Below the pieces are notes generated by a model that made no database searches, was not told the DNA's origin, and was given only the letters and a program-made list of their open reading frames with translations. From an uncultured bacterium (GTDB taxonomy: Bacteria; Armatimonadota; UBA5829): a DNA stretch of 64,000 nucleotides. Where the stretch lies: NCBI GenBank assembly GCA_938074205.1, contig CALJES010000008.1, forward strand, positions 62,001 through 126,000, read 5' to 3'. Positions 1 to 64,000 of this stretch are shown here, one piece after another; positions within the stretch are counted from its first letter, which is position 1; the number at the start of each line of letters is the position of its first letter. Made by a program: the position numbers and the translations under genes.

Positions 1-1049
1 CCGGAATACGCAATTGCTTTTAGATAAGTCGTCATGCGCTGGCCAGGCTCTAAAGTCTTCTGAGTGCCCTCTTGTATTACACGCGTCAGCCCAAATTGGG
101 GATAGCTCGACCACGGTTCGAGGGCGCAGTTATAGGTGCGTCCATACCAGGGCCAACCGGTTCCTCCGCCGAACACTTGCCAGAACCACACGTAGGGGAA
201 AGTTGCCAGGTCCCACTCTAGGGCGAATCCCACTTTTCTGACTGTGTCGGTCAGTGCGTACCATCCTTCTTCTACGTCCAGAAAACACAGCTCATCACTT
301 CCCTTGCACTGCGGTGGGGGTATTCGGCTTCCGTCAACAACCTCACCCCATCTGGTAACCATTTTCGGCCAGTCGAAGACCTGCCCCCGTTCGAACCTCC
401 GGTTTTCGTCTTCCGGGAAGGAGTGCACTGCTATTCGCCGGGCGCGTATGTCGACGATACAGTTCTCATTGAGAAATGGGGCGCCGAAGGTTGGGTGATG
501 ACCCCACATAAAATCGATGAGTTCCTCCGAACAGTTAGTAATTGTCTCATCAATATGAAGAATGGGCTCACCTTCGCTTAGGGTCAGACGTTTCTCAATG
601 ACCAAGGGACTCTTCAACAACCGGCAAGTGAGCTTCACTATAACTTCTTCCGGTTCGTCGCGTTCAATGGTGCACTTCCAGGGCAAATTCCACACTTCCC
701 CGTGGTGTCCATATAGGGCATTCTTATAATTGCAGCCCTCACCACCCGAGGGAGCAATTTCTTGCCAGCCTCCCTCGTAGAAGTCCATGAAATTGCCCTC
801 TGGCGAGGACATCGTGGGAACGTACAGCGCCCTCTCGCACAGACCTTGTGGGGTGCGCCACATGAAATCTATGTCGTAAGGCTTGTAGAGAAACGACCAT
901 ATGTCGGATCCTTTTTCGGGCAGAATCTCTATCCTCAGCAATTCGTTTTCCAGGACCAGTAGCGTCCAACCCTTGTATGTGTAGCGGTCCGATATTCGGC
1001 AGCCGAAATTGCGTTCGTAGGTGTATCTTTCAAGACCGCGATATGGCAT
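1..1049 (-). CDS. DUF4432/aldose-1-epimerase-like protein, 3' end cut by window edge
   Basis: The reading frame runs leftward from an ATG at 1049 and is still open at base 1, giving at least 349 residues. A strong ribosome site (GGGAGGAAG) lies about 7 nt before the ATG. The protein opens with MPYRGLERYTYERNFGCRIS and reads as a beta-sandwich galactose-mutarotase fold. It contains an IEILPEKGSDIWSF stretch, where sugar-binding mutarotase-like proteins usually begin their second strand, and a GHHPTFGAPF histidine motif near residue 175. Members of this fold interconvert anomers or bind sugars, and the exact substrate cannot be read here. No signal peptide is visible, so it is probably cytoplasmic. 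The divergent neighbour is a secreted DUF1080 protein, which fits a sugar-utilisation setting. The assignment to DUF4432 rather than another mutarotase-like family is by eye. Confidence 0.8.
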   Translation of the reverse strand, partial: MPYRGLERYTYERNFGCRISDRYTYKGWTLLVLENELLRIEILPEKGSDIWSFLYKPYDIDFMWRTPQGLCERALYVPTMSSPEGNFMDFYEGGWQEIAPSGGEGCNYKNALYGHHGEVWNLPWKCTIERDEPEEVIVKLTCRLLKSPLVIEKRLTLSEGEPILHIDETITNCSEELIDFMWGHHPTFGAPFLNENCIVDIRARRIAVHSFPEDENRRFERGQVFDWPKMVTRWGEVVDGSRIPPPQCKGSDELCFLDVEEGWYALTDTVRKVGFALEWDLATFPYVWFWQVFGGGTGWPWYGRTYNCALEPWSSYPQFGLTRVIQEGTQKTLEPGQRMTTYLKAIAYS

Positions 1050-1292
1050 ATTAGTCTTCCTCCCAGGTGCAGCGTCGGTTTTGGCGGCGAGAAAGAACTA
1101 AAATCAGCTTTCGCCGAACGGAGAATAAACACCTGCAAGAGCAATGGACGATGGGCATGCGCGGAACTCGCCGCAGGATCTCTGTGAATGGCTCTGCTGA
1201 GTCACTTTCTTTCCTGCAGGAACAAAGGGGATAGACGAATAATGCACGATATGATCAAAACCATATTTGAGGTGAAAGGAGGCGCGAGTGCA

Positions 1293-1997
1293 GTGTTAAA
1301 ACGTTTATCGATTCTAACTGCCATATCTGTCTTAATCGTGTGGTGTCCCTCGACTGGTGCACAGGCTGCGGAGCTGTTCAAGAGGGACGAGGCGATACCC
1401 GCCGACGCAATAGTGCTTTTTGATGGCAAGGACTTGTCTGAGTGGCAATCTTGTGATGGAAGTCCCGCCAATTGGAAAGTTGAGAACGGCTATATGATAG
1501 CAGGCGGTGGTGATATCTGCAGTAAGCAGGTTTTCAAGGACTGTCAGCTTCACGTAGAGTTTTGGATTCCTCTAATGCCCGATGCGCGTGGCCAGGGCAG
1601 GGGCAACAGCGGGGTATTTCTACAAGGTTGGAACTATGAGGTTCAAATACTCGACTCTTACGGTCTGACACCCGGGGCAAGTGACTGCGGTGCCATATAT
1701 AGCATCGCGCCGCCGATGGTCAACGCGTGCAGACCGCCGGAGCATTGGCAGACGTACGATATCTTCTTCCACGCGGCCAGGTTCGACGAAAGCGGAAAGA
1801 AGATTGCCAACGCGCGGATGTCAGTGCTACAAAACGGTGTTTGGATTCACGAGAACGTTGAAATTCCTCGCCCAACACCTGGAGCTTCAATGAGCGATCC
1901 GAAGGAGCCTGGACCCATTCGACTACAAGACCACGGCTGTCCCGTGCGATTCCGAAACATATGGGTCCGACCTTTGGTGCAACCTGAAAAGAACTAG
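1293..1997 (+). CDS. Secreted DUF1080 (3-keto-disaccharide hydrolase-type) protein
   Basis: A 234-residue protein with a single DUF1080 domain, a concanavalin-like jelly roll known from 3-keto-glycoside hydrolases and related sugar-binding proteins. Typical signatures are visible: IVLFDGKDLSEWQ near residue 47, NSGVFLQGWNYEVQILDSYG in the middle, and IRLQDHGCPVRFRNIWVRPL at the end. I chose the GTG at 1293 because GGAGG stands 10 nt before it and it yields a clean signal peptide (MLKRLSILTAISVLIVWCPS, cleaved near AQA-AE). A longer frame open to 1188 would bury that signal. The protein should act outside the cytoplasm. DUF1080 proteins often occur in polysaccharide-degrading bacteria, which matches the sulfatase and glycosidase genes at the other end of the window. 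Confidence 0.9.
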   Translation: MLKRLSILTAISVLIVWCPSTGAQAAELFKRDEAIPADAIVLFDGKDLSEWQSCDGSPANWKVENGYMIAGGGDICSKQVFKDCQLHVEFWIPLMPDARGQGRGNSGVFLQGWNYEVQILDSYGLTPGASDCGAIYSIAPPMVNACRPPEHWQTYDIFFHAARFDESGKKIANARMSVLQNGVWIHENVEIPRPTPGASMSDPKEPGPIRLQDHGCPVRFRNIWVRPLVQPEKN

Positions 1998-2228
1998 ATT
2001 GCGCCGTGCAGCGGCACATAGAGTTGAGACCGGCTACGTAGCAATACAAGATCTTTTTAAACGTTCCAGTTTGGCCGAGGCGCTGATAACAGTGCGGCGG
2101 GTGATAAGCTTGGGGTATTCCTTGCCGTGCTGCATTGCGCTCTTGCATATGCTGGCTTACGCTCGGGTATCCCACTGTGAGAACCGCTCTTCCTGGAAAA
2201 TGCGGTGCGCGCAATATGTATGGTCAGC

Positions 2229-2257
2229 ATGACATTTGCCTTGAGGCGTGCTAGACT
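2229..2257 (+). promoter_or_regulatory. Candidate sigma-70 promoter of the permease gene
   Basis: ATGACA at 2229-2234 and TAGACT at 2252-2257 are separated by 17 bases. They match the -35 and -10 consensus at five and four of six positions. Transcription would begin near 2264, just before the hairpin at 2269. Confidence 0.4.
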
Positions 2258-2268
2258 AGATTGGCAGT

Positions 2269-2292
2269 CACCAGGATGGATGTATCCTGGTG
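2269..2292 (+). promoter_or_regulatory. Perfect 9-bp hairpin overlapping the permease start region
   Basis: CACCAGGAT (2269-2277) and ATCCTGGTG (2284-2292) are perfect inverted repeats around a 6-nt loop. The right arm contains the GTG at 2290 that would be the first start codon of the permease. The structure would lie within the first 30 nt of the predicted transcript. It may stabilise the RNA, hide a start codon or bind a protein. Confidence 0.45.
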
Positions 2293-4227
2293 ATTCCTTG
2301 TTTGGGGGCAGTAGAATTGCTTACTTTGATTAGACGGGTGTTGTTTGGGCGTCCGCTTGAGACAGCTCGGCAGAAGCACGAACGTCTTCCCAAGTTTCTT
2401 GCATTGCCAGTTTTCGCATCTGATGCCGTTTCCTCGAACGCATACGCCACTGAGGAAATCCTACTGGCATTCGCTTTGGTCGGCGCAGGAGCTATTGCGT
2501 GGAAGATGGTTGTGCCCATAACGCTTGCAATAGTGGCGTTGCTAGGCATCGTAGTTGTGTCTTACCGGTTGACAATATTCGCCTACCCTCAGGGCGGCGG
2601 CGCCTACATTGTAACCAAGGAAAATCTCGGTACCACTGTGGGGCTTGTTGCTGCGGCAGCGCTTCTAACCGACTACGTAATGACGGTGGCCGTAAGCACG
2701 GCGTCAGGAATTGCCGCTATAATATCTGCCTTTCCCAGCTTGGCTCCTAACAGGATCGGGCTTTGCGTAGCCGCTATCGGTTTAGTAGCCCTTGTAAATC
2801 TGCGCGGACTGCGTGAATCGGGCACCCTTTTTGCCATTCCCACGTATGGGTTCATATTTGGTGTGGGTGCAATGATTCTGGTGGGCATCTATAGGCTTGT
2901 GACCGGTGCTGAAATTCATCCTATCCACGAAACGTTTCCGAAGGGTTCTACACCGCTTATTGGCCTGGCGTTCTGGTTTGTGGTGTTGCGGGCGTTTGCT
3001 GGTGGGTGTGCGGCTATGACAGGTACGGAAGCAGTAGCCGACGGCATTCCGGCATTTAAACCGCCGGAGTCCAAGAACGCTGCGACGACTCTGGTCATAA
3101 TGGCGTGCATATTGGCGTTTCTTTTTATCGGTATATCCGTTCTTGCCCAGGCGTATCAGGCAGTTCCGTCAGAGCTACCTGGGGTCGGGGAATCGCACGG
3201 TCCGATAGAGACGGTCGTTTCGCAGATAGCTCGAGGTGTGTTCGGCCGAAGCTGGTTTTACTATTTCATCCAAATAATGACTGCCGCAATCCTTATTCTT
3301 GCGGCGAACACTGCGTTTCAGGATTTTCCAAGGCTAAGCTCCATACTTGCTCGTGACCGCTTTGCTCCCAGACAGTTGGCAAACGTTGGCGACCGTCTAG
3401 TGTATAGTAACGGGATAGTTGCACTGGCTGCAGTGGCCGCATTCTTAATCTGGATATTTCGCGGCAATACGCACGCTCTAATACCCCTATACGCAGTTGG
3501 GGTGTTTGTGTCTTTCACGCTTTCCCAGTTCAGTATGAGTCTGAGGCAGCGGAGGCTGAAGCAGCCCGGGTGGAAGCTGTATTCCGGAATAAGCTTGTTC
3601 GGATCCATAGCTACAGGTATAGTAGCACTAGTGGTCGCCGTGATGAAATTCACCGCTGGTCCAAAAGTACACGTGCTGGGTTTGGCGGTGCCCACGGGTT
3701 CATACATAGTAGTTCTTCTGATACCGACGATAGTTCTGATTCTTCAAAAGATCCATCAGCACTACATAGAGCTTGGAAATCAGCTTCGACTCACTGAAGT
3801 GGATCTTCAGCAACCTACGGAAGTGCGATCAACGGCCATAGTCCTGGCGCCTGGTATTCACAAAGGTATTGTGCAAGCACTCCGATACGCCAAAACGCTC
3901 TCACACGACTGCAGAGGACTTTATATTGAGATAGATCCCAGCGAAACGGCACTTGTCCGGGAGCGGTGGGAGAAATACGGGCTGGGGGTGCCACTTGTGA
4001 TACTCGAGTCGCCCTATCGAACCGTGGTTGAGCCGGTAATCAAGTATTTGGAAGAAGTGAAAAAGGAAAGGCCTGACCACGTCGTAACCGTAGTTCTTCC
4101 TGAGTTTGTGCCCGCCAAGTTCTGGCATAAGCTGCTACACAATCAGACTGGCATCGTTCTCAAGGTTACCCTTATGCTTAGGCGCGACATAGTGGTTACA
4201 AACGTAAGATACTATTTGGAAAAGTAG
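2290..4227 (+). CDS. APC-superfamily amino acid permease with C-terminal cytosolic domain
   Basis: About 645 residues. The first two thirds form an APC-family transporter with about 12 hydrophobic segments. It contains the family-typical stretch LPKFLALPVFASDAVSSNAY near residue 35 and the unwound-helix motif PQGGGAYIV near residue 100. It probably takes up amino acids or related cations by H+ or Na+ coupling. The last 130 residues (about 515-645) are hydrophilic and resemble a universal-stress-protein-like alpha/beta domain, starting STAIVLAPGIHKGIVQALRY. The start is unsure. GTG 2290 lies inside a hairpin, and a TTG at 2317 behind a G-rich stretch is an alternative that still leaves the LIRRVLFGRPLETARQKHERL leader usual for the family. 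The next gene begins 6 nt after the stop, so the two are co-transcribed. Confidence 0.88.
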   Translation: MIPCLGAVELLTLIRRVLFGRPLETARQKHERLPKFLALPVFASDAVSSNAYATEEILLAFALVGAGAIAWKMVVPITLAIVALLGIVVVSYRLTIFAYPQGGGAYIVTKENLGTTVGLVAAAALLTDYVMTVAVSTASGIAAIISAFPSLAPNRIGLCVAAIGLVALVNLRGLRESGTLFAIPTYGFIFGVGAMILVGIYRLVTGAEIHPIHETFPKGSTPLIGLAFWFVVLRAFAGGCAAMTGTEAVADGIPAFKPPESKNAATTLVIMACILAFLFIGISVLAQAYQAVPSELPGVGESHGPIETVVSQIARGVFGRSWFYYFIQIMTAAILILAANTAFQDFPRLSSILARDRFAPRQLANVGDRLVYSNGIVALAAVAAFLIWIFRGNTHALIPLYAVGVFVSFTLSQFSMSLRQRRLKQPGWKLYSGISLFGSIATGIVALVVAVMKFTAGPKVHVLGLAVPTGSYIVVLLIPTIVLILQKIHQHYIELGNQLRLTEVDLQQPTEVRSTAIVLAPGIHKGIVQALRYAKTLSHDCRGLYIEIDPSETALVRERWEKYGLGVPLVILESPYRTVVEPVIKYLEEVKKERPDHVVTVVLPEFVPAKFWHKLLHNQTGIVLKVTLMLRRDIVVTNVRYYLEK

Positions 4228-4233
4228 TTATCC

Positions 4234-5442
4234 ATGATCATAGAAGCTCGCGGTGATACCATAACCCTAAGGGGTGAAATAGAGCACAACATATGGCCGG
4301 CAATCCAAGCGGCGGCCGCGTTGTTACTTGAGAATAACCCCAACGGGATAATAATCGACTGCTCAGGAGTTACTCGGATTACACCGAATGGAGCCGAAAC
4401 CTTCGCCGACGCCATCAGGTATATCACGTCGCACGACGCAAAGATCATAGTGGCAGAGCTGTCTCCTGAGCTGCTGGAGATCGGCAAGGCCGTTCCGGCT
4501 GTACGAGCGCAACTTCCTATTGCCGCAACCGTAGAGGAGGCCAGAACGGCGCTAAGACTAGCCGAGAAGACCCCCCAACGCGGAAAAGCGCGAATTGCAG
4601 GTGTGGTGCCCATTGTGGGTAATTGGCGCAGGGCGGTATTCTTCGCAGACAAGCTGGCAATAGGTGAGAATTGCGAAATACATGTGGTGGATCTAATTAA
4701 AGTGCCGCGGACCTTGCCTCTCGACACGCCTATGCCAGAACGGGAAGCCGAGGCTCAATCTACACTTGAGGAGGCTCGCACTCTGGTTCGTGAGACAGGG
4801 TTATCTAGCTTTGTTCACGTCGAACACGTAAGGTCGGAGGCAGGTGGACTTTGGGAGTTTGCGAAACAGCTCGGTGCAGACTTCGTTGTAGCAAGCCTGG
4901 ATAGGCCTGCTACGAACCTGCCGCAAATGGAACTTAGTGAGGGAATGTGGCTCGCTGAATCCTCCGATTTCGAGGTGTCGCTAGTGCGAGGTTCACCTGA
5001 GGACGCAAAGCAGATTATCGGGCGTGCAGTGGTGCCGGCAGTCGGCGCCTGGCAGCACGCGCTGGAACATGCTTGCAAATTGGTTGCGGGAATGCGGGCC
5101 ACCGTGGAATTAATATACCTGATCGCGATACCTCGCACGCAACCGATAGATGCCCCAGTGCCAGATGCTGAAGCCGCAGCGGCCGACTGCTCAAAAGAAG
5201 CCCAGCGCATAGGAAAAAGGTACTCCGTCAACGTGGAAACTCGGATAGAACGAGTCAGAGATCCAGTTCACGGGTTCTTGCAGATTTTCGGCCACCGCCG
5301 ATTTGATCTAGCAGTTGTTGGGGTGACTAAGAGTATTTCGGGTGATTATCACATTGCACATACCATAGCTACCGAACTTCTGCAGGACGTTCCGTGTGAA
5401 ACAATATTCCTGAGAGTTCGTGCTTCTGAGACCGCTGCCTAA
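4234..5442 (+). CDS. STAS domain fused to two universal-stress-protein domains
   Basis: 402 residues in three parts. Residues 1-110 read as a STAS/anti-sigma-antagonist domain: strand-rich start MIIEARGDTITLRGEI, then IIIDCSGVTRITPNGAETF, where the family's regulatory Ser/Thr loop usually sits. Residues about 120-260 and 265-395 are two USP-like domains. Both begin alike (IAGVVPIVGNWRRAVFFADK and GRAVVPAVGAWQHALEHACK) and each has a VPRT or IPRT loop. The classical USP ATP motif (GxxGxxxS) is not obvious in either. STAS domains often sit on the cytosolic side of transporters and control them. The gene follows the permease by 6 nt, so a regulatory role for that transporter is the natural inference. 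The protein is soluble, with no signal or membrane segment. Confidence 0.8.
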   Translation: MIIEARGDTITLRGEIEHNIWPAIQAAAALLLENNPNGIIIDCSGVTRITPNGAETFADAIRYITSHDAKIIVAELSPELLEIGKAVPAVRAQLPIAATVEEARTALRLAEKTPQRGKARIAGVVPIVGNWRRAVFFADKLAIGENCEIHVVDLIKVPRTLPLDTPMPEREAEAQSTLEEARTLVRETGLSSFVHVEHVRSEAGGLWEFAKQLGADFVVASLDRPATNLPQMELSEGMWLAESSDFEVSLVRGSPEDAKQIIGRAVVPAVGAWQHALEHACKLVAGMRATVELIYLIAIPRTQPIDAPVPDAEAAAADCSKEAQRIGKRYSVNVETRIERVRDPVHGFLQIFGHRRFDLAVVGVTKSISGDYHIAHTIATELLQDVPCETIFLRVRASETAA

Positions 5443-5461
5443 ACTTAGAAAGGTGCCACAC

Positions 5462-6241
5462 ATGAAAGACCTGGTCGGCCAAGAGTTTGCTGCCCTTGTT
5501 GAGACAGTTAGAAAACTCAGATCTCCCGAGGGCTGTCCCTGGGACCGCCAGCAGACACACGAGTCCCTGAAACGCTATGTCATCGAAGAGACTTACGAGT
5601 TCGTTGAGGCTGTCGATTCCGGAGATGACGATCGAGTGAAGGACGAACTCGGTGACCTGCTTTTGCAGGTAGTTCTTCATGCGCAAATTGCGAGCGAAGA
5701 AAAACGCTTCAATATTGCAGAGGTATGTCGCGCTATTCGCGAGAAGCTCCAGCGAAGGCATCCGCACGTTTTCGGAGATGTCGAGATTTCCAGTGTGGAG
5801 GAGGTGTTGAGCAATTGGGAAAAGATTAAGCGCTGCGAGCCAGGTTACGACGACCGCGAATCCGTGTTGGACGGTATCCCGAGCAGCTTGCCTGCTCTGA
5901 TGCGTGCTATGAAGCTCAGCAAGCGAGCGGCGCGAACCGGGTTTGAATGGCCAAACATCAAGGCGGTGGTCGATAAGTTAAAGGAGGAAACTACTGAACT
6001 CGAGGCAGCTCTGGCTCGCGGCGACCGCAAGGAAATAGAAAGTGAAATAGGCGATCTGCTCTTTACGATAGTAAACATAGCCCGCTGGGTTGACGTGGAC
6101 CCTGAGGAAGCTCTGCGTCGCATGTTGAAGCGGTTCGGAGAACGCTTCCGCCGAATCGAAGAACGTGCAAGGCAGACCGGCCGTGCAATCACGGATATGA
6201 CCCTTGATGAAATGGACGAGGTATGGAACGAAGCGAAATAG
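5462..6241 (+). CDS. mazG: MazG nucleoside triphosphate pyrophosphohydrolase
   Basis: 259 residues, close to the 263 of E. coli MazG. It hydrolyses NTPs and dNTPs to monophosphate and pyrophosphate, cleaning the pool or acting in stress responses. Both MazG repeats are present. The first has LRSPEGCPWDRQQTHESL and the metal-binding EETYEFVEAV...DELGDLL pattern near residues 40-70. The second, near residues 170-205, has KEETTELEAAL...EIGDLLFTIVN. Both repeats keep the ExxE and DxxG-type acidic residues, so both halves may bind magnesium. The ATG at 5462 was chosen because it follows GAAAGG and gives the canonical short N-terminus. The frame extends upstream into the preceding gene, which stops at 5442. 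Confidence 0.95.
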   Translation: MKDLVGQEFAALVETVRKLRSPEGCPWDRQQTHESLKRYVIEETYEFVEAVDSGDDDRVKDELGDLLLQVVLHAQIASEEKRFNIAEVCRAIREKLQRRHPHVFGDVEISSVEEVLSNWEKIKRCEPGYDDRESVLDGIPSSLPALMRAMKLSKRAARTGFEWPNIKAVVDKLKEETTELEAALARGDRKEIESEIGDLLFTIVNIARWVDVDPEEALRRMLKRFGERFRRIEERARQTGRAITDMTLDEMDEVWNEAK

Positions 6242-6315
6242 CCTAGCGGCTGTGCCTTCCAGGTTTAAGGTTGAAATCAAGTTGTCTCATTCTATTGGCT
6301 CGAGTGTGCGGTTCC

Positions 6316-6630
6316 CTAGAAAGGCTCCCCCAGTGTCTTGAGGGAAAGATCAGGATGTTCTCTGAACAGAAGTTGCCAGTAGTGGGTGAAGTCTGTCCAG
6401 GTCGTCGCATTTTCCAACTCACCTTTGCTGCTTATAAGCCTCGTTTTTTGGCCCTTCTTGAAATTCTTGGAGGAATCGAAGAGCATATGCTCGAGCAAAT
6501 GCGACACCCCGTGATATCAGCATGTTCCTTGCGCAAGCCGACACGAAACCACACCTGCACCGTAAAGACCGGCGCCGTGTGATTCTCTTCCGTCAAGACA
6601 GTCAAGCCGTTGGGAACCTAGTTTCGATGA
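6316..6630 (-). pseudogene. Relic of an M16-family zinc metallopeptidase N-terminus
   Basis: Read leftward, about 100 codons match the start of an M16 (insulinase/PqqL-type) peptidase. One frame gives VPNGLTVLTEENHTAPVFTV, then QVWFRVGLRKEHADITG. The homology continues one frame over as VSHLLEHMLFDSSK, carrying the HxxEH zinc motif, then GELENATTWTDFTHY, and ends at TAG 6316. A missing base in the G run of ATCACGGGGTGT joins the frames. A second shift lies upstream near 6620 (IETR then VPNG). Intact M16 proteins are above 400 residues, so about three quarters are gone. No other part of the gene is recognisable nearby. The fragment cannot make an enzyme. Confidence 0.75.
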
Positions 6631-6744
6631 CCCCGCTTACGTGTGGAAAGCGGACTATGCACCAACTACTGCTAGTGCGAAAATAGCCGCCGATTTTTGA
6701 CGAGTTATAAGTCTGTAGAGGGACAGCATGGTTGCCCCCGAGTC

Positions 6745-6778
6745 AAAAAGCCCTGTTGGCTAGCCAACAGTGCTTTTT
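6745..6778 (-). terminator. Intrinsic terminator after the foldase gene
   Basis: CTGTTGGC (6753-6760) and GCCAACAG (6763-6770) pair perfectly. The stem continues past one mismatch into C/G pairs, with AAAAA on one side and TTTTT on the other. It lies 34 nt downstream of the leftward foldase stop and would work in both directions. Confidence 0.85.
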
Positions 6779-6811
6779 GGTCACGCTCGGCTTTTGCGGA
6801 GTAGGTAGATA

Positions 6812-7819
6812 TTACCTTCTGGGCGCAGTGGTACCTGGAGTTCCGGTCGCACCAGGCTTTGCAAGCTCTATTGCCTTGGTAGCTTCCTTCTTGATCATAT
6901 CAGGTATGTCTTTATATGTGGAAGATGTGACCTGAATGTCCGCTTTCTTTGTGAAATTGCGTATTGCAGTGCGGAAGTCGTTCTTCTTGGTGCCCTCTTG
7001 CAGAGCAAGTTGCTCTCTGATTACATCTTTCACATCTTCATACGGTGTAATTTTCTTCGGTCTGCGCTGGTCGGCTTTGATGATAACCCACTTGCCCTCT
7101 ATCAAAGTGGGTTTACTGAACTCGCCCGGTTTGAGTCCAAAAGCGAGGTCCTTGACGATCTGCGGTACATTCGAGGTGCGAGCGACCCATCCTACGACAC
7201 CTTGGGTCTGCTTTGTAAGCTCGTCTTCGCTGTATTGAAGAGCCACGGTGCCGAACTCCGTACCGGCTTTGAGCAACTTGTAAGCTTTCTCAGCCTTGTC
7301 CTTGTTCGAGCAAATGATAGCACTTATTCTTACTTGCTCCGGCCTGACCCACGGTGAGTTGGGTTGCTTCAAGCCGTCTTCATATACCTTGCGCACTTTG
7401 GATTCAGGTATATTCACGCCCTTTGAGACAATGTTTACGAAAGCCTGCTCGACAGCGATTTGGTGCTTCAGATTTTCCAGAGTCATTCCCCGTGCAGCAA
7501 GTACCTTGCGCAAGTCGCCCCCACTCTGCTTCTTTATAAACGTTATCTTTTTGTTGATTTGTTCTTCTGTAGGTTCGACCTTTTGTTCCCTAGCGAGCTG
7601 CTCCACCAGTTTCTCTGCTATGAGTTGCTGAACTATGAAGCGACCGGCCATTTGCGGCCCCTGTGGTGTCTGAACGGGCACGCGCTCGAGTCGGGAATAG
7701 AACTCGTCTTTAGTAATCTTTTCCCCATTCACGCGTATGAGTGCCTTCTTGCCGCAACCTGCCAGTGTAGTTACGACGACGGCAAGAATAAGTATTACGA
7801 CAACACGCATTCTTCTCAT
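6812..7819 (-). CDS. PrsA/SurA-type foldase lipoprotein with peptidyl-prolyl isomerase domain
   Basis: 335 residues. The N-terminus is a lipoprotein signal with lipobox LAGC ending at Cys22, so the protein should be anchored to the outer face of a membrane. Residues about 28-160 form a SurA-N/PrsA-like helical chaperone region, beginning ALIRVNGEKITKDEFYSRLE. Residues about 160-265 form a parvulin-type isomerase domain with VRISAIICSNKDKAEKAYKL, FGTVALQYSEDELTKQTQG and a LKPGEFSKP segment. The tail is rich in Thr, Pro and Gly. It would help exported proteins fold. GAGAGGAG stands before the ATG, and the gene ends at a strong terminator. It fits the large number of secreted proteins in this window. 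Confidence 0.92.
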   Translation of the reverse strand: MRRMRVVVILILAVVVTTLAGCGKKALIRVNGEKITKDEFYSRLERVPVQTPQGPQMAGRFIVQQLIAEKLVEQLAREQKVEPTEEQINKKITFIKKQSGGDLRKVLAARGMTLENLKHQIAVEQAFVNIVSKGVNIPESKVRKVYEDGLKQPNSPWVRPEQVRISAIICSNKDKAEKAYKLLKAGTEFGTVALQYSEDELTKQTQGVVGWVARTSNVPQIVKDLAFGLKPGEFSKPTLIEGKWVIIKADQRRPKKITPYEDVKDVIREQLALQEGTKKNDFRTAIRNFTKKADIQVTSSTYKDIPDMIKKEATKAIELAKPGATGTPGTTAPRR

Positions 7820-7897
7820 TTCTCTATGCTCCTCTCGAAATCATAAAATCTTCGCTAATAGCTCAGCTGGCCCAGCAACCACGCGGCGCCTACTTAG

Positions 7898-8668
7898 CTA
7901 ATGAAATAGCGCCAGATCGCGTTGTAGATATCCTCGGAGTCTCAGCACTGCCTGCGTATGCAATTGATACACTCGCGACTCCGAAACTTCCAGTATCCTT
8001 CCTATCTCCTTGAAAGTCAGGCCTTCATAATAGTAAAGCGCGATAACGAGTTTCTCGCGGTCGGGCAGTCTGTCGATACTTTCCGTCAGAAACTTCTTGA
8101 TCGCGAAGGATTCTACTGCGCCGGAGGTGTCTGCACTGCCATCGTGGACAACGTCCGACAAATGAATCTTCTCGTCCCCCTCGCCAGAAAGAAGGATGTC
8201 GTCCAGACTTAGAATCGACGCACGTCCCGTGTCTGCCAACAGGAGATGGAATGCGTCTATTTCCATCCCCATAGCTTCGGCCACTTCTTCTTCAGTCGCA
8301 GGCCTTCCCAGTTTACTCTCCAAGTCGAGATACGTTTTTTCAAGTGCCTTAACGCGCTCTCTTACCGACCGAGGCACCCAGTCCTCTTCGCGAAGCATCT
8401 CCAGGATAGCCCCACGAATGAGGGCGATTGCGTAGGTCTCAAACTTGACCTGGCGACCTGCGTCAAACTGGTCAATAGCTTTTATCAGACCTATGATACC
8501 GGCGGATATCAGGTCATCCCTTTCAACGTTCGGCGGCAGACTGGTGACCACCCGTCCTGCGGTAATCTTGACAAGATACGCATAGTGCTGAATGAGCTGA
8601 TCTCTAGCTTTGGAGTCTCCCAGCGCTTTGAACCTGTGCCAAAGCACCTGGAGATCGGGCACGCTCAT
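7898..8668 (-). CDS. FliA/WhiG-family RNA polymerase sigma factor (sigma-70 group 3)
   Basis: 256 residues with regions 2, 3 and 4. Region 2 has NVERDDLISAGIIGLIKAID then VKFETYAIALIRGAILEMLR. Region 3 has VPRSVRERVKALEK. Region 4 ends KEIGRILEVSESRVYQLHTQ, a helix-turn-helix for the -35 element. Length and motifs match the FliA/WhiG/SigD branch rather than RpoD. No flagellar or sporulation genes are seen nearby, so its regulon is unknown here. I chose the ATG at 8668 (MSVPDLQVLWHRF). The frame is open 29 codons further upstream but that part looks non-coding. The gene lies between the foldase and the GT5-like gene, all leftward but with sizeable gaps. Confidence 0.9.
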   Translation of the reverse strand: MSVPDLQVLWHRFKALGDSKARDQLIQHYAYLVKITAGRVVTSLPPNVERDDLISAGIIGLIKAIDQFDAGRQVKFETYAIALIRGAILEMLREEDWVPRSVRERVKALEKTYLDLESKLGRPATEEEVAEAMGMEIDAFHLLLADTGRASILSLDDILLSGEGDEKIHLSDVVHDGSADTSGAVESFAIKKFLTESIDRLPDREKLVIALYYYEGLTFKEIGRILEVSESRVYQLHTQAVLRLRGYLQRDLALFH

Positions 8669-8866
8669 TGGCTCACAGTCCGTCCATCGGAGCAGAATCT
8701 GCGATGCTCCCGCTCTTGCACCGCAGTTTGAGCCACATTGTACTGGAGACGCCACAATCTGTCAACAAAACACAAAGACAGCCACTAAGCCTTATACGGT
8801 TCAATCTCCTCAAATGATTCCCGTTTGCGAATTGGAAAAGGTTTCCAACCGCCACTCACTGGCACG

Positions 8867-9508
8867 TCAAGCAGCCAGGAACTGATTCTTGCCGCCGGCG
8901 AGCACATCCCTATAGATGGCCTCATATGTTGATGCCAACTTGCTGGGGGACTTGTAACATCGCACAACTCTCACGTCATCACCCAGCCCCGACCCTGTAA
9001 CAAGCGTGTTCGTAGCACCGGAGTCCTTTACAGAGTGAACAGTAGTTACAAATGCTCCTCCCATATCCCATTCTCTTACACACAACGCGTGCAGGTACAC
9101 GGCCGCCAGCCCAGGGCAGGCGTCGTTGATGTGGACAATGTCGGGCGACCAGCTTGGAACGATGGCTTTCAACCCTCCCAAAACGCCGCGAACAAGCAAC
9201 GCGCACCACTCGCCATCCTGTTTGTCAGACGGACTCCGAGTGTCCTCCTCATTACACACGAGATAGTGGAAGACACCCTCAATCAGTGACACGAACACGC
9301 TGACGCTGCGGATCGAGCCGTCCTCGAAGACTAAGGGCAATCGATCAATTACAGGCCGAGCATTTATACGGGCATCGTCCACTAAGGAGTGGTGCGCCAG
9401 CACGGCAATACGGGCATCGCTGTTCCTTGCCAACAAGCCTTTTGCCAGGGTGCGTCCGAAATCCCATTCAGGCTGCGGAGTTACAGCGTTCAGTATGAGA
9501 ATCCTCAA
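8867..9508 (-). CDS. Short GT5-like (glycogen/starch synthase N-domain) protein
   Basis: 213 residues. It begins MRILILNAVTPQPEWDFGRT and holds SPDIVHINDACPGLAAVYLH followed by VTTVHSVKDSG. This resembles the N-terminal Rossmann half of GT5/GT4 glycosyltransferases, where the family has PDxVHxHD and a TxHN-type loop. It ends SPSKLASTYEAIYRDVLAG, which looks like the end of such enzymes. The GT-B C-terminal nucleotide-sugar domain of about 200 residues is missing, and no such sequence follows. A functional glycosyltransferase is therefore doubtful. It may be a binding or regulatory relative, or the product of an in-frame internal deletion. No membrane segment is visible. Confidence 0.6.
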   Translation of the reverse strand: MRILILNAVTPQPEWDFGRTLAKGLLARNSDARIAVLAHHSLVDDARINARPVIDRLPLVFEDGSIRSVSVFVSLIEGVFHYLVCNEEDTRSPSDKQDGEWCALLVRGVLGGLKAIVPSWSPDIVHINDACPGLAAVYLHALCVREWDMGGAFVTTVHSVKDSGATNTLVTGSGLGDDVRVVRCYKSPSKLASTYEAIYRDVLAGGKNQFLAA

Positions 9509-9579
9509 GGCGTGCTGTTTCCTCCGTTGCTCAATCCGACTTAGGGGCTAATCACTTTAGATTATCGGCTGTGAAGCAT

Positions 9580-10488
9580 TCATTCGTTAGAGCTGTGCAA
9601 GGATTCACTACAGCAACCCGCTGAGAATGCGGCGCGTCGAAGCGTGATGTATGCGATCTCCGGGGGACAAAGCAACCGGATATGGAGTTTCGAAGTGCCG
9701 ACCCCGCGATTAACGAACAAAACGGTGCCGCCGCAATCGCGCCCGAGCAATTTCTTAAGGCGATCAGGCGTGTAAAGGCCATCGTTGAGCTTTTTGTGAT
9801 CTCGCATATGAGTCCACAGCACGCCCACACCCGGCATCCTAATCTGTCCACCGTGTGTGTGACCAGCAAGTATTAAATCTGCTCCGCGTGCTATGGCATC
9901 GGGTGCGGTTGAAGGGCAGTGCGTGAGAAAGATGATAAAATCCTCGGGGTCTACACTCGCGAAGGCGGACTCCAAATCTGCCAAACGGCTGTAGGGATCA
10001 TCCACACCAACCAGGGTAAGCAAGTCGCTTCCACGGCTCAACTTCATTGAAGAGTTTACGAGGAATCGAACGTCCTCGCGGGAAAGAACCTTGAGGAGTG
10101 CCTCTGTGTCCGTCCACGGTTTGTGTTCCGAGTTTCCCAAAACTGCGTATACCGTACGCTCTCGGCGTCTAACGGCATCTAGCAATCTATGAAATGGTTC
10201 GCCTGCGCGAGGAGTCTGAGTGATATCACCAGTGATCACGCATAGATCCACTTCCCGCTGGGAAACCAGCCTTGCGAGACGTTTCTCCAGTAGGCCAAAC
10301 TTGTTGATGTGTAGATCGGACAGGTGCAGAATGGTATAGCCATCGAAAGCGGCTGGGAGATGAGGAAATGATAACTCGAGCGATTTGACCCGGATGTCAA
10401 ATCGCTCTATCAGCACTCCGTAACCTGTGCACGCAGCAGTGGCGCCTCCTAGAGTAAGTATTGCAAAATCACCAGTTTGCAAGCTCAC
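9580..10488 (-). CDS. Membrane-proximal metallophosphoesterase (YaeI-like)
   Basis: 302 residues of the calcineurin-like phosphoesterase fold. Metal-binding motifs occur in order: HLSDLHIN near residue 55, VITGDITQ near 85, AVLGNSEH near 115, FLTHCP near 190 and LAGHTHGGQI near 210. These match the YaeI/YkuE group, which cleaves phosphoester bonds in lipids near the membrane. The third motif is normally GNHD or GNHE. Here the His is Ser, and a His follows two residues later, so the catalytic proton donor may be shifted or lost. The N-terminus has a weak hydrophobic stretch (FAILTLGGATAACTGYGVLI) that could act as a signal anchor. Confidence 0.87.
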   Translation of the reverse strand: MSLQTGDFAILTLGGATAACTGYGVLIERFDIRVKSLELSFPHLPAAFDGYTILHLSDLHINKFGLLEKRLARLVSQREVDLCVITGDITQTPRAGEPFHRLLDAVRRRERTVYAVLGNSEHKPWTDTEALLKVLSREDVRFLVNSSMKLSRGSDLLTLVGVDDPYSRLADLESAFASVDPEDFIIFLTHCPSTAPDAIARGADLILAGHTHGGQIRMPGVGVLWTHMRDHKKLNDGLYTPDRLKKLLGRDCGGTVLFVNRGVGTSKLHIRLLCPPEIAYITLRRAAFSAGCCSESLHSSNE

Positions 10489-10565
10489 CTACCTTTTTGC
10501 GAAAGTTTTTGTTTTTCGAAGCAAACTCGCTCGTATTGCATACGGAACAACATAGGAAATCCCAT

Positions 10566-11645
10566 CTAGCTCCGACCGGCATTTCTTCGAGCGCGGGCTA
10601 TTTGCTCCTCAGTGACCGGTTTTTCGAAGCTTCTGAAGCCGGCCAATCTGAAGCCGTGTTTGGCCGCGAGTCGGCTAATCTCCTCGACTTGTTCAATCGT
10701 GACGTTCTTGCCAAGCGTGTAGCATTCATAGCGACCTTCGAGAGCCAAGATCATGGTCTCACTCATGCAGGCATATGCGGTCTTGGGTGGAAAGCCGAAG
10801 TCGAAGTTAAAACTAACGTCCCCCGGCACCTCCACTACTCCCCCCTCGATTACTAGGACATCGTCTCGTTCTTCGACTACCCTTGCCGAAACGTCTCTCG
10901 GCCGCGCTATGTCGCAGACTACTGCGCCGCGCTTTATGTACTGTGGCTGAATGATTGCCTCGACCGCGCTTGATACTGTTATAACAATGTCGGCATCTCG
11001 AATGCCTTCGGCTACATCGGTAGTCGTTTCCACCTTTGCACTGACGCCGCCAAGTTGGTTTACAAGCTCCTTCAATCGATCCTCAGAAACATCGACCATT
11101 GTAAGAGCACTGCACGTTCTAGCCAACACCTGTGAGCAGGTCCAACCGATAGATCCTGCAGCGCCAACTACCGCGGCGTGAGCTTCTGAGGGGTCGATAC
11201 CCATCATCTCGGCAGCCTTAAGTGAGCCTTCGATTCCAGTGGCGACAGTGTAGCTGTTTCCCGTAGTGACAGCTATGTTCGAGCGTTTCGCTATAGTAAT
11301 GCCTCCATCGCCCACCACGGACGTATGCGCGCCAAGTCCTACGATTTTTGCCCCCACCTGCTCCGCCAATCTGACAGTATCGACGATTTTCTCGTAAACC
11401 TTTTCTAGAGGTAGATTTGCAAGCAGTCTGGGCGTCAGTGGGCAGCCCACGAACCAGCCCTCCGCTTCCGCCCCCGTGAGTGATTTCACACCCGTGATAT
11501 GTGAAACCACCATTGGGCTCTTGTGCTTCAAAGCCCACTCTATCCAGGATTCAGGGAACAATTTTACAAAAGGATACTTTCGCGCAACGTCTCGTTTGGC
11601 TGAGAGCGGGTGTATGACAAACGCGAACCTTTCCAAAGGCGACAC
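10566..11645 (-). CDS. Long-chain acyl-ACP reductase (AAR)-like dehydrogenase
   Basis: 359 residues, similar by eye to cyanobacterial acyl-ACP reductases, which make fatty aldehydes with NADPH. Shared landmarks are the start ERFAFVIHPLSA, TTGNSYTVATGI, the dinucleotide loop AAVVGAAGSIGWTCSQVLA near residue 155, and ACMSETMILALEG followed by GKNVTIEQVEEISRLAAKHG at the end. The AAR catalytic Cys is found in a stretch equivalent to the TTGN region and is not clearly placed here. The usual partner, aldehyde-deformylating oxygenase, is absent from the window. Some annotations would call it shikimate/quinate dehydrogenase-like because of the Rossmann domain. The start is GTG 11645. A terminator-like hairpin lies just upstream of it. 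Confidence 0.75.
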   Translation of the reverse strand: MSPLERFAFVIHPLSAKRDVARKYPFVKLFPESWIEWALKHKSPMVVSHITGVKSLTGAEAEGWFVGCPLTPRLLANLPLEKVYEKIVDTVRLAEQVGAKIVGLGAHTSVVGDGGITIAKRSNIAVTTGNSYTVATGIEGSLKAAEMMGIDPSEAHAAVVGAAGSIGWTCSQVLARTCSALTMVDVSEDRLKELVNQLGGVSAKVETTTDVAEGIRDADIVITVSSAVEAIIQPQYIKRGAVVCDIARPRDVSARVVEERDDVLVIEGGVVEVPGDVSFNFDFGFPPKTAYACMSETMILALEGRYECYTLGKNVTIEQVEEISRLAAKHGFRLAGFRSFEKPVTEEQIARARRNAGRS

Positions 11646-11654
11646 CTCGTACGT

Positions 11655-11686
11655 AAAAAGCGCAGCCGATTCGCTGCGGTTTTTTC
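11655..11686 (-). promoter_or_regulatory. Terminator-like hairpin in the leader of the AAR-like gene
   Basis: CGCAGC (11661-11666) pairs with GCTGCG (11673-11678). The stem is flanked by AAAAAG on one side and GGTTTTTT on the other, so there are T runs on both strands. It ends about 10 nt before the start codon of the leftward gene. No gene ends here on either strand, so an attenuator is more likely than a terminator for a neighbour. Confidence 0.45.
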
Positions 11687-11853
11687 AACAGTTCTCTGTG
11701 TTGCAACCACGTTATTCTACACTATACAGATGCTTGGCTCAACTCAGATCTAAGGGATCTGCAGTCTTGCCCGCGCAACTCAAAAAGATCTTCGTAATCT
11801 GTTAATCGGGTATTTCCCCATCGCGGCCAAATAGGAATTCGTAGCATGTGCAG

Positions 11854-11882
11854 TTGACAATGCTGCGCTTGCGGGTGACAAT
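11854..11882 (+). promoter_or_regulatory. Candidate sigma-70 promoter of the beta-helix gene
   Basis: A perfect TTGACA (11854-11859) is followed after 17 bases by GACAAT (11877-11882). The start codon at 11925 lies about 43 bases beyond, and GGAGAG before it could serve as the ribosome site. Confidence 0.5.
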
Positions 11883-11924
11883 GATGATGTTAACGCAGCC
11901 GGAAAGAATGGAGAGATCAGGCAG

Positions 11925-14900
11925 ATGGTATTCCGAAGAGGGTTCTTGCCCGCGTTGCTCGTGGCTCTGTGCGTCACGCTCATTTCCTCGTCCTCCCAGT
12001 CTGCAGTAATCCGAGTCAAACCGTATGGCGACGATTCGAATGACGGCTCCTCCTGGGAACTTGCTAAGAAGACCATCACGGCAGCAATTGCCGGTGCATT
12101 TTCTGGCGATGAGATCTGGGTTGCGGCTGGTGTGTACTACGAGCGAATCACCCTTAAAGACGGTGTCGCAATCTACGGCGGCTTCGCAGGCAATGAGACT
12201 GAACGCGGGCAGAGAAACTGGACAACCAACGAGAGCATACTGGACGGCAACCAGCAAGGTTCGGTAGTTGTGTCGCCGTTAGGCGCCGGTCAAACTACGC
12301 GTATTGACGGCTTTGTGGTTCGAGGCGGGAACTCGCCCAACGTTGGCGGAGGCATACACTGCTCAGCCTCATCTCCTGTTATTGCTAACAACACGATAAT
12401 TGACAACAGCGCGGAACGTGGCGGCGCGATATCCTGCCTCGGTTCATCTCCTACGATTTCAAACAACACGATAAGCGGCAACAGCGCCAAGTACTACGGC
12501 GGTGGTATATTTTGTGCCGGGTCGTCGCCCGCAATATTCAATAATACAATCACGGGATGCAGTGCAGCAGCCGGCGGCGGAATATGCTGCCAGAGTTCGT
12601 CATCTCCAAGGGTTGTGAACAACATTATAGCCTACAACAGTTCCGGGATCTTCGTGTCGGGCAGCAATCCCGTTTTCAGAAACAACTGCGCATACAACCC
12701 CGGTGGTTACAGCTACTCAGGCGTATCTGCAGACCCAACTGACATTCAGTTAGATCCCGTACTTACTGCAGTTGGGTACGGACAGGTGCACATTTAACCT
12801 GACTCTCCTTGTGTTGACGCTGGCGATGACAGTGTGGTGCAGCCTGGGTGGGTTGACATGGATGGTCAGGCTCGGACTCAGGGAGCGCACGTGGATATTG
12901 GCGCGGACGAGTCCGACGGGACGGTGTGGCAATTTAGTCCCCGTGTTGTTTATGTCAGCACTTCAGGAAATGATTCGAACGACGGCCTGAGCTGGTCGAG
13001 TGCGAAGCGAAGTGTGCAGGCTGGAATAGACGCAGCTGCTGCGCTGCTGGGTGCGGAGGTATGGGTAGCTGCCGAGGTATACAATGAGCGAATAGCGCTG
13101 CGGCGGTACGTGCACGTCTATGGCGGGTTTGCTGGGAGTGAAGATGCGAGGGACGAGCGCGATCGATTTACGAATACAACGGTGCTTGACGGCAATGAGG
13201 CTGGGAGCGTTGTGACGGCTTCCGGAATACCGTACCGCACCGCTACAATTGACGGTTTCACGGTTCGGAATGGCAAGGCAAGCAATGGGGGTGGAATATA
13301 CTGCTATTACTCATCTCCTATGATTTCGAATAACGCTGTCTCAGATAACAATGGATATGGAGTTTACTGCTCCCACTATTCATCCCCTGAGATTTCCAAC
13401 AACGAGATCTCTGGGAACACGGGTGGGGGAATATATTCCGAAAACTCTTCCCCGACAATCTCAACCAACCAGATAGTCGGCAATGCCGCGGACTACGGAG
13501 GTGGCATCAGATGCTACAGCTCATCTCCAACAGTTTCGAACAACACCATAGCGGCGAACAGTGCATAAAGAGGCGGTGGTATATACTGCTCAAATTCGAC
13601 CCCCAGCATATGTGACAACGCGATAGTGGAAAACCGTGCGTCGTTACTTGGAGGTGCAGCTATATGCTGCGAAGGCTCATCTGCCACTATTCGAGACAAC
13701 AGGATATACAGCAATTGCGCGCCGTCTGGCAGTGGCGCAATATACTGCTTCGCCTCAGAGGCTGTTATTTCTGGCAACACGATAGCTGGCAACAGCGCCG
13801 CATCCGGAGGAGCTATAGCGATCTTCAACGGCTATGGACGACCCGTTACGATTTCCAAAAACACGCTATCAGGCAACACAGCGCTCGGTGCTGGCGGGGC
13901 GATATACTGCACGAACTCTTCCGCGACGATATCAAACAACGTTATCACTGGCAACAATGCCTCCATAAGCGCATCAATGTACTGTTACGAGTCATCGATT
14001 GTGTTCTCGAACAATACGGTAGCTGTCAACAGCGCCACGACCGGCGGGGCGTTGTCGTGTTCCTACGTTTCCGGTACGATTTCGAATAACATCATTTCAT
14101 TCAACACTTCCGGAATCTCAGATTCGGGCAGTAACCTTCTTCTCAAGAACAACTGCGTATACAACCCCGAAGGCTACGACTACTCCCACATTTCACCAGG
14201 TGAAAACGATATCTCTGTGGACCCGGTTTTTGTGTCTCTAAGCAAAGGTGATTACCGTTTGCTCGGAATCTCGCCTTGCATAAACTCAGGCTGGAACGAT
14301 GCGCCTGGCCTGTACGAAACCGATGCGGACGGACTTCCTCGGATATGGCGTGGGGTAGTAGACATCGGGGCATATGAGTATCATCCTCGGCGACTTGGCG
14401 AAATCAAACTCCTCGAAGACGAATGCGCGGTAACCACCGAATCAGCGATGGTGACGGCGGTTTTTGGCAACGTTTTCTACGTGGAAAGTCCGAACAGGAC
14501 AGCTGGGATGCGTGTTTACAGACAGAACCACGGGGTGACACAGGGAGCATTGGTAAGCGTGCGAGGCATAATCGGAACAAATGCAGACACTGAGCGTTAC
14601 ATTGAGGCAGCTGAAGTGACGATTTTGGGCACCGGCGCTGTCGAGCCGCTGGCGATGCGCAACCAATTCGTAGGCGGAGCGGACTTGCTGCTGCCTGGCG
14701 CAAAGTGGGTGACTGTGTCCTACGGGCAGAAGGGCGTTGAAGATGGGTATGGCCTGAACAATATCGGTCTGCTGGTAACAACTTGGGGCAAGGTCTCCGA
14801 AGCTGATGCGTATGAAGGTTGCTTCAGGATAAATGATGGATTTGGTGCGAGCACCAAATGCATTGTGCCGGAGGGAACCGCGGTTCCAGAGGTTGGCGAT

Positions 14901-15017
14901 TGGGTAGGCGTGACAGGTATATCCTCCTGCGAGAACGCTGGGGGACAGGTGCACAGATTGATTCGCCTGCGAGGACAAAGTGATATAGCCGTGTTCAAGC
15001 ACGCCCCGGAGGGGTGA
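11925..15017 (+). pseudogene. Giant secreted right-handed beta-helix protein, interrupted by two in-frame TAA codons
   Basis: One reading frame of 1,031 codons is broken only at TAA 12796-12798 and TAA 13566-13568. Pieces are 11925-12797, the following block to 13568, and the block to 15017. The frame starts with a signal peptide (MVFRRGFLPALLVALCVTLI). Two homologous units follow, each opening with a DDSNDGSSW/NDSNDGLSW motif, then a YGGFAG motif, then rows like NNTISGNSA and GGGIYC, the coils of a parallel beta-helix. The first TAA replaces a residue in HI-x-PDSPCVDAG, normally Gln (CAA). The second replaces X in NSA-x-RGGGIYC. The last 210 residues (from about 14390) form a paired OB-like module also seen at 47.1-47.7 kb. 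Intact relatives would be surface adhesins or polysaccharide lyases. As read, only a first-unit fragment of 290 residues would be made. Confidence 0.85.
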
Positions 15018-15110
15018 CGTTCGGATTTAGCCTTCGGTAATTGTCTGCGCTTTTGGTTTTAGACCGTGTGTTTTGCGCTACGGGACTGCGAAGCGATATC
15101 ATAAGTTCCA

Positions 15111-16718
15111 ATGCGCGCCAAGAGTGCCGGCTGCCTAACAAGATCCATTGCTGCATTATTAGCCCTCGCCTTTGCGGCTGGGATTCTGCTGCGCTTGTAT
15201 GTACCTCTATGGGTCTGCGCTGCTGTTGCAGTCTTAGGGGCGCTAGTGTGCACACGAGTTATTCAGGATAAACCTCGAAGCACGCTAGGAATACTGGCCG
15301 CGGTTTTCTTCCTCGGCTCTTGGAGATACGACGTCGCGGTCAGGGCACCTACAAGTGATATATCCCGGCTCATTTCTTTTGTATCAGCGGTTCAAGGTGC
15401 CGTTGCCTCTGATCCACAAACCACAGGGGCGCATACGAGCTTCGTCCTCCTAGTCGAACGCGCAAAGACCTTCACCGGTTGGGTGCACGCCACAGGCAGG
15501 GTGATGGTGAACTTGTACGCCGACTGCGATTCCGCCTATATGAGGCACTTCGCGGTCGGCGCCAAGCTCGCAGGTACAACTTTGGAATACGGCGACAAGA
15601 TCATAATGCGGGCACGGCTGTATGCACCCTCTCCGCCGACAAATCCGTTCGGTTTTTCCTGGAAGAACTATCTTTCTCGAAAAGGCATATACACCTGCGC
15701 AAGTATTTCTCACAGAGAACAAATACAAAATCTGCGCGAGCAGGGAGGAAACGCTTTAGTTCGCCTCGTCTTGAGGGGACGACGTGCGCTGGTAGACGCC
15801 ATCCATCGGGTTTACCCATCACCGGAAAACTCCGTCATTGCAGGCATGATTTTGGGCACATATGCATATCTGCCTACGGATGTGCTGCGCGATTTCTGCA
15901 GAACCGGCACCTTACACCTGCTTGCCGCCTCGGGCTATAACTGCTGGATATTGGTATTCCTACTAAACCCTTTGCTGAGGTGGATAAAGATTCTTCCTAA
16001 GTGGAGATGGGTGGCGATAATAGCAGCGCTCATATTCTACGTCCTGGCAGTTGGAGGAAAGCCTTCATTGGTGAGGGCAGCGGTTATGGCATCTCTTGGA
16101 TTGTTGGCCAGGTTCCTCAAACGAGCGCCGGATGCTAAGAATCTCTTCTTCGTTGCGGCAACGGTGATACTGGCAATAGAGCCGTCCGACCTTTTTGACA
16201 TCGGCTTTCAACTTTCTTTCCTAGCTGTCTGGGGCATCATTAATATCAGTCCAATGCTTGGTGCTGTCAAAATGCTTCGTAGTGCAGGAATTGTAGGCCT
16301 AAACGCTCCTAGGGGAAGAAAATCGACTTCATTACTTGTTCGAAAGATATTAGCAGGATTGGGAGCGACAGCGATCGCAACGGTATCGGTTATGCTGGTG
16401 ACTGCTCCGGTCATAGCTTATTATTTTAACTATGTTTCGCTGGTTGCTTTGCCGGCAAACCTTGCCGTGGAGCTGACAGTGCCGCTGGTATTCGGTGCTG
16501 GCCTGCTTTCGCCTGTTGCGACGGAGGTGCTCAGCTATGCGGGCACTGCGGTAACTCGCATCATGCTCCAGGTGGTAAGTTACCTTGCAGACTTACGGTT
16601 TAGCGCGCTTTCGGTTCCGTCTCCGCCAGTCCTAGCTATCGGCGGGTATTATCTTTTGCTATACAGTGTCCTATGCTGGCTAAAACTCAAAGTTGGACGA
16701 GATGGGACGAATAAATAA
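15111..16718 (+). CDS. comEC: ComEC/Rec2 membrane channel for DNA uptake (permease part)
   Basis: 535 residues. ComEC moves single-stranded DNA across the inner membrane during natural transformation. The start has three hydrophobic helices, followed by a soluble OB-like DUF4131 region (about 90-190, including FGFSWKNYLSRKGIYTCA). The competence domain follows with family marks SVIAGMILGTYAYLP, TGTLHLLAASGYN (usually H-x-L-A-V/I-S-G-x-H), KPSLVRAAVMASLGLLAR and DLFDIGFQLSFLAVWGI. About nine further membrane segments run to the end. The metallo-beta-lactamase domain that most ComEC proteins carry at the C-terminus is absent here and is encoded by the overlapping next gene. The conserved His after the SG in the family is Asn in this protein (SGYN). 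Confidence 0.9.
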   Translation: MRAKSAGCLTRSIAALLALAFAAGILLRLYVPLWVCAAVAVLGALVCTRVIQDKPRSTLGILAAVFFLGSWRYDVAVRAPTSDISRLISFVSAVQGAVASDPQTTGAHTSFVLLVERAKTFTGWVHATGRVMVNLYADCDSAYMRHFAVGAKLAGTTLEYGDKIIMRARLYAPSPPTNPFGFSWKNYLSRKGIYTCASISHREQIQNLREQGGNALVRLVLRGRRALVDAIHRVYPSPENSVIAGMILGTYAYLPTDVLRDFCRTGTLHLLAASGYNCWILVFLLNPLLRWIKILPKWRWVAIIAALIFYVLAVGGKPSLVRAAVMASLGLLARFLKRAPDAKNLFFVAATVILAIEPSDLFDIGFQLSFLAVWGIINISPMLGAVKMLRSAGIVGLNAPRGRKSTSLLVRKILAGLGATAIATVSVMLVTAPVIAYYFNYVSLVALPANLAVELTVPLVFGAGLLSPVATEVLSYAGTAVTRIMLQVVSYLADLRFSALSVPSPPVLAIGGYYLLLYSVLCWLKLKVGRDGTNK

Positions 16719-17619
16719 AGATATGAGACGCTTGCTCAGAAACCAGATTAATTCCGCCCAGAGGAATGTCCTGCTTGCGGCGGCGGTATTGACCGCTGCC
16801 ATATGGGCTTATGCGCTTGCTCCCACTGACTCGCGGCTGACGCTGACTGTGTTAGATGTTGGAGAGGGACTCTGTGCAGTGCTTCGTACACCAACCGGAA
16901 AGACTGTGGTGGTCGATTGTGGCACTTCGAGTTGGCGAGACGATCGAGCTGTAGGTTCGAAACTCGCCGGCCTGTACTTGCAAAGTATAGGGGCCAACGT
17001 GATAGACTTGGCTGTTCTCACACATCCTCATTGGGATCACATCAGCGGCTATCCCAGTCTTCTTAAAATGATTCCCGCCAAGATGGTGTTGGAGCTCGGT
17101 GGCACAGAAGACTGCCCTGAGTACGACGATTTCAGTAGTGCGGTCAGGATGTGTAGTGCGCAGCGTTATCTAGCCCGGCGAGGGCAAGTGCTCAGCACAC
17201 AAGATGGTGTACGCATATATGTACTCAACCCTGATCTGTCGCGAACGTACGAAGACCTAAATAACAGGTCCATTGTGCTGCGCGTGGTGTACAAACGAAA
17301 GGCGTTCCTATTGTCTGGTGACATCGAGGAGCCTGCTCAGCGTTACATTTTGGAATCGGGCGCGAATGTTCGGTCACAGGTACTACTAGTGGGGCATCAC
17401 GGCTCCCAGGCATCGTGCTCGAGGGAGTGGCTCTCTGCTGTCAAGCCTGTTGCGGCGATAATATCCTGTGGGAGGCGCAATCAGCACGGACATCCGTCAC
17501 CAATAGTAATAAAACGCCTCCAAGATATGGGTGTTCGTGTATATAGAACCGATACAGACGGAGCAATCGCCATTTCTACGGATGGGAAACGTCTTTTCGT
17601 TCGCACCTTCAAGAAGTAG
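16702..17619 (+). CDS. Metallo-beta-lactamase-fold partner of ComEC (detached C-terminal domain)
   Basis: 305 residues. An N-terminal membrane anchor (about residues 18-36) precedes an MBL domain of the ComEC/DNA-uptake type. Motifs are LTVLDVGEGLCAVLRTP, VVVDCGTS, the metal site THPHWDHISGYP, FLLSGDIEEPAQ and VLLVGHHGSQASC, ending with the HGHPSPIVIKRL segment. In full-length ComEC this domain is proposed to degrade the non-transported DNA strand. The gene overlaps the permease gene by 17 nt, so the two are translated together and probably reassemble as one machine. ATG 16702 was chosen because it lies right at the overlap. TTG 16693 and ATG 16723 are alternatives. The anchor would place the nuclease domain outside the membrane. 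Confidence 0.88.
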   Translation: MGRINKDMRRLLRNQINSAQRNVLLAAAVLTAAIWAYALAPTDSRLTLTVLDVGEGLCAVLRTPTGKTVVVDCGTSSWRDDRAVGSKLAGLYLQSIGANVIDLAVLTHPHWDHISGYPSLLKMIPAKMVLELGGTEDCPEYDDFSSAVRMCSAQRYLARRGQVLSTQDGVRIYVLNPDLSRTYEDLNNRSIVLRVVYKRKAFLLSGDIEEPAQRYILESGANVRSQVLLVGHHGSQASCSREWLSAVKPVAAIISCGRRNQHGHPSPIVIKRLQDMGVRVYRTDTDGAIAISTDGKRLFVRTFKK

Positions 17620-17765
17620 CGTGAAACTGCCGTCGACAACCCAGCATTGATCGCGCCCTGGCAAAACTACTCGATTTAGATACTTGGAGCCTGATTTTTG
17701 GCAGCCGAGTTCGCCATAATTATGATTGGAAGCTTGGTATAGAAAACGCGAGGAAAGCTCCTCAT

Positions 17766-18917
17766 ATGGAACTGATCGACCTGGACAAGATTATGCCTGC
17801 AGCCGACCAGCCCAGGAAAACATTCGACCCTGGCACGCTTCTTGAGCTGGCAATGTCGATTAGGGAACGCGGTGTCCTGGAGCCGATAGTGGTTCGGCCT
17901 AAAGGAGATGGAAAGTACGAGATAGTAATGGGCGAACGGCGTTGGAGGGCAGCCCAGATGGCCGGACTGAAACAGATTCCGGCAATTGTGCGCGAGCTGA
18001 GCGACGAAGATGCCAGTGTAGATGCTTTACTGGAGAATTTCCAGCGGGAGGATCTAAACCCTGTCGAACGCGCGAGGGCGATAAAGAAGCTGCTGAGCTT
18101 TATGAGTTGGGAAAAGTGTCTGAGAACGCTGGGCGTATCAGACTCCACAATGCGCCGGTATTTGGATCTGCTGGACTTACCTGAGTCCATTCTCAACGAA
18201 CTTGTCAGGAAGCCAGAACCCGGCGAAGGTGAATTCCTAGAAGGTCATGCTTATTTGCTAAGATCGCTGAACGGCAGGGAAAACGTACAAGTTCGATTGG
18301 CTAAGAAGGTCAGGGACGAAAAACTTTCAGTCGAACAGCTCAAAAAGATAATCGAAGCAATTCAGGAGGTCCCTGCAAAAACCGAAGCATTTCTCCGTGT
18401 GCCATTGCACGTCACAGAAGAAATCTTGCGCAACATTGCTCGACAGACGAAGAAAAAGAAACCCTACCAGCCCAAAACTGCGGAAGCACATTTGAAGAGC
18501 TTGCAAAAGGCTTGCTCAGCGGTTATAGACTTGCTCGATGAGCGAGTGGCACAATTTCTGACACCGACTCAGATGAACCAAATGCTCAGTGCGACAGCAG
18601 ACCTGGCAGACCAAATAATGAAGTTCAACAAGAGCATGCGCGAGACGCTGGTTCACAGCGATCGCAGTTTCCGAGAGGTGTATATCCACTGTCCACTGTG
18701 CGGAAGGATCGAACTCATAGGGAGCCTGCGCTGCAGCGTTTGTTGGACTGTGCTGCGCCGTTGTTTGGACTGCGGTCACTACGACCAAACCTACCAGAAG
18801 TGTGAGAAAACGGGTTACATGGTATATATGTCGGATGCAGAAAACCCGGACGAAAACTCTCCGTCTTACAAATGTGAGCACTACACACCTAAATTCGAAG
18901 TCAAAACAGCCGCGTGA
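17766..18917 (+). CDS. ParB/Spo0J-like protein with a C-terminal Cys-rich (zinc-ribbon-like) tail
   Basis: 383 residues. Residues 1-95 form a ParB N-domain: QPRKTFDPGTLLELAMSI, the VVRPKGDGKYEIVMGERRWR core with GERRWRAA, and ENFQREDLNPVERARAI. Box GERRxR is the CTP/arginine patch of ParB proteins. A helix-turn-helix follows near residues 115-140 (LRTLGVSDSTMRRYLDLLD). A helical middle (about 210-300) takes the place of the usual dimer domain. The last 80 residues have CPLCG, CSVC, CLDCG, one KCE and a final KCEHY, giving eight Cys and a His as likely zinc ligands. No parA is adjacent, so this may be an orphan ParB-like regulator rather than the chromosome partition protein. GAGGAAAG precedes the ATG. 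Confidence 0.82.
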   Translation: MELIDLDKIMPAADQPRKTFDPGTLLELAMSIRERGVLEPIVVRPKGDGKYEIVMGERRWRAAQMAGLKQIPAIVRELSDEDASVDALLENFQREDLNPVERARAIKKLLSFMSWEKCLRTLGVSDSTMRRYLDLLDLPESILNELVRKPEPGEGEFLEGHAYLLRSLNGRENVQVRLAKKVRDEKLSVEQLKKIIEAIQEVPAKTEAFLRVPLHVTEEILRNIARQTKKKKPYQPKTAEAHLKSLQKACSAVIDLLDERVAQFLTPTQMNQMLSATADLADQIMKFNKSMRETLVHSDRSFREVYIHCPLCGRIELIGSLRCSVCWTVLRRCLDCGHYDQTYQKCEKTGYMVYMSDAENPDENSPSYKCEHYTPKFEVKTAA

Positions 18918-19032
18918 GATAAAGCGCACTTCCATTGTCTTCCGGCCGAGGTAAGCGATAATGCTTGCTCCGGTTTGCCGTCTGTCCCGTTCCCTCGTCG
19001 TGCCCTGGACCTTAGAGTACCTCTTCGGAGCA

Positions 19033-19041
19033 TGTTATAAT
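19033..19041 (+). promoter_or_regulatory. Extended -10 promoter element before the GlnR-like gene
   Basis: TGTTATAAT is a perfect TATAAT with the TGn extension, which can work with a weak -35. The base composition upstream gives no good -35. The predicted start of transcription lies about 34 nt before ATG 19082. Confidence 0.5.
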
Positions 19042-19081
19042 TTGCCAATTGATTAGCCGGCAGACCATTTTGTGCTCTATT

Positions 19082-19750
19082 ATGGCTAGGATACTCGTAC
19101 TCGGTATCGACGAACGCAGCCTTTCTGCAATAGCCGTTCCGATATCTGGGCTCAACCATTTCGTCACCACTGCTTGGGACGAAGAGTCTCTCTCCAAAGC
19201 TGTTGCCAAAGGCAGTCCGGAAGCGGTAGTGTTGGATCTCCGAGGAGGCAGCGAGGTTTTGGGCCGCCTAAAAAAGTTGCTGTCTCATTACGACCAAGCA
19301 TGCGAGGCACCAAGGTTGGCTGTGGCGGACCGCAATAATACGGAGGAACTATACCACACCTACATAACCGATTTCATCTTCCACCCATTCGAGACTGCAG
19401 AACTGGCGCTTCGGCTTGCACGACTACTTTCTCGCAGCCAGCCGTCAAGGAAGGGCAAGGTGATAGAAGCCAGGGGGCTGGTGATCGACCTGGAGAGCTT
19501 CGAAGTCACCGTTGACGGACGCCAGCTGACGCTGACGTTCAAGGAATTCGAACTGCTTCGGTTCCTTGCCTCCCATCCCGGTCGCGTATATACAAGGCAG
19601 GCGCTGCTGAATCACGTGTGGGGTTATGATTACTTTGGCGGTCTCAGAACTGTGGACGTTCACGTGCGACGAATACGCGGCAAGCTAGGTTCCAGGCATG
19701 AGGATTTGATTCAGACAGTACATGGGGTTGGTTATAAGTTCGTCATTTGA
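19082..19750 (+). CDS. GlnR-like orphan OmpR-family response regulator
   Basis: 222 residues. The first 115 form a receiver domain with atypical sites. The acidic pocket reads GIDERS, the strand-3 Asp is kept (VVLDLRGG), but the strand-5 Lys is His (FHPFETAEL), so normal phosphorylation is doubtful. The winged-helix domain (about 130-222) contains LTFKEFELLRFLASHPGRVY, TRQALLNHVWGYDYFGG and RTVDVHVRRIRGKLG. This closely resembles the DNA-binding domain of actinobacterial GlnR, an orphan regulator of nitrogen genes with a similarly degenerate receiver. No histidine kinase gene is next to it. The next gene rightward is glnA, 184 nt away. Regulation of glutamine synthetase is therefore a reasonable inference. 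ATG 19082 was preferred because the frame upstream is preceded by the promoter. Confidence 0.85.
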   Translation: MARILVLGIDERSLSAIAVPISGLNHFVTTAWDEESLSKAVAKGSPEAVVLDLRGGSEVLGRLKKLLSHYDQACEAPRLAVADRNNTEELYHTYITDFIFHPFETAELALRLARLLSRSQPSRKGKVIEARGLVIDLESFEVTVDGRQLTLTFKEFELLRFLASHPGRVYTRQALLNHVWGYDYFGGLRTVDVHVRRIRGKLGSRHEDLIQTVHGVGYKFVI

Positions 19751-19817
19751 TCTTTGGCAACATCTCTCGCACATTCTTCTATTGCTGCTGACGCCTACGT
19801 GCCCAAGGATACATAAG

Positions 19818-19845
19818 GTTAAAGCATGGGAAACATTTTAGAAAC
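19818..19845 (+). promoter_or_regulatory. Candidate GlnR-box-like operator upstream of glnA
   Basis: Two GAAAC copies (19830-19834 and 19841-19845) are spaced exactly 11 bp, one helical turn. A GTTAA half-like site lies 12 bp further upstream (19818). Known GlnR boxes alternate GTnAC and GAAAC halves at this spacing. The site is about 90 nt before the glnA start. It is only partly consensus. Confidence 0.35.
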
Positions 19846-19934
19846 ACGCCTCAGACAAAATGTGTAGTGTCAGCGAAGCTGATGATTGCCCGCAAGTTTG
19901 GTTTGGATTACTTTACGAACGGAGGTAATACGCA

Positions 19935-21266
19935 GTGTCAGACAAAGGCAAAGAATGGGTCTTAAAGGAGTGTAAAGAGAAAGGTGTTGAGTTCATTCGG
20001 TTGTGGTTCACAGATATACTCGGCACCATGAAAAGTTTCGCCATCACGGTCGAGGAGCTTGAAGGAGCTCTCGACGAGGGGATGGGGTTTGATGGCTCTT
20101 CCATAACCGGCTACCAGGACATCCAAGAGTCGGATATGATTGCTATGCCGGATCCCGCCACTTTTACTCTCTTGCCTTGGAGGTCCAAAGAGAAACCGGT
20201 TGCCAAGATGTTCTGCGATATCCTGACACCTGAAGGCGAACCTTACCCTGGTGACCCTCGCTACATATTGAAGCGAATGCTGAAAAAGGCAGCAGAGAAG
20301 GGCTACACATTCTACGTGGGACCGGAGCTCGAGTACTTCTATTTCAAAGATTCATCCCCGGCGACTGAAGTGCTGGATTACGGTGGTTACTTCGATCTTA
20401 CTCCTCTCGATGTGGCATCAGAGCTTCGCAGGGAAACCATACTTGTATTGAAGGAGATGGGCATACCAGTTGAGTACAGCCACCATGAGGTCGCTTATAG
20501 CCAGCACGAGATAGACCTACGTTATGCAGACGCGCTGACTATGGCAGATGCAGCCATGACTTACCGACTTGTCGTAAAGGAAATTGCTCATCAGAACGGC
20601 GTTTACGCTACATTTATGCCCAAGCCGATTTTCGGGCAGAACGGTAGCGGGATGCACACGCATCAGTCGCTATTTATCGGCGACAAGAATGCCTTCTTTG
20701 ATCCTGATGATCCAGCACACCTGTCGCCAATAGCGAAAAAGTATATCGCCGGTCTTCTCAAGCACGCTAAAGAGACGTGCGCTATATTGGCACAGTGGGT
20801 TAATTCGTACAAAAGGTTAGTGCCGGGCTTCGAAGCGCCGGTTTACATAGCTTGGTCGCAAAGGAATAGATCGGCTCTGGTAAGGGTGCCTCTTTACAAG
20901 CCCGGCAAAGAATCTGCCACACGGGTTGAGTTGCGCAATCCTGACCCGGCTTGTAATCCGTACTTGGCATTTGCTGTGATGCTAGCTTCAGGCCTAAAGG
21001 GTATAGAAGAAAACTACGAGCTGCCTCCAGAAATGACGGATAATTTATACGAGCTCACTGAGGAAGAACGTAAAGCGCGGGGGATTGAAAGCCTGCCGCC
21101 AAGTCTGGGTGAGGCGATAGCTATCACCGAGCAAAGTGAGCTCGTTAGAGAAACACTGGGCGAACATGCATTCCAGAGATTCATCTGGAACAAGAAAAGG
21201 GAATGGGACGAATTCCGAATTCAGGTGACTGAATACGAGCTCCGGAAGTACCTGCCGGTACTGTAG
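19935..21266 (+). CDS. glnA: Glutamine synthetase, GSI-alpha type
   Basis: 443 residues, the usual size of GSI-alpha enzymes. It makes glutamine from glutamate, ammonia and ATP, and is the entry point for ammonia. Landmarks are FDGSSITGYQDIQESDM near residue 55, the metal site VGPELEYFYF near 130, HHEVAYSQHEIDLRY near 185, GSGMHTHQSLF near 240 and the late active-site loop VPGFEAPVYIAWSQRNRSA. The tail NLYELTEEERKARGI lacks the adenylylation context of GSI-beta enzymes, so control is more likely by feedback or transcription. The start is GTG 19935 behind GGAGGT. Transcriptional control by the GlnR-like gene upstream is likely. Confidence 0.97.
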   Translation: MSDKGKEWVLKECKEKGVEFIRLWFTDILGTMKSFAITVEELEGALDEGMGFDGSSITGYQDIQESDMIAMPDPATFTLLPWRSKEKPVAKMFCDILTPEGEPYPGDPRYILKRMLKKAAEKGYTFYVGPELEYFYFKDSSPATEVLDYGGYFDLTPLDVASELRRETILVLKEMGIPVEYSHHEVAYSQHEIDLRYADALTMADAAMTYRLVVKEIAHQNGVYATFMPKPIFGQNGSGMHTHQSLFIGDKNAFFDPDDPAHLSPIAKKYIAGLLKHAKETCAILAQWVNSYKRLVPGFEAPVYIAWSQRNRSALVRVPLYKPGKESATRVELRNPDPACNPYLAFAVMLASGLKGIEENYELPPEMTDNLYELTEEERKARGIESLPPSLGEAIAITEQSELVRETLGEHAFQRFIWNKKREWDEFRIQVTEYELRKYLPVL

Positions 21267-21312
21267 AAATCCGATCACAGGACAGTACCCTAAGCGGGGT
21301 CACCTTCGCACA

Positions 21313-21341
21313 AGGGCTAGCTGCGCAATGCGGCTAGCCCT
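21313..21341 (+). terminator. Hairpin downstream of glnA
   Basis: AGGGCTAGC (21313-21321) and GCTAGCCCT (21333-21341) pair over 9 bp around an 11-nt loop, 46 nt after the glnA stop. There is no strong T run behind it, so it may be an RNA-end-protecting stem or a weak terminator. Confidence 0.5.
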
Positions 21342-21451
21342 GATCGGCTTTGACCGATAGAATTCCTGATACCAGAACCAACTCATAGGAATTATCGTCT
21401 TACCAAAAGACAATCGTTCTGAAATCTTTGGAATGCCTGGTGCTTGCGAAA

Positions 21452-23236
21452 ATGGTTTCTAGATACGAGTTTAAGCGCGCTTTGCTGTACGGCTTAATAG
21501 GCGCAGTTTGGACCCTCGCCTGTGTATTTGCATTTCCAAAGGCAGTGAACAGCGACTGTACAAGCGCCCTCAGCTGTATAAGCGAGGCGCTAGACTTGCT
21601 GGGGCAAGGACTCGCGGAAGACAGTGTAAATTGCTTGCGGCAAGCACTTGATCAGGAGCCTAATAACCTATTGGCACACACGACTCTCGGGTATGCTTTA
21701 CTTCTGGGTGGCAGGTACGATCAGGCGATGTCGAAGTTCGAGACAGTGCTTAGAATGGATCCCGACTGTGCACCTGCTCTATACGGGTGCGGTATTGTAT
21801 TCCTCACAGAACGGTCATATGCCCAGGCTGCGAACTGTTTCCGCGAAGCACAATCGCTTGCTGGTCATCGCAATCTGAGCTCATCTTTAGAATACGTACG
21901 AACTATAAGCACAGGGCAGATAACGAGTGAAGCCGATGCAACCCAGAATTTTGACTCTCCCACCGACGAAGCGAGATTGGCACTGAGTGCACTTACTCTA
22001 ATGAAGGGCGGCAAATACGACGAAGCCGCTGAAATCTGGATCCGGTTGCAAGCAAGTTCCGCGAGAGAGTGCTACGGCGAACGGCCGGGGTGTACGATGA
22101 CATTCTTGCCGCAGCGGCCGGTTGCTATCACAGGCCAGAGAATAAGCTCTTCCGCAAGCGGTCTTGTTGTGCCGGCGCAAGCAGTGAAGACTGTTAATGG
22201 CAAAATCACGCTGCGTGCGGATCTTAGGAGGGTACGAAACGTTAGGATAGTTACTTTCGCGATCGACGACAAGCTACTAGGCGTTACGAACCAGCCGCCC
22301 TTTGAGTGCGTTTGGGATACGGCCCGTTGGCCCAATGGTCCGCACACAGTTAAGATTGTGGGTTTGGACGAAAGCGGCGCAGTTATCAGCGAAAAGACGA
22401 CATTAGTCGCTGTCAATAATCCTACGAGTTCACCTGGGAACTCCAAAGCTGATAAGAAAACCGAGCCATTGTGGGATAGGCTCTGGGATTTGATGATGCT
22501 AAAGCCCTCTTCAGCTGCTATCAACTACCATCTATCATTGTGCGCTCGGCGACGTGCAGATGTTGAAGCCGAGAAAACTGCTCTGGAGCGCGTTGTAGCG
22601 GCCGACCCGGATTACAGGGACGCCTCTTGGAGATTGGGCGAACTCTACAGAAGCACCGGATCCACAGATTTGATCTACACTCCGGCCGGCACGAAAAGTG
22701 TAGTCGCCCTTACTTTTGACGACGGTCCAAAAACTGAAACAACCCAGCTACTTGATGTGCTCAAGTCCAAAGGCGTGAAGGCAACGTTCTTTGTTGTGGG
22801 TAAACAATGCGAGAAGTACCCTGACGTACTTAAACGCATCTCCGACGAGGGACACGCGTTGGGCAATCACACCTACTCTCACTCGGCTCTGGAGTATCTG
22901 CATCCTCAGGCAATTGAGAAAGAGATCTTCAGGTGCCAGGTAGCCGTTCGAGACATAACCGGTCGAGAGATGAGATTAATAAGACCGCCTGGAGCCCATT
23001 TCGGAGATAAGGTCAAGACGATAGCTCGGAAGTTCGGGCTGAGGATAGTCTTGTATTCGGCAAACTGCTCGAAAGTTGAAGGCACGACGGCAGAGAAAAT
23101 CGCGAAGTTCGTGATTAGCTCTGCCAAGCCAGGAGCGGTCATCTTAATGCACAACCTGGACAGAGTCACGCTTCAAGCCTTGCCTCGTATCATAGATGAG
23201 CTGCGGGCGAAGGGTTACGATTTCGTAACTCTCTAG
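21452..23236 (+). CDS. Membrane/secreted polysaccharide deacetylase with TPR and Ig-like domains
   Basis: 594 residues from ATG 21452. A TTG eight codons upstream is possible. One N-terminal membrane segment (ALLYGLIGAVWTLACVFAF) acts as signal or anchor. Residues about 40-140 carry TPR helices (LLAHTTLGYALLLGGRYDQA). An Ig-like unit near 265-325 contains PPFECVWDTARWPNGPHTVK. A second short TPR stretch precedes a NodB deacetylase domain (about 415-594). Its catalytic motifs are ALTFDDGPK, GNHTYSHS, RPPGAHFG and ILMHN. These are the metal and base residues of family CE4, which removes N-acetyl groups from peptidoglycan, chitin-like or exported polysaccharides. The TPR part may bind partner envelope proteins. 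Confidence 0.9.
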   Translation: MVSRYEFKRALLYGLIGAVWTLACVFAFPKAVNSDCTSALSCISEALDLLGQGLAEDSVNCLRQALDQEPNNLLAHTTLGYALLLGGRYDQAMSKFETVLRMDPDCAPALYGCGIVFLTERSYAQAANCFREAQSLAGHRNLSSSLEYVRTISTGQITSEADATQNFDSPTDEARLALSALTLMKGGKYDEAAEIWIRLQASSARECYGERPGCTMTFLPQRPVAITGQRISSSASGLVVPAQAVKTVNGKITLRADLRRVRNVRIVTFAIDDKLLGVTNQPPFECVWDTARWPNGPHTVKIVGLDESGAVISEKTTLVAVNNPTSSPGNSKADKKTEPLWDRLWDLMMLKPSSAAINYHLSLCARRRADVEAEKTALERVVAADPDYRDASWRLGELYRSTGSTDLIYTPAGTKSVVALTFDDGPKTETTQLLDVLKSKGVKATFFVVGKQCEKYPDVLKRISDEGHALGNHTYSHSALEYLHPQAIEKEIFRCQVAVRDITGREMRLIRPPGAHFGDKVKTIARKFGLRIVLYSANCSKVEGTTAEKIAKFVISSAKPGAVILMHNLDRVTLQALPRIIDELRAKGYDFVTL

Positions 23237-23309
23237 AAGGATTTTTGTCTTGCAAGACGTATAACAAATTGTCGTGTTGGCGCGATTTTGCGCGGAGGAG
23301 TTAATTCTG

Positions 23310-24218
23310 ATGAAGCGATTTACAAAAGGCTTTTTGGTGGTTGCACCAATCCTGGTTGCGGTAGCCTTGTCTGGGATCTCATGGGCTGCAATCGCCAAAC
23401 AGAAACCACGCGTCCTGGTAAAGTCAGCTCCTAGGACATACACGTCAGGATCGGGCAAACTGTACGTTCCTGGATACATCATCAGCGGGTCGCTAGTTAC
23501 AAAGGGACGAATATTCTACAGGCCCTCGGTTCCTGAAACAACGCTAGCAGGGATACGCTTGGGACGGCCAGCGGCACAAATTCTAGCTAAATGGGGCAAT
23601 CCCACCCGTATAACTGTGGGTACAGCGACAGGAGAAGCGGAAACAGCTCAAGCGCAGCCGACTCCGACAGGTCCCGCTTACATACCGCCAGGAGGGGGCA
23701 CTACTACGCTGCCGACTCTGCTAGCGCCTTTGACGTCCGCGTTTGGCTTGAGAGGGCCAGGATCGTCGTACCCATCGCTTCCATCGTTTGCGGAGCCGAT
23801 GGCGCCAACATATGCGCCGACCCCACCGACCACCGGCACTACGGAACAGCCTACGACAGGGAGAGTTACGCGGGTTCTACGGCAGGAAGAAGTGACCTGG
23901 ACTTACGACCTGCCAAATGGAGTCACCCTAGAGTTTATCATCACTGATGGCGTTGTCACTCAAATTACAGTGGGAGGACAGGGTCCCTGGGCACTCTCGA
24001 AGACTCGAGCAGGCCTTCAGCTTGGAGATACTTATAAACTTGTTCTGTGGGTAATGGGATTCCCTGAAGAACCTCACAAGTATGTTGGCAGGTTCTTGAG
24101 GGTAAGCTACATCAACAAGAACCGCACGCTGTTTACGTTCCTGAACAAGAGAGTAGTCGGTATCACGATCGCGCTAGTTCAAGAAGAAGTCCGGGAGAGC
24201 GTCGGAGAGGTTCAGTAG
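23310..24218 (+). CDS. Secreted repeat protein of unknown function (possible BamE/SmpA-like repeats)
   Basis: 302 residues. GGAGGAG stands before ATG 23310, and the signal peptide (MKRFTKGFLVVAPILVAVAL) ends near SWA. Two related stretches can be seen: GIRLGRPAAQILAKWGNPTR (about 83-103) and GLQLGDTYKLVLWVMGFPEE (about 240-260). Both follow the small lipoprotein-like pattern G-x-x-LG-(x)-V-x-x-x-G-x-P. They are separated by a Pro/Thr/Gly-rich linker of about 90 residues with many TPT and TTT runs. Strands such as TWTYDLPNGVTLEFIITDGV follow. I do not recognise a named family. It lies between the NodB deacetylase and dnaG, 73 nt after the former, and could be co-transcribed with it. An envelope role is likely because of the signal. 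Confidence 0.75.
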   Translation: MKRFTKGFLVVAPILVAVALSGISWAAIAKQKPRVLVKSAPRTYTSGSGKLYVPGYIISGSLVTKGRIFYRPSVPETTLAGIRLGRPAAQILAKWGNPTRITVGTATGEAETAQAQPTPTGPAYIPPGGGTTTLPTLLAPLTSAFGLRGPGSSYPSLPSFAEPMAPTYAPTPPTTGTTEQPTTGRVTRVLRQEEVTWTYDLPNGVTLEFIITDGVVTQITVGGQGPWALSKTRAGLQLGDTYKLVLWVMGFPEEPHKYVGRFLRVSYINKNRTLFTFLNKRVVGITIALVQEEVRESVGEVQ

Positions 24219-24307
24219 GATAGCGGTTTTTGAGATCTGAAAAGAAGAGATCTTCTGCGGAATCCAGTTCCGAAATGCCAACTGCTAGCCCGTGACAGGT
24301 GTAAGAA

Positions 24308-26113
24308 ATGGTCCAAATCACCGACGCTGTCGAAGAAGTTCGCCGACGAATCGACATTGTCGATCTGGTCTCGCAGGACGTTGCCCTCCGTAGAAGCGGA
24401 CGCAATTTGAAGGGGCTGTGCCCGTTTCACAGCGAGAAAACGCCATCATTTCACGTAAACCCTGAGCGGCAGATTTGGAAATGTTTTGGCTGTGGAGCTG
24501 GCGGCGACATTTTCTCATATGTGCAGAAGCGCGACAATATGACTTTCTCCGAAGCACTTGAGTGGCTAGCCCGGCGAGCAGGTGTGACTATTGAGCGCGG
24601 CGGCCGAGCGGGTAGTGCGCAGTCCGAAAAACAAAAGATTTTTAAAATAAACGAGATTGCATGCGAGTTCTTTCAGGAGATGCTTTCGAACTCAGAGAAA
24701 GCCCGCGCTTATCTTGTGGAGCGCGGAGTGAGTGAATCGGCAATTAGAAAATACAAACTCGGTTATGCGCCTGATGCGTGGGATGCGCTGGCCCAGCACC
24801 TCGGACGCAAACAGGTTTCACTTGCCGAGGCTGCCAGAGCAGGATTGGTTATTGCCCGAGAGAGCTCGGAAGGATACTACGACCGTTTTCGAGACAGACT
24901 GATTTTCCCTATACTTGACGCTTCAGATCGTGTAGTTGCCTTCGGAGGAAGGACATTGGGTAGCGACCCGGCGAAGTATATTAATTCGCCGGAGAGCACG
25001 GTTTTTGCGAAAAACAAAACACTTTATGCTCTAAACTTTGCGCGGCGAGCAATTGTAGATCAGGACCAAGTCATTGTTGTTGAGGGTTATATGGACGCGA
25101 TCGCCGCGCAGGAGGCCGGGTTCGAAAATACCGTTGCCACTATGGGCACTGCTTTGACCGAGGAACACGTAAATGTACTGGCGAGATTCACGAAGAACGC
25201 CGTGCTTGCGTTTGACGCAGACTCATCGGGTATGGCTGCAGCGCTGCGAGGTTCACCTGTTTTTGAACGCGCAGGCTTTAACGTTCGTATAATGGTTATG
25301 CCGAAAGGTGAGGACCCAGACAGCCTTTTGCGAGGAGGCGACAGGCACCGGTTCACAGTTATGATCGAAAAGGCTCTGCCGGTGCTCGATTACAAAGTGA
25401 AACTCGCGCTTACCGGCCACGACCTGCGGACGGACGAAGGAAAGACCGCCGCCCTGAAAGCCGCGGTAGCCGTACTTGCTGAGGTTGAGAGTGCCGTAGA
25501 ACGAGAGAGGCTCATCAAATACCTTGCTAAGTACCACCCTAACTTCAGCACGGGAACGATACGAGCGGAAGATCATATTCGGTCGGAAGTGGAAACTCTA
25601 AGGAGGCGTGCTGTGAGAGCCGGGGAAGCAGGTCGCAGCCGGGAAGAGCCGACCCAGCATATACGAACAAATCCAAATTTGCTCGAAAGATTGGAAAAAA
25701 TTGTTTTGGGCACGATTATTGCTGGGAAAGTGGAAGCGGGCAAGGTTTTTGAGGTAATTCCGGCGAAGGAATTTACTGGTGAATCAACTCGCCAACTCGC
25801 CGAGGCGTTGTATAGCCAGTTTCTTGAACTGGGGAAAATCAAAGTGGAGTCCTTGATAACGATGCTCGCGGACACCCCCGCGGGCGATCTGTTGACTGAA
25901 TTGACATTAGGTTTAGATGAATCTGAGCTCAATCATCCCTTTGACGAGGTGGTTCGAGCAATAGAACGCGAAAAAAAGAAGCTGCGGCACGCGAGAATGC
26001 GCGCCCTCGCCCAGAAGTTTCAGGAAGGGGTTATCAAAAAGGGCGACGAAGAGTTTGAGGAGTATTGGCGGCTGGTTAAAGAACTTAAAGGAACCAGCTC
26101 CAACGCAGTCTAA
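24308..26113 (+). CDS. dnaG: DNA primase
   Basis: 601 residues. DnaG makes RNA primers for replication. The zinc-binding domain comes first, with Cys38, His41, Cys59 and Cys62 in CPFHSEKTPSFHV and KCFGCGAGGDIFSY. The catalytic core has YALNFARRAI and the TOPRIM motif VVVEGYMDAIAAQEAG near residue 260, then ATMGTALTEEH and AFDADSSGMAA. A C-terminal helicase-binding domain follows (about 440-601). dnaG is directly followed by rpoD, as in many bacteria, with 81 nt between. The pair could form the core of a macromolecular-synthesis operon, but rpsU is not present here. Confidence 0.97.
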   Translation: MVQITDAVEEVRRRIDIVDLVSQDVALRRSGRNLKGLCPFHSEKTPSFHVNPERQIWKCFGCGAGGDIFSYVQKRDNMTFSEALEWLARRAGVTIERGGRAGSAQSEKQKIFKINEIACEFFQEMLSNSEKARAYLVERGVSESAIRKYKLGYAPDAWDALAQHLGRKQVSLAEAARAGLVIARESSEGYYDRFRDRLIFPILDASDRVVAFGGRTLGSDPAKYINSPESTVFAKNKTLYALNFARRAIVDQDQVIVVEGYMDAIAAQEAGFENTVATMGTALTEEHVNVLARFTKNAVLAFDADSSGMAAALRGSPVFERAGFNVRIMVMPKGEDPDSLLRGGDRHRFTVMIEKALPVLDYKVKLALTGHDLRTDEGKTAALKAAVAVLAEVESAVERERLIKYLAKYHPNFSTGTIRAEDHIRSEVETLRRRAVRAGEAGRSREEPTQHIRTNPNLLERLEKIVLGTIIAGKVEAGKVFEVIPAKEFTGESTRQLAEALYSQFLELGKIKVESLITMLADTPAGDLLTELTLGLDESELNHPFDEVVRAIEREKKKLRHARMRALAQKFQEGVIKKGDEEFEEYWRLVKELKGTSSNAV

Positions 26114-26194
26114 CGCGGGACTCCGAATCCGACGGATGAAGCCGGGTCCGGGAAAGGTGACTGCAGCTACCGGGCAAGGCCAGAGCCGAGCTTA

Positions 26195-27391
26195 GTGACA
26201 GCGCCAAGGCTCAAGCTGGCGAATTCGAGAGCACTGCTGAGTGTAAAGGAAGGTTTCAACCGTCTAAAGGAGATGAGTCAGGTGACTGTTGAATTGACTG
26301 GAAATGACAGGCTGCAAAAGTTAATAGAAGAGGGGAAGCGCAGCGGAGTTCTGACTTATGACCAGATCAACGACACGCTGAGCCACGAGGATCTTACGGC
26401 GGACCAGATTGACGATATTTTTCAGACATTCGCCGATGAAGGGATCCGAGTGGTCGAACACTTGCCGGAACACGAAGGCTTCGACGAAATTGATGAGGAT
26501 GAGGCGGCAAGGGAGCTCGAAGCAGCGGACGCCGATCTGGCCGAAATGGAGGGTATGCCCCTCGATGATTCGATCCGAATGTGGCTCCGTGAGATCGGCA
26601 AGACTCCTCTGCTGACAATGGAAGAAGAAATCGCCCTTGCTAAGCGAATAGAGGCGGGTGACGAAGAGGCTAAAAACGTACTCACAGAGGCGAACCTTAG
26701 GCTCGTTGTAAGCATAGCCAAGCGTTACTCCGGGCGCGGTATGAGCTTTCCTGACCTGATTCAGGAAGGAAATATCGGCCTGATCCGCGCAGTGGAGAAG
26801 TTCGATTATCGCAAGGGCTACAAGTTTAGCACTTATGCTACGTGGTGGATCAGGCAAGCGATCACGCGCGCAATAGCCGATCAGGGCAGAACTATTCGAA
26901 TTCCTGTGCATATGGTTGAGACTATAAACAAGTTGGTCAAAACTTCCAGCCAGCTAGTACAGGAACTTGGCCGCGAACCGACCTTGGAAGAAATAGCGGA
27001 AGCCATGAACGTGCCTACTGAGCGCGTCAGCGAGATCATACGTATAGCGCCCGAACCTCTCAGCCTCGAAACGCCCATAGGCGAAGAGGAAGATAGCCAC
27101 TTAGGCGACTTCATCGAGGACCAAGAAGCAGAGTCGCCAGCTGAGGCTGCTTCAGTGGCAATATTGAGGGAAAAGATCGAGGAAACACTGAACAAGCTGA
27201 CTCCACGCGAGCGAGACGTGCTCCGAATGCGCTTTGGTCTTGACGACGGCTATTCCAGAACTCTCGAAGAAGTAGGTCGGCACTTCAAGGTGACGCGCGA
27301 GCGAATTCGGCAGATTGAAGCCAAAGCGCTGAAGAAACTTCGCCACCCACAGAGAAGCAAGAAGCTCAGGGAGTACTTGGAGCAATCGTAA
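26195..27391 (+). CDS. rpoD: Primary RNA polymerase sigma factor
   Basis: 398 residues from GTG 26195. Region 1.2 starts [20 protein letters not shown]. Region 2 has [40 protein letters not shown] and [20 protein letters not shown]. Region 3 begins [18 protein letters not shown]. Region 4 ends [20 protein letters not shown]. These are the complete set for a group 1 sigma factor. The acidic N-terminal region is short. The start is uncertain: AAAGGAG at about 26266 sits just before ATG 26273 and 9 nt before GTG 26282 (giving [12 protein letters not shown]), which would shorten the protein by 26-29 residues. The gene ends at a classic terminator. Confidence 0.97.
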
Positions 27392-27417
27392 CTGCTCGAA
27401 AGTGCAAAAGTGGTAAC

Positions 27418-27451
27418 AAAAGCTCGGCGCATTGATTGTGCCGAGCTTTTT
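27418..27451 (+). terminator. Intrinsic terminator after rpoD, bidirectional
   Basis: AAAAGCTCGGC and GCCGAGCTTTTT form a long GC-rich stem around a short loop, starting 27 nt after the rpoD stop. The stem also serves the leftward PIG-L gene, whose stop is at 27459. Confidence 0.9.
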
Positions 27452-27458
27452 CGTTGAG

Positions 27459-28235
27459 TTATTCACTGTTGGGACACCTGTAGGTTTCTGCGTAGGCTGC
27501 TCCGATCTTTGCACCTTCAGTCTTGTCTTTCTTTGTCAAGAAGCGCTTAGCAAATGGGTAGAGGAACCATGGTACTTCAGTGCGGTGTGCCCGAATAGCC
27601 TTGAGCTTGACCCTAAACACATCATCCTCAAACCCTAGCCACAGGTTGGGCTGGGTCGTGCCGTAGTAGCAAATAGCGCATGAGACGACGTTAACCGCCA
27701 TCTCGGCGGCCCGGGCAGCGGCTATGTGGTCAGGGTGAGGATTGTATATGTGATGCGGGTCCCAGGCCACTATCATGTCGGGTTTCCTTTGAGCGATGAG
27801 TTGCCTCAGCTTGGCGGCGAATTCTTCTACGCGACTCGACAAATCCTTGTCTGGGTAATCGAACAGTACTACATCCACACCGCCAAGGACTCGCGCTGCG
27901 TCAAGTTGATGATGGCTTCGAAGGTTTTCCAGGCGCTGCTTGGCTTTGCCCTGTCTTCCTTTCCCGCCGCGGGTACCTACTGCGAAAGTCACTTGCGACC
28001 CACGACGTTTGAGGGACACGATCAACCCAGAGCAGTAGAACTCTATGTCGTCCGGATGGGCTCCGACGAAGAGCACGTTGCGGCAAGAAAGGATCTTTCG
28101 TGCTAGCGCGTCGTTGTATGCAGAGGGTCTATTGGCTGCTATTGGCACGTGTGCTGCTACAATGATCAACGCTGCGCCCCCCAGAGCAGCAAGGATTACA
28201 AAGGCTATTAAAGCGGCTATTACAGCCCAGCGCAT
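27459..28235 (-). CDS. PIG-L/LmbE-family deacetylase with N-terminal membrane anchor
   Basis: 258 residues. The first 30 form a membrane anchor (AVIAALIAFVILAALGGAAL). Residues about 52 onward are a PIG-L/LmbE domain with the zinc and catalytic motif LFVGAHPDDIEFYCSGLIV and the downstream NPHPDHIAAARAAEMAV. Members remove N-acetyl groups from GlcNAc-containing small molecules or lipids (for example mycothiol, bacillithiol and GPI precursors). The substrate cannot be told here. Its start overlaps the end of the upstream TIM-barrel gene by 16 nt, so the two are one transcription unit read leftward. It ends against the rpoD terminator. Confidence 0.92.
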   Translation of the reverse strand: MRWAVIAALIAFVILAALGGAALIIVAAHVPIAANRPSAYNDALARKILSCRNVLFVGAHPDDIEFYCSGLIVSLKRRGSQVTFAVGTRGGKGRQGKAKQRLENLRSHHQLDAARVLGGVDVVLFDYPDKDLSSRVEEFAAKLRQLIAQRKPDMIVAWDPHHIYNPHPDHIAAARAAEMAVNVVSCAICYYGTTQPNLWLGFEDDVFRVKLKAIRAHRTEVPWFLYPFAKRFLTKKDKTEGAKIGAAYAETYRCPNSE

Positions 28236-29155
28236 TCTAGCAGACGGTTGTAGTTTTCCACAATTCGCGAGACGACCTCTCTGCAGTCGCGCACGCCTCG
28301 CAAGTGCGTTTCATATACTAGCGGTCCCGCATAGCCGATCTCCTTCAGTACTCCCAGCAGCTCGCGCCAATCGAGTTTCCCCTCGAACGGCAGCCAATGT
28401 CGCTCCACACCGTCCTGATCGGATATGTGAACGTTCACAATCAGTTGACCGACCTTTCTGAGCATCCCCGGAACAGCCCGCGGCGGGAAAAGGTGGTTGG
28501 TGTCGAAAGTGACTCCCACGTTAGTTCGGTCAATTAAGCTTATTAGCTCCAACAATTCCTCTAGAGAATTCCCTATTTCTCGCTTCGGTAGAGGTTCCAA
28601 GCCCACTACAATGCCGTGTTCTGCAGCTGCATCGGATGCTTTGCGAATAATCTCTGCGGCGTGGCGAAGCATAGTCGCGCGGGGGCAGTTGTACAGTATG
28701 TCTACTCCGGGATGAACCACGACAACTCCCGCTGCCAGTCTCCGTGCAACATCGATCGAATCCAACATGCCCACCAGAGCACCTTGCCTTTCCTCCTCGA
28801 CGGGAGAAGAAGGATTCGCGTAGCGCCCATAGGGTGCGTGAACCGACCAAAATTCAACCCTGGGATTATCCAGTAGGACTTGCAGAATTGCCTCGTTGTC
28901 CCACGCAAGTGAGTGATAACACTCCATCGAATGCACGGGCGACTCGTTCAGCGCGATCATCATCTCGCGCATGAACTCGACCATCATCCGATTCTGTTTT
29001 AGGTCGAACGTGCGGATCCTGGCTTCGCGTCCGTCTATGTATGCGGCTTTCAGCAATTCCTGTGGCATTAGCCGAACAAAAGAACTTCCCGAAACTCCAA
29101 GCCTAAGGCGGCTATTTCCCGTAGTGCCTTTAGTGTGGCTTGTTGCTTGTTCCAT
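28220..29155 (-). CDS. Sugar phosphate isomerase/epimerase-like TIM barrel (AP endonuclease 2 family)
   Basis: 311 residues. The fold is a xylose-isomerase-like TIM barrel. Motifs in order are FWSVHAPYG near residue 105, VVVVHPGVDIL near 145, IVVGLEPLPKREIGNSLEEL near 185, VGVTFDTNHLFPP near 220 and IVNVHISDQDG near 245. The last part ends GPLVYETHLRGVRDCREV. The His, Glu, Asp and Glu residues match the metal-binding set of the family. Enzymes of this type isomerise or epimerise sugars or keto sugars. ATG 29155 was chosen, and the frame continues upstream without similarity. The downstream gene is the PIG-L deacetylase, which it overlaps. Confidence 0.88.
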   Translation of the reverse strand: MEQATSHTKGTTGNSRLRLGVSGSSFVRLMPQELLKAAYIDGREARIRTFDLKQNRMMVEFMREMMIALNESPVHSMECYHSLAWDNEAILQVLLDNPRVEFWSVHAPYGRYANPSSPVEEERQGALVGMLDSIDVARRLAAGVVVVHPGVDILYNCPRATMLRHAAEIIRKASDAAAEHGIVVGLEPLPKREIGNSLEELLELISLIDRTNVGVTFDTNHLFPPRAVPGMLRKVGQLIVNVHISDQDGVERHWLPFEGKLDWRELLGVLKEIGYAGPLVYETHLRGVRDCREVVSRIVENYNRLLECAGL

Positions 29156-29662
29156 AACTAAGACTCCAAATCCAAAATCCTCTCGTGCGAGTAGACAGGC
29201 CATTGCTCATACGTGACAGGCGGCATCGCACTCTACCGCGGTATGATAAAATATCTTGTACCTGTGCCGCATAAGCTGCGTTGAGCAAGGTGATATACTA
29301 TATAAACTTGCACCTGTCAAACCTCGCTGGTAGATCAGCTCCGCTCTGCCTCTTAACTGAGCGGCCGGTGAAAACCTCCAGGCTCTTCATCGACCTTTTA
29401 TGTCGAAACGCAGATTTTGCGCTCAGCTTATAGGAAATCGGGCTTCTGACGAAACAGATGATTTCTATATCGAGGTATTTACACAGAAGAAGTGGCTTGT
29501 TTTGAGTAACCGCCAGGACTATGGCACAAGGTAATTGGCAGTCTCAGTATGTAAAAGTACTAGTTTGCGTTTGACCCTCACGAATGCCGAAGAGTAGCAT
29601 GTTATGCGAGCTTTTTACGTTGCATTCGCACTAGGTAACCCAACAGTGAGGAGGTACCCCGC
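29156..29662. other. Intergenic region between divergent genes; no gene seen
   Basis: 507 bases hold both promoters and the leader of the S55 peptidase gene. I looked for a riboswitch or small RNA and saw no convincing structure. AT-rich sequence near 29280-29300 (GATATACTATATAAAC) may include -10 elements. GAGGAGGT before TTG 29663 is the ribosome site of the rightward gene. Confidence 0.5.
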
Positions 29663-32600
29663 TTGATAGGCACCCTTATTAAGAGAATTGTGACATTAGC
29701 GACACTGTTTGCGGTTGTCTGCTCCTGCAACCCGGCGCATACTGCTTACCTATCTCGAATATCACCCGAGGATGCGAAGCACATTATGCCCGTTTCACAA
29801 ATTAGGCGTGGTATGCGAGGATACGGACTAACTGTCTTCCAGGGCACTAAGATCGAGAAGTTTGACCTGGAGGTTCTAGGTGTTCTGAAGCAGATGAATA
29901 CCGGTGGCGACCTGATATTGGTTCGAATAGGCGGAGGACCCATTACCAAGCGCGGCACCGGTATAATCGCCGGAATGAGCGGAAGTCCCTGTTATATCAG
30001 CGGAAAGCTTATCGGCGCCATAGCTTACGGCAGTGGTTACGCGAAAGAGCCCATCGGAATGGTAACTCCTATAGCCGATATGCTCGAAGCATGGGACGAA
30101 AATCTACCGAGCCGACCTAGCGGTCACAGCTCGCAGCCTGCAGATCTACCTGAGCCTATCAGCGTCGGAGGTAAGATTGTGCGGAAGGTGGCCATTGCGC
30201 AGCCAGGAAGGGAAGAAACCGACATTTCCAACGGTGTGCTACATATGGTACCCCTTATGACCCCTGTCATGGTGAGTGGGCTTTCACCTCGTGGCATCGG
30301 ACGATTGGCTGAGTTGTTGAGACCCTACGGCGTGCTTCCAATGGCCGGCCCGGGACCAAAGGGTAAGGAGAACATTGTAGCCGACCTGCGTCCCGGCGCT
30401 GCAGTCGGGGTTTCGTTAGCGCGCGGCGATATAGATATCACCGCCATTGGAACGCTTACCTACAAGCGTGGCAATAAGGTTTTGGCATTCGGACACCCGA
30501 TGCTGGGTATCGGCGCAATAGATGCCCCACTTACGACGGCTTTTGTGGACGATTTAATCTCCAGCTACAGGGTTTCTTTCAAAATAGCATCACCGCTGAA
30601 AACAGTAGGCCGTGTATTCCAAGACAGGCCGTGGTCGGTTGCTGGAGCACTCGGTGCGCTTCCACAGACTATTCCAGTCACCATATCAATAGACAATAAG
30701 GCGTTCAACAGGAGTAAAACATATCGCGTGGACGTAATCAACCACCCACTGCTAGCGTCCACGCTCCTAACGTTGGTCGTGGGCGAAGCCATATACGAGA
30801 CCCATCCCGTACCAGGTGATGCTACGGCTGAGGTTGAGTACGAGGTTATCGCGGACGAGGTTGGCAAAATTAAGCGGAGCAACCTGTTTTTCGATGCAAC
30901 CTCAGTCGACTCCGCGGCAATATCAGATTTGGGATACCTGCTCCGGCTTCTTAGCTCAAACCGATTCTACCCGCTCGATGTCAAGTCTGTAAACGTAAGA
31001 GTTCGTATAATTGGCAAGCGCAATACCGCAGTTATAGACAGAATTTTTGTTAAGGAACGAGAGTATGAACCGGGTGAAACAGTCGAGGTAAACGTTGTAC
31101 TTCGACCTTACAAACAACCACGAGTGACGAAGACCTTTTCCGCAAAAATACCTGCGACTGCCCCTGACGGCAAGCTAATTCTATCTGTCAGGGGCGGGGC
31201 ATCGACTCCACGAGGACCCAGTCTAGCGGGAGTGACCTCAGGCGAAGATGGCACGCCGGTGCCTATCATTCAGCCTGACTCTAGTTCGGAACTAGCAAGC
31301 GCTGATAGTGTCAAGCAGCTGATTGAGAAATACCTGAAACGCGAGAAGAACAACGACATCGTCGTCCAGTTGCTCACACGAAGCACTACTGTAAATGTAG
31401 CCGGTGAGAAACTTACGGGGCTGCCGAGTGTTATAGCGGATGTAATGAAGTCATCTCGGAATTCGGGGGTTCGGCTCGAGCGCGAAGAGGTAAAAGAAGT
31501 GTTTCCAACGGAACTGATAGTATCGGGCACGGCGCAGCTCTTGCTAGATGTCAAGCGCAAAGACGTCAGCGAGACCAAGCCGCCGGCCAAACCCAGCTCG
31601 CCAAGCCCCGGGACCGGTTCGGATTCCCAACCTTCGCCCAGCGCACCTTCCATCAGCTATGAATCAGTGGACGATTCTGAAGACTACGCAGCACCATCAG
31701 GGTTCGGTGCTGTTGGTTCCGACAGCGATCAACCTGATGCAAAACGGTTATCACCTGCTGTAGAAGTCGAAGAGAAGACTGCGGAAGAGTCGGCGCCTGG
31801 CAAACCTGAGTCGTCTGGCACCGGGGAGAAACCTTCGCAAGAACCTTCTGCCGCCAAAACTGAGATCAAATCCGTAGTCAGACAACCGAAGGTGTGGACC
31901 CAGCGGACGCAGGGCGATTTTGCCAAGGGTCGGAGCTTCGGGGTCGCAGTCTCGAGCGATGGCAAGCTGGTTCTAGCGCCGCAGATGCGCAAACTGGCGG
32001 AAACAGCTGAACAATATGTCTGGTGCGCCCTGCCTACCGCAGACGGCGACATATATATAGGTACGGGCGATTCAGGCAAAGTGTACCGTGTCAGTAAGTC
32101 CGGCAAGGCGGATATCTTTTGCGAAACGGGCGAGCTGGAGGTACATACTCTGGCAATGGATTCCAAGGGCAATCTCTATGCCGGCACTTCGCCAAACGGC
32201 AAAGTATTCCGGATCGGACGAGACGGACAAGCAGAAATTTTCTTCGATGCTGATGAACGCTATGCATTAGCGCTTGCTGTGGATCCACAAGACAATCTCT
32301 ACGTAGGCGTGGGGGACAGCGGCAGGGTTTACAGGGTCACCCCTGACGGAGGAAGTTCAGTACTAGTGGAGCTTCCTGAACAGCAAATACTCTCCATCCA
32401 CTGGAATCCGCAGGGATGGTTGGTTGTAGGAACGGGAACGAGCGGCGTTGTCTACCGCGTAGACACGTCGGGTAGAGCACTGCCTATATTCGACGCCGGC
32501 GAGGAATCAGCTACGGCACTTGGGACGGATAGGCAAGGCAACCTATATGTAGGCACGTCCCCGCAGGGCGCAATATACAAGATATACCCTGACGGCCGAA

Positions 32601-33946
32601 GCAAAGCTGTGTTCGCAAATGTAGCGCGCGTGCTTTCAATGACCTCTGATGTTCACGGCAACGTGTATGCCGCCTGCGGTGAATCCATCGTTCGTATATC
32701 TCCCGATGAGAAAGTCACGCAGTTCGACTCAGTGGACGACAAGGTGCTTTATCTGTGCGTTAGTTACGACCGCACATCTGATGTGCTGTTCTCTGGAACG
32801 AGCGATGTGGGTTCAGTTTATTCGGCTCAGTGCGCCCCCCAAGTTGGGTACTACGAATCCGCTGTCCATGATGCTCAAGCAGTGAGCAGATGGAGCAGAA
32901 TAAGATGGGCTTCGGAAACGCCGGCGGACACGTATGTAGAGCTGCACACGCGCACCGGAAATTCGGCAACGCCAGATGCCACATGGTCTCCTTGGTCTGA
33001 AGCCTATACCGACAGTGCCGGAATGCAGATTACTAGTCCGCCAGGCAGGTTTATCCAGTACAGGGTGGTGATGAGAACCGCAAGCCCTGGTAGGACGCCA
33101 AAGGTTTCTTCTGTGAGCATAAGTTACTTGCCGCCAAATGGAAGACCCAAAGTAACGCTTGTTTCACCGGTCGGAGGCGAGGTTTGGGCAGGAAAGAAGA
33201 CCATTCGCTGGAGCGGTTCTGATCCTGATAACGATACTCTAATTTACGACGTATATTACTCTAGCGACGGCAAGGATTGGCAAACATTGGTTGGGGGACT
33301 AGGGTCTAACAAAAGGGAAGGGGTAGGCACTCCGCCCAGTGCAAAGTCAGAAGAAGAGATTACTACGAAGATAAGATCCGAATTGGAAAAGTCCAAAGAC
33401 GTGCCGGAAGAGATGAAGAAAGATGTTCTAAAGGAAATACCATCTGAGGCTAAACCTGCAGCTTCGACTACAGCTGAGCCGAGCCGCGAGTCTCCTACAA
33501 CCAGCACGTCATATGCGTGGGACACGACAAAAGTCAAGGATGGTCGATACGTGATCAAAGTTGTAGCCAGTGACAAGCCATCCAATGGCCTTGATGCTTT
33601 GTCTGAAGAGGTAATATCTAACCCCATCACGATTTGTAACACGCCACCCAAGCTTGTTCTGTACGCCAAAAAGCTGGATCTGCGACAGGGGCAGCGCGCT
33701 GAGATCACTGGCAGTGCTTCAAGTGCTCTCGCAGACATTGTGGGTGTACAATACAGGGTAGATAGCGGCACTTGGATGGCTGCTTCCCCCAATGACGGTA
33801 TATTTGATTCGACGTATGAAACCTTTAATGTCGTGATGGACAGCTTGTCTGTGGGAAGCCACAAAATAGAAGTGCAGGCGGTTGATGCAGCCGGAAATGC
33901 AGCAACCAGCAGTGTTGAGGCGGACGTTTCAGGCGAAAAGAAATAG
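29663..33946 (+). CDS. Large secreted S55 (SpoIVB-type) peptidase with beta-propeller and Ig-like C-terminus
   Basis: 1,427 residues. A signal segment (about 1-28, with a Cys-containing ATLFAVVCSC) starts the protein. Residues about 40-400 form an S55 peptidase domain: IRRGMRGYGLTVFQG (family His region), then GIIAGMSGSPCYISG with the nucleophile Ser, then LAFGHPMLGIG. S55 includes the sporulation protease SpoIVB, but no spore genes are visible here. A Pro/Ser-rich linker (about 630-750) follows. Then comes a beta-propeller (about 755-1075) with repeated units such as GNLYAGTSPNGKVFRIGRDG and DNLYVGVGDSGRVYRVTPDG. The end has Ig-like stretches (WDTTKVKDGRYVIKVVASDK). Surface processing and sensing is a likely theme. 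The TTG start is supported by GAGGAGGT. Confidence 0.88.
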   Translation: MIGTLIKRIVTLATLFAVVCSCNPAHTAYLSRISPEDAKHIMPVSQIRRGMRGYGLTVFQGTKIEKFDLEVLGVLKQMNTGGDLILVRIGGGPITKRGTGIIAGMSGSPCYISGKLIGAIAYGSGYAKEPIGMVTPIADMLEAWDENLPSRPSGHSSQPADLPEPISVGGKIVRKVAIAQPGREETDISNGVLHMVPLMTPVMVSGLSPRGIGRLAELLRPYGVLPMAGPGPKGKENIVADLRPGAAVGVSLARGDIDITAIGTLTYKRGNKVLAFGHPMLGIGAIDAPLTTAFVDDLISSYRVSFKIASPLKTVGRVFQDRPWSVAGALGALPQTIPVTISIDNKAFNRSKTYRVDVINHPLLASTLLTLVVGEAIYETHPVPGDATAEVEYEVIADEVGKIKRSNLFFDATSVDSAAISDLGYLLRLLSSNRFYPLDVKSVNVRVRIIGKRNTAVIDRIFVKEREYEPGETVEVNVVLRPYKQPRVTKTFSAKIPATAPDGKLILSVRGGASTPRGPSLAGVTSGEDGTPVPIIQPDSSSELASADSVKQLIEKYLKREKNNDIVVQLLTRSTTVNVAGEKLTGLPSVIADVMKSSRNSGVRLEREEVKEVFPTELIVSGTAQLLLDVKRKDVSETKPPAKPSSPSPGTGSDSQPSPSAPSISYESVDDSEDYAAPSGFGAVGSDSDQPDAKRLSPAVEVEEKTAEESAPGKPESSGTGEKPSQEPSAAKTEIKSVVRQPKVWTQRTQGDFAKGRSFGVAVSSDGKLVLAPQMRKLAETAEQYVWCALPTADGDIYIGTGDSGKVYRVSKSGKADIFCETGELEVHTLAMDSKGNLYAGTSPNGKVFRIGRDGQAEIFFDADERYALALAVDPQDNLYVGVGDSGRVYRVTPDGGSSVLVELPEQQILSIHWNPQGWLVVGTGTSGVVYRVDTSGRALPIFDAGEESATALGTDRQGNLYVGTSPQGAIYKIYPDGRSKAVFANVARVLSMTSDVHGNVYAACGESIVRISPDEKVTQFDSVDDKVLYLCVSYDRTSDVLFSGTSDVGSVYSAQCAPQVGYYESAVHDAQAVSRWSRIRWASETPADTYVELHTRTGNSATPDATWSPWSEAYTDSAGMQITSPPGRFIQYRVVMRTASPGRTPKVSSVSISYLPPNGRPKVTLVSPVGGEVWAGKKTIRWSGSDPDNDTLIYDVYYSSDGKDWQTLVGGLGSNKREGVGTPPSAKSEEEITTKIRSELEKSKDVPEEMKKDVLKEIPSEAKPAASTTAEPSRESPTTSTSYAWDTTKVKDGRYVIKVVASDKPSNGLDALSEEVISNPITICNTPPKLVLYAKKLDLRQGQRAEITGSASSALADIVGVQYRVDSGTWMAASPNDGIFDSTYETFNVVMDSLSVGSHKIEVQAVDAAGNAATSSVEADVSGEKK

Positions 33947-34005
33947 GCATATGCCTGCGCGGACTTGGAATAATGACAATGTGTGAGCTAAAGGAGAGGA
34001 GAGCT

Positions 34006-35151
34006 ATGACGCACGTGCGTTTTGGGTTGGTTGTTGTCCTTGTAGCTGCTTTAATTGCAGTGGCCGCCTACATGGTCGACGCGGACGGCTCGCGTCTCGC
34101 GGTTGGCGACGTTATTATGGTTACGGTCGACGGGGAAAAGGATTTCACGAAGGAGTATCAGATCAACTCCGACGGATGTGTCACGCTGCCGATGAATATA
34201 CCTCCCGTCAAACTAGAGGGGCTTAACACCTCAGAAGCTGCCGCAGAGCTGACCAAGGCCTTGAGAAAGGTTTTGGTCAACCCTCAGGTGACAGTGGCAT
34301 TTCTCAAGCGCGCTAGTATGCACGTGTTCGTGGTTGGCCATGTTAAAAGAACAGGTCTTTTCGAGATCGGCGTTGGCGACAGGGTTCTTCAAGCCCTTGC
34401 CCAAGCCGGATACGACGAAACATCCGACTTATCCCGCGTCAATGTGCGCAGAGGTAGCGAGATAATTGACCTGAACCTCAAGAAGTATCTCTCAGGTGAG
34501 GACCTAACCCAAAACATCGAGCTGCAATCCGGCGATACTGTGGTCGTTCCACGTGCGGATATCGAAGTTATCGGCTCAGTATTGATAACTGGGCAGGTGA
34601 ACAAAACTGGTACTTTGTCCTTGAAGAAAGGGATGACATTCAGGGAAGCAATGGGATTGGTCGGTGGGGTAACTGTGGAAGCTGATACCGATCGGATCAC
34701 CATTAAGCGCGAGAACTATGCTGATCCGATCAAGGTCGACTACAAGCGAGCGATGGACGGCGATAAGACTGCAGACATCGAGCTTCAGCCGGGTGATGTA
34801 ATTTTCGTTCCTGAGATCGAGACTGCGTTCTTCACGCTTATGGGCGCTGTAAACCGGCCTGGTCAGTATCCAATCAAAGGAAAACTGACTCTCAGTGAAG
34901 CCATAGGTGCTGGTGGCGGTCCGATTCCCCAGTTGGGGGATCTAAGAAAGGTGCAAATTGTTCGCGCTGCATCTCCGGACGGCAAACCCGGCGAGACAAT
35001 GTTGATAGACCTTACAAATATCCACGCGAAAGGTGAGCAGGAGCCGATCATACGGCGAGGTGACGTTATCACGGTTGGCACCCGAAAACAGAGTATAAAT
35101 GCCTGGGAAGTGATCCGCACTATTCTGCCGTTCGCCTGGATCTTCCGGTAG
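34006..35151 (+). CDS. SLBB-domain polysaccharide export protein
   Basis: 381 residues. An N-terminal signal or anchor (FGLVVVLVAALIAVAAYMV) precedes a Poly_export domain (about 30-110: LAVGDVIMVTVDGEKDF, YQINSDGCVTLPMN, AELTKALRKVLVNPQVTVAF). Three SLBB units follow, each starting VVGHVKRTG, ITGQVNKTG or LMGAVNRPGQYP. The last 20 residues (INAWEVIRTILPFAWIFR) are hydrophobic. Such proteins form or close the outer-membrane export path for exopolysaccharides, usually with Wzc-like partners. The tail could anchor it to the membrane. ATG 34006 was chosen for its strong GGAGAGGAG. The gene lies 59 nt after the S55 gene in the same direction. The glycosyltransferase genes that might feed it lie just beyond on the opposite strand. 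Confidence 0.92.
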   Translation: MTHVRFGLVVVLVAALIAVAAYMVDADGSRLAVGDVIMVTVDGEKDFTKEYQINSDGCVTLPMNIPPVKLEGLNTSEAAAELTKALRKVLVNPQVTVAFLKRASMHVFVVGHVKRTGLFEIGVGDRVLQALAQAGYDETSDLSRVNVRRGSEIIDLNLKKYLSGEDLTQNIELQSGDTVVVPRADIEVIGSVLITGQVNKTGTLSLKKGMTFREAMGLVGGVTVEADTDRITIKRENYADPIKVDYKRAMDGDKTADIELQPGDVIFVPEIETAFFTLMGAVNRPGQYPIKGKLTLSEAIGAGGGPIPQLGDLRKVQIVRAASPDGKPGETMLIDLTNIHAKGEQEPIIRRGDVITVGTRKQSINAWEVIRTILPFAWIFR

Positions 35152-35153
35152 TC

Positions 35154-36935
35154 TTATTCGTCTCGCGTGAATATCTGTATGTCGTCTGGGGAAAGCGGGT
35201 CTTGCGGTTGGGGCTTAAAGCCCTCCAACGCCGCAGACACAGCAAACTCGCGTTTCAGCCGCTGAATATAGCGCTGAACTGCGGGAGCATCATTCGGGTT
35301 CACCTGCGCCACTTCCAGAATGTGCTTAAGTGCAGCATTTGGGTCGGCCAGATACTCGCGCCATGTCCTGACTCTATGCAGTACGTACCAGATTTCGTCC
35401 TGCGGAAGCTTGTTTGATTCAGGCGTAAGCACGATCACGCGCCTCGGAAAACCAAGTGCGTCAAGTGCGTCGAAATCCGCGTCCGAAATCGGAACCCAAG
35501 CTGCCCAGCAGCGAGCTCTCCACGCTGCTATCCACGGTGCGTCCGTATAAAGTGCGAGTCGCATGCCTCGCGAAGCAACATTAGAGAAGTATACGTGCGC
35601 CGGTCTATTTGTATTTTCTTCGTCGACAGGTACTTGCCAGAATATTGCGGGTATGGTCCGGTAGCCAGCGAGAAAGAGAAAACAGCCGATCAGTACTCGC
35701 TTGTAAAACTGATGGAGCTTTTTTGCTTCCAAAAGTAGAAGTAAATAGGCCGCAGCGTACACCGCGCCCACGGGCGCAAAGATTGCGACTGCGTGCGGCT
35801 CCAAGCTGTAGAGTGCTATGATGATTACTCCGCAGGGGAGAAGCGCATAGACTAATCCTCTCACCGCATTTGCAGTTGCATCCCTAAACCTATATAGCGT
35901 ACTTACGATTAGGAAGCCAGCAATTCCGATACCCATTACTTTGATCAATTCAGTCGCAATGTCGCTTGACCCCCCCACCAGTTTACGCGCGAACGCGGAA
36001 AAGTTCTCGATGGGGAACAGTAGTAGAGTCGCTGCTGACCTGGTGTCCTCTGTCGTAGAGCGATAGAGCACATCCCCAGGAAAGGCATTGCTGCGCGCAA
36101 GAAGATCCCACGCATTCACTCCCAGAATAGGGACACCTGTGGTCAAATAGTTCCTGTAAGCCCACGGGGCAGCCAAAACGACCAAAACGGTTAGAAATAC
36201 GGGCAGGTGAACTTTGCGCCAGCTTCCAGCGATTGCAAAATAGACTGCCGTTGGGACGGCAAACAATATGAACAAGTGATGGGTCATATAAAGAAGTACG
36301 CAGCATACTGCGGCTCCTGCTGTATAAATTGCACCAGCTAGAGCGCGCTCTGCCATAGCTGCTCTGTGATGGAGCGCCACAAAGATTAGAAGTGTCGTGA
36401 AAAAGAAAGATGCCATAGTCCAGGCTTGACCCAGTGTAGCTATCTTAAGGATGGGGGCGCTGAGACCCACGGCCGAAGCAGCAAGCAAGCCAGTGCGCCA
36501 ATCGAATATAACCTTACCAAGGAAATAGACCGCCACCAATGTAGCCAGGAGGAACACAAGGGATACCCAAGCGACAACTTGGTCGGCCGGGGATCTCAGT
36601 TTGAACGCCATAGCAACGGCATAAGGGTAAAGCGGGCCGTGGTTCAATTCCAAATTGGGGACATCGCTCGCCGCAAGAAGAGCCGCATTGAAAGGGCGCA
36701 GAAACAATGTGGTGAATCCTTCACCTTCGGCAATGCAGCGTGCAATCTGAGCCACATCCAGAGATTCGCGCTCCCACAGAGAATCAAAAGTGTGCTTATA
36801 GTAGACAGCAGAAACGCCGGCGAGCACGGTGAACACGGCAAATACGATCGCTACTTGTTTCCACAGGACTCTGGGTTGCCAGGTTAGTCCACCTAAACTC
36901 GCCTGTCTATTCCCTATTGCGTCCCCAACGCCCAT
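35154..36935 (-). CDS. GT39/PMT-like multi-pass glycosyltransferase
   Basis: 593 residues with about ten hydrophobic segments in the first 420 residues and a soluble C-terminal third. It begins with a hydrophobic helix (VLWKQVAIVFAVFTVLAGVS). The first periplasmic loop has an acidic pair (SLWERESLDVAQIARC), and NHGPLYPYAVAM follows, as in GT39/ArnT-type enzymes where D/E and H-x-P-L-x-P near the first loop bind a polyprenyl-phosphate sugar. The tail (about 430-593) is not recognised. ATG 36935 was preferred because GGAGG is 5 nt before it. The stop converges with the SLBB gene after 2 nt. It probably transfers sugars to lipids, proteins or a polysaccharide outside the membrane. Confidence 0.75.
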   Translation of the reverse strand: MGVGDAIGNRQASLGGLTWQPRVLWKQVAIVFAVFTVLAGVSAVYYKHTFDSLWERESLDVAQIARCIAEGEGFTTLFLRPFNAALLAASDVPNLELNHGPLYPYAVAMAFKLRSPADQVVAWVSLVFLLATLVAVYFLGKVIFDWRTGLLAASAVGLSAPILKIATLGQAWTMASFFFTTLLIFVALHHRAAMAERALAGAIYTAGAAVCCVLLYMTHHLFILFAVPTAVYFAIAGSWRKVHLPVFLTVLVVLAAPWAYRNYLTTGVPILGVNAWDLLARSNAFPGDVLYRSTTEDTRSAATLLLFPIENFSAFARKLVGGSSDIATELIKVMGIGIAGFLIVSTLYRFRDATANAVRGLVYALLPCGVIIIALYSLEPHAVAIFAPVGAVYAAAYLLLLLEAKKLHQFYKRVLIGCFLFLAGYRTIPAIFWQVPVDEENTNRPAHVYFSNVASRGMRLALYTDAPWIAAWRARCWAAWVPISDADFDALDALGFPRRVIVLTPESNKLPQDEIWYVLHRVRTWREYLADPNAALKHILEVAQVNPNDAPAVQRYIQRLKREFAVSAALEGFKPQPQDPLSPDDIQIFTRDE

Positions 36936-36975
36936 AATCTCCTCCACATCCCACCGTCACCACCAGAATCTGTGG

Positions 36976-38157
36976 TTAGCGATTGTGCGCTAGAGCTTCT
37001 GCATAGACTGCTTCGAGCTTCTCTACGGCAGCTTGCCAAGAAAAGAATCTTTTCACAAACTCTCTGGCCTGTTTGCCCAGTTCGACACTTTCTTCGGGGT
37101 TTCTGAACAACCTGTCGATTGCCGAAGCTATCTCCTCTGGCGTATTCGCTTCAATTATTCCTGGAGCATCTCGTCCTATGGCGCGCACTGCCAAGGAGCT
37201 CGCAATAACCGGAAGAGCCATAGACATTGCTTCCAGAACCTTGTTCTGTATTCCAACTGCGGTCTGCATCGGTGTTACAGCTACTGATGCTGCATCCAGT
37301 TCCGGTCTAAGGTCGTCGAGATATCCTGTAACCCTTATGCCTGGTACATCGTTGAGCATCCTGACGTTCTCTGGAGGATTGCTTCCAGCTATAACAAACT
37401 CTGCATCTTGCCAACTGTTACGAATCATAGGGAAGACCTGCCGTGCAAACCAGATTGCAGCCTGAGCATTCGGGCTGTAACTCATCTTCCCACTGAATAT
37501 AATGCGCCTCGGAATCCTTCTCGTGCCCTTTGGTGAAAAATAATCTGTGTCGACGCCATTTGGGACGGACTCAACTCGGAGTGCAGAGTTGAGCGCCATT
37601 AAAGCCGCACACTCAGTATCGGAAGTTGCCACTATTCGGTCGAATCGCTGTAAAACGCGTGGTTCATAGTGCGCGAGTTTTGCCGCTTCTAGGCTCATCA
37701 CAGCGCGCGCCAATGGATTCTTTTTCGAACGTGCCATTTGTCTAAACAGACTTGTCAGGCAATCCACTGCGTCAAACACTGTGGGGATTTGCATAGCAGA
37801 CGGTGCGAAGTGTGCTGCACGCAGGTGCTCGACGTGTATCAGATCGAATCCGCCTTTGTATGCCGTTTCGAACGCAGTACGTTTCATCTGCCGCGACCAG
37901 CAGTATGCAGCACTAATAGGTATCGGCGACGGCAAAGTAAGCAGGGCTTGGGCAAACCCCTTGGTTCTCGAGTGTGGCACAATAGTAACTCGCGCGGCCA
38001 CATCTCGTATCTCGTCAATACCAATCGTGCTCGTGCCATCAGACTCGTCCAAAGCGAGAACGTGCAGCTCATGGCGCTTGGCGAGGTCTTTTATTATCTG
38101 GAACGGCCTGACCCGTATCCTTGACGGAACATAGGGTGCAATAAATAGTATTCTCAT
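36976..38157 (-). CDS. GT4-family glycosyltransferase (first of tandem pair)
   Basis: 393 residues. The GT-B fold begins MRILFIAPYVPSRIRVRPF. The nucleotide-sugar half has RRIIFSGKMSYSPNAQAAIW, ITNSWQ-like spacing, IRVTGYLDDLRPELDAASVA and VTPMQTAVGIQNKVLEAMSM. It ends ALPVIAS then an acidic tail with a FFSWQAAVEKLEAVY motif. The E-x7-E pattern of GT4 is degenerate but present around GIQNKVLEAMSMALP. It would move a sugar from a nucleotide donor onto a growing glycan or lipid. The gene directly follows a second GT4 gene by 14 nt, so both act in one pathway, probably polysaccharide assembly. Confidence 0.9.
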   Translation of the reverse strand: MRILFIAPYVPSRIRVRPFQIIKDLAKRHELHVLALDESDGTSTIGIDEIRDVAARVTIVPHSRTKGFAQALLTLPSPIPISAAYCWSRQMKRTAFETAYKGGFDLIHVEHLRAAHFAPSAMQIPTVFDAVDCLTSLFRQMARSKKNPLARAVMSLEAAKLAHYEPRVLQRFDRIVATSDTECAALMALNSALRVESVPNGVDTDYFSPKGTRRIPRRIIFSGKMSYSPNAQAAIWFARQVFPMIRNSWQDAEFVIAGSNPPENVRMLNDVPGIRVTGYLDDLRPELDAASVAVTPMQTAVGIQNKVLEAMSMALPVIASSLAVRAIGRDAPGIIEANTPEEIASAIDRLFRNPEESVELGKQAREFVKRFFSWQAAVEKLEAVYAEALAHNR

Positions 38158-38171
38158 GTCGCCCGTTGGAT

Positions 38172-39407
38172 TCAGCCCTGTTGTCTACCTCCAAGGTGTC
38201 TCTCGTAGACATCGAGTAATCGGCGTCCTACTACTTCCCAAGAGTATTCTTGCAGCACAAGTTCGCGGCCACGACGTCCCAGAGCCTCAGCTAGGTTCCC
38301 GTCGGTAAGCACCCTTACAACCGCCTCGGCAAAATCTTTCGGATCATCCGCGATGAGCAAATGCTCGCCACTTTGCACTGCAAGACCTTCCGCACCGATA
38401 GTAGTCGATACAACAGGTAAACCCATCGCCAAAGCGTCCAATATTTTTACTCGAACTCCACTGCCGGACCGCAGCGGCACAACGAATACGCCGCAGCGCG
38501 AAGCTACCTCTCGGGGATCCGCAACATACCCTGTCACTCTGACGATGGGATCTCGTGCTAGCTCTCGGATCACCGCCGGCGGTCTCTGCCCGGCGATCGT
38601 AAAAGAGCAGTCCGGCAGCGTCTGCCTGACAATCGGTAATATTTCGCGGTAGAAGTATAGCACACAGTCAATATTCGGCGGCCAATACATCGTACCGAGA
38701 AACAGGATGTTCTTGGAGTCGAGATCGCGCCTCACAGGGAGAATCGACGCAGTATCGATCCCGATTGGAACGGTCTCGATCGCTGGGATGCGGCCGCATG
38801 GCATATTATCTTCCCTGGATGATACCAGCCTCTTGAGCTCCTGGGCGTCTTGGTCGCTGACTGCTAGAACCACATCTGCCTTGCTACAAGCATCTGATTC
38901 GAACTTCTTGAGCTTAGGCCACTCGATTCGCGCATACGCACGCACTAGAGGGCTGGGGGAAGTCTGCGAAATTCTCTTGACGATGAGGTACTCCACGTTG
39001 TGCTGGTCCAAAACGGTGGATAACGGCTGGTCAAAGTTCACGAACTGAGCCATTTGCAAGTGATCTATGTGCACAACGTCGGGTATAAACTCGCGAATAG
39101 CTTTACTAAGTTTGTCAGCCATTTCCCGCCGGAAGTCTCTCGAGACGATATACGACCTGCCAAAGATCAAGCTTGCCAGTGCGCACTTTACGTCTGTGGC
39201 ACGTGACCTGCGAAAAGGCACGATCTCAACGCTTTCGCACATCTTCGCCAGTTCGTCGACACTCGAGCGTTCGGCCTCGCTTCGCACGTAAGACAGGACG
39301 CGCACCGTGTGTTGCGAAGCGAGAGCGCGGAGAGTGCACAGCGACTTTATCTTGCCGCCGGAGTCAGGCGGGATCGGAAAAAGATGTGCTAGAAAGAGTA
39401 TTCTCAT
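38172..39407 (-). CDS. GT4-family glycosyltransferase (second of tandem pair)
   Basis: 411 residues and similar in plan to its downstream neighbour (MRILFLAHLFPIPPDSGGKI at the start). Typical parts are NILFLGTMYWPPNIDCVLYF for the donor domain, IVRVTGYVADPREVASRCGV, and RSGSGVRVKILDALAMGLPV with the family E-x-x pattern. It ends YSWEVVGRRLLDVYERHLGG. The order of genes suggests a duplication of an ancestral gene. It is the first gene of the leftward run 39407 to 35154. No signal or membrane segment is visible, so it works at the cytoplasmic face. Confidence 0.9.
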   Translation of the reverse strand: MRILFLAHLFPIPPDSGGKIKSLCTLRALASQHTVRVLSYVRSEAERSSVDELAKMCESVEIVPFRRSRATDVKCALASLIFGRSYIVSRDFRREMADKLSKAIREFIPDVVHIDHLQMAQFVNFDQPLSTVLDQHNVEYLIVKRISQTSPSPLVRAYARIEWPKLKKFESDACSKADVVLAVSDQDAQELKRLVSSREDNMPCGRIPAIETVPIGIDTASILPVRRDLDSKNILFLGTMYWPPNIDCVLYFYREILPIVRQTLPDCSFTIAGQRPPAVIRELARDPIVRVTGYVADPREVASRCGVFVVPLRSGSGVRVKILDALAMGLPVVSTTIGAEGLAVQSGEHLLIADDPKDFAEAVVRVLTDGNLAEALGRRGRELVLQEYSWEVVGRRLLDVYERHLGGRQQG

Positions 39408-39566
39408 AGCTTTCCACGGGTTCAGCGCATCTACACTGTGCCAGGACGGCGAAGCAAGCGTGACTGCGGTGCCGGATGCCGAAAAATATACTCACCCATT
39501 CGTCAGTCACCTGGTAAACGCACGATTCATACATAGCGGGCCAACCAAGATCGCTACGTGCATCAG

Positions 39567-40394
39567 CTACCTTTTGAAAAAGATCATCACGTACTCGTGC
39601 TTGAATACATAGAAACCGTTCGCCAGGGCGCGGTAGCGCCAGAGGTTATTTGATTTGCCCTTGGCTATTTCATTGCCTTCGATGTTCTTCACAATGATGG
39701 ATTTCAACCGGAAACCCTGGTCTTGCATTTTCTGCATACACTTGAATCCCAGCGGGTCTAGCTCGCCGTCGGCATATTTGTCTCCGATGACAAGGACTGC
39801 GAACCGACCTGGTTCGAGAGTTTCGTATGCATTTTTCGCTACGGCAGCAAACTTCTGCAGATAGGAGCAGGTATCTGGACAGTTGGACAGATCTGCGTCT
39901 GAATCGCTGAACTTTATAATGTCTGTATACGGAGGATGCAGGATTGCAAGTTGCGCGAATTCCGACCCCATTTCGCGCAGGGCATTCTCAACGCGCTGCC
40001 GAGCGCTTTCGGATGTGCTGTCGTCTTGGATAAGCCTGACACGTGATCCGATAACCTCAAGGGGCAACTTTTGTCGAACATATTCAACCAAATCCGCCTT
40101 TAGCTCTACCCCTACAAGTCGTCGGTTCAAGTTGACCGCTTCGATTGCGGAAGTGCCGGATCCCAAGAACCAGTCGACCACAATATCGTCTGTCTTCGTA
40201 TACCTGAGCATGATCTGCTCGGCGATCTGAGGAATGAAGTTACCGTGGTAGTCCAGTTGGTGGCCGTCAGTTCTCTTGCGTGACTTCAGGAGCCACAGAG
40301 AGTCAGTCAGGATGTGCTGGTAGTCCTTCCAGCGCGAGAGGTCTATGTCGGAATAAGGGAGCCTGCGCGAAGAGCTCTTTTTCATCCGGCTCAT
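39567..40394 (-). CDS. Orphan DNA methyltransferase (N4-cytosine/N6-adenine type)
   Basis: 275 residues from ATG 40394. ATG 40385 is an alternative. Motif I reads DDIVVDWFLGSGTSAIEA near residue 70. Motif IV reads AILHPPYTDIIKFS near 155, with HPPY instead of the more common DPPY, NPPY or SPPY. Motif I comes before IV. A beta-hairpin and C-terminal segment after it (SNNLWRYRALANGFYVFKHE) may recognise DNA. No restriction endonuclease is next to it, so this is an orphan modification enzyme. It may regulate gene expression or be a relic of a restriction system. The gene sits between polysaccharide genes and an FAD oxidase. Confidence 0.82.
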   Translation of the reverse strand: MSRMKKSSSRRLPYSDIDLSRWKDYQHILTDSLWLLKSRKRTDGHQLDYHGNFIPQIAEQIMLRYTKTDDIVVDWFLGSGTSAIEAVNLNRRLVGVELKADLVEYVRQKLPLEVIGSRVRLIQDDSTSESARQRVENALREMGSEFAQLAILHPPYTDIIKFSDSDADLSNCPDTCSYLQKFAAVAKNAYETLEPGRFAVLVIGDKYADGELDPLGFKCMQKMQDQGFRLKSIIVKNIEGNEIAKGKSNNLWRYRALANGFYVFKHEYVMIFFKR

Positions 40395-40494
40395 TCTATC
40401 AGCGGTACACGAGGCGGTCAAGTTGTACTTGCGCGGCGCGCAAATGATGCTATACACACGCGTTGCTTACAGGGAGTATGTAGCCATCAGTGAG

Positions 40495-42024
40495 CTAAGA
40501 AGGAAATAGATTACCCGGGTTTAGAATCGAGTGAGGGTCGAAGAGCCTTTTCAAAGCGCGCATTTCCTCAACTGCCTGAGAACCATACATTAGCTCCAGG
40601 AGGGGCACCTTAAGCTTTCCTATCCCGTGTTCAGCAGAGACCGAACCTCCCATACGCACCACCTCCCTTGCCCAGTTAATGTATAGTGATCTGCCAAGTT
40701 CATATTCCTCAGGAGTGCGTGGAATGATGTTCACGTGGACGTGATTGTTGCCGATATGACCGAACATGACGAATTCCAAGCCCTTTGCGGCGAGGTCCTT
40801 GCGATACATCGAGATTACAGCCTCGAGATACTCGTCCGGAACGGACATGTCAGTTCCGAGCTTGGTTATATCGTGCCACTCTCGCTTTCGCTCATCTATA
40901 AGTAGATTGACCGCTTCGGGAACTGCGTGTCTAAATGCCTTTATCGGTTCCAATTCTCGGTGGGTCGTGGCGTACCATGTATCCTCCTCCGTCGAGCCCA
41001 AGAGTTCCGCTACTTCCATAAACTGCATAACTCCTTGCTCGGCTTCTTCATCCTTGTCGGCGTGATACTCTACGTAAACTGCCGTGTGCCACCTTGGATT
41101 GAGTGAGGGAATTTTTTCGAATGCTGAGTACTTCTCTTTAGCTCTCCGGAGCAGATCGAGGGCTTCGCAGCTGAAAAACTCGATAGCGACCGGCCTTACT
41201 TCCACAGTAGGAACGCCAGGCACTTGCTCACCTCTGGCACTGCGAACCAGCTTCAGCGCTGCAGCTTCACAGGGCAGAAAGATAACGAGACCGTGGCAGG
41301 CTTTCGGGATCGGGATCAGACGTAAGTCTGCTTCAGTAATAACTCCCAGTGTGCCTTCCATGCCGATAAAAAGGTCAACCATGTCCATATTCTCGCGGAT
41401 AAAATAACCAGCTGCCGACTTGAGATCGGGCTGGCTGTAACTGGGCAACGAACCACATATAGTTCGACCCGACTCTGTCGTAAGATCAAATGATCTACCA
41501 CGCGCAAAGACTTGTCCTCTTTGCAGGCTAATTACGTCTCCGTCAGCCAAAACAACCCTCAATCTGTTGATCCAGCAGCGCGTCGGCCCGTAGTAGAAAG
41601 TCAAAGCGCCAGAGGCATTCGCCGCAACCATGCCACCTATCGAAGCGCTGGCTTCAGTGGGATCGGGTGGGAAAAACCATCCTTGCGGTTCGATTTTCTC
41701 CCTTACTTCGGTCAACAATGTGCCGGGAAGTACCGTTATTTCAGCCTGGTCTCCAGCCTTAGTGATCTCCCCCAAACCTTTCATCCGACTCAAGTTGAGT
41801 ATAAGCCCGCCTTTTGGCACCGCGCCTGCGACTATTCCCGTCCGAGCACCCTGCACTGTTACCACAGTTTGCAGTATGGCAGCCTCACGAAGCACTTCCC
41901 TTACCTCCATTTCGCAGGTCGGGAATGATATAAAATGTGCCTTTCCGGAACTTCGGGACTCATCTTTGAGATACTCACAGTATTCGTCAGTAAACTGCTT
42001 GACTAACTCGGACGTAGCTTCCAT
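40495..42024 (-). CDS. FAD-linked oxidase, GlcD/D-2-hydroxyacid dehydrogenase type
   Basis: 509 residues. The N-terminal FAD-binding (PCMH) domain has VVTVQGARTGIVAGAVPKGG near residue 55 and PDPTEASASIGGMVAANASG near residue 120. The middle has FIGMEGTLGVITEADLRLIP. The FAD-oxidase C-terminal domain carries LEFVMFGHIGNNHVHVNIIP with the conserved His of GlcD and D-lactate/2-hydroxyglutarate dehydrogenases. It ends GGSVSAEHGIGKLKVPLL, then LKRLFDPHSILNPGNLF, a textbook C-terminus. The enzyme oxidises a D-2-hydroxy acid. No GlcE/GlcF partners follow, so it may be a single-subunit type. It is read leftward from the WbsX-type glycosidase with a 23-nt gap. Confidence 0.92.
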   Translation of the reverse strand: MEATSELVKQFTDEYCEYLKDESRSSGKAHFISFPTCEMEVREVLREAAILQTVVTVQGARTGIVAGAVPKGGLILNLSRMKGLGEITKAGDQAEITVLPGTLLTEVREKIEPQGWFFPPDPTEASASIGGMVAANASGALTFYYGPTRCWINRLRVVLADGDVISLQRGQVFARGRSFDLTTESGRTICGSLPSYSQPDLKSAAGYFIRENMDMVDLFIGMEGTLGVITEADLRLIPIPKACHGLVIFLPCEAAALKLVRSARGEQVPGVPTVEVRPVAIEFFSCEALDLLRRAKEKYSAFEKIPSLNPRWHTAVYVEYHADKDEEAEQGVMQFMEVAELLGSTEEDTWYATTHRELEPIKAFRHAVPEAVNLLIDERKREWHDITKLGTDMSVPDEYLEAVISMYRKDLAAKGLEFVMFGHIGNNHVHVNIIPRTPEEYELGRSLYINWAREVVRMGGSVSAEHGIGKLKVPLLELMYGSQAVEEMRALKRLFDPHSILNPGNLFPS

Positions 42025-42047
42025 CTGCGGGCTCCTTTACCAGTACC

Positions 42048-44801
42048 TCACCTCACCTTTACATATGCCACTTCTACCTTCGATCCCGCGTCGGAGTTTG
42101 GATCGATTCGAATCTGGCCGACCCTGCCCCGCCACCTCTTATTCTGTGACATATCGACACTGTAAACATGCCAATTGCCGTCTCCGACCACGGGAAAACG
42201 TACGCTCCTCGCCTCCGACATCGTGCCCCTAGGTTTTGCGAAGAATATCTGCGCCTCTGAACCCCTATCCATGCGCATCTTCAGCTCTATTGTCTTCAAT
42301 TTTGATGCATCTACGCTTATGTTGGGAGAGTAAAACGCAGGGTCATTGTTTTGTGCGATGGCACTCATTACGCCCTCAGAATACGACAGATTCGCCATGT
42401 TTCCAACAGTCCACACTTGGTCTACGGGGTCCGAGAAATCCCAAAACGTCTTTGGCTGCGGTTTTGGGATGTCGTAGGGTCCTAGTCCTACGTCCGGCGG
42501 CACCACTATTTCCGGTTTAATGCTATTTGGCGCAAAGACCTGACGCAGCGCCTCCAGATAATCAAACCCATATTCGGCGTGCGGTTCAATGTAATCACCC
42601 TCACCGAATTCGTTCCACGCCTCTAAGAACACTAATTTTTTGTCGCCGTCCTGCTTGTGCCTCGGATCGTCCACGAAAGCCTTCGCGTTTACCAGCATGC
42701 GCTTCCACAGCTCTGGGGTTTTGCCTGTGCGCACGAGAGAATTGTATCCGTGCCACGGCCGTGCATCCCAGCCGGCCTCGCACACGGGAATGTAAGGGAT
42801 TCTCGAAGCCTCGGCGATGTCGTTCCAGAAATCTTTGTAACCCTCAACCATCCATTCGTAAGGAGCAATGCGCTGCCCCTTGCTACCTGCCGATGGATAG
42901 TTGTACCCGGTCAGGGCATCGTAACCTTCTCGTACCAATCTTTCCACGCGCTCCTTGCCTGGATACGTGCACGCAACCAAGTAGAGTCCACCCACTCCGG
43001 CATCTTCGCACATCTTTCGCATTTTTTCGAACGCGACTCTGACAGACTCCGATCCCATATCCAGTGTAAGCCGATCGGGTGAGAATATCACTATGACGTT
43101 CCTTCCACTTATCTTGAGATAATTCGGCCTGTTGAAGTAGTTGTCGATCCAGTATCGCGTAACGTTCAGGCAATCTTCCTCGGACGATGTTTTGTCGGGG
43201 TTGTGGTTTGCCCATAGGAGGCAAAATCTGATCCTGTTCGAATATTTGCTGTTGAAGAATCCATCGTGGAGCGCGTGCTCCAATTGGCGCTTACCCTGGG
43301 TCCAGTACCAGTCGTAAATAAAGAACCCGATTCCGTGCTCCAACGCCCATTTGATGTGCCAGTCTGCTACCTCCGGATCTCCCTCACGGTAGTAGCCAAG
43401 TACAGGTTTTCGCTCAGGAAAATCGTCTAGCACCGACCAGCGGTCATACGTGTGCCAACCTGGATAGTAATAGCAGCCTACCAGATAAGGGCCCGTATCC
43501 ACTGGCACAGGCTCTGGTACGTAGGAGACTTTACCTCGTGCACGGTTACCCAGGGGCGGATAAAACCTGAACACCGATGACCTTTCCGCGACTTCGCCCG
43601 TGGATGCTGCCACCCGACAGACTGCTTGCACCGGCCCCTGATCCTCAACCTCAAATTCCCACTCTATACGCACATTCCCCAAAGGTTCGAGAGGACCAAA
43701 GCGCCTTCGCGCCATCATAGCGGTCTCGCGCTTTTGCACGGTAATCAACGTCAGGTCAGCAGTTGCTGACACAATAGGAGATCCGCCCGTGTTCTTCACT
43801 TTAGCCACAAGTTTGGCCTTCTGGCCTACTCGAACAATGGGATAGTCCAGTTCTAGGTGACTTATTTCGAGTTCGGGCGGCCCGGTGGGTTTGTCGGACA
43901 GATCTATAGACTCCACAACAATACTGCGATTTTCCACAGCGTCTGTAGGCGTCAGACCAACCGCGAGTATACGCCCGGACCACTTGGGTACGTCGGAAAG
44001 ATCCAGGACGTACGTGTGTACTCGCCCGTCACCCTTGAGACCTAAAGCCAGAGATTGAATACCATCCGATTCATCGGAGACCCACTTGAATTGCGCAACC
44101 TGCTCAACGTCTGATGCTATCCGAAGCGTAGCAAAGAAATAGTCGTCCGCATCGAGGTCAATGGGAGGCGACAAAACACAGGTACTCTGATGGCCGGTCA
44201 CCCTAAGTCCGGTTTCTACAGGCTCCAGCTTACCTTCGTCCCCTAGGAGCTGCCAATCCCAGTGATTAGCGCGGAAAGTCCAGGAGGATTGCTTACCAAC
44301 ATCCTTACTAGTCAGATCATATATCCTAACCGCCCTAACTGCGACCTTGCGTCCGGGCGGATCAAGTCTTATGTGTATTACTTTGCCCTGTTTTTGCCAA
44401 AAAGGCCGAATTATGTATGTGTGCCACTCGTTGTCGCCCACTACGTGGAAAGTTGTATAGATACCGGGACGGAAGCCTCCATAGGGCGGTTCAGTGGTGT
44501 TGGAATAGTACATTAAGCCCGTTCCGGTAGTGTCCGTCTTTAGTTCGACCTCTACATACTGCCAAGGTGTAGCCTTAAGCTCGAAAATGGGACTCTGCAG
44601 CTTGGGCCGGCCGGGACCGGCCACGGCTACAAGGGCACCGTTTTCGACACCGAAACTTGCTATGGGCTCAGCTTGGGTCCATCCCATGGTGTCAGCCGCG
44701 CGCGTGAAGTCCCAATGATAGGAGATTTGCCCAGCAGCTTGCGAATATGCACACATCGAAAGAAGTATCGCAGCACTGTAAATGTAATGGTTCGTAGCCA
44801 T
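42048..44801 (-). CDS. Secreted WbsX/GH99-like glycosidase with flanking beta-sandwich domains
   Basis: 917 residues from ATG 44801. The signal peptide is MATNHYIYSAAILLSMCAYS. Two lectin-like beta-sandwich domains follow (about 30-150 and 165-290), with HTYIIRPF and HTYVLDLS strands. A CARDB-like linker domain (about 300-410) comes next. The catalytic part (about 425-755) is WbsX-type: YLVGCYYYPGWHTYDRWSVL, GIGFFIYDWYWTQGKRQLEH, LLWANHNPDKTSSEEDC and VFLEAWNEFGEGDYIEPHAE with the acidic residues expected at the active site. A third sandwich ends the protein. GH99-like domains cleave alpha-linked mannosides or related backbones, and the sandwich domains probably bind glycans. It is secreted and likely part of polysaccharide breakdown. 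Confidence 0.9.
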   Translation of the reverse strand: MATNHYIYSAAILLSMCAYSQAAGQISYHWDFTRAADTMGWTQAEPIASFGVENGALVAVAGPGRPKLQSPIFELKATPWQYVEVELKTDTTGTGLMYYSNTTEPPYGGFRPGIYTTFHVVGDNEWHTYIIRPFWQKQGKVIHIRLDPPGRKVAVRAVRIYDLTSKDVGKQSSWTFRANHWDWQLLGDEGKLEPVETGLRVTGHQSTCVLSPPIDLDADDYFFATLRIASDVEQVAQFKWVSDESDGIQSLALGLKGDGRVHTYVLDLSDVPKWSGRILAVGLTPTDAVENRSIVVESIDLSDKPTGPPELEISHLELDYPIVRVGQKAKLVAKVKNTGGSPIVSATADLTLITVQKRETAMMARRRFGPLEPLGNVRIEWEFEVEDQGPVQAVCRVAASTGEVAERSSVFRFYPPLGNRARGKVSYVPEPVPVDTGPYLVGCYYYPGWHTYDRWSVLDDFPERKPVLGYYREGDPEVADWHIKWALEHGIGFFIYDWYWTQGKRQLEHALHDGFFNSKYSNRIRFCLLWANHNPDKTSSEEDCLNVTRYWIDNYFNRPNYLKISGRNVIVIFSPDRLTLDMGSESVRVAFEKMRKMCEDAGVGGLYLVACTYPGKERVERLVREGYDALTGYNYPSAGSKGQRIAPYEWMVEGYKDFWNDIAEASRIPYIPVCEAGWDARPWHGYNSLVRTGKTPELWKRMLVNAKAFVDDPRHKQDGDKKLVFLEAWNEFGEGDYIEPHAEYGFDYLEALRQVFAPNSIKPEIVVPPDVGLGPYDIPKPQPKTFWDFSDPVDQVWTVGNMANLSYSEGVMSAIAQNNDPAFYSPNISVDASKLKTIELKMRMDRGSEAQIFFAKPRGTMSEARSVRFPVVGDGNWHVYSVDMSQNKRWRGRVGQIRIDPNSDAGSKVEVAYVKVR

Positions 44802-44987
44802 ACACTTGATAATATCGCCGTCCATCCGGTAAGTCAAACGCAACTCGGCGCCCCCGTTCGACGAACACCCCAAGACTGTAAGTAATTATTGCACGCCTTT
44901 TGTTTGTTGAATTAGCCTATAACTTGCTTCAATATATTGCCCCAATATTTACAATCATACGAGATTACGTCGTTTGTAATAAGGTAG

Positions 44988-45016
44988 TTGACAAATATCT
45001 AAAATAGAGTGATATT
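44988..45016 (+). promoter_or_regulatory. Candidate promoter of the decayed beta-propeller gene
   Basis: A perfect TTGACA (44988-44993) is followed after 17 bases by GATATT (45011-45016). The region is AT-rich compared with its surroundings. The start codon at 45083 lies about 60 bases downstream. Confidence 0.45.
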
Positions 45017-45082
45017 ACAACAAGGAAAATATTCGAAGCGTTTGGTGGAGGAACAGTACTTATTAGGCTCGAAAACTTTTCG

Positions 45083-47699
45083 ATGATCGTAGCTGTAGTA
45101 TTCGTTCTGGCTGAATATGGAGGATTTGTTCATGCTGCACTCAATCTCGTCGGTCGGATCAACCTGCATCCGATGGGTTCCGGCGCATACTTTTGTGAGT
45201 TCGCCTGCTCCGACCAATCGACCCGACAGGCATTCTTCACGGGTCGATCCAACGGTGCAATAGCCGTAGTGGATATGAATACCCGTAAAGTAGTGCGTTT
45301 CATCCCGTCATCCCGACAGGCGGCAGGCCCTATGCGATAGACGTTAACGAGTCCGAGCACGAGCTTTACTTCACTTTGCCATACGAGCAGTGCGTTGGCA
45401 TAGTCCAAGAATCCGGCAGGCCAGTCGAGAAAGTATACACCGGCGGCGGAAGCGACGATCCTGCCTGCGTTGTAGCGTCCGACGGCACTGGCCGCTTTTA
45501 CGTGGCGAATCGCGGTACAGGACAGATTATTCCCGTTCGAAAGCCTGGGAATGTCTTAGAGCCGGCAATCTCAGTGCCAGCCTCTCTAACTCTCCACTCG
45601 ATCGCGGTTGACCACAGCCGCCTGCGGCTCTACGCCGGCTGTCAGGGAAATCCGGCCTTGGGGATGCCAGATCAGGTTCTTGTAATCGACATAAACCCTG
45701 CTTCTGAAACCTACCATACCATAATCGACCAGTTCGATCTGCCGCAAGGTTGTCCGTCCCGGCGAATGGCGGTCAACGAGGTTACGAACAGGGTCTACAC
45801 TGTAGGAGGGGAAACGCTGGCGATTCTGGACGTAGGCCCGCGGCAAGTGCGAACCTTTCAGATTCAGCCTATGACCGAGCATGTGGCAGTTGACCCTGTC
45901 GCTAACCTGGTCTGGGTCTTGCGGACCTTCGCGTCAGGGTACGGGGAGTGGAACAATTGGTACGTACTGGTGGACGGCGCGACTGAGCAAATTACGGGGA
46001 TTTGGAAAGACTAGTGGTTGGGTCCAGGCGGCATAGCCGCGGATCATGTGGCACATTGCGCTTACTATGCATCTGGTACGGCCGCGGCAAGGTGGGAAGG
46101 ATCAGGCCGGCCCGAATTCTTAGACCTTGCCTATCAACCCACCCAGATAGCCCTCGATCCTGCTTCCGGCAGATTTTGGACCGGTGACGCGCTGCTTGAT
46201 GTCGTTCACGAAGTCGACATAGCAACCAACCAGCCTATACGGAAGCTTACAACCCAGGACAGAGCTCACAACGGCATTGCGTTCGATGCGGCTGGGTACG
46301 TTTATGTGGCCTGCGACGACCGAAACACCCGACCACTATTGGCGGTTCTGGACGCCTCAAGCGGAGCTGAGGTCACATTCATTCCGATACACCACTGGCC
46401 AGAAGACGTAATGATTAACACCACATCACGCAAGGCCTACGTGGCATGTCCCGGAAGCACGTGCGTGGATGTAATCGATATCGACCCGGCGTCGCCGACG
46501 CGATGGAAGTTGATCAAGAGCATACAGGTTGATCCCACCCCCGGCTACGGGAACGAACCCTGGCGGCTGGCCGTAGACCCCAACCAGAACCTAGTATTCG
46601 CCGTGACAATGGGAAACCCAATCGGTTCCAAACCTTCACGAGTGGTGGCGATAGACAGCGAAACTGACCAAATAATCAAATACAGAGATTTCGTCAATCC
46701 CTGTGGTAACGTGGGGATTGCGTGTCTCGCGTCGCAAAAACGCGTGTACGTCGGCGTGGACAGGTATCCGAAATCTGCCGGCCTCGACATTCTCGATGGC
46801 TACAGAGAATCCGCACACTTCCTGGAAACGATCCAGGAGGTCAATCTTCCGTTTATAGCCTACGAAGTCTGCGCTAATGCGGCCTCTAACCGGATCTACG
46901 CAAGGTGCGAGTCTCAGGGCACCATCGCTGTCATCGACGCGGTATCCGGCGAGCTGCTATTTATCACGGGAAGTGAGCAATCGCAACGCGCCTTGCTGTC
47001 CAGCCGAAGACTGGCTTGCTGTACATCGGCGCTCCACACACAAGCTCGGTTTTGATCTTTCGCGACGATGTACAACGGGATGTGGCCTCGATTAAGCAAC
47101 TACCTGACGGTATGTTCGTGGAGCTTTTGTCGAAGCCTGTGACAGCAGGCACGGATCAGATTGGCGGTGACTTTTACATCGAAGAACCCGACCGCTCCTG
47201 CGGCATTCGAGTTCGGCCCCAGGGTTTAGCTCCTGTAGCGGAAGGCGATTGCGTAAGTGTAGTAGGCAGGTTGGATACGCTGCCGTCCGGAGAGCGCGCG
47301 ATTGTCGATGCAAATGTTAGGATGGCTCCTGTTCAAACGCCACTTCCGACGCCCCCTGGCATGCCGAACCGGTCGGTAGGAGGAGGGGACTTCTTTTACG
47401 ACCCAGGACCTCCGAAGATAGGCCAGATAGGTGTCACAAACGGCTTTGGTCTCAACAACATCGGCCTACTTGTGAAAACGTGGGGTCGAGTCAAGTCGAC
47501 CGACAGTCAATCAAACAGTTTTACAATAAACGACGGATCAAATATCGACCTGAAATGCCTCGTGCCCACGCATGTCTCCCTACCTTCGCCCGGCCAGTAC
47601 GTATGCGTTACAGGGGTCAGTTCGTGCGAGCAAGCCGAGGATGAAGTGAGCAAACTACTTCTGATAAGAAAACAAAGTGATGTACAGGTGCAAAATTAG
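45083..47699 (+). pseudogene. Decayed secreted beta-propeller gene with C-terminal OB-like module
   Basis: Four open pieces add up to one protein. A signal-like start (MIVAVVFVLAEYGGFVHAAL) leads into YVTN/SMP-30-like propeller repeats such as TRQAFFTGRSNGAIAVVD. Three lesions break the frame. An 8-bp tandem duplication of TCATCCCG (near 45300) shifts it; removing one copy restores FIPTGGRPYAIDVNE. TAG at 46012-46014 lies in-frame between GIWKD and WLGPGGIAADH. A lost base near 46980 shifts it again before IATRLAVQPKTGLLYIG. The last 210 residues (from about 47087) form a module with FGLNNIGLLVKTWGRV and QYVCVTGVSSCE, also found at the end of the beta-helix gene. Intact it would be a surface or secreted protein of about 860 residues. 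Confidence 0.85.
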
Positions 47700-47762
47700 A
47701 AAGTTCACACCATTTACGGATAACACAAAAATGTGAGCCCATGGCTATCGTACCCTCACGGT

Positions 47763-49328
47763 CTACTTGTGAATAGCCCTGCCTTGGGCGTCCATTGCTG
47801 CTTCCTGGGCTACTTCGGAAAGCGTCGGATGTGGATGGATAGTTTCGATCACTTCATCCACCGTGAGCTCGTTCTTGATGGCAATGGTGGCTTGAGTAAT
47901 TAGGTCTGTTGCGTGCGGACCCACCATGTGCACACCCAGTATACGACCGTACCTTGCTTCCGTGACGAATTTGATGAATCCCTCTCCTTCACCTATTGCG
48001 AGGGCTTTTCCGTTATGGCTGAAGGAATACTTACCAACCCTAACGTCGCGATATCTTTGTCGGGCTTTTTCCTCAGTCAGGCCAACCGACGCGCACTCAG
48101 GAGTGGTGTAAACACAAGCGGGCACAGCCTTATAGTCCATCCGCGAGTTGAGACCCATGGCGTGTTCGACAGCGACTTTGCTTTCCGTCCACGCCACATG
48201 TGCCAGCATAGGCTCGCCTATACAGTCTCCGGCAGCGTAGATGTTGGGTATGTTGGTCTGCATATGTTGGTCAACAATTATTCTGTGGCCGTCGTGCTTT
48301 ACACCGACGTCATCCAGACCAACATTGCTCAAGACCGGCTTTCGGCCGACCGCCACCAACACGACGTCGAAATCTTCTGCTTCCTCGGCTTCTCCAGACT
48401 TGATCCACACCTTCACCCGCGAACCTTTGTTCTCAGCTCGAACAGCAACTGAGTTAAGTTTGAATCGCATTCCGGCTTGCTCCAGCGCGACTTGAAGCGC
48501 TTTGGCAGTCTCGCCATCCGCCGCTGGAAGAATCTGCGACATCATTTCCACGACCAGCACTTCGGTTCCCAACCTAGCGAAGGTATATCCTGCCTCCAGC
48601 CCTATTGCTCCTGCCCCGATTGCCAGCATTTTCTTGGGGATGCAATTGAAGCTAAGCGCCTCCGTGCTGCTCCACACCTGTTCGCCAAACCCCAGTCCCG
48701 GAACAGGCAGTTGTGCAGGAACGGAGCCCGTACAAATGAGAATGAAGCGCGTTTTGAACTCTTGCTTACCAGCGGCAGTGTCCACCGCAACAGTGTGATG
48801 ATCGACAATTCTAGCATTACCGCGTACGAGTGCTACCTTATTCTTACGGAATAACGCTTCGACGCCGGACGTAAGCTGCTTTACAACCCTTTCTTTGCGA
48901 GCCATCATTGCGGCAAGATCGAGATCAAAACCGCTCACCACAACGCCGAAGTCTTTTGCCTTTCTTACCTGGTCGCACACTGCAGTGCATGCCAAAAGAA
49001 CCTTTGTGGGTATGCACCCAACATTGAGGCAAACCCCGCCTACGTCGCCTTTTTCGACCACGACAACCCGTGCTCCCAACTGAGCAGCTCTTATTGCTCC
49101 TACATACCCGGCCGGTCCTGATCCGATGACGACTATGTCGGCATCATATCCAGACTCTGCCACTATGTGCCCAATCGGGTTAGTCTCGACCTGACGGGAG
49201 TTCGAAATGTCTGGCTTGACCTGAGCGGTGGTAATTGAGGAATCGAGGGCATCAATTGCGCCAATCTCGGGTAACAGCGTGCTCGCTGCAAGCTTATAAT
49301 CGTCCTGAAACAACTCGGCTGTGACCAA
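47763..49328 (-). CDS. lpdA: Dihydrolipoyl dehydrogenase
   Basis: 521 residues from TTG 49328. Lpd reoxidises lipoamide in pyruvate, 2-oxoglutarate or glycine dehydrogenase complexes and passes electrons to NAD+. Landmarks are the FAD loop DIVVIGSGPAGYVGA, the redox pair GGVCLNVGCIPTK, the NAD loop LAIGAGAIGLEAGY, NIYAAGDCIG and the active-site TIHPHPTLSEVAQEA. A 60-residue extension precedes the FAD loop. It does not look like a lipoyl domain, and a later start (GTG in HIVAESGYD) would remove it. No E1 or E2 genes are beside it, so the complex it serves is elsewhere. GGAGG stands close to the TTG. Confidence 0.95.
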   Translation of the reverse strand: MVTAELFQDDYKLAASTLLPEIGAIDALDSSITTAQVKPDISNSRQVETNPIGHIVAESGYDADIVVIGSGPAGYVGAIRAAQLGARVVVVEKGDVGGVCLNVGCIPTKVLLACTAVCDQVRKAKDFGVVVSGFDLDLAAMMARKERVVKQLTSGVEALFRKNKVALVRGNARIVDHHTVAVDTAAGKQEFKTRFILICTGSVPAQLPVPGLGFGEQVWSSTEALSFNCIPKKMLAIGAGAIGLEAGYTFARLGTEVLVVEMMSQILPAADGETAKALQVALEQAGMRFKLNSVAVRAENKGSRVKVWIKSGEAEEAEDFDVVLVAVGRKPVLSNVGLDDVGVKHDGHRIIVDQHMQTNIPNIYAAGDCIGEPMLAHVAWTESKVAVEHAMGLNSRMDYKAVPACVYTTPECASVGLTEEKARQRYRDVRVGKYSFSHNGKALAIGEGEGFIKFVTEARYGRILGVHMVGPHATDLITQATIAIKNELTVDEVIETIHPHPTLSEVAQEAAMDAQGRAIHK

Positions 49329-49707
49329 CGCACCCTCCGTAAGAAGAGAAAGAAGAACGCACTAATCCTAACATCCAACCTGCGGAACTGTCAATTGATG
49401 TCGTTGCCTCGCCAATAAGCCTGTAAGCCACAAGGCTCGCGGGTGGACGTATATGAAGATTGAAAACTCAGATGCTGCACTAAGTCCATTCAACGGCTCC
49501 AGGTCGAATCCGGTCAACACAACCTACAAAGACACGATTGGCGTAATACCGGAGGCGTTGGGGGTAGAATATTCCTTTAGCTTTAAAGCTACCCTATCTG
49601 GAAAACATCCAAAGTGAGGAAGGTAGAATAGGTATGTGGGGGTAAGGATTAGGCGTTGGTAGTAGCAGCACTATAGGGGAACTTCTACAGTGGAGGTTTG
49701 AGCAAAC
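49329..49707. other. Intergenic region between divergent lpdA and membrane-protein genes; no gene seen
   Basis: 379 bases with no convincing gene. A perfect 14-bp palindrome TAGCTTTAAAGCTA at 49578-49591 lies about 117 nt before the rightward gene and could be an operator. GGAGG before ATG 49708 is its ribosome site. Confidence 0.45.
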
Positions 49708-50139
49708 ATGTCTGATTCCACCTCGCTGACTCTTATAGCAGTTTGCCAACTTGTTCTAACTCTCACCGTCCTGGCGCTGTGCGTAGGGCTACTTTATTCA
49801 GCTGTTCACTGCCGACGTATGATGTCGAGAAAAATGGACCAGTTGCTCGCACAGATTAAGCCGATCTCGGAAAGAGCCCAGGCAATAGCCGAACAGGCAA
49901 AACAAACTGCCGACAAAGCGCTCGAAAAAGTAGATTCAATGATGACCGCAGCTGAGGATGCCGTCGTTTCCGCCAGCGACGCGGCTCGAAACGTTTCGCG
50001 CAAGATCGACGAGTCGTTTAGCCCTCGAATGGCTAAGGTAGCTGCGCTAGCAGTATCGATCTTCAGGTGTGCGCGCGTATTGCACGATGCAGGCAGTAAA
50101 TGCTCTCCCAGCGAGAACTCATCCTCCGCAGAGGAATAG
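49708..50139 (+). CDS. Small membrane protein with coiled-coil (DUF948-like)
   Basis: 143 residues. One membrane helix at about 7-31 (LTLIAVCQLVLTLTVLALCV) is followed by an Ala/Lys/Glu-rich coiled coil (about 38-100: KPISERAQAIAEQAKQTADK, EKVDSMMTAAEDAV). Its shape matches DUF948-type general stress proteins, which have one N-terminal anchor and a cytoplasmic helix bundle, but the sequence does not prove this. The end is Ser-rich. The next gene begins inside its 3' end, so the two are translated together. Function is unknown. Confidence 0.75.
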   Translation: MSDSTSLTLIAVCQLVLTLTVLALCVGLLYSAVHCRRMMSRKMDQLLAQIKPISERAQAIAEQAKQTADKALEKVDSMMTAAEDAVVSASDAARNVSRKIDESFSPRMAKVAALAVSIFRCARVLHDAGSKCSPSENSSSAEE

Positions 50140-51574
50140 ATTACGACACATCGTCGTTGCCGCCGCACTTGTACTTATGACCGCCGGTAGGTTTGCAGCG
50201 ACTGATGAGACTTATAGGGTACGAGTTGAAAATGTTCGAGGCGGCTTAGTACAGGTCAGCCTAAACGGCGGAATTAGTTACTGGACAGTCGGCAGGGTAA
50301 CGGAGCCAGCCACAGCGCGGATTACCGGCTTTGCAGCTGCCTCCTACATTCCCTCGGGCACGATCGCAGCGATCGCAACACACGGAATCCGTATCAAGAC
50401 TGGCCAAGCCGCACTGGGACTTGGGAAGATCCAGAGGCCGTTGATCTTTAGCATTGTGCCTCGCCAGTTCGCCAAGCTCCCAAGCGGATACGGCGGGCAC
50501 GCTCCGAGGTCTTCAGCAGTCGTGACCGACATAGATGCCGGCTGTTCAATTTTTCGTAACCAATCACCCTACGTAGGCAATCCCGTATACTTGGAACGTA
50601 GTGATCGCCTCGAACCGCTTCCTGAAGATTACATCCCTAGACGGGGCGATATATTCGTTATAAAAGTTGAACACCCTGACAATGCACCCAAATGGATAGA
50701 ATTCCAAAACCGACCGGGAGGCAGCGTACTAGCGTACTTTGATGACGGACGGAAGATGGAAATAGCTCGGGTGATTCGTCCCGTTCGAGGTGTCGGACGG
50801 TATGATGGAACAACCTACACAGGCCCAGGCGCAGTCAATACCAACCACGCCGGGGTAATCACGATATCTACGGCGCCACAGATGCCGAGTGAAACCAAGG
50901 AGGGCGGCGTTCCCGAGACAAGAGGCGGATTTATGATACAACCCAACCGTCACGCCCAAGAGCAAGGCGAGACATCACCACAGGTGATGGTGATAAGTCC
51001 GGTTGAGGAATCTACAAGCAGACTTGAGGGCAGCCCGCCGCTCTTTAGAAACTACATAAATCTCTACTATTATCCGGAGTGCCTGGAATGTTCTTATCGA
51101 ACACAAGTGAGGATTGACGACGGAGATTGGGAGGAGATGCCGTGCCTGGTCGGAAGAATTGATAACGCGTTTGAGGCTGAGGCGTTGCAGGATTACTTCG
51201 CAAAAACCGGTAGACCACGAATAGTTAAAAGAGGCGTAACCGCATTGCGCATTCTGTTTGCGGATCTTGATACTTCTCTTCTGAAGAAAGATTTGGCCAA
51301 AGAAGCTGAGAGCTACACGGCAAGATCAACACGAGGGAACACTCAGACATTATCAGGCGTGGTCCCGGTAGCTCCGGCAAAATTCCCGAAAAAGTCCTGC
51401 CTGGTCAACCTGTATGTGGACGGCCGACTTGTTTCCACAACTAATGAATGGCCCTATAGATTCACCTGGGATACGCGGTCTGTACCAAACGGTTGGCATT
51501 CGATCGTGTTTGAGCAGGTTTGCGATTCCTTCACGACAAGCTTTGAGCGCAGGGTAGTTTTGGTCGCCAACTAG
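50087..51574 (+). CDS. Secreted protein of unknown function with C-terminal Ig-like domain
   Basis: 495 residues from ATG 50087. The signal segment (IVVAAALVLMTAGRFAATDE) starts about residue 25. No known domain is certain in the middle. The first 110 residues are strand-rich with repeated RVENVRGGLVQVSLNGG-type pattern. A central DUF-like region contains PPLFRNYINLYYYPECLECS and a Cys pair. The last 65 residues (CLVNLYVDGRLVSTTNEWPY then RFTWDTRSVPNGWHSIVF) read as the same kind of Ig-like unit as in the NodB deacetylase at 21.5 kb. The start overlaps the previous gene by 53 nt, and a later start cannot be excluded. The protein should act at the envelope. Confidence 0.75.
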   Translation: MQAVNALPARTHPPQRNRLRHIVVAAALVLMTAGRFAATDETYRVRVENVRGGLVQVSLNGGISYWTVGRVTEPATARITGFAAASYIPSGTIAAIATHGIRIKTGQAALGLGKIQRPLIFSIVPRQFAKLPSGYGGHAPRSSAVVTDIDAGCSIFRNQSPYVGNPVYLERSDRLEPLPEDYIPRRGDIFVIKVEHPDNAPKWIEFQNRPGGSVLAYFDDGRKMEIARVIRPVRGVGRYDGTTYTGPGAVNTNHAGVITISTAPQMPSETKEGGVPETRGGFMIQPNRHAQEQGETSPQVMVISPVEESTSRLEGSPPLFRNYINLYYYPECLECSYRTQVRIDDGDWEEMPCLVGRIDNAFEAEALQDYFAKTGRPRIVKRGVTALRILFADLDTSLLKKDLAKEAESYTARSTRGNTQTLSGVVPVAPAKFPKKSCLVNLYVDGRLVSTTNEWPYRFTWDTRSVPNGWHSIVFEQVCDSFTTSFERRVVLVAN

Positions 51575-51640
51575 TTGAACCCCCGGCGGTAGCATTTTAT
51601 TGCACATTCCGTATCTCCAAACACGCCTGCAGATCTCGCC

Positions 51641-52651
51641 TCAGGCGGCTCTTTCCTCCTCCCATCCGCCAAGAAGTCTGTTGACAACCCGCACAGCTGC
51701 CTCTACGACCAGAGGATCGAACTGGGTTCCAGAGTGTCGCTGGAGCTCTTCAACCGCTGCCGGCCAGGAAATAGCAGGTCGGTAAGGTCTGTTAGATGTC
51801 ATAGCCTCTAGGGCGTCCGCAACTGCAAGAATCCGCGAAAGAAACGGTATTCCTTCTCCACGCAGTCCGTCAGGGTAGCCCGTACCGTCGTAATGCTCGT
51901 GATGATGGCGGATTACGGCTGCAACCTCCGCTAGCTCCTCGATTTCCGCCAAGAGTTCCGCTCCAGTGCACGGATGCATAAGTATTTCTTGCCACTCCTC
52001 CGGCGTCAGCTTACCAGGCTTGTCGAGCACTGACTCAGGAGTAGCAATTTTACCTACGTCATGGATGTGAGCCGCCAATTCTAACGTAGCCATGCGCTCT
52101 GGAGAGAGGCGCAGTTCTTGGCCGATTTCGAGACATAACTCCGCCATGTGTGCGGAGTGCCGTCCTGTGTAATGCGATTTGGAATCGATAGCCGCTGCGA
52201 TTGCCTTTATTGCTTTGAAGAGGACGTTTGCGCGCTCTTCGGAAAGCCGCCTTTGTTCGATTCGCTTGCGCTGCATATTGTTCTCGAGGACAAATGGTAG
52301 CGCGGGGAAGTCTACGGGCTTGATTATAAAGTCCGATGCGCCGGCGTCGAATGCTTGCCTACTCATTTCTATATTTCCACTCGAGGCCATAACAACTACA
52401 GGGATGTGGGGGTGCATACGCGAAATTGTCTTGGTAACCTCCATACCGGAAATCCCCTGCAGGGACAAATCGCAGAGGATTATGTCGTACTCGCGCTCCT
52501 TAACAGCTTCCAAAGCTGCCTCTCCGGAAGAAGCGCCGAAAACCTGGTAACCATTTCGGGCTAGAAAAGCCTTCAAAGAGCTAAGCGTTTGAGGGTCACT
52601 TTCCAAGACTAGAATTCGAACCTGGTGAAAATCGTTCGCCTCGTATTGCAT
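51641..52651 (-). CDS. Response regulator with HD-GYP cyclic-di-GMP phosphodiesterase
   Basis: 336 residues from ATG 52651. Residues about 10-125 are a complete receiver: RILVLESDPQTLSSLKAFLA, phospho-Asp in IILCDLSLQ and Lys in FIIKPVDF. An HD-GYP domain follows with HIHDVGKIATPE near residue 200 and RHHHEHYDGTGYPDGLRGEG near 255, and DALEAMTSNRPYRPA after it. The HD pair and HHExxDGxGYP are the metal and catalytic residues, so it should hydrolyse cyclic di-GMP when phosphorylated. No histidine kinase is adjacent. It may control the switch between surface attachment and motility or polysaccharide output, given the exopolysaccharide genes in the window. Confidence 0.94.
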   Translation of the reverse strand: MQYEANDFHQVRILVLESDPQTLSSLKAFLARNGYQVFGASSGEAALEAVKEREYDIILCDLSLQGISGMEVTKTISRMHPHIPVVVMASSGNIEMSRQAFDAGASDFIIKPVDFPALPFVLENNMQRKRIEQRRLSEERANVLFKAIKAIAAAIDSKSHYTGRHSAHMAELCLEIGQELRLSPERMATLELAAHIHDVGKIATPESVLDKPGKLTPEEWQEILMHPCTGAELLAEIEELAEVAAVIRHHHEHYDGTGYPDGLRGEGIPFLSRILAVADALEAMTSNRPYRPAISWPAAVEELQRHSGTQFDPLVVEAAVRVVNRLLGGWEEERAA

Positions 52652-52926
52652 TCTGTAATGCCCCCGTTGGAAATCTGTGGACTCGCAGCTTAGCAAGACG
52701 AATGCCCTGGTTGAACCAGAAGTGCCTTTATAAAATTATTGGACGGAAGCAACACAACATGCAGACACGCTCAGGACAATTTCCGTTAATTGTTCACTAT
52801 TCTTGCAATGAAACCGTCCCTCAGATAGGATGCCGTTTGCAGGCCTGAGTATCGCAGGGGAAAAGGGTTATGCTCGAAAAAGAATTCAGATTGACAGCTC
52901 TATCGCGCGGTGCTGGATGAGCGTGT

Positions 52927-53190
52927 ATGCTGGGAGCCCAGCAGTTGGCGCAGGTCCTGCGTCTGAGGCCGAAAGTGAATGATCCGAACGTCCTCGTTAA
53001 GCTGTCAACAGTTGACGATACCGATTCCCCTGTGCGATGCCCAACCTCAGGCGGCTTTCTGATAGCCGCAGAGGCGAAGCAATTAGAGGAACTCATAGAT
53101 CAGTTACAAAAGGCATTCGTGGTTGAAGCTACCGATATCGGCATGGTCATAGAGGATTCGAATTGCCAAATAAGGGTATCATTCAGTTAG
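52927..53190 (+). CDS. Small hypothetical protein upstream of the ferredoxin
   Basis: 87 residues, from ATG 52927. It reads as a small alpha/beta protein (LAQVLRLRPKVNDPNVLVKL then GFLIAAEAKQLEELIDQLQK). I do not recognise a family. No signal, membrane segment or Cys pair is visible. The ferredoxin gene starts 26 nt after its stop, and GGAGG separates them, so the two may be co-transcribed. It could be an accessory protein, or the frame could be spurious. Confidence 0.5.
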   Translation: MLGAQQLAQVLRLRPKVNDPNVLVKLSTVDDTDSPVRCPTSGGFLIAAEAKQLEELIDQLQKAFVVEATDIGMVIEDSNCQIRVSFS

Positions 53191-53216
53191 AAAAAGTAAT
53201 AAGGAGGAACCGAACT

Positions 53217-53399
53217 GTGAAAGTGACAATTACCGACGAATGTACTTTGTGCGGCTTGTGCGAGGACACCTGTGCCGAGGTATTCACCATGGGCGACGAA
53301 AAGGCGGAGGTCAAGGTGGATGTAATACCGCCTGAACTGGAGGATAAAGTTAAAGAAGCGGCTGAGGGCTGCCCTGTCGAAGCCATCACAATAGAGTAG
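53217..53399 (+). CDS. Small [4Fe-4S] ferredoxin
   Basis: 60 residues from GTG 53217 with GGAGG 8 nt upstream. The cluster motif CTLCGLCEDTC near the start and GCPVEAI near the end give the four Cys ligands of a monocluster ferredoxin plus an extra Cys (DTC), which can form a disulfide or take part in a second or 3Fe site. It is acidic in the middle (VIPPELEDKVKEAAEG), as in ferredoxins that carry low-potential electrons. Partner redox enzymes are not in the window. The GTG was preferred over a longer frame because the ribosome site is exact and the length is typical. Confidence 0.93.
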   Translation: MKVTITDECTLCGLCEDTCAEVFTMGDEKAEVKVDVIPPELEDKVKEAAEGCPVEAITIE

Positions 53400-53521
53400 C
53401 AGCCAAGACGGCCGGCTTGCCTCCAGATACAACGGGGATGAGCTGCCTTGGTTGCTCACCAAGTCGGCTGTAAGCTTGTTATAGGCGATATACAAACCTC
53501 CGCTAGGCTAATGATGAACCT

Positions 53522-54307
53522 CTAGCTTCTGCCTACCAGCCGATACATTGACCCCAACGGAATGTGCACTGCCCTGATGCCCAAGTTGTTCTCGATGTAC
53601 TCTGCGAGCTTCTTGAGGCCGGGCTCTTCTGCGATAGTATGAGTAACAAGCACCAACGGCAAGCTCTTGTCTAATACCCACGAGCCCTCTGCCCAAAAGT
53701 GCATTCCGTCGTCCGTACCGATGATGACATCAGCACCCATTTGAACCATTTTGCGGTAATCGGTGCCCGCTCCACAGCCTATGCCGACTCTTGTTATTTT
53801 TGCGTCCGGGTCGCCAATCACTTCGACGCCGTCTTGGCCAAGAGGCTTAGTCTTCTCCAATACGTATTCCGCCAGCTCCCGAAGTGTCGAGACAGGTGCC
53901 GGATGAACCGCTTCCATAGCGTTCCCGGCTGATTGGCCTGTCAGGCTTAGATGGGCAGCCCAGGCGTCAACGATACCAATGCGAGGCACCCGATCCCATA
54001 CATCGTGACAGCGAAATACAACCAATCCGTGCTCCTCACAAAAGCGGCGTTTGTTTGCTTCGTAAGGCTGAACTTCACCTTTTCTGGCCAGTTGGGGCTC
54101 CGGGTACTCGAACTGCTCGTGTGTAATGAAGACATTGCAGCCCAGCGAGTGAGCTTTCCTGAGGGCATCTAGCCTGGCCTGCCAAGCAACCGCCACAGCT
54201 TTGATCTCGGTATTTGGGTCACCAATCTGAAAGTGATCCGTAGTAGCGTTCCAGTTGACCCATGTGCCCATTTTTCGAAAATGATCGTACAGTTCTTGAG
54301 CCGTCAT
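53522..54307 (-). CDS. NIF3/DUF34-family dinuclear-metal protein (copy 1)
   Basis: 261 residues. Family marks are VFITHEQFEYPEP near residue 60 (metal His and Glu), VVFRCHDVWDR near 97, VGIGCGAGTDYRKMVQMGAD near 175, and LVLVTHTIAEEPGLKKLAEY near 220, where the second metal His and Glu sit. NIF3 proteins bind two metal ions and are sometimes labelled GTP cyclohydrolase I type 2; their real reaction is poorly defined. This is the last gene of a leftward cluster, 6 nt after a sulfatase. A paralogue lies two genes upstream. Because no signal is visible, it is cytoplasmic. It may act on a product of the sulfatase and glycosidase pathway. Confidence 0.88.
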   Translation of the reverse strand: MTAQELYDHFRKMGTWVNWNATTDHFQIGDPNTEIKAVAVAWQARLDALRKAHSLGCNVFITHEQFEYPEPQLARKGEVQPYEANKRRFCEEHGLVVFRCHDVWDRVPRIGIVDAWAAHLSLTGQSAGNAMEAVHPAPVSTLRELAEYVLEKTKPLGQDGVEVIGDPDAKITRVGIGCGAGTDYRKMVQMGADVIIGTDDGMHFWAEGSWVLDKSLPLVLVTHTIAEEPGLKKLAEYIENNLGIRAVHIPLGSMYRLVGRS

Positions 54308-54313
54308 ATGACC

Positions 54314-55726
54314 TCACCAATCCACGTTATTGACCAATAGAGTGCCTGCTTTTCGGCAACGCACAACCCAATTATCGTAGTTCTCGCCCGGCGAAGGATT
54401 CTGCGGATTGGGTACGTGCGCTTCCTGAAACACCTTCTCCGCTCGGCTGACTACATCGGACTTATCAGTTGACAAATCTCGCTCTTGCAAGGGATCCTCT
54501 TCGGCGTTGTAAACTTCGATGCGGCTTGACGGATTCGGCCTGTAAACCCACCAAGGACCTAAACGCGCCGCTTGTTGGTTACCGAACTCCCAGTAGAAGT
54601 AATCGTGCTGCCGTTGCTCAGTTTCGCACCCGAAAAGAGTCGGAACGATTGATATACCGTCGCACCTTGCCGGTATGCTCGCGTTGGCAATTTCAACTGC
54701 TGTCGGCAGAAAGTCCCAGAAAGCCCATGGTTGATTACTCACTACGCCTGCCTCTATTCGACCGGGCCACCACGCTATTGCTGGAACCCGGACTCCGCCC
54801 TGATAGAGATTTCCCTTTTCACCCCTAAAGGGTCCTCTATGATGAAACACCTCATCCAGTGACGGATTCTTGGCTGCGCCGCCAACGCTGTAGCCATTAT
54901 CCGTAGTAAAGAATACCAGTGTGTCCTGCTCGAGCTCGAGTTCTCTAAGCACCTTCAACAGATTGCCTATGGCCGCATCCATACGCGTAATCATAGCCGC
55001 ATATACGCGATGGACGAGAGGCCAGGGTTTATCCTTGTACTCGCCAAGCTCCGGAACCTCGTGCACACCGTGCGGGATTGTATAGGCGAGATACAAGAAG
55101 AATGGTCGGTGCGCGTTCCTGCGCACGAAGTCAAGAGATTTTTCTGCATATAGGTCAAACGAATACTTCGGGTGGGGTCCTGCACAACCGTTTGGTATAA
55201 TTTGGCCGAACTGGTCGTATTCATTAGGCTTCAGGTGATCGTGCCCAAAGTTATCCGGAATCTCTACCTTCTCATAGTTGTGGTATAGGAATGGGGGGTA
55301 GTAGTTGTGAGCATGGCGTTGGTTCAGGTAACCGAAGAACTCATCAAACCCTTTGTTGTTCGGCAGACCAGGCTGCCCAGGCACGGATAATCCCCACTTG
55401 CCGAATACCCCTGTAGCATAGCCGGCATCGCGTAGAACCTGTGCGACCGTTACGTCTGCCTCGGTCAGACAGGGTCTGTATAAGCCTCCCTCAAATCGGA
55501 CCATGTTGTCACGAACACTCGCGTGACCCGTGTGCAAACCTTGCATTAAGCAAGACCGAGAAGGTGCACAAACAGTAGAGCCGCTGTAGCAGCTTGTGAA
55601 CCTCATACCTTCTGCAGCCAGCCGGTCAATGTTGGGAGTCAATATGAGCTTCTGTCCATAACAGCCCAGATCGCCCCAGCTGAGATCGTCTGCCATGATC
55701 CAGATGATGTTCGGCTTCCGAGTCAT
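54314..55726 (-). CDS. Sulfatase without signal peptide
   Basis: 470 residues. It begins MTRKPNIIWIMADDLSWGDL with metal-binding Asp residues, and the modification site TVCAPSRSCLMQG holds the Cys that becomes formylglycine. Further motifs are ATGVFGKWGLSVPG with the conserved Lys, FFLYLAYTIPHG and VFFTTDNGYSVGG with metal Asp and Asn. Sulfatases release sulfate from esters on sugars or small molecules. No signal peptide is visible, so it is likely cytoplasmic, like the NIF3 proteins on each side. It overlaps the upstream NIF3 gene by 4 nt and is followed after 6 nt by the second NIF3 gene. The maturation enzyme that makes formylglycine is not in the window. Confidence 0.93.
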   Translation of the reverse strand: MTRKPNIIWIMADDLSWGDLGCYGQKLILTPNIDRLAAEGMRFTSCYSGSTVCAPSRSCLMQGLHTGHASVRDNMVRFEGGLYRPCLTEADVTVAQVLRDAGYATGVFGKWGLSVPGQPGLPNNKGFDEFFGYLNQRHAHNYYPPFLYHNYEKVEIPDNFGHDHLKPNEYDQFGQIIPNGCAGPHPKYSFDLYAEKSLDFVRRNAHRPFFLYLAYTIPHGVHEVPELGEYKDKPWPLVHRVYAAMITRMDAAIGNLLKVLRELELEQDTLVFFTTDNGYSVGGAAKNPSLDEVFHHRGPFRGEKGNLYQGGVRVPAIAWWPGRIEAGVVSNQPWAFWDFLPTAVEIANASIPARCDGISIVPTLFGCETEQRQHDYFYWEFGNQQAARLGPWWVYRPNPSSRIEVYNAEEDPLQERDLSTDKSDVVSRAEKVFQEAHVPNPQNPSPGENYDNWVVRCRKAGTLLVNNVDW

Positions 55727-56505
55727 TTCACCACTCTATACATGCAACCTTGGGGTATGAACTCTGTCTTGACTGGCATGAATTGCTCAGCGATATACGC
55801 TGCCAGGTTTCGCAAACCCGGTTCCTCAGACGAAGCGTGATTCACAATTATGAGCGGCGTGCCTGTTTCAAGAGCCCAAGCACCTGTGTACCAATATCGC
55901 GTGCCGTCATCCGTGCCGATAATTACGTCGGCGCCAAGATCGATCATATCCCGTACTCGTATGATTGCACCGCAACCTATTCCCACCTTGGATACTGCCT
56001 TTTCTGGATCTCCCACCATTTCGACCCAGGGCTGGCCTACGTACTCCGTTGCCGCTGCCACGTGTTTGGCAAGCTCTCCAAGCGTCCGAGCAGGCGACTC
56101 GTGAACAGCAGTAAACTGAGCCGACGCGACGCGACGCCCCAATCCCAAGAGTTTCGCCCAAGAGTCCACGATGCCTATCTCGGGCATCTGGTCCCAAACA
56201 TCGTGACATCGATATATGACTAGACCGTTATCGAGAATAAACAGTTTTTTCGCCGCTGCCTGTGGGTCTGAGAAGATAGAGTCCGAGTCCTCTCTGTGGC
56301 GATAAAATGTCGGCTCGTGGGTAACAAACAGATTGCACCCGCGCTTGACAGCTTCTTTGAGTGCGTCTGTGCGCGACTGCCAAGCTACTGCAATGCCGGT
56401 GACTTCCGTCCCGGGATCCCCAATGATGAACCGATCAACAGTGTTCTCCCAGTCCACCCATGTGCCTATCTTTTTCATATGATTGTGCAGGTCGATAGCT
56501 TTCAC
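55723..56505 (-). CDS. NIF3/DUF34-family dinuclear-metal protein (copy 2)
   Basis: 260 residues and clearly related to the copy at 53.5 kb. Both start with HxxKMGTWV or HMKKIGTWVDW and share metal sites: LFVTHEPTFYRHRED near residue 60, VIYRCHDVWDQMPEIGIVDS near 97, VGIGCGAI near 175 and LIIVNHASSEEPGLRNLAAY near 220. The copies differ mainly in the loop after the THE motif. Overlaps of 4 nt with the sulfatase (55723-55726) and with the glycosidase (56502-56505) show tight translational coupling. Two divergent paralogues kept within one cluster suggest separate roles, or a heteromeric complex. It is cytoplasmic by appearance. Confidence 0.88.
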   Translation of the reverse strand: MKAIDLHNHMKKIGTWVDWENTVDRFIIGDPGTEVTGIAVAWQSRTDALKEAVKRGCNLFVTHEPTFYRHREDSDSIFSDPQAAAKKLFILDNGLVIYRCHDVWDQMPEIGIVDSWAKLLGLGRRVASAQFTAVHESPARTLGELAKHVAAATEYVGQPWVEMVGDPEKAVSKVGIGCGAIIRVRDMIDLGADVIIGTDDGTRYWYTGAWALETGTPLIIVNHASSEEPGLRNLAAYIAEQFMPVKTEFIPQGCMYRVVK

Positions 56506-57857
56506 TGAGCACCTCCGCTAACATATAAGACCCAGTCATCAGTCGCTGTCGGCTTCGTAAATGAGACCAGCTCACCACCGCCGACGTGCTTCGTCAACAT
56601 CCATTCTCCACTCCTCGGATCATAAATGCGTGCAATCGCATTATCACGAAGCGCTTTCAGATCCAAAGCGACGGTGTTGTCACTCAGAACATATACCACG
56701 TACTCCTTACCAGGGTTCGCAAGACACGAGTTGACATCGGAGTTGCTGACCAGCTCGTGATGCGGCGTGGCTTCCCAAAAATGCATTCCGGACTCTCTGA
56801 TGAAACGTAGAAGCTTGCCGTAGTACTCTCGTATGTTCGGGTCTACTCCACGACGCCAATAACCTCCGAACCCGCCCCAACCGGCTGCTCCTCCGACAAA
56901 GGAGTACCATGCAGCTCTGCGCAAGTCATCTGCACTTGCCGTCATGAGTTTCGAACCGTCAGGATCAAGCCAAAACGGCACACCTTTGCCCACATTCTTT
57001 TCCAGAATTCGCTTGACGTCCGCAGGCGTATTGGGTCCGTGATCAGAAAAACCGTCCGCATTCAGGGCAAGCCTACCGCCGTTTTGAGTGATAGCTTTCC
57101 GCGTGCGAGACTTCACATAATCTATCACTGCCTCGTTCCAGCAACTGTCCGACCCCAGAAGCTCGTTCCCAACTTCGAAAAATACGTTGTCGAAATCCTT
57201 GGTGAACTGTATGGCACGGTCTACGATGCGGCGTTGGTACATTCCCACGCCTCGGTTGTTTAGGAACTCATCAACTCTATAGAACTCTCCAGACTCGTCC
57301 GCGTTGCCATCGCGGTTGAGGTCCAGATCGCCGTAGAAGTTTCGCACCTGATTCTTAAGGTTCCAATAAGAATTGATCCAACGGTGCTGCTCATTGCCTC
57401 CTCTGATATCTACACCATCAAACAAGCACACATGCAAGTACACACCACATTGCTTCGCCAGTCTCGCGTGATACCTCAGCCCGTTCCAGAAACGGTCATC
57501 CCACTTGTCGAGATCGACTTTGCCGTTGACATAGCGAAAAGGTACCGGAGTCGGATTTCGCTCCCAATACTGAGTGCCCTTGCCGCCGAGGGCATTGATT
57601 CCAAGGCTAAGGCGCAAGTAGTTCAAACCATACTTAGCACCTTCAATAATCATATCAATATAGCGTTGCGGCGAATCGTTATAGTATCCGGGAGCCACTG
57701 ATGCCCAACAGTACGCACCCACAAAGAAAAACGGTTTGCCGGATCCGTCCTGAAAATATCGTCGAGAAGAGTGGACAGTAATGTCACCTGAACTACAGGA
57801 CTCCTGAAATACGACCGCGCACACTCCGGTAATAACGATCATTAGAATCAAGCGCAC
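56502..57857 (-). CDS. Secreted TIM-barrel glycosidase with C-terminal beta-sandwich
   Basis: 451 residues. A signal peptide (MRLILMIVITGVCAVVFQES, with a Cys near residue 21 that may be lipidated) starts it. The TIM barrel covers about 35-360, with FFVGAYCWASVAPGYYNDSP, YGLNYLRLSLGIN and VYLHVCLFDGVD. The likely acid/base Glu sits in VFFEVGNELLG near residue 235, as in clan GH-A. The second Glu is less clear. A small beta-sandwich (about 375-451: VVYVLSDNTVALDLKAL, ARIYDPRSGEWML) resembles the putative collagen-binding domain of DUF4038/GH140-like enzymes. It would cut a polysaccharide backbone or side chain outside the cytoplasm. It overlaps NIF3 copy 2 by 4 nt, and the upstream gene ends 20 nt before it. 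Confidence 0.85.
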   Translation of the reverse strand: MRLILMIVITGVCAVVFQESCSSGDITVHSSRRYFQDGSGKPFFFVGAYCWASVAPGYYNDSPQRYIDMIIEGAKYGLNYLRLSLGINALGGKGTQYWERNPTPVPFRYVNGKVDLDKWDDRFWNGLRYHARLAKQCGVYLHVCLFDGVDIRGGNEQHRWINSYWNLKNQVRNFYGDLDLNRDGNADESGEFYRVDEFLNNRGVGMYQRRIVDRAIQFTKDFDNVFFEVGNELLGSDSCWNEAVIDYVKSRTRKAITQNGGRLALNADGFSDHGPNTPADVKRILEKNVGKGVPFWLDPDGSKLMTASADDLRRAAWYSFVGGAAGWGGFGGYWRRGVDPNIREYYGKLLRFIRESGMHFWEATPHHELVSNSDVNSCLANPGKEYVVYVLSDNTVALDLKALRDNAIARIYDPRSGEWMLTKHVGGGELVSFTKPTATDDWVLYVSGGAQ

Positions 57858-57877
57858 TTTTCACAGCCTCCCAAGCA

Positions 57878-59206
57878 TCAAAACGGAGCATCGGACCCGC
57901 CGATATGGGCACCACCAGGTAGGTTCGACACAAAAGTCTCCGCGATGTGCCTCAACTCAGCCACTATATGCGGGTAATCTTCTGCTTGGTCTACGCATTC
58001 CCTGATGTCGAGCTGCAGGTTGTAGAGCTCGGGTTTGGGTAGTGTTTGGTTATCGCGACCGAGGTGCAGTTTCCATCTCCCCAACCGTACTGCTTGCAAG
58101 GCATTGGTGACGAAATAGAAGAACGGTTTGTCGGGCAGACGTGCACCAGGCATCGTCAACAGTTTACTTATGTCGCGGCCGTCAATGACCCTGTCTGAGG
58201 CTACCCTGCCACCCGCCAGAGCAACCAGTGTTGGAAAGAGATCAAGGTTAGTCGCCTGCTGATGGCAGACAATGCCCGCCGGAATAAGACCGGGGCAGTA
58301 GGCAACAAACGGCACTCTTACGCCACCCTCGAAGACCTGCCCTTTCTTTCCGCGCAGTATCCCGGCCGACCCTAAATTGGGCCCGTTGTCGCTGGTGAAC
58401 ATAACCACCGTATTACGCTCCAACCCAAGTTCGCGCAACACGTCGACTATCTGACCTACCCCCCAATCAATGCATTCCACCGCGTCACCATATAGACCGC
58501 CTTTAGACTTGCCCCGAAACCTTTCGGAAGCCGATACCGGATTGTGTGGCATGTTGTGGGCTAGATACACGAAGAAAGGCTTGTTCTTGTTTCGTCGTAT
58601 GAACTGTACCGCTTCAGACGTATATCTTTCCGTCAAAGTCTCTTGGACAGCAGGTTGCTCGATGATTTCTTCGTTGCGCATCAGAGGACAGTTGGGCCTG
58701 CCATCCACTCTGTCCCCCATATTGTTCGAATAAGGTATGCCAAAATAATAGTCAAAACCATGGCGCGTCGGCAGGTATTGAGGAAGGTGTCCAAGATGCC
58801 ACTTGCCGACAAGTGCGGTTGCATATCCGAGGCTCTTTAGCATTTCAGCTATAGTTTGTTCATCTTCCGGTATGCCTGTGGTGTTCACGGGACCCAACAC
58901 TCTGGTTAGTCCAGAACGAATCGCATAGCGACCAGTAAGTAATCCCGTCCTGGAGGGCGTGCAGACCGGCGCACACGTGTCGAAGTCGGTGAACTTAACC
59001 CCTCCGGCAGCCAGTCGATCGACATTGGGCGTTCGAATCGTGGGAGAGCCGTAGCATGAAAGGTCGCCGTAGCCGAGATCATCGCAGTTTATAAGAACGA
59101 AGTTTAGCCGCCGCGACGAGCGATTTGCAGCGAGTGTTGAATGAGCCACAAGAACGCTCGCGAGGGCTCCTCGCAGGAAAGTTCTTCTGCTTATCAAAAT
59201 ATCCAC
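57878..59206 (-). CDS. Secreted sulfatase with Tat-type signal
   Basis: 442 residues. The N-terminus ISRRTFLRGALASVLVAHST is a twin-arginine signal, so the enzyme is exported folded. The metal Asp pair is in NFVLINCDDLGYGDLSCYG, the formylglycine site in VCTPSRTGLLTGR, the Lys motif in ALVGKWHLGHLPQYLP, the His in FFVYLAHNMPHNP and the later metal site in MFTSDNGPNLGS. This is a type I (S1) sulfatase with all key residues. It probably removes sulfate from extracellular polysaccharide, in contrast to the two signal-less sulfatases of the cluster. It starts 44 nt after the next sulfatase gene upstream and is followed by the glycosidase after 20 nt. Confidence 0.94.
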   Translation of the reverse strand: MDILISRRTFLRGALASVLVAHSTLAANRSSRRLNFVLINCDDLGYGDLSCYGSPTIRTPNVDRLAAGGVKFTDFDTCAPVCTPSRTGLLTGRYAIRSGLTRVLGPVNTTGIPEDEQTIAEMLKSLGYATALVGKWHLGHLPQYLPTRHGFDYYFGIPYSNNMGDRVDGRPNCPLMRNEEIIEQPAVQETLTERYTSEAVQFIRRNKNKPFFVYLAHNMPHNPVSASERFRGKSKGGLYGDAVECIDWGVGQIVDVLRELGLERNTVVMFTSDNGPNLGSAGILRGKKGQVFEGGVRVPFVAYCPGLIPAGIVCHQQATNLDLFPTLVALAGGRVASDRVIDGRDISKLLTMPGARLPDKPFFYFVTNALQAVRLGRWKLHLGRDNQTLPKPELYNLQLDIRECVDQAEDYPHIVAELRHIAETFVSNLPGGAHIGGSDAPF

Positions 59207-59250
59207 GAAGGCTACTCCCCTCTCTCAAAATGAAATGGCAGGACACGTAT

Positions 59251-60624
59251 CTACTTTCCCGATTTGGCCGCTTTTCTTTCCGCCAGTACCGCGTCGAAAG
59301 GATCCCCCTGCCAGTGGGGTTTGGATTTTTGCTCTTCGAGCCACTGATTCATCCAATAGTCTCTGCATTCGCACACGATATCTTCACGCTGGCGCGCGAT
59401 GTTGGTTGTTTGGTACGGATCTTTAACCATGTCATAGAGCTCGATTTCTTCAATGGGATAACCGATATTGTCGAACGTTTGGATGAACAAGTGGGTCTTG
59501 GTTCGAACGGCTCTCTGCACAGTATAAAGCGCGTGTCCCCACACTAAACGGTCGCGTTCCTTTTTTGCAGGCTCGCCACGGAGCTGAGGTGCGAACGAGA
59601 TGCCGTCCCAATCTTCAGGTATCTCGGCGCCCAAGAGCTCACATAATGTTGGGCTGAGATCAATGTTGTATAGCATAGAACTGCACCGTGTCCCTGCTTT
59701 GGTAACACCCGGCCACTTGATGATAAGCGGAATGTGATGAATGCACTCATCGGCATTCACGTGATCGGAATATATGCCGTGCTCACCGAACGCATCGCCG
59801 TGGTCGGAGGTAATGATGACTGCGGTCTCGTCCAGCAGTCCACGATCCGCCAGATAGTTCAATACGATTCCTACGTGGTAATCGACATAGGCGATCGCTG
59901 CGTCGTAGCCGGTTACCATGCGCTCAAAGTCTTTGCGGGACCGTATAGCATCGGGCATCAGCGGTACTGGACTTTTCCCGTTTACAAACTGTGCCAGTGC
60001 TGTAAAGGGCCCCTTTATCTCCTGGTGCCGACGTATTGCGTCCTCATCGGGCCAGGGTTGGGTGACGGGATAGTGTTTGAAACGATCAGCCCAAGACGCT
60101 TCCATCTTGTATACGCGATGGGTGTCCCAGTAGTTTATGTGGAGAATATAGTTGTCACGATCAGCACTGTGGCCCAACCAACGCATCAACGGCTCGTGGA
60201 TTTCAGGAGCTACCTCCCCTCCCGCCTTGAGATTTGGTGTATGGAACTCTGCCCACCCGCACTCGAACCAGAACATATTGTGGCGGTCGGCAAAGTTCGA
60301 AAAGCTCACCGGATATGCGTTCACCCTGCGAAGCCTGCGCATTAACATCTCGTTATCAGGCTGAGGTCCGCCGTAATTCCGCGTTCGGATATAGAACTTC
60401 GCCCCAGCTCCAACGTTCGAGACTACACCGTTCCTAACGCCGAAGCGGCCGGAAGACCAATTCATTCGCGACGGCAGACAAGGCGAGTCAGCGCAGTAGT
60501 ACCGGTCAAAGACAACGCCTTGCTTTGCCACTGCATCTATGTTGGGCGAGGTTGGACGATTGTAACCGTAGCAACCGAGATGATCCGGGCGCAAACAATC
60601 TATGTCGAAGACAACTATTCTCAT
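59251..60624 (-). CDS. Sulfatase without signal peptide (first gene of the cluster)
   Basis: 457 residues. It begins MRIVVFDIDCLRPDHLGCYG with the metal Asp residues. The formylglycine site is in SPCLPSRMNWSSGRF. Other motifs are FWFECGWAEFHTP, NYILHINYWDTHRVY with the metal-site and substrate residues, and VIITSDHGDAFGEHGIYSDH. The N-terminus has no signal peptide, so this enzyme should be cytoplasmic. It resembles choline-sulfatase-like or heparan-type S1 enzymes, but the subfamily is not certain. It is the first gene of a leftward cluster of six that ends at 53.5 kb. It is divergent from the aroA-like gene, with the promoters between them. Confidence 0.93.
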   Translation of the reverse strand: MRIVVFDIDCLRPDHLGCYGYNRPTSPNIDAVAKQGVVFDRYYCADSPCLPSRMNWSSGRFGVRNGVVSNVGAGAKFYIRTRNYGGPQPDNEMLMRRLRRVNAYPVSFSNFADRHNMFWFECGWAEFHTPNLKAGGEVAPEIHEPLMRWLGHSADRDNYILHINYWDTHRVYKMEASWADRFKHYPVTQPWPDEDAIRRHQEIKGPFTALAQFVNGKSPVPLMPDAIRSRKDFERMVTGYDAAIAYVDYHVGIVLNYLADRGLLDETAVIITSDHGDAFGEHGIYSDHVNADECIHHIPLIIKWPGVTKAGTRCSSMLYNIDLSPTLCELLGAEIPEDWDGISFAPQLRGEPAKKERDRLVWGHALYTVQRAVRTKTHLFIQTFDNIGYPIEEIELYDMVKDPYQTTNIARQREDIVCECRDYWMNQWLEEQKSKPHWQGDPFDAVLAERKAAKSGK

Positions 60625-60928
60625 TAGGGTTTGACCTCGCTTTTTGCACTTATGACATGGTCTAAGTGTGGTTCAGCCAAGTCCAAAGTTTTGTATATTC
60701 TAATTTTATGAGCTTAGCCCACTATCTCCTTCACCTGGGTCGTTCAGGCCTCTTGAAAAATGGAAAGCACAAGCCCAAATGGGTTGCCACGCTGCAGCCT
60801 GGATCAACCATGGATCGTGCGTGAGCCTTCGCCAGAGCCCGAGAATGCACTGGATGAGGTTGACAAATACGAACAAACTCCGGTATGGTTAAGAAAGTGT
60901 GTAGGTTGAGGAGACTATCTCACCAGCA
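60625..60928. other. Divergent intergenic region of sulfatase cluster and aroA-like gene; no gene seen
   Basis: 304 bases with no coding signal. It must hold the leftward promoter for the sulfatase cluster and the rightward one for aroA. The rightward promoter is visible at 60860. No clear leftward promoter stands out. Confidence 0.5.
60860..60889 (+). promoter_or_regulatory. Candidate sigma-70 promoter of the aroA-like gene
   Basis: A perfect TTGACA (60860-60865) is followed after 18 bases by TATGGT (60884-60889). The start codon lies 39 bases further. Confidence 0.5.
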
Positions 60929-62203
60929 ATGAGATTCGTCGTTCGAAAGTCCAAACTGCAGGGCAGCGTTCGGATTCCCGGATCCAAATCTCACACCATA
61001 AGAGCAGTCGCTATCGCGGCGCTGGCTGAAGGCACGTCTCGCATTCGCAATCCTCTCATAGCAGAAGACACGCTCGCTGCGGTGCATGCCTATCGGCTTT
61101 TCGGCTCTGACATAGCTTGCAGCGAAGATTGTTGGGTAGTCGGCGGGGTGTCAGGGCAGCCCTGCACTCCGGAAAACGTAATTGACGTCGGCAACTCCGG
61201 TACCACGCTTTACATAGCGACCGGCAGCGCTGCGCTTGTGGCAGGAACGACCGTCCTAACGGGCGACGATCAAATACGAAGACGCCCTGCGGGCCCTCTG
61301 ATCCGCACCATTAACCAGTTGGGAGCCGCTGCTGAATCTACTCGCGGCAACGACAAACCGCCAATTGTAGTTCGCGGCCCGATGCACGGTGGCACCGCCG
61401 AGTTGGACGGCAGTCAGACGTCGCAATACTTGACTAGCCTTCTGATAAACTGCCCCCTCGTGGCGCAAGACACTGTGCTGAAGGTCTACAATCTCGTCGA
61501 GAAACCATACATCGATATGACGCTCTCCTGGTTGGCGGAGCAAAACATACACGTAGACAGAAGCGGTTACGAAGAGTTTCGCATCCGCGGAGGACAGAAG
61601 TACTTAGCGTTCGACAAGCAAATCCCTGCCGACTTCAGCTCGGCCACCTTCTTTCTGTGCGCCGCAGCTATAACCGGTTCTGAACTGACACTACTTGGTC
61701 TGGATCCGAAAGACACCCAGGGCGACAAGCGAGTAGTCGAAACGATAGCTAAGATGGGAGCGCAGGTTGAATGGCTTGAAGATGGACTGCGCGTCAAGGG
61801 CGGGGATCTCGCCGGCGGAGCTTTTGATCTCAGCGATACGCCCGATGCTTTGCCGGCTCTTGCTGTTACTGCGTGCTTTGCTGAGGGTGAAACGCGGCTG
61901 GTGAACGTTGGCCAAGCCAGGTTGAAGGAGACCGACCGTATCAGCGTTATGCGCAACGAGCTGTCCAAAATGGGAGCCGATATCGAAGAGCTGCCAGACG
62001 GGTTAGTTGTGAGGCACAGTCGACTTCAGGCGGCACATGTAGATGGCCATCGGGATCATCGAGTAGTTATGGCTCTTTCCTTGGCAGGTTTGGCTTGTGA
62101 AGGAGAAACAGTCATCGAGGGCGCCGAGGCGGTCGCGGTAACGTTTCCAACGTTCGCAGATTTGATGAGAAGCGTCGGCGGAGAAGTGGGGATTGAGGAG
62201 TAA
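60929..62203 (+). CDS. aroA: EPSP synthase (3-phosphoshikimate 1-carboxyvinyltransferase)-like, divergent
   Basis: 424 residues, whole EPSP-synthase fold from PGSKSHTIRAVAIAALAEG to VTFPTFADLMRSVG. The family transfers enolpyruvyl from PEP to shikimate-3-phosphate. Kept residues include Lys and Arg in SKSHTIR, RRRPAGPL, TSQYLTSLLI, DTPDALPAL (catalytic Asp), ARLKETDRIS and DHRVVMALSL. Changed residues are more telling. The near-invariant Arg after NSGTT-(M) (R100 of E. coli) is Tyr (NSGTTLYIATG). The phosphate-binding Ser before PY (S197) is Glu (VEKPYIDMT). Either this is a working shikimate enzyme of an odd lineage or it uses another acceptor. The aroC-like gene follows after 114 nt. Confidence 0.85.
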   Translation: MRFVVRKSKLQGSVRIPGSKSHTIRAVAIAALAEGTSRIRNPLIAEDTLAAVHAYRLFGSDIACSEDCWVVGGVSGQPCTPENVIDVGNSGTTLYIATGSAALVAGTTVLTGDDQIRRRPAGPLIRTINQLGAAAESTRGNDKPPIVVRGPMHGGTAELDGSQTSQYLTSLLINCPLVAQDTVLKVYNLVEKPYIDMTLSWLAEQNIHVDRSGYEEFRIRGGQKYLAFDKQIPADFSSATFFLCAAAITGSELTLLGLDPKDTQGDKRVVETIAKMGAQVEWLEDGLRVKGGDLAGGAFDLSDTPDALPALAVTACFAEGETRLVNVGQARLKETDRISVMRNELSKMGADIEELPDGLVVRHSRLQAAHVDGHRDHRVVMALSLAGLACEGETVIEGAEAVAVTFPTFADLMRSVGGEVGIEE

Positions 62204-62225
62204 CTGGCAATACCAGCCTCCGGGT

Positions 62226-62292
62226 ATCAGCTTCCGACTGTTGGCTGCTAAGGCTGACAGCCGTAAGCTGATGACGAACCGTCAGAAGCTGA
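62226..62292 (+). promoter_or_regulatory. Nested repeats in the aroA-aroC spacer, possible attenuator
   Basis: ATCAGCTT (62226-62233) pairs with AAGCTGAT (62265-62272) around a nested GGCTG/CAGCC stem. The same 5' segment (TCAGCTTCCGAC, 62227-62238) can instead pair with GTCAGAAGCTGA (62281-62292) at 11 of 12 positions. The two helices cannot form together. The second lies just before the aroC ribosome site. Confidence 0.4.
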
Positions 62293-62317
62293 AAGCCAAA
62301 CAAGAGGAGGTATCCAA

Positions 62318-63655
62318 GTGATAGGCTGCCACTTTGGAAGAATGTTTCAGGTAACCGTCTCCGGAGGCTCATACCAGGACGGACTAACAACACTGATACA
62401 AGGTGTCCCGCCGGGAATGTACATCACAGAACAGGAAATTTACGGCGACTTGCTTCTTCGCAAGCCTGGTGCTGATGAGCTCTCCAGCCCGCGCAAAGAA
62501 CCAGATCTGCCCATAATATACACTGGGCTGAACTGTGCAGATACGGTCCCCGGAGCGGGTAATAAGTTGCAAACCAATGGTACGCCGCTGACTATACTAA
62601 TTCCCAACCTCGACCGCCACGACATCCACGTGAAGCAGTATCAAGACACCAACCGGACACCCAGGCCAGGGCATGCGTCATACGCATCCTTTCTGAAATA
62701 CGGTCCTGCAGATGATGCCATAGGTGCGGGGTTCTTTAGCGGGCGGTATACGGCAACAATCGTCGCAGCGGGTTATGTTGCCAAGAAAGTTCTACGCACG
62801 TGCGGGATCCGTGTTTTCTCCTATGTCCGCGAACTTGCTGGCGTGCGTTGTCCTGACGTGGACCACGAATCGGCCTACGCTTACACGGAATCCTACAAAC
62901 GCATGCGCAGGGATACAGATCCGTTTAATCAGGAGCTTTACGTCAAAGGGCGCCTTAACATGGAAATGCGCTTCTTGGAAAAAGCGAAAGTGTTTGCGGA
63001 AGTCGAGCAGCAAATCGATGAGATTCGCAGCAAAGCTCCACGCATCCCAGTCGAAAAGATTCGCGAGGAGTACGGAGTTCACGAGGTAATAAATTGTCCC
63101 AACATAGCTGCCGCGGACGAAATGATGGAAGCTACTCGACGTATCACTGAAACCGGGGATTCAGCAGGAGGAGTTGTTGAAGTTGTAGTTCTCGGGGTAC
63201 CGCCAGGCCTGGGAGAGCCAGTGTTTATGAAATTGGACGGAGAACTGGGCCAAATGCTCGGAATAGCATCCATTAAAGGTGTGGAGATTGGCGCTGGATT
63301 TGGCGTGAAAGATATGACCGGTTCGGAGTGCAACGACCAAATGCGTGCGGTAGACGGAAAAGTCGTATTCCTGTCTAATAATGCCGGCGGCATCACGGGC
63401 GGCTTGTCGACGGGTCAGCCGATCGTCGCTCGGGTCGCCGTAAAACCTACCCCGACCATAAATAAACCGCAAAAGACGATCGACAAGTATACGCTTCAGA
63501 ACGCCGAGCTTGCCGCAATCACAAGGCGAGATCCCACGATTGTGAATCGGGTCTGGCCAGTCTGCGAGAATTTCACAGCTCTGGTGCTTCTGGACATGCT
63601 AATGATTCACTACGGATACCAAGCCATTAAGGACAAAATCTGTGCTCAAGGGTGA
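62318..63655 (+). CDS. aroC: Chorismate synthase-like protein, divergent and long
   Basis: 445 residues, above the usual 360-400. The start is GTG 62318 behind GAGGAGGT. The fold is recognisable: FGRMFQVTVSGG, SSPRKEPDLPIIYTG, NGTPLTILIPNLDRHD, RPGHASYASFLKYG, TGDSAGGVVEVVVLGVPPGL, GVEIGAGFGVKDMTGSECND and NNAGGITGGLSTGQPIVARV. Chorismate synthase removes phosphate from EPSP with FMN. The normally invariant GESHG with an active-site His is GGSYQD here. The SxRETA motif reads SGRYTA. A charged, helical insert of roughly 55-60 residues lies before INCPNIAAADEMMEA. The second His (in RPGH) is kept. Together with the altered aroA partner this suggests a different substrate or a very diverged shikimate enzyme. 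Confidence 0.83.
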   Translation: MIGCHFGRMFQVTVSGGSYQDGLTTLIQGVPPGMYITEQEIYGDLLLRKPGADELSSPRKEPDLPIIYTGLNCADTVPGAGNKLQTNGTPLTILIPNLDRHDIHVKQYQDTNRTPRPGHASYASFLKYGPADDAIGAGFFSGRYTATIVAAGYVAKKVLRTCGIRVFSYVRELAGVRCPDVDHESAYAYTESYKRMRRDTDPFNQELYVKGRLNMEMRFLEKAKVFAEVEQQIDEIRSKAPRIPVEKIREEYGVHEVINCPNIAAADEMMEATRRITETGDSAGGVVEVVVLGVPPGLGEPVFMKLDGELGQMLGIASIKGVEIGAGFGVKDMTGSECNDQMRAVDGKVVFLSNNAGGITGGLSTGQPIVARVAVKPTPTINKPQKTIDKYTLQNAELAAITRRDPTIVNRVWPVCENFTALVLLDMLMIHYGYQAIKDKICAQG

Positions 63656-63723
63656 AACATATCTCCTTTCCCCTGTTTGCAAGGTTTGATATATGGAAAG
63701 ATAGGTTTTTGTGAGAGATAACG

Positions 63724-64000
63724 ATGAACATACTAGAGTTTGAGGCTACTCTTTTCGAGCTTCGTGAACGAAAGTATCGACATCCTGAGGTCGATGTTAT
63801 AGGACAAGGCTTCAGACCCGTAAGCGGCAAATGCGCCGACTTTACCGTGGTCTGCCACGAAGGGCGATACCACTTTTTCTACATCGAGCGAAGATTGGTC
63901 GAGGGCACGCCGTTCTACCCGGGCAATGAGATATACTTCGGGCATGCGTCCACAGCTAACTTTTTCGACTGGGAAGTGCACGACCCAGTGATGCTTATTC
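63724..64000 (+). CDS. GH32/GH43-type five-bladed glycosidase, 5' part only
   Basis: 92 residues are visible before the window ends. The frame starts with ATG 63724 (MNILEFEATLFELRERKYRH). The stretches SGKCADFTVVCHEGRYHFFY and IYFGHASTANFFDWEVHDPV follow the pattern of the GH32/43/62/68 beta-propeller, where a catalytic Asp sits in the first blade and H-x-S/T-x-x-L/F-x-x-W begins the second. The likely first Asp is in the CADF motif. No signal peptide is visible in this part. The enzyme would hydrolyse beta-linked or fructose-type sugars. It lies beyond the aroC-like gene in the same direction with a 68-nt gap. Confidence 0.7.
   Translation, partial: MNILEFEATLFELRERKYRHPEVDVIGQGFRPVSGKCADFTVVCHEGRYHFFYIERRLVEGTPFYPGNEIYFGHASTANFFDWEVHDPVMLI

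Follow-up and report, generated by a model that had tools for sequence, protein, structure and literature searches.

A usually C-terminal tandem OB-fold module on secreted proteins of one class of uncultured Armatimonadota, and its co-occurrence with exosortase and PEP-CTERM

One class of uncultured Armatimonadota shares a tandem OB-fold module as a tag on its secreted proteins, with dozens of copies per genome in most members, and its presence across the class coincides with that of exosortase and PEP-CTERM proteins. We tentatively propose, at a probability of roughly 0.45, that the module is a non-cleaved attachment domain that would hold Sec-exported proteins at the surface or in the matrix of an exosortase/PEP-CTERM layer. 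A role in attachment, suggested earlier by a reading of the window (the whole 64-kb stretch of DNA analysed) from its letters alone, hereafter the sequence-only reading, is plausible.

Results

Two copies in the window

The window carries two copies of the module, at the C-terminal ends of two host genes on the forward strand. The features are as follows.

11925..15017, + strand: secreted right-handed beta-helix host gene, translated in a single frame with two internal stops; Pfam Beta_helix in pieces 1 and 2, Disaggr_assoc in piece 3
14388..15014, + strand: module copy 1, tandem OB, C-terminal (BLASTP; AlphaFold pLDDT 96.3, pTM 0.91)
14394..14636, + strand: predicted OB unit 1 of copy 1 (model residues 1-81 by strand assignment; solved OB folds align to about 1-86)
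14637..14771, + strand: glycine-rich linker of copy 1, conserved in the A1 profile, with GYGLNNIG at its end (AlphaFold model)
14772..15005, + strand: predicted OB unit 2 of copy 1 (model residues 127-204; RPA14 chain 8aas_C aligns with Z 12.6 over 85 residues, model range 82-204)
45083..47699, + strand: propeller-like host gene with weak family matches only, all under cut-offs; ORFs 45083-45340, 45376-46014, 46018-47055 and 47016-47699 in different frames
47082..47693, + strand: module copy 2, tandem OB, C-terminal (BLASTP, iterated profile)

In a single pairwise BLASTP comparison, the two copies were identical at 88 of 209 residues (42%, E = 1e-42), in agreement with the similarity of about 210 residues described in the sequence-only reading, and both C-terminal strings quoted there were found in the window translations. 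That reading placed the region correctly, except that its start at 14390 lies two bases off frame; the in-frame copies are 14388-15014 and 47082-47693. As it had also stated, the hosts are otherwise unrelated, since their upstream parts differ by Pfam (beta-helix vs propeller-like with weak matches), and both carriers are disrupted as assembled, the beta-helix gene by two stops and the propeller-like gene by division into several ORFs.

Predicted fold and sequence relatives

The AlphaFold model obtained with the A3 alignment predicts two OB barrels joined by a glycine-rich linker (pLDDT 96.3, pTM 0.91), which fits the two OB-type units read from the sequence. In this predicted structure, each half aligns to solved OB domains with Z of about 11-12.6. 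The best structural match of unit 2 was archaeal RPA14 (8aas_C, Z 12.6, rmsd 1.8 over 85 residues), and unit 1 matched OB domains of tRNA-synthetase, RPA and HIN proteins with Z of about 11-11.7. When the whole module was searched with Foldseek, HIN-200 proteins, which contain a pair of OB folds, led the best 50 matches listed with TM scores of 0.36-0.43 by module length. With TM at or below 0.43, none of the solved chains among the structural matches listed has the whole tandem arrangement.

Sequence searches also gave OB-fold matches. The A1 profile, which was built from the own genome and was not chosen by the linker motif, matched 9sf8 (6e-6), RPA14 (6e-4) and YgiW (0.013), the first of these being an alignment of unit 1 to the N-terminal part of an endonuclease/exonuclease/phosphatase protein. 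With the A3 profile (92 rows), RPA14 was found at 0.0015, 9sf8 fell to 0.036 and YgiW was absent from the matches listed. Among 30 copies scanned with Pfam, RMI2 was reported weakly in six and tRNA_anti-codon in three (best E 7.1e-4), and dockerin type I (PF00404) gave zero matches at E <= 0.1. Copy 1 matched no Pfam family at E <= 0.1, and copy 2 stayed below the cut-offs for RMI2 (17.5 vs 29.4 bits) and Rep_fac-A_3 (15.7 vs 23.5 bits). Three NCBIfam families were reported at E <= 0.1 for the 30 copies (best 0.013, ExeM_NucH_DNase); none was convincing and none was a T9SS model.

The invariant columns of A1 are G58, G95, G125, G132 and G175, and the near-invariant ones include G38, E67, P85, G94, G120, L127, D148 and G149; linker conservation in A3 is partly built in because loci were chosen by a linker pattern. 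The copies are acidic, with a median pI of 5.05 (85% of 92 below 6) and a median net charge of -4. Each half of the predicted module thus resembles the OB barrel of RPA14, YgiW, tRNA_anti-codon and HIN-200 proteins, but the module differs from them in its acidity, its occurrence on signal-peptide proteins, its mostly C-terminal position and the TM scores of at most 0.43 among the best 50 matches listed.

Spread within the class and the phylum

In the own genome (G000; 3.02 Mb, 19 contigs), copy 1 as a query gave 42 matches and the A3 profile gave 62 at E <= 1e-8. The sequence-only reading, which saw two proteins, was therefore right in its observation and incomplete in its scope. In the own-genome stretches fetched, the iterated profile reported 50 domain rows, most of which close a long ORF, and 48 ORF rows held a full or partial module; three of these 48 derive from a single broken gene (L048).

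Across the class, 24 of 28 genomes carried the module, each with 20-101 matches to A3. The remaining four, three members of a single genus in family f1 (G006, G010, G012) and G024 of family f5, gave zero A3 matches at E <= 1, and no module-like tail was seen by eye at their 12 beta-helix loci with a complete C-terminus. Among 33 genomes sampled from the rest of the phylum, five had 1-3 weak matches with A1, and four of these five still matched A3 at E <= 1. Furthermore, a scan of genome contigs by peptide pattern confirmed 129 loci, of which 80 were kept (the named loci); these come from Armatimonadota/Armatimonadetes, one Abditibacteriota, or unlabelled bins. The named loci were picked by the pattern GLNN[IV]GLL[VI], so that copies lacking it were missed, and several of the loci share a genome. 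A profile search with a listing of host domains, as proposed with the sequence-only reading, thus found the module class-wide and on diverse hosts, and the well-known, widespread domain of established function that would have spoken against that reading was not found by Pfam, NCBIfam or the contig scan. In the viral-contig scan, two IMG/VR contigs (L196, L197) contained loci encoding a module relative, which may be viral or host DNA.

The sequence-only reading had also suggested that the two broken carriers reflect a shared loss of selection. This is not borne out, given the long open frames of most own-genome carriers. Among the rows listed for the own-genome, class and phylum searches, stops inside the module were found only at G000:C1:50028-50621, and those in the L006, L017 and L019 copies are, by coordinates, the genes' own ends. 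The exception (L048) is a third broken module gene of the own genome, with two stops within the module. In another class genome, an open frame of 1608 residues (G026:C12:85786-90288) has several beta-helix matches and a terminal module, so the architecture of the window gene is intact in a relative; one stretch fetched at this site (L192) reads N in part.

Position in proteins and range of hosts

The module was mostly C-terminal. We counted 135 ORFs that contain the whole module and whose C-terminus is complete, after setting aside three that are cut by the edge of their locus and 20 that hold part of the module. In 115 of the 135, no more than 30 residues follow the module (31/35 in the own genome and 84/100 in the named loci). 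The distance to the end was at most 10 residues in 104 and at most 3 in 82. In the other 20, the module lies away from the C-terminus, in some cases near the N-terminus. An N-terminal hydrophobic segment was called in 35 of 44 own-genome carriers and 78 of 84 others (113/128 carriers over 250 aa) by a permissive hydrophobicity rule, not a trained predictor.

The hosts identified by Pfam were S8 subtilases, C1 papain with lectin-like domains, amidase_3, GHL10, cellulase and DUF362 proteins, kelch, RCC1 and DUF5122 propellers, beta-helix proteins, and proteins with CBM9, CBM96, F5/8 or fn3; 40 of 47 planned pieces were scanned, and 14 of these matched no family at 1e-4. Only unit 1 is present in FG-GAP hosts, and in a cadherin host (L050) the module is internal. 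The nearest other module was on a similar host for 46 of 105 comparable modules, compared with 272 of 7140 for any pair, which indicates that the module is partly inherited with its host and partly shuffled. Its description as a transferable module is borne out by this tandem OB on unrelated secreted hosts, mostly at the C-terminus.

Some ends deviate from the full arrangement. Secreted proteins at L055:3019-5859, L036:3709-6435 and 6484-9072, L053:8711-12631 and L031:10288-12966 end in unit 1, without linker or unit 2. The 151-residue ORF L056:2975-3442 has a hydrophobic N-terminus followed almost directly by linker and unit 2, and is either a stand-alone unit 2 or a fragment. Proteins at L108, L109 and L093 have a C-terminal part beyond the module that, by eye, resembles a domain of the formylglycine-generating-enzyme type in its motif.

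Relatives outside the class

Outside the class, the OB units of L149, L152 and L154 lie within proteins that also contain a lamin-tail or GHL10 domain; the lamin-tail proteins (PF00932; L152, L154) carry module relatives whose OB units are internal. L149, a GHL10 protein, is 39% identical over 510 residues to the own-genome GHL10 carrier L049, with unit 1 common to both, and ends in a Dockerin_1 match where L049 ends in the tandem module. Dockerins are C-terminal docking domains on extracellular enzymes, a likeness to the module in position and possible use, but the module differs from PF00404 in sequence. The ends of L152 and L154 look dockerin-like by eye, and Pfam reports no dockerin there at 0.001. 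Comparison of L149 with L049 suggests that an internal OB domain may have become the usual terminal domain in the class.

Co-occurrence with exosortase and PEP-CTERM

Exosortase (PF09721) and PEP-CTERM (PF07589) were each found in 24 of 28 class genomes. The identical 24 genomes have the module, exosortase and PEP-CTERM, and the identical four lack all three. The four fall in two families, which, going by family placement and not by a tree, probably reflects two joint losses; the crude chance of two coinciding branches among 54 is 7e-4, with branch lengths ignored. As controls, SLH, Omp85 and Poly_export were kept in 28/28 class genomes, and Beta_helix in 8/8 genomes tested, all four module-less ones included. 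Their retention speaks against SLH as the partner of the module, and the co-loss is not explained by loss of the outer membrane (Omp85), of polysaccharide export (Poly_export) or of all beta-helix proteins. Among the 33 phylum genomes sampled outside the class, 25 had exosortase and 22 had PEP-CTERM without an amplified module, which shows that the system needs no module and makes the module look like a later addition. Copy numbers among the carrier genomes were weakly correlated (Spearman 0.41, p 0.048).

Module genes also lie next to PEP-CTERM genes more often than expected. In the own genome, 5 of the 12 PEP-CTERM genes above the Pfam cut-off have a module gene at most 1.5 kb away, compared with 0.87 expected in a binomial test that takes PEP-CTERM positions as uniform, yet module genes cluster. 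The 15 PEP-CTERM genes accepted in the 80 named loci come, by accession, from six genomes; 11 of them have a module gene no more than 410 bp away, compared with 2.2 expected, the 410-bp limit having been fixed after the distances were known. None of 4000 random placements reached 11, and 10 of the 11 are on the same strand; 2 of 17 pattern hits had been dropped by eye (L077 14113-14358, L082 12671-13414). Most module genes in the own genome and the named loci have no PEP-CTERM neighbour. According to Haft (2006; PMC1569441), most PEP-CTERM genes form single-gene operons, which would make the pairing unusual.

In blastp searches at 1e-4, the sequence upstream of a module was matched by six of 28 PEP-CTERM proteins, and for three of these the matching module protein was encoded by the neighbouring gene (L107, 55% over 244 residues; L081, 38% over 118; L127, 28% over 290). 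The module is terminal in the L081 pair and internal in L107 and L127, so the latter two pairs show no exchange of ends. One ectodomain with either end was seen only in L081 and three non-neighbour hosts (L046, L032, L056). None of the ORFs matching the PEP-CTERM pattern was a module ORF, and no module gene lies in the two 20-kb stretches around exosortase genes. The own genome has two exosortase genes, L157 (G000:C11) and L156 (G000:C4), whose open frames span 292 and 559 aa, the longer of which we take to be perhaps an EpsH-EpsI fusion; by eye, both stretches resemble polysaccharide loci.

The module shares with the PEP-CTERM/exosortase (EpsH) system, as set out in PMC1569441, a C-terminal feature found on many unrelated signal-peptide proteins and many times per genome, and its presence equals that of exosortase in 28/28 class genomes. 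It differs from the PEP-CTERM tail in being folded, by prediction, and about 200 aa long, without PEP motif, transmembrane helix or basic tail, and exosortase is also present, with no amplified module, in 25 of the 33 genomes outside the class. In search listings, we found only a LuxI/LuxR paper for Armatimonad PEP-CTERM or exosortase and only periplasmic force transducers for Armatimonad secreted-protein C-terminal domains, and none joining PEP-CTERM/exosortase with OB-fold or choice-of-anchor, or placing a tandem OB-fold in the sorting of secreted proteins.

Discussion

We propose that the folded, non-cleaved tandem OB would be a general, usually C-terminal tag on large Sec-exported proteins. 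Enzymes, propellers and beta-helix proteins would thereby stay on the cell surface or within an extracellular matrix that would also hold the exosortase-processed PEP-CTERM proteins. There it may bind a ligand, either a matrix polysaccharide or a surface protein, and exosortase would not act on the module itself. The analysis shows the predicted fold, the preference for the C-terminus, the range of hosts, the amplification, the co-occurrence and the adjacent genes; that the module lies at the surface and binds a ligand of either kind is our inference. Counting against this proposal are the 20 of 135 ORFs whose module is not terminal, the internal position of the module in L107 and L127, the presence of exosortase and PEP-CTERM elsewhere in the phylum with no amplified module, the many module genes that lack a PEP-CTERM neighbour, the two 20-kb exosortase stretches with no module match, the weak correlation of copy numbers, and the small number of joint losses, about two. 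It is also possible that a shared lifestyle caused the co-loss of module, exosortase and PEP-CTERM.

Several other functions would account for part of these data. The module could be a CBM-like extracellular domain that brings enzymes to environmental polysaccharides with no link to the cell's own surface system, since glycan binding is within the range of OB folds, glycosidases and proteins with CBM9, CBM96 or F5/8 are among the hosts, and internal copies occur. We consider this doubtful because the module is also found on proteases, an amidase, DUF362 and propeller proteins, strongly prefers the C-terminus, and was lost together with exosortase and PEP-CTERM where beta-helix proteins stayed. 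Rather less expected, by our estimate, is that the tandem OB is the docking half of a two-part assembly whose receptors would be supplied by exosortase-processed PEP-CTERM proteins or the matrix that they help to build, the OB tails recruiting the large Sec-exported proteins to it; loss of exosortase would then make the tags useless and both would vanish.

That the module is an export signal in the manner of type IX CTDs, read by its own secretion machine in the outer membrane, would suit its terminal position in 115 of 135 ORFs and the use of a single fold on many cargos, dozens per genome. A strictly terminal signal is hard to reconcile with the 20 ORFs that have the module in another place, in some cases close to the N-terminus, and we regard this function as unlikely. 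Attachment to extracellular DNA in a biofilm matrix is more improbable still. In its favour, most of the solved structures nearest to either half are OB domains that bind nucleic acid (RPA14, tRNA synthetases, HIN-200), and unit 1 matched 9sf8 at 6e-6 with A1, but at 0.036 with A3; moreover, the common OB fold is no proof of function, and the acidity of the copies (median pI 5.05, net charge -4) argues against DNA binding.

If the module is the attachment domain that we favour, a single unnamed tag, carried by dozens of secreted proteins in each genome, would account for much of the exoproteome of an uncultured lineage. In addition, should the tie to exosortase hold, the module would add a testable partner to the PEP-CTERM system, which is known mainly for its own short-tailed substrates.

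Follow-up and report, generated by a model that had tools for sequence, protein, structure and literature searches.

An EPSP synthase and chorismate synthase pair with altered 3-phosphate contacts as a candidate phosphate-free end of the shikimate pathway

Textbooks and annotation tools regard the phosphorylation of shikimate as obligatory. Because C3 is a ketone when AroE works on it, the 3-OH can be activated only after the AroE step. Lys358, Arg105, and Ser206 of the tobacco EPSP synthase hold the 3-phosphate of S3P through their side chains (PMC12256929). The first conserved His of chorismate synthase adjoins the EPSP 3-phosphate and may protonate it on leaving (PMC7144000), and docking puts R129 and R354 (Paracoccidioides numbering) on the same phosphate (PMC11633415). 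Archaea have non-orthologous shikimate kinases, and further ones have been postulated (PMC3018139). The aroA-aroC pair described here, taken with the absence of AroK, points to an undescribed route to chorismate. No description of a phosphate-free route was found in the open-access literature that was searched.

The aroA-aroC pair and its genome

The window, i.e. the whole stretch of 64,000 nucleotides that was analyzed (contig C8, 62001-126000), belongs to a genome of 3.02 Mb that is 97.88% complete and probably comes from Armatimonadota. The pair has the following features, in window positions:

60929-62203, forward strand: aroA, an EPSP-synthase-family enolpyruvyl transferase of 424 aa, ATG start, intact
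62318-63655, forward strand: aroC, a long Tyr-type FMN enzyme of 445 aa, GTG start after AGGAGG, intact
62363-62380, forward strand: GGSYQD in place of GESHG (AroC residues 16-21), Tyr19 replacing the His by the leaving 3-phosphate
62531-62560, forward strand: 10-residue insert (AroC residues 72-81)
62732-62755, forward strand: FFSGRYTA in place of RSSARETA (AroC residues 139-146), with E. coli R125 and E130 replaced and R129 kept
62891-63079, forward strand: 63-residue insert (AroC residues 192-254), helical in the pLDDT-90 model

Three sulfatase-like genes (54314-60624) and two similar proteins of 260 residues (53522-54307 and 55723-56505) lie upstream of aroA, and more sulfatase-like genes are located beyond the window end (L008).

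Both enzymes are complete in fold, as an earlier note on this DNA had claimed: the reading frames are intact, curated cut-offs are passed, and the models are confident. AroA matches the curated equivalog TIGR01356 over its full length (413.8 bits, cut-off 287), and its AlphaFold model has a pLDDT of 96.5. AroC scores 314 bits with TIGR00033 (cut-off 212) and stands slightly below the cut-off of NF003793 (319.4 against 321). Its model (pLDDT 90) reaches a TM-score of 0.81 on the chorismate synthase 1QXO, and its significant structure matches are solved chorismate synthases only.

Numbering follows the E. coli AroA and AroC sequences, used as rulers only. The alignment displays the Tyr at R100 and the Glu at S197 that had been reported for AroA, as well as Gln at N336. 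The catalytic and PEP-binding residues K22, R27, R124, Q171, D313, E341, R344, and R386 are kept, and so are S23, K340, and H385. The tobacco 3-phosphate ligands map by alignment to E. coli K340, R100, S197, and S170; two of the three side-chain ligands are replaced (R100 and S197), and K340 is kept.

In AroC, the GGSYQD and SGRYTA changes noted earlier are likewise seen, the latter within the FFSGRYTA segment. The helical insert, previously put at about 55-60 residues, is present but measures 63 residues, and a second insert of 10 residues accompanies it. The site of the active-site His carries Tyr in 53 of 53 Tyr-type rows and His in all 32 others, and GGSYQ occurs in the 37 long AroC rows without exception. 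The FMN-side His106 and the catalytic Asp (RHDP) are kept and are invariant among Tyr-type rows. The EPSP-binding arginines R46, R103, R129, R354, and R362 (Paracoccidioides numbering; roles from PMC11633415) are also kept in all Tyr-type AroC. The changes go well beyond chance and are not random wear. Because of the ligand roles known for EPSP synthase (PMC12256929) and the position of the His (PMC7144000), the three most striking of them (AroA R100 and S197, and the AroC His) all concern the 3-phosphate.

A search for canonical aroA and aroC, as advised in the earlier note, found no second aroA or aroC in the 97.88%-complete genome. The second PF00275 (EPSP_synthase-family) protein is 23% identical and MurA-like. 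The genome includes an aroE of canonical score (TIGR00507, 293 bits) and a trp operon in which trpE (588 bits, cut-off 518) is followed by trpG, D, C, F, B, and A, the small genes having been identified by reading their sequences, with no profile scan. The genome further encodes a PabB/TrpE-like protein and a chorismate mutase-prephenate dehydratase (pheA). As aroE, the trp operon, and pheA are there, chorismate must be made and used, and the window's AroA and AroC are the sole visible route to it in this genome. The idea of a separate, new enolpyruvyl/elimination pathway is thus not supported, as the genome has no other aroA or aroC and does carry chorismate-using genes. The motif losses in both enzymes would suit a pair serving some other function, e.g. 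in a secondary-metabolite branch of a cell that imports aromatic precursors. Such a function is hardly credible, however, for sole copies found with aroE, trpEGDCFBA, and pheA, in a situation that recurs in dozens of other genomes.

Two forms of Tyr-type AroC and their AroA partners

Relatives of the query are encoded in 242 candidate stretches, of which 80 were kept. Relatives from the same family and class carry a short Tyr-type AroC with GESYG, RRDP, and an unchanged RASGRET. The long form is characterized by GGSYQ, FSGRYT, and both inserts. It occurs in the window's genus and in the Armatimonadota families f22, f38, and f39. Among named genomes, it is found chiefly in Phycisphaerae and Sedimentisphaerales, and also in Lentisphaerota, Omnitrophota, Hydrogenedentes, and others. 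One genome (G048) has two long Tyr-type AroC genes (L055:2653-4542 and L054:5085-6413), one of them in an open frame of 629 residues.

In a quick AroC tree, a branch with support 89 separates the Tyr-type rows from the others, and the long form constitutes a single inner clade (support 100), in which the window's AroC falls among long AroCs from Planctomycetota and other families. The AroA tree, built in the same quick way, places the window's AroA with its own family, among AroAs adjoining a short AroC. From these two trees, the long AroC has probably replaced a short one beside the resident aroA. R100Y and S197E are also found in relatives whose short AroC keeps GES and RET, so the AroA changes are not specific to the long AroC. 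Both observations speak against the simple co-evolution of the two partners suggested earlier.

All 51 AroAs that adjoin a long AroC in named genomes carry Glu197, as do all the Tyr-type Armatimonadota AroAs that were examined. Where a genome has His-type AroC only, position 197 of AroA is Ser or Arg, or lies in a different (SRDH-type) loop, and position 100 is always Arg. Loss of R100 is confined to Glu197 AroAs, 72 of which carry Arg (43), Tyr (13), Asn (12), His (3), or Pro (1) at this position. R100 was rejected as the key residue, since 43 of these 72 proteins keep it. The free tree suggests that Glu197 arose twice independently, but this was not retained either, as the AU test does not reject a single clade (p 0.6). 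The Glu197 AroA and the Tyr AroC may each have a single origin; the genomes carrying the pair are therefore not fully independent, and any association draws its strength from recurrent transfer or loss among families and phyla.

Shikimate kinase in genomes with Tyr-type AroC

No PF01202 match for a shikimate kinase was found in the window's genome, and no convincing shikimate kinase in two relatives of the same genus. Across 201 genomes of the phylum, which are related and many of which are metagenome assemblies, a convincing AroK is present in none of the 35 with Tyr-type AroC only versus 142 of the 146 with His-type AroC, the class being set by similarity to the window's AroC and motif-checked in 30 Tyr-type and about 20 His-type genomes. 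The scripted table gave 0/33 versus 142/148 (Fisher p 2e-30) before adjustment. Indeed, two of the six AroK-less His-type genomes (G127 and G132) fell just outside the similarity cut-off and were moved to the Tyr-type, the AroC motif of G127 being GESYG. At the family level, with family f1 split by genus g3, the count is 0/7 versus 31/31 (p 8e-8). Within the window's own family, genus g3 carries AroK and His-type AroC, and the other genera have neither. Two genomes of g3 (G066 and G170; L169 and L166) harbor an aroE-aroK fusion directly after aroC, unlike the rest of the family; in G066, AroA is located further downstream of the fusion.

Two strong PF01202 matches in Tyr-type genomes, G005 and G046, were considered as counter-examples and rejected, as their best model and motif are of the homoserine-kinase type. 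These SKI paralogues score 171-177 bits with the homoserine-kinase model (cut-off 197) and about 105 with the AroK models (cut-off 204), and they display GGSVVY in place of GGG. The assignment to homoserine kinase is a strong lead, not proof. Paralogues of this kind (GGSVVY or GGSAVY) are encoded at L191:6008-6508 (G005), L192:6113-6622 (G046), and L195-L202, and annotation based on PF01202 could label them shikimate kinase. The G005 gene comes after recO and deoC, near a trp-type gene. A shikimate kinase cut off by the end of contig C6, behind recO in the position that the SKI gene occupies in G005, was also considered and discarded, the remaining bases encoding an unrelated protein.

The same absence extends to other phyla, where 48 of 54 named genomes with a long AroC lack a shikimate-kinase candidate. 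Any PF01202 match is missing in 39 of the 54, including three finished chromosomes. Among the other 15, seven have only a GGSVVY/GGSAVY paralogue and two only a gluconokinase-like or P-loop-only match. Three (G207, G240, and G247) combine the long Tyr-type AroC with a further GESHG AroC that has an SKI-type domain fused to it or encoded next to it; a Glu197-type AroA occurs in G207 and G247. In Omnitrophota, G225 encodes an AroK homologue overlapping aroE (L204:1486-1989) in which the P-loop is missing (GFNGTWRREV for GxxGxGKS/T) and which appears to be a remnant or a repurposed domain. The kinase status of G216 is ambiguous, and in G222 a contig of 8.8 kb carries an AroK-like gene (L244:4508-8317), in one complete and one partial copy with further fragments interrupted by stop codons. 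Where a kinase is found, a His-type AroC usually accompanies it. A comparable arrangement was seen in G180 (Armatimonadota, L052), with both AroC types, an SKI gene beside the His-type one, and a Glu197-type AroA. The kinase domain of G207 (L209/L246), G240 (L205), G247 (L203/L245), and G180 is divergent, with no RPLL and with GGG altered in several.

A shikimate kinase that is present but was missed, through assembly gaps or divergence too great for PF01202, is improbable. The PF01202 search did miss two control genomes, and ten Tyr-type genomes hold GGSVVY-type SKI paralogues whose best model is homoserine kinase below cut-off. However, the same search found diverged SKI domains of 85-100 bits in other genomes, and the absence is seen again in complete chromosomes as well as in the genomes of the window's genus. 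The archaeal GHMP shikimate kinase (TIGR01920) was rejected as a substitute, with no match over cut-off in the 30 genomes tested, and no kinase recurs among the neighboring genes as a companion of the aroA-aroC pair. Neither an SKI-type nor an archaeal GHMP-type shikimate kinase was found, and AroE is present. The complete pathway that would have made the pair a merely diverged shikimate lineage, as weighed in the earlier note, is not seen in this genome, where the AroK step was not found. What is directly observed is the anatomy of the genes, their changed residues, their presence as single copies, and their association with AroK loss across families and phyla.

A candidate route and its place among known systems

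A changed substrate, as first proposed for the pair, is favored, although not for the reason then given but because the kinase and the ligands of its phosphate are missing together. The pair may run the last two steps to chorismate without a 3-phosphate, a reading judged slightly short of an even chance, in which the substrate, product, and leaving group are inferred. AroE would yield ordinary shikimate. AroA would move the enolpyruvyl group from PEP to the 5-OH of a shikimate with an unphosphorylated 3-OH, giving 5-enolpyruvylshikimate, and Glu197 would face this 3-OH. The Tyr-type AroC, with reduced FMN, would then remove the 3-substituent and the C6 hydrogen to give chorismate, the substituent leaving most simply as water and Tyr19 replacing His as proton donor. 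Shikimate kinase would thereby be without a role and be lost. The unphosphorylated substrate is favored because it explains both the loss of AroK that tracks AroA/AroC type and the changes in the phosphate ligands. EPSPS reacting with plain shikimate is reportedly on record (Priestman and others, 2005, cited in PMC3371024). More tentative is the broader proposal that such an end of the pathway, passing through 5-enolpyruvylshikimate and an FMN-dependent 1,4-dehydration, is widespread in Planctomycetota, Armatimonadota, and related lineages.

Several findings stand against the phosphate-free reading. Every Tyr-type AroC retains R129 and R354, the arginines that docking puts on the 3-phosphate; K340 is kept in AroA, and so is R100 in 43/72 Glu197 AroAs. 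Three genomes combine a Glu197-type AroA with an SKI-family kinase and a His-type AroC, adjacent in one of them, so Glu197 may tolerate S3P. It may be speculated that genomes with both systems place the phosphorylation step behind AroA rather than ahead of it. The elimination step is the harder part of the proposal to accept, since water leaves poorly. This poor leaving group and the invariant AroC arginines leave room for another kinase or another activating group.

The main rival is a kinase that belongs to neither the SKI nor the archaeal GHMP family, with S3P and EPSP still as intermediates and AroA and AroC merely diverged. This explanation is less probable yet well within reach: the main catalytic residues are all retained, as are R129 and R354 in AroC and K340 in AroA, both proteins exceed curated equivalog cut-offs, and the known and postulated non-orthologous kinases (PMC3018139) set a precedent. 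In the window's genome, aroE also has a pfkB-type kinase gene a few genes upstream. Such a kinase leaves unexplained, however, why AroK loss tracks AroA/AroC type and why the 3-phosphate ligands specifically are changed, and no kinase recurs beside the pair. Rather unlikely is a 3-OH bearing some other activating group (e.g. acyl, sulfate, or nucleotidyl) that is installed by another enzyme and accepted by AroA and AroC. A good leaving group would be retained and both the changed phosphate ligands and the kept AroC arginines would fit, but an extra enzyme is required and no candidate was found near the genes.

If the phosphate-free reading is true, a shorter form of the pathway exists, the group expelled by chorismate synthase need not be phosphate, and many genomes that are now marked as lacking AroK are complete. 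Glyphosate would also be predicted to have little effect on AroA, as the S3P complex is not formed. If another kinase fills the gap instead, an enzyme of core metabolism is still to be found in several phyla.

Compared with EPSP synthase (TIGR01356, EC 2.5.1.19), the window's AroA shares the fold, the PEP-side and catalytic residues, and an equivalog score, whereas it differs by Glu at Ser197, common to the whole clade, and by its own Tyr at R100. AroC has in common with chorismate synthase (TIGR00033, EC 4.2.3.5) the fold, His106, the catalytic Asp, and five substrate arginines. It departs from it by the replacement of His by Tyr, of GES by GGS, and of R125 and E130, and by the inserts of 10 and 63 residues. 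Homoserine kinase of SKI descent (NF040667) explains most strong PF01202 matches in Tyr-type genomes, but the paralogues score just under its cut-off and none occurs in the window's genome. The archaeal pathway with its GHMP kinase (TIGR01920) shares the lack of an SKI-type AroK, whereas the 30 genomes of this set yielded no such kinase over cut-off and are distinguished from it in this respect.
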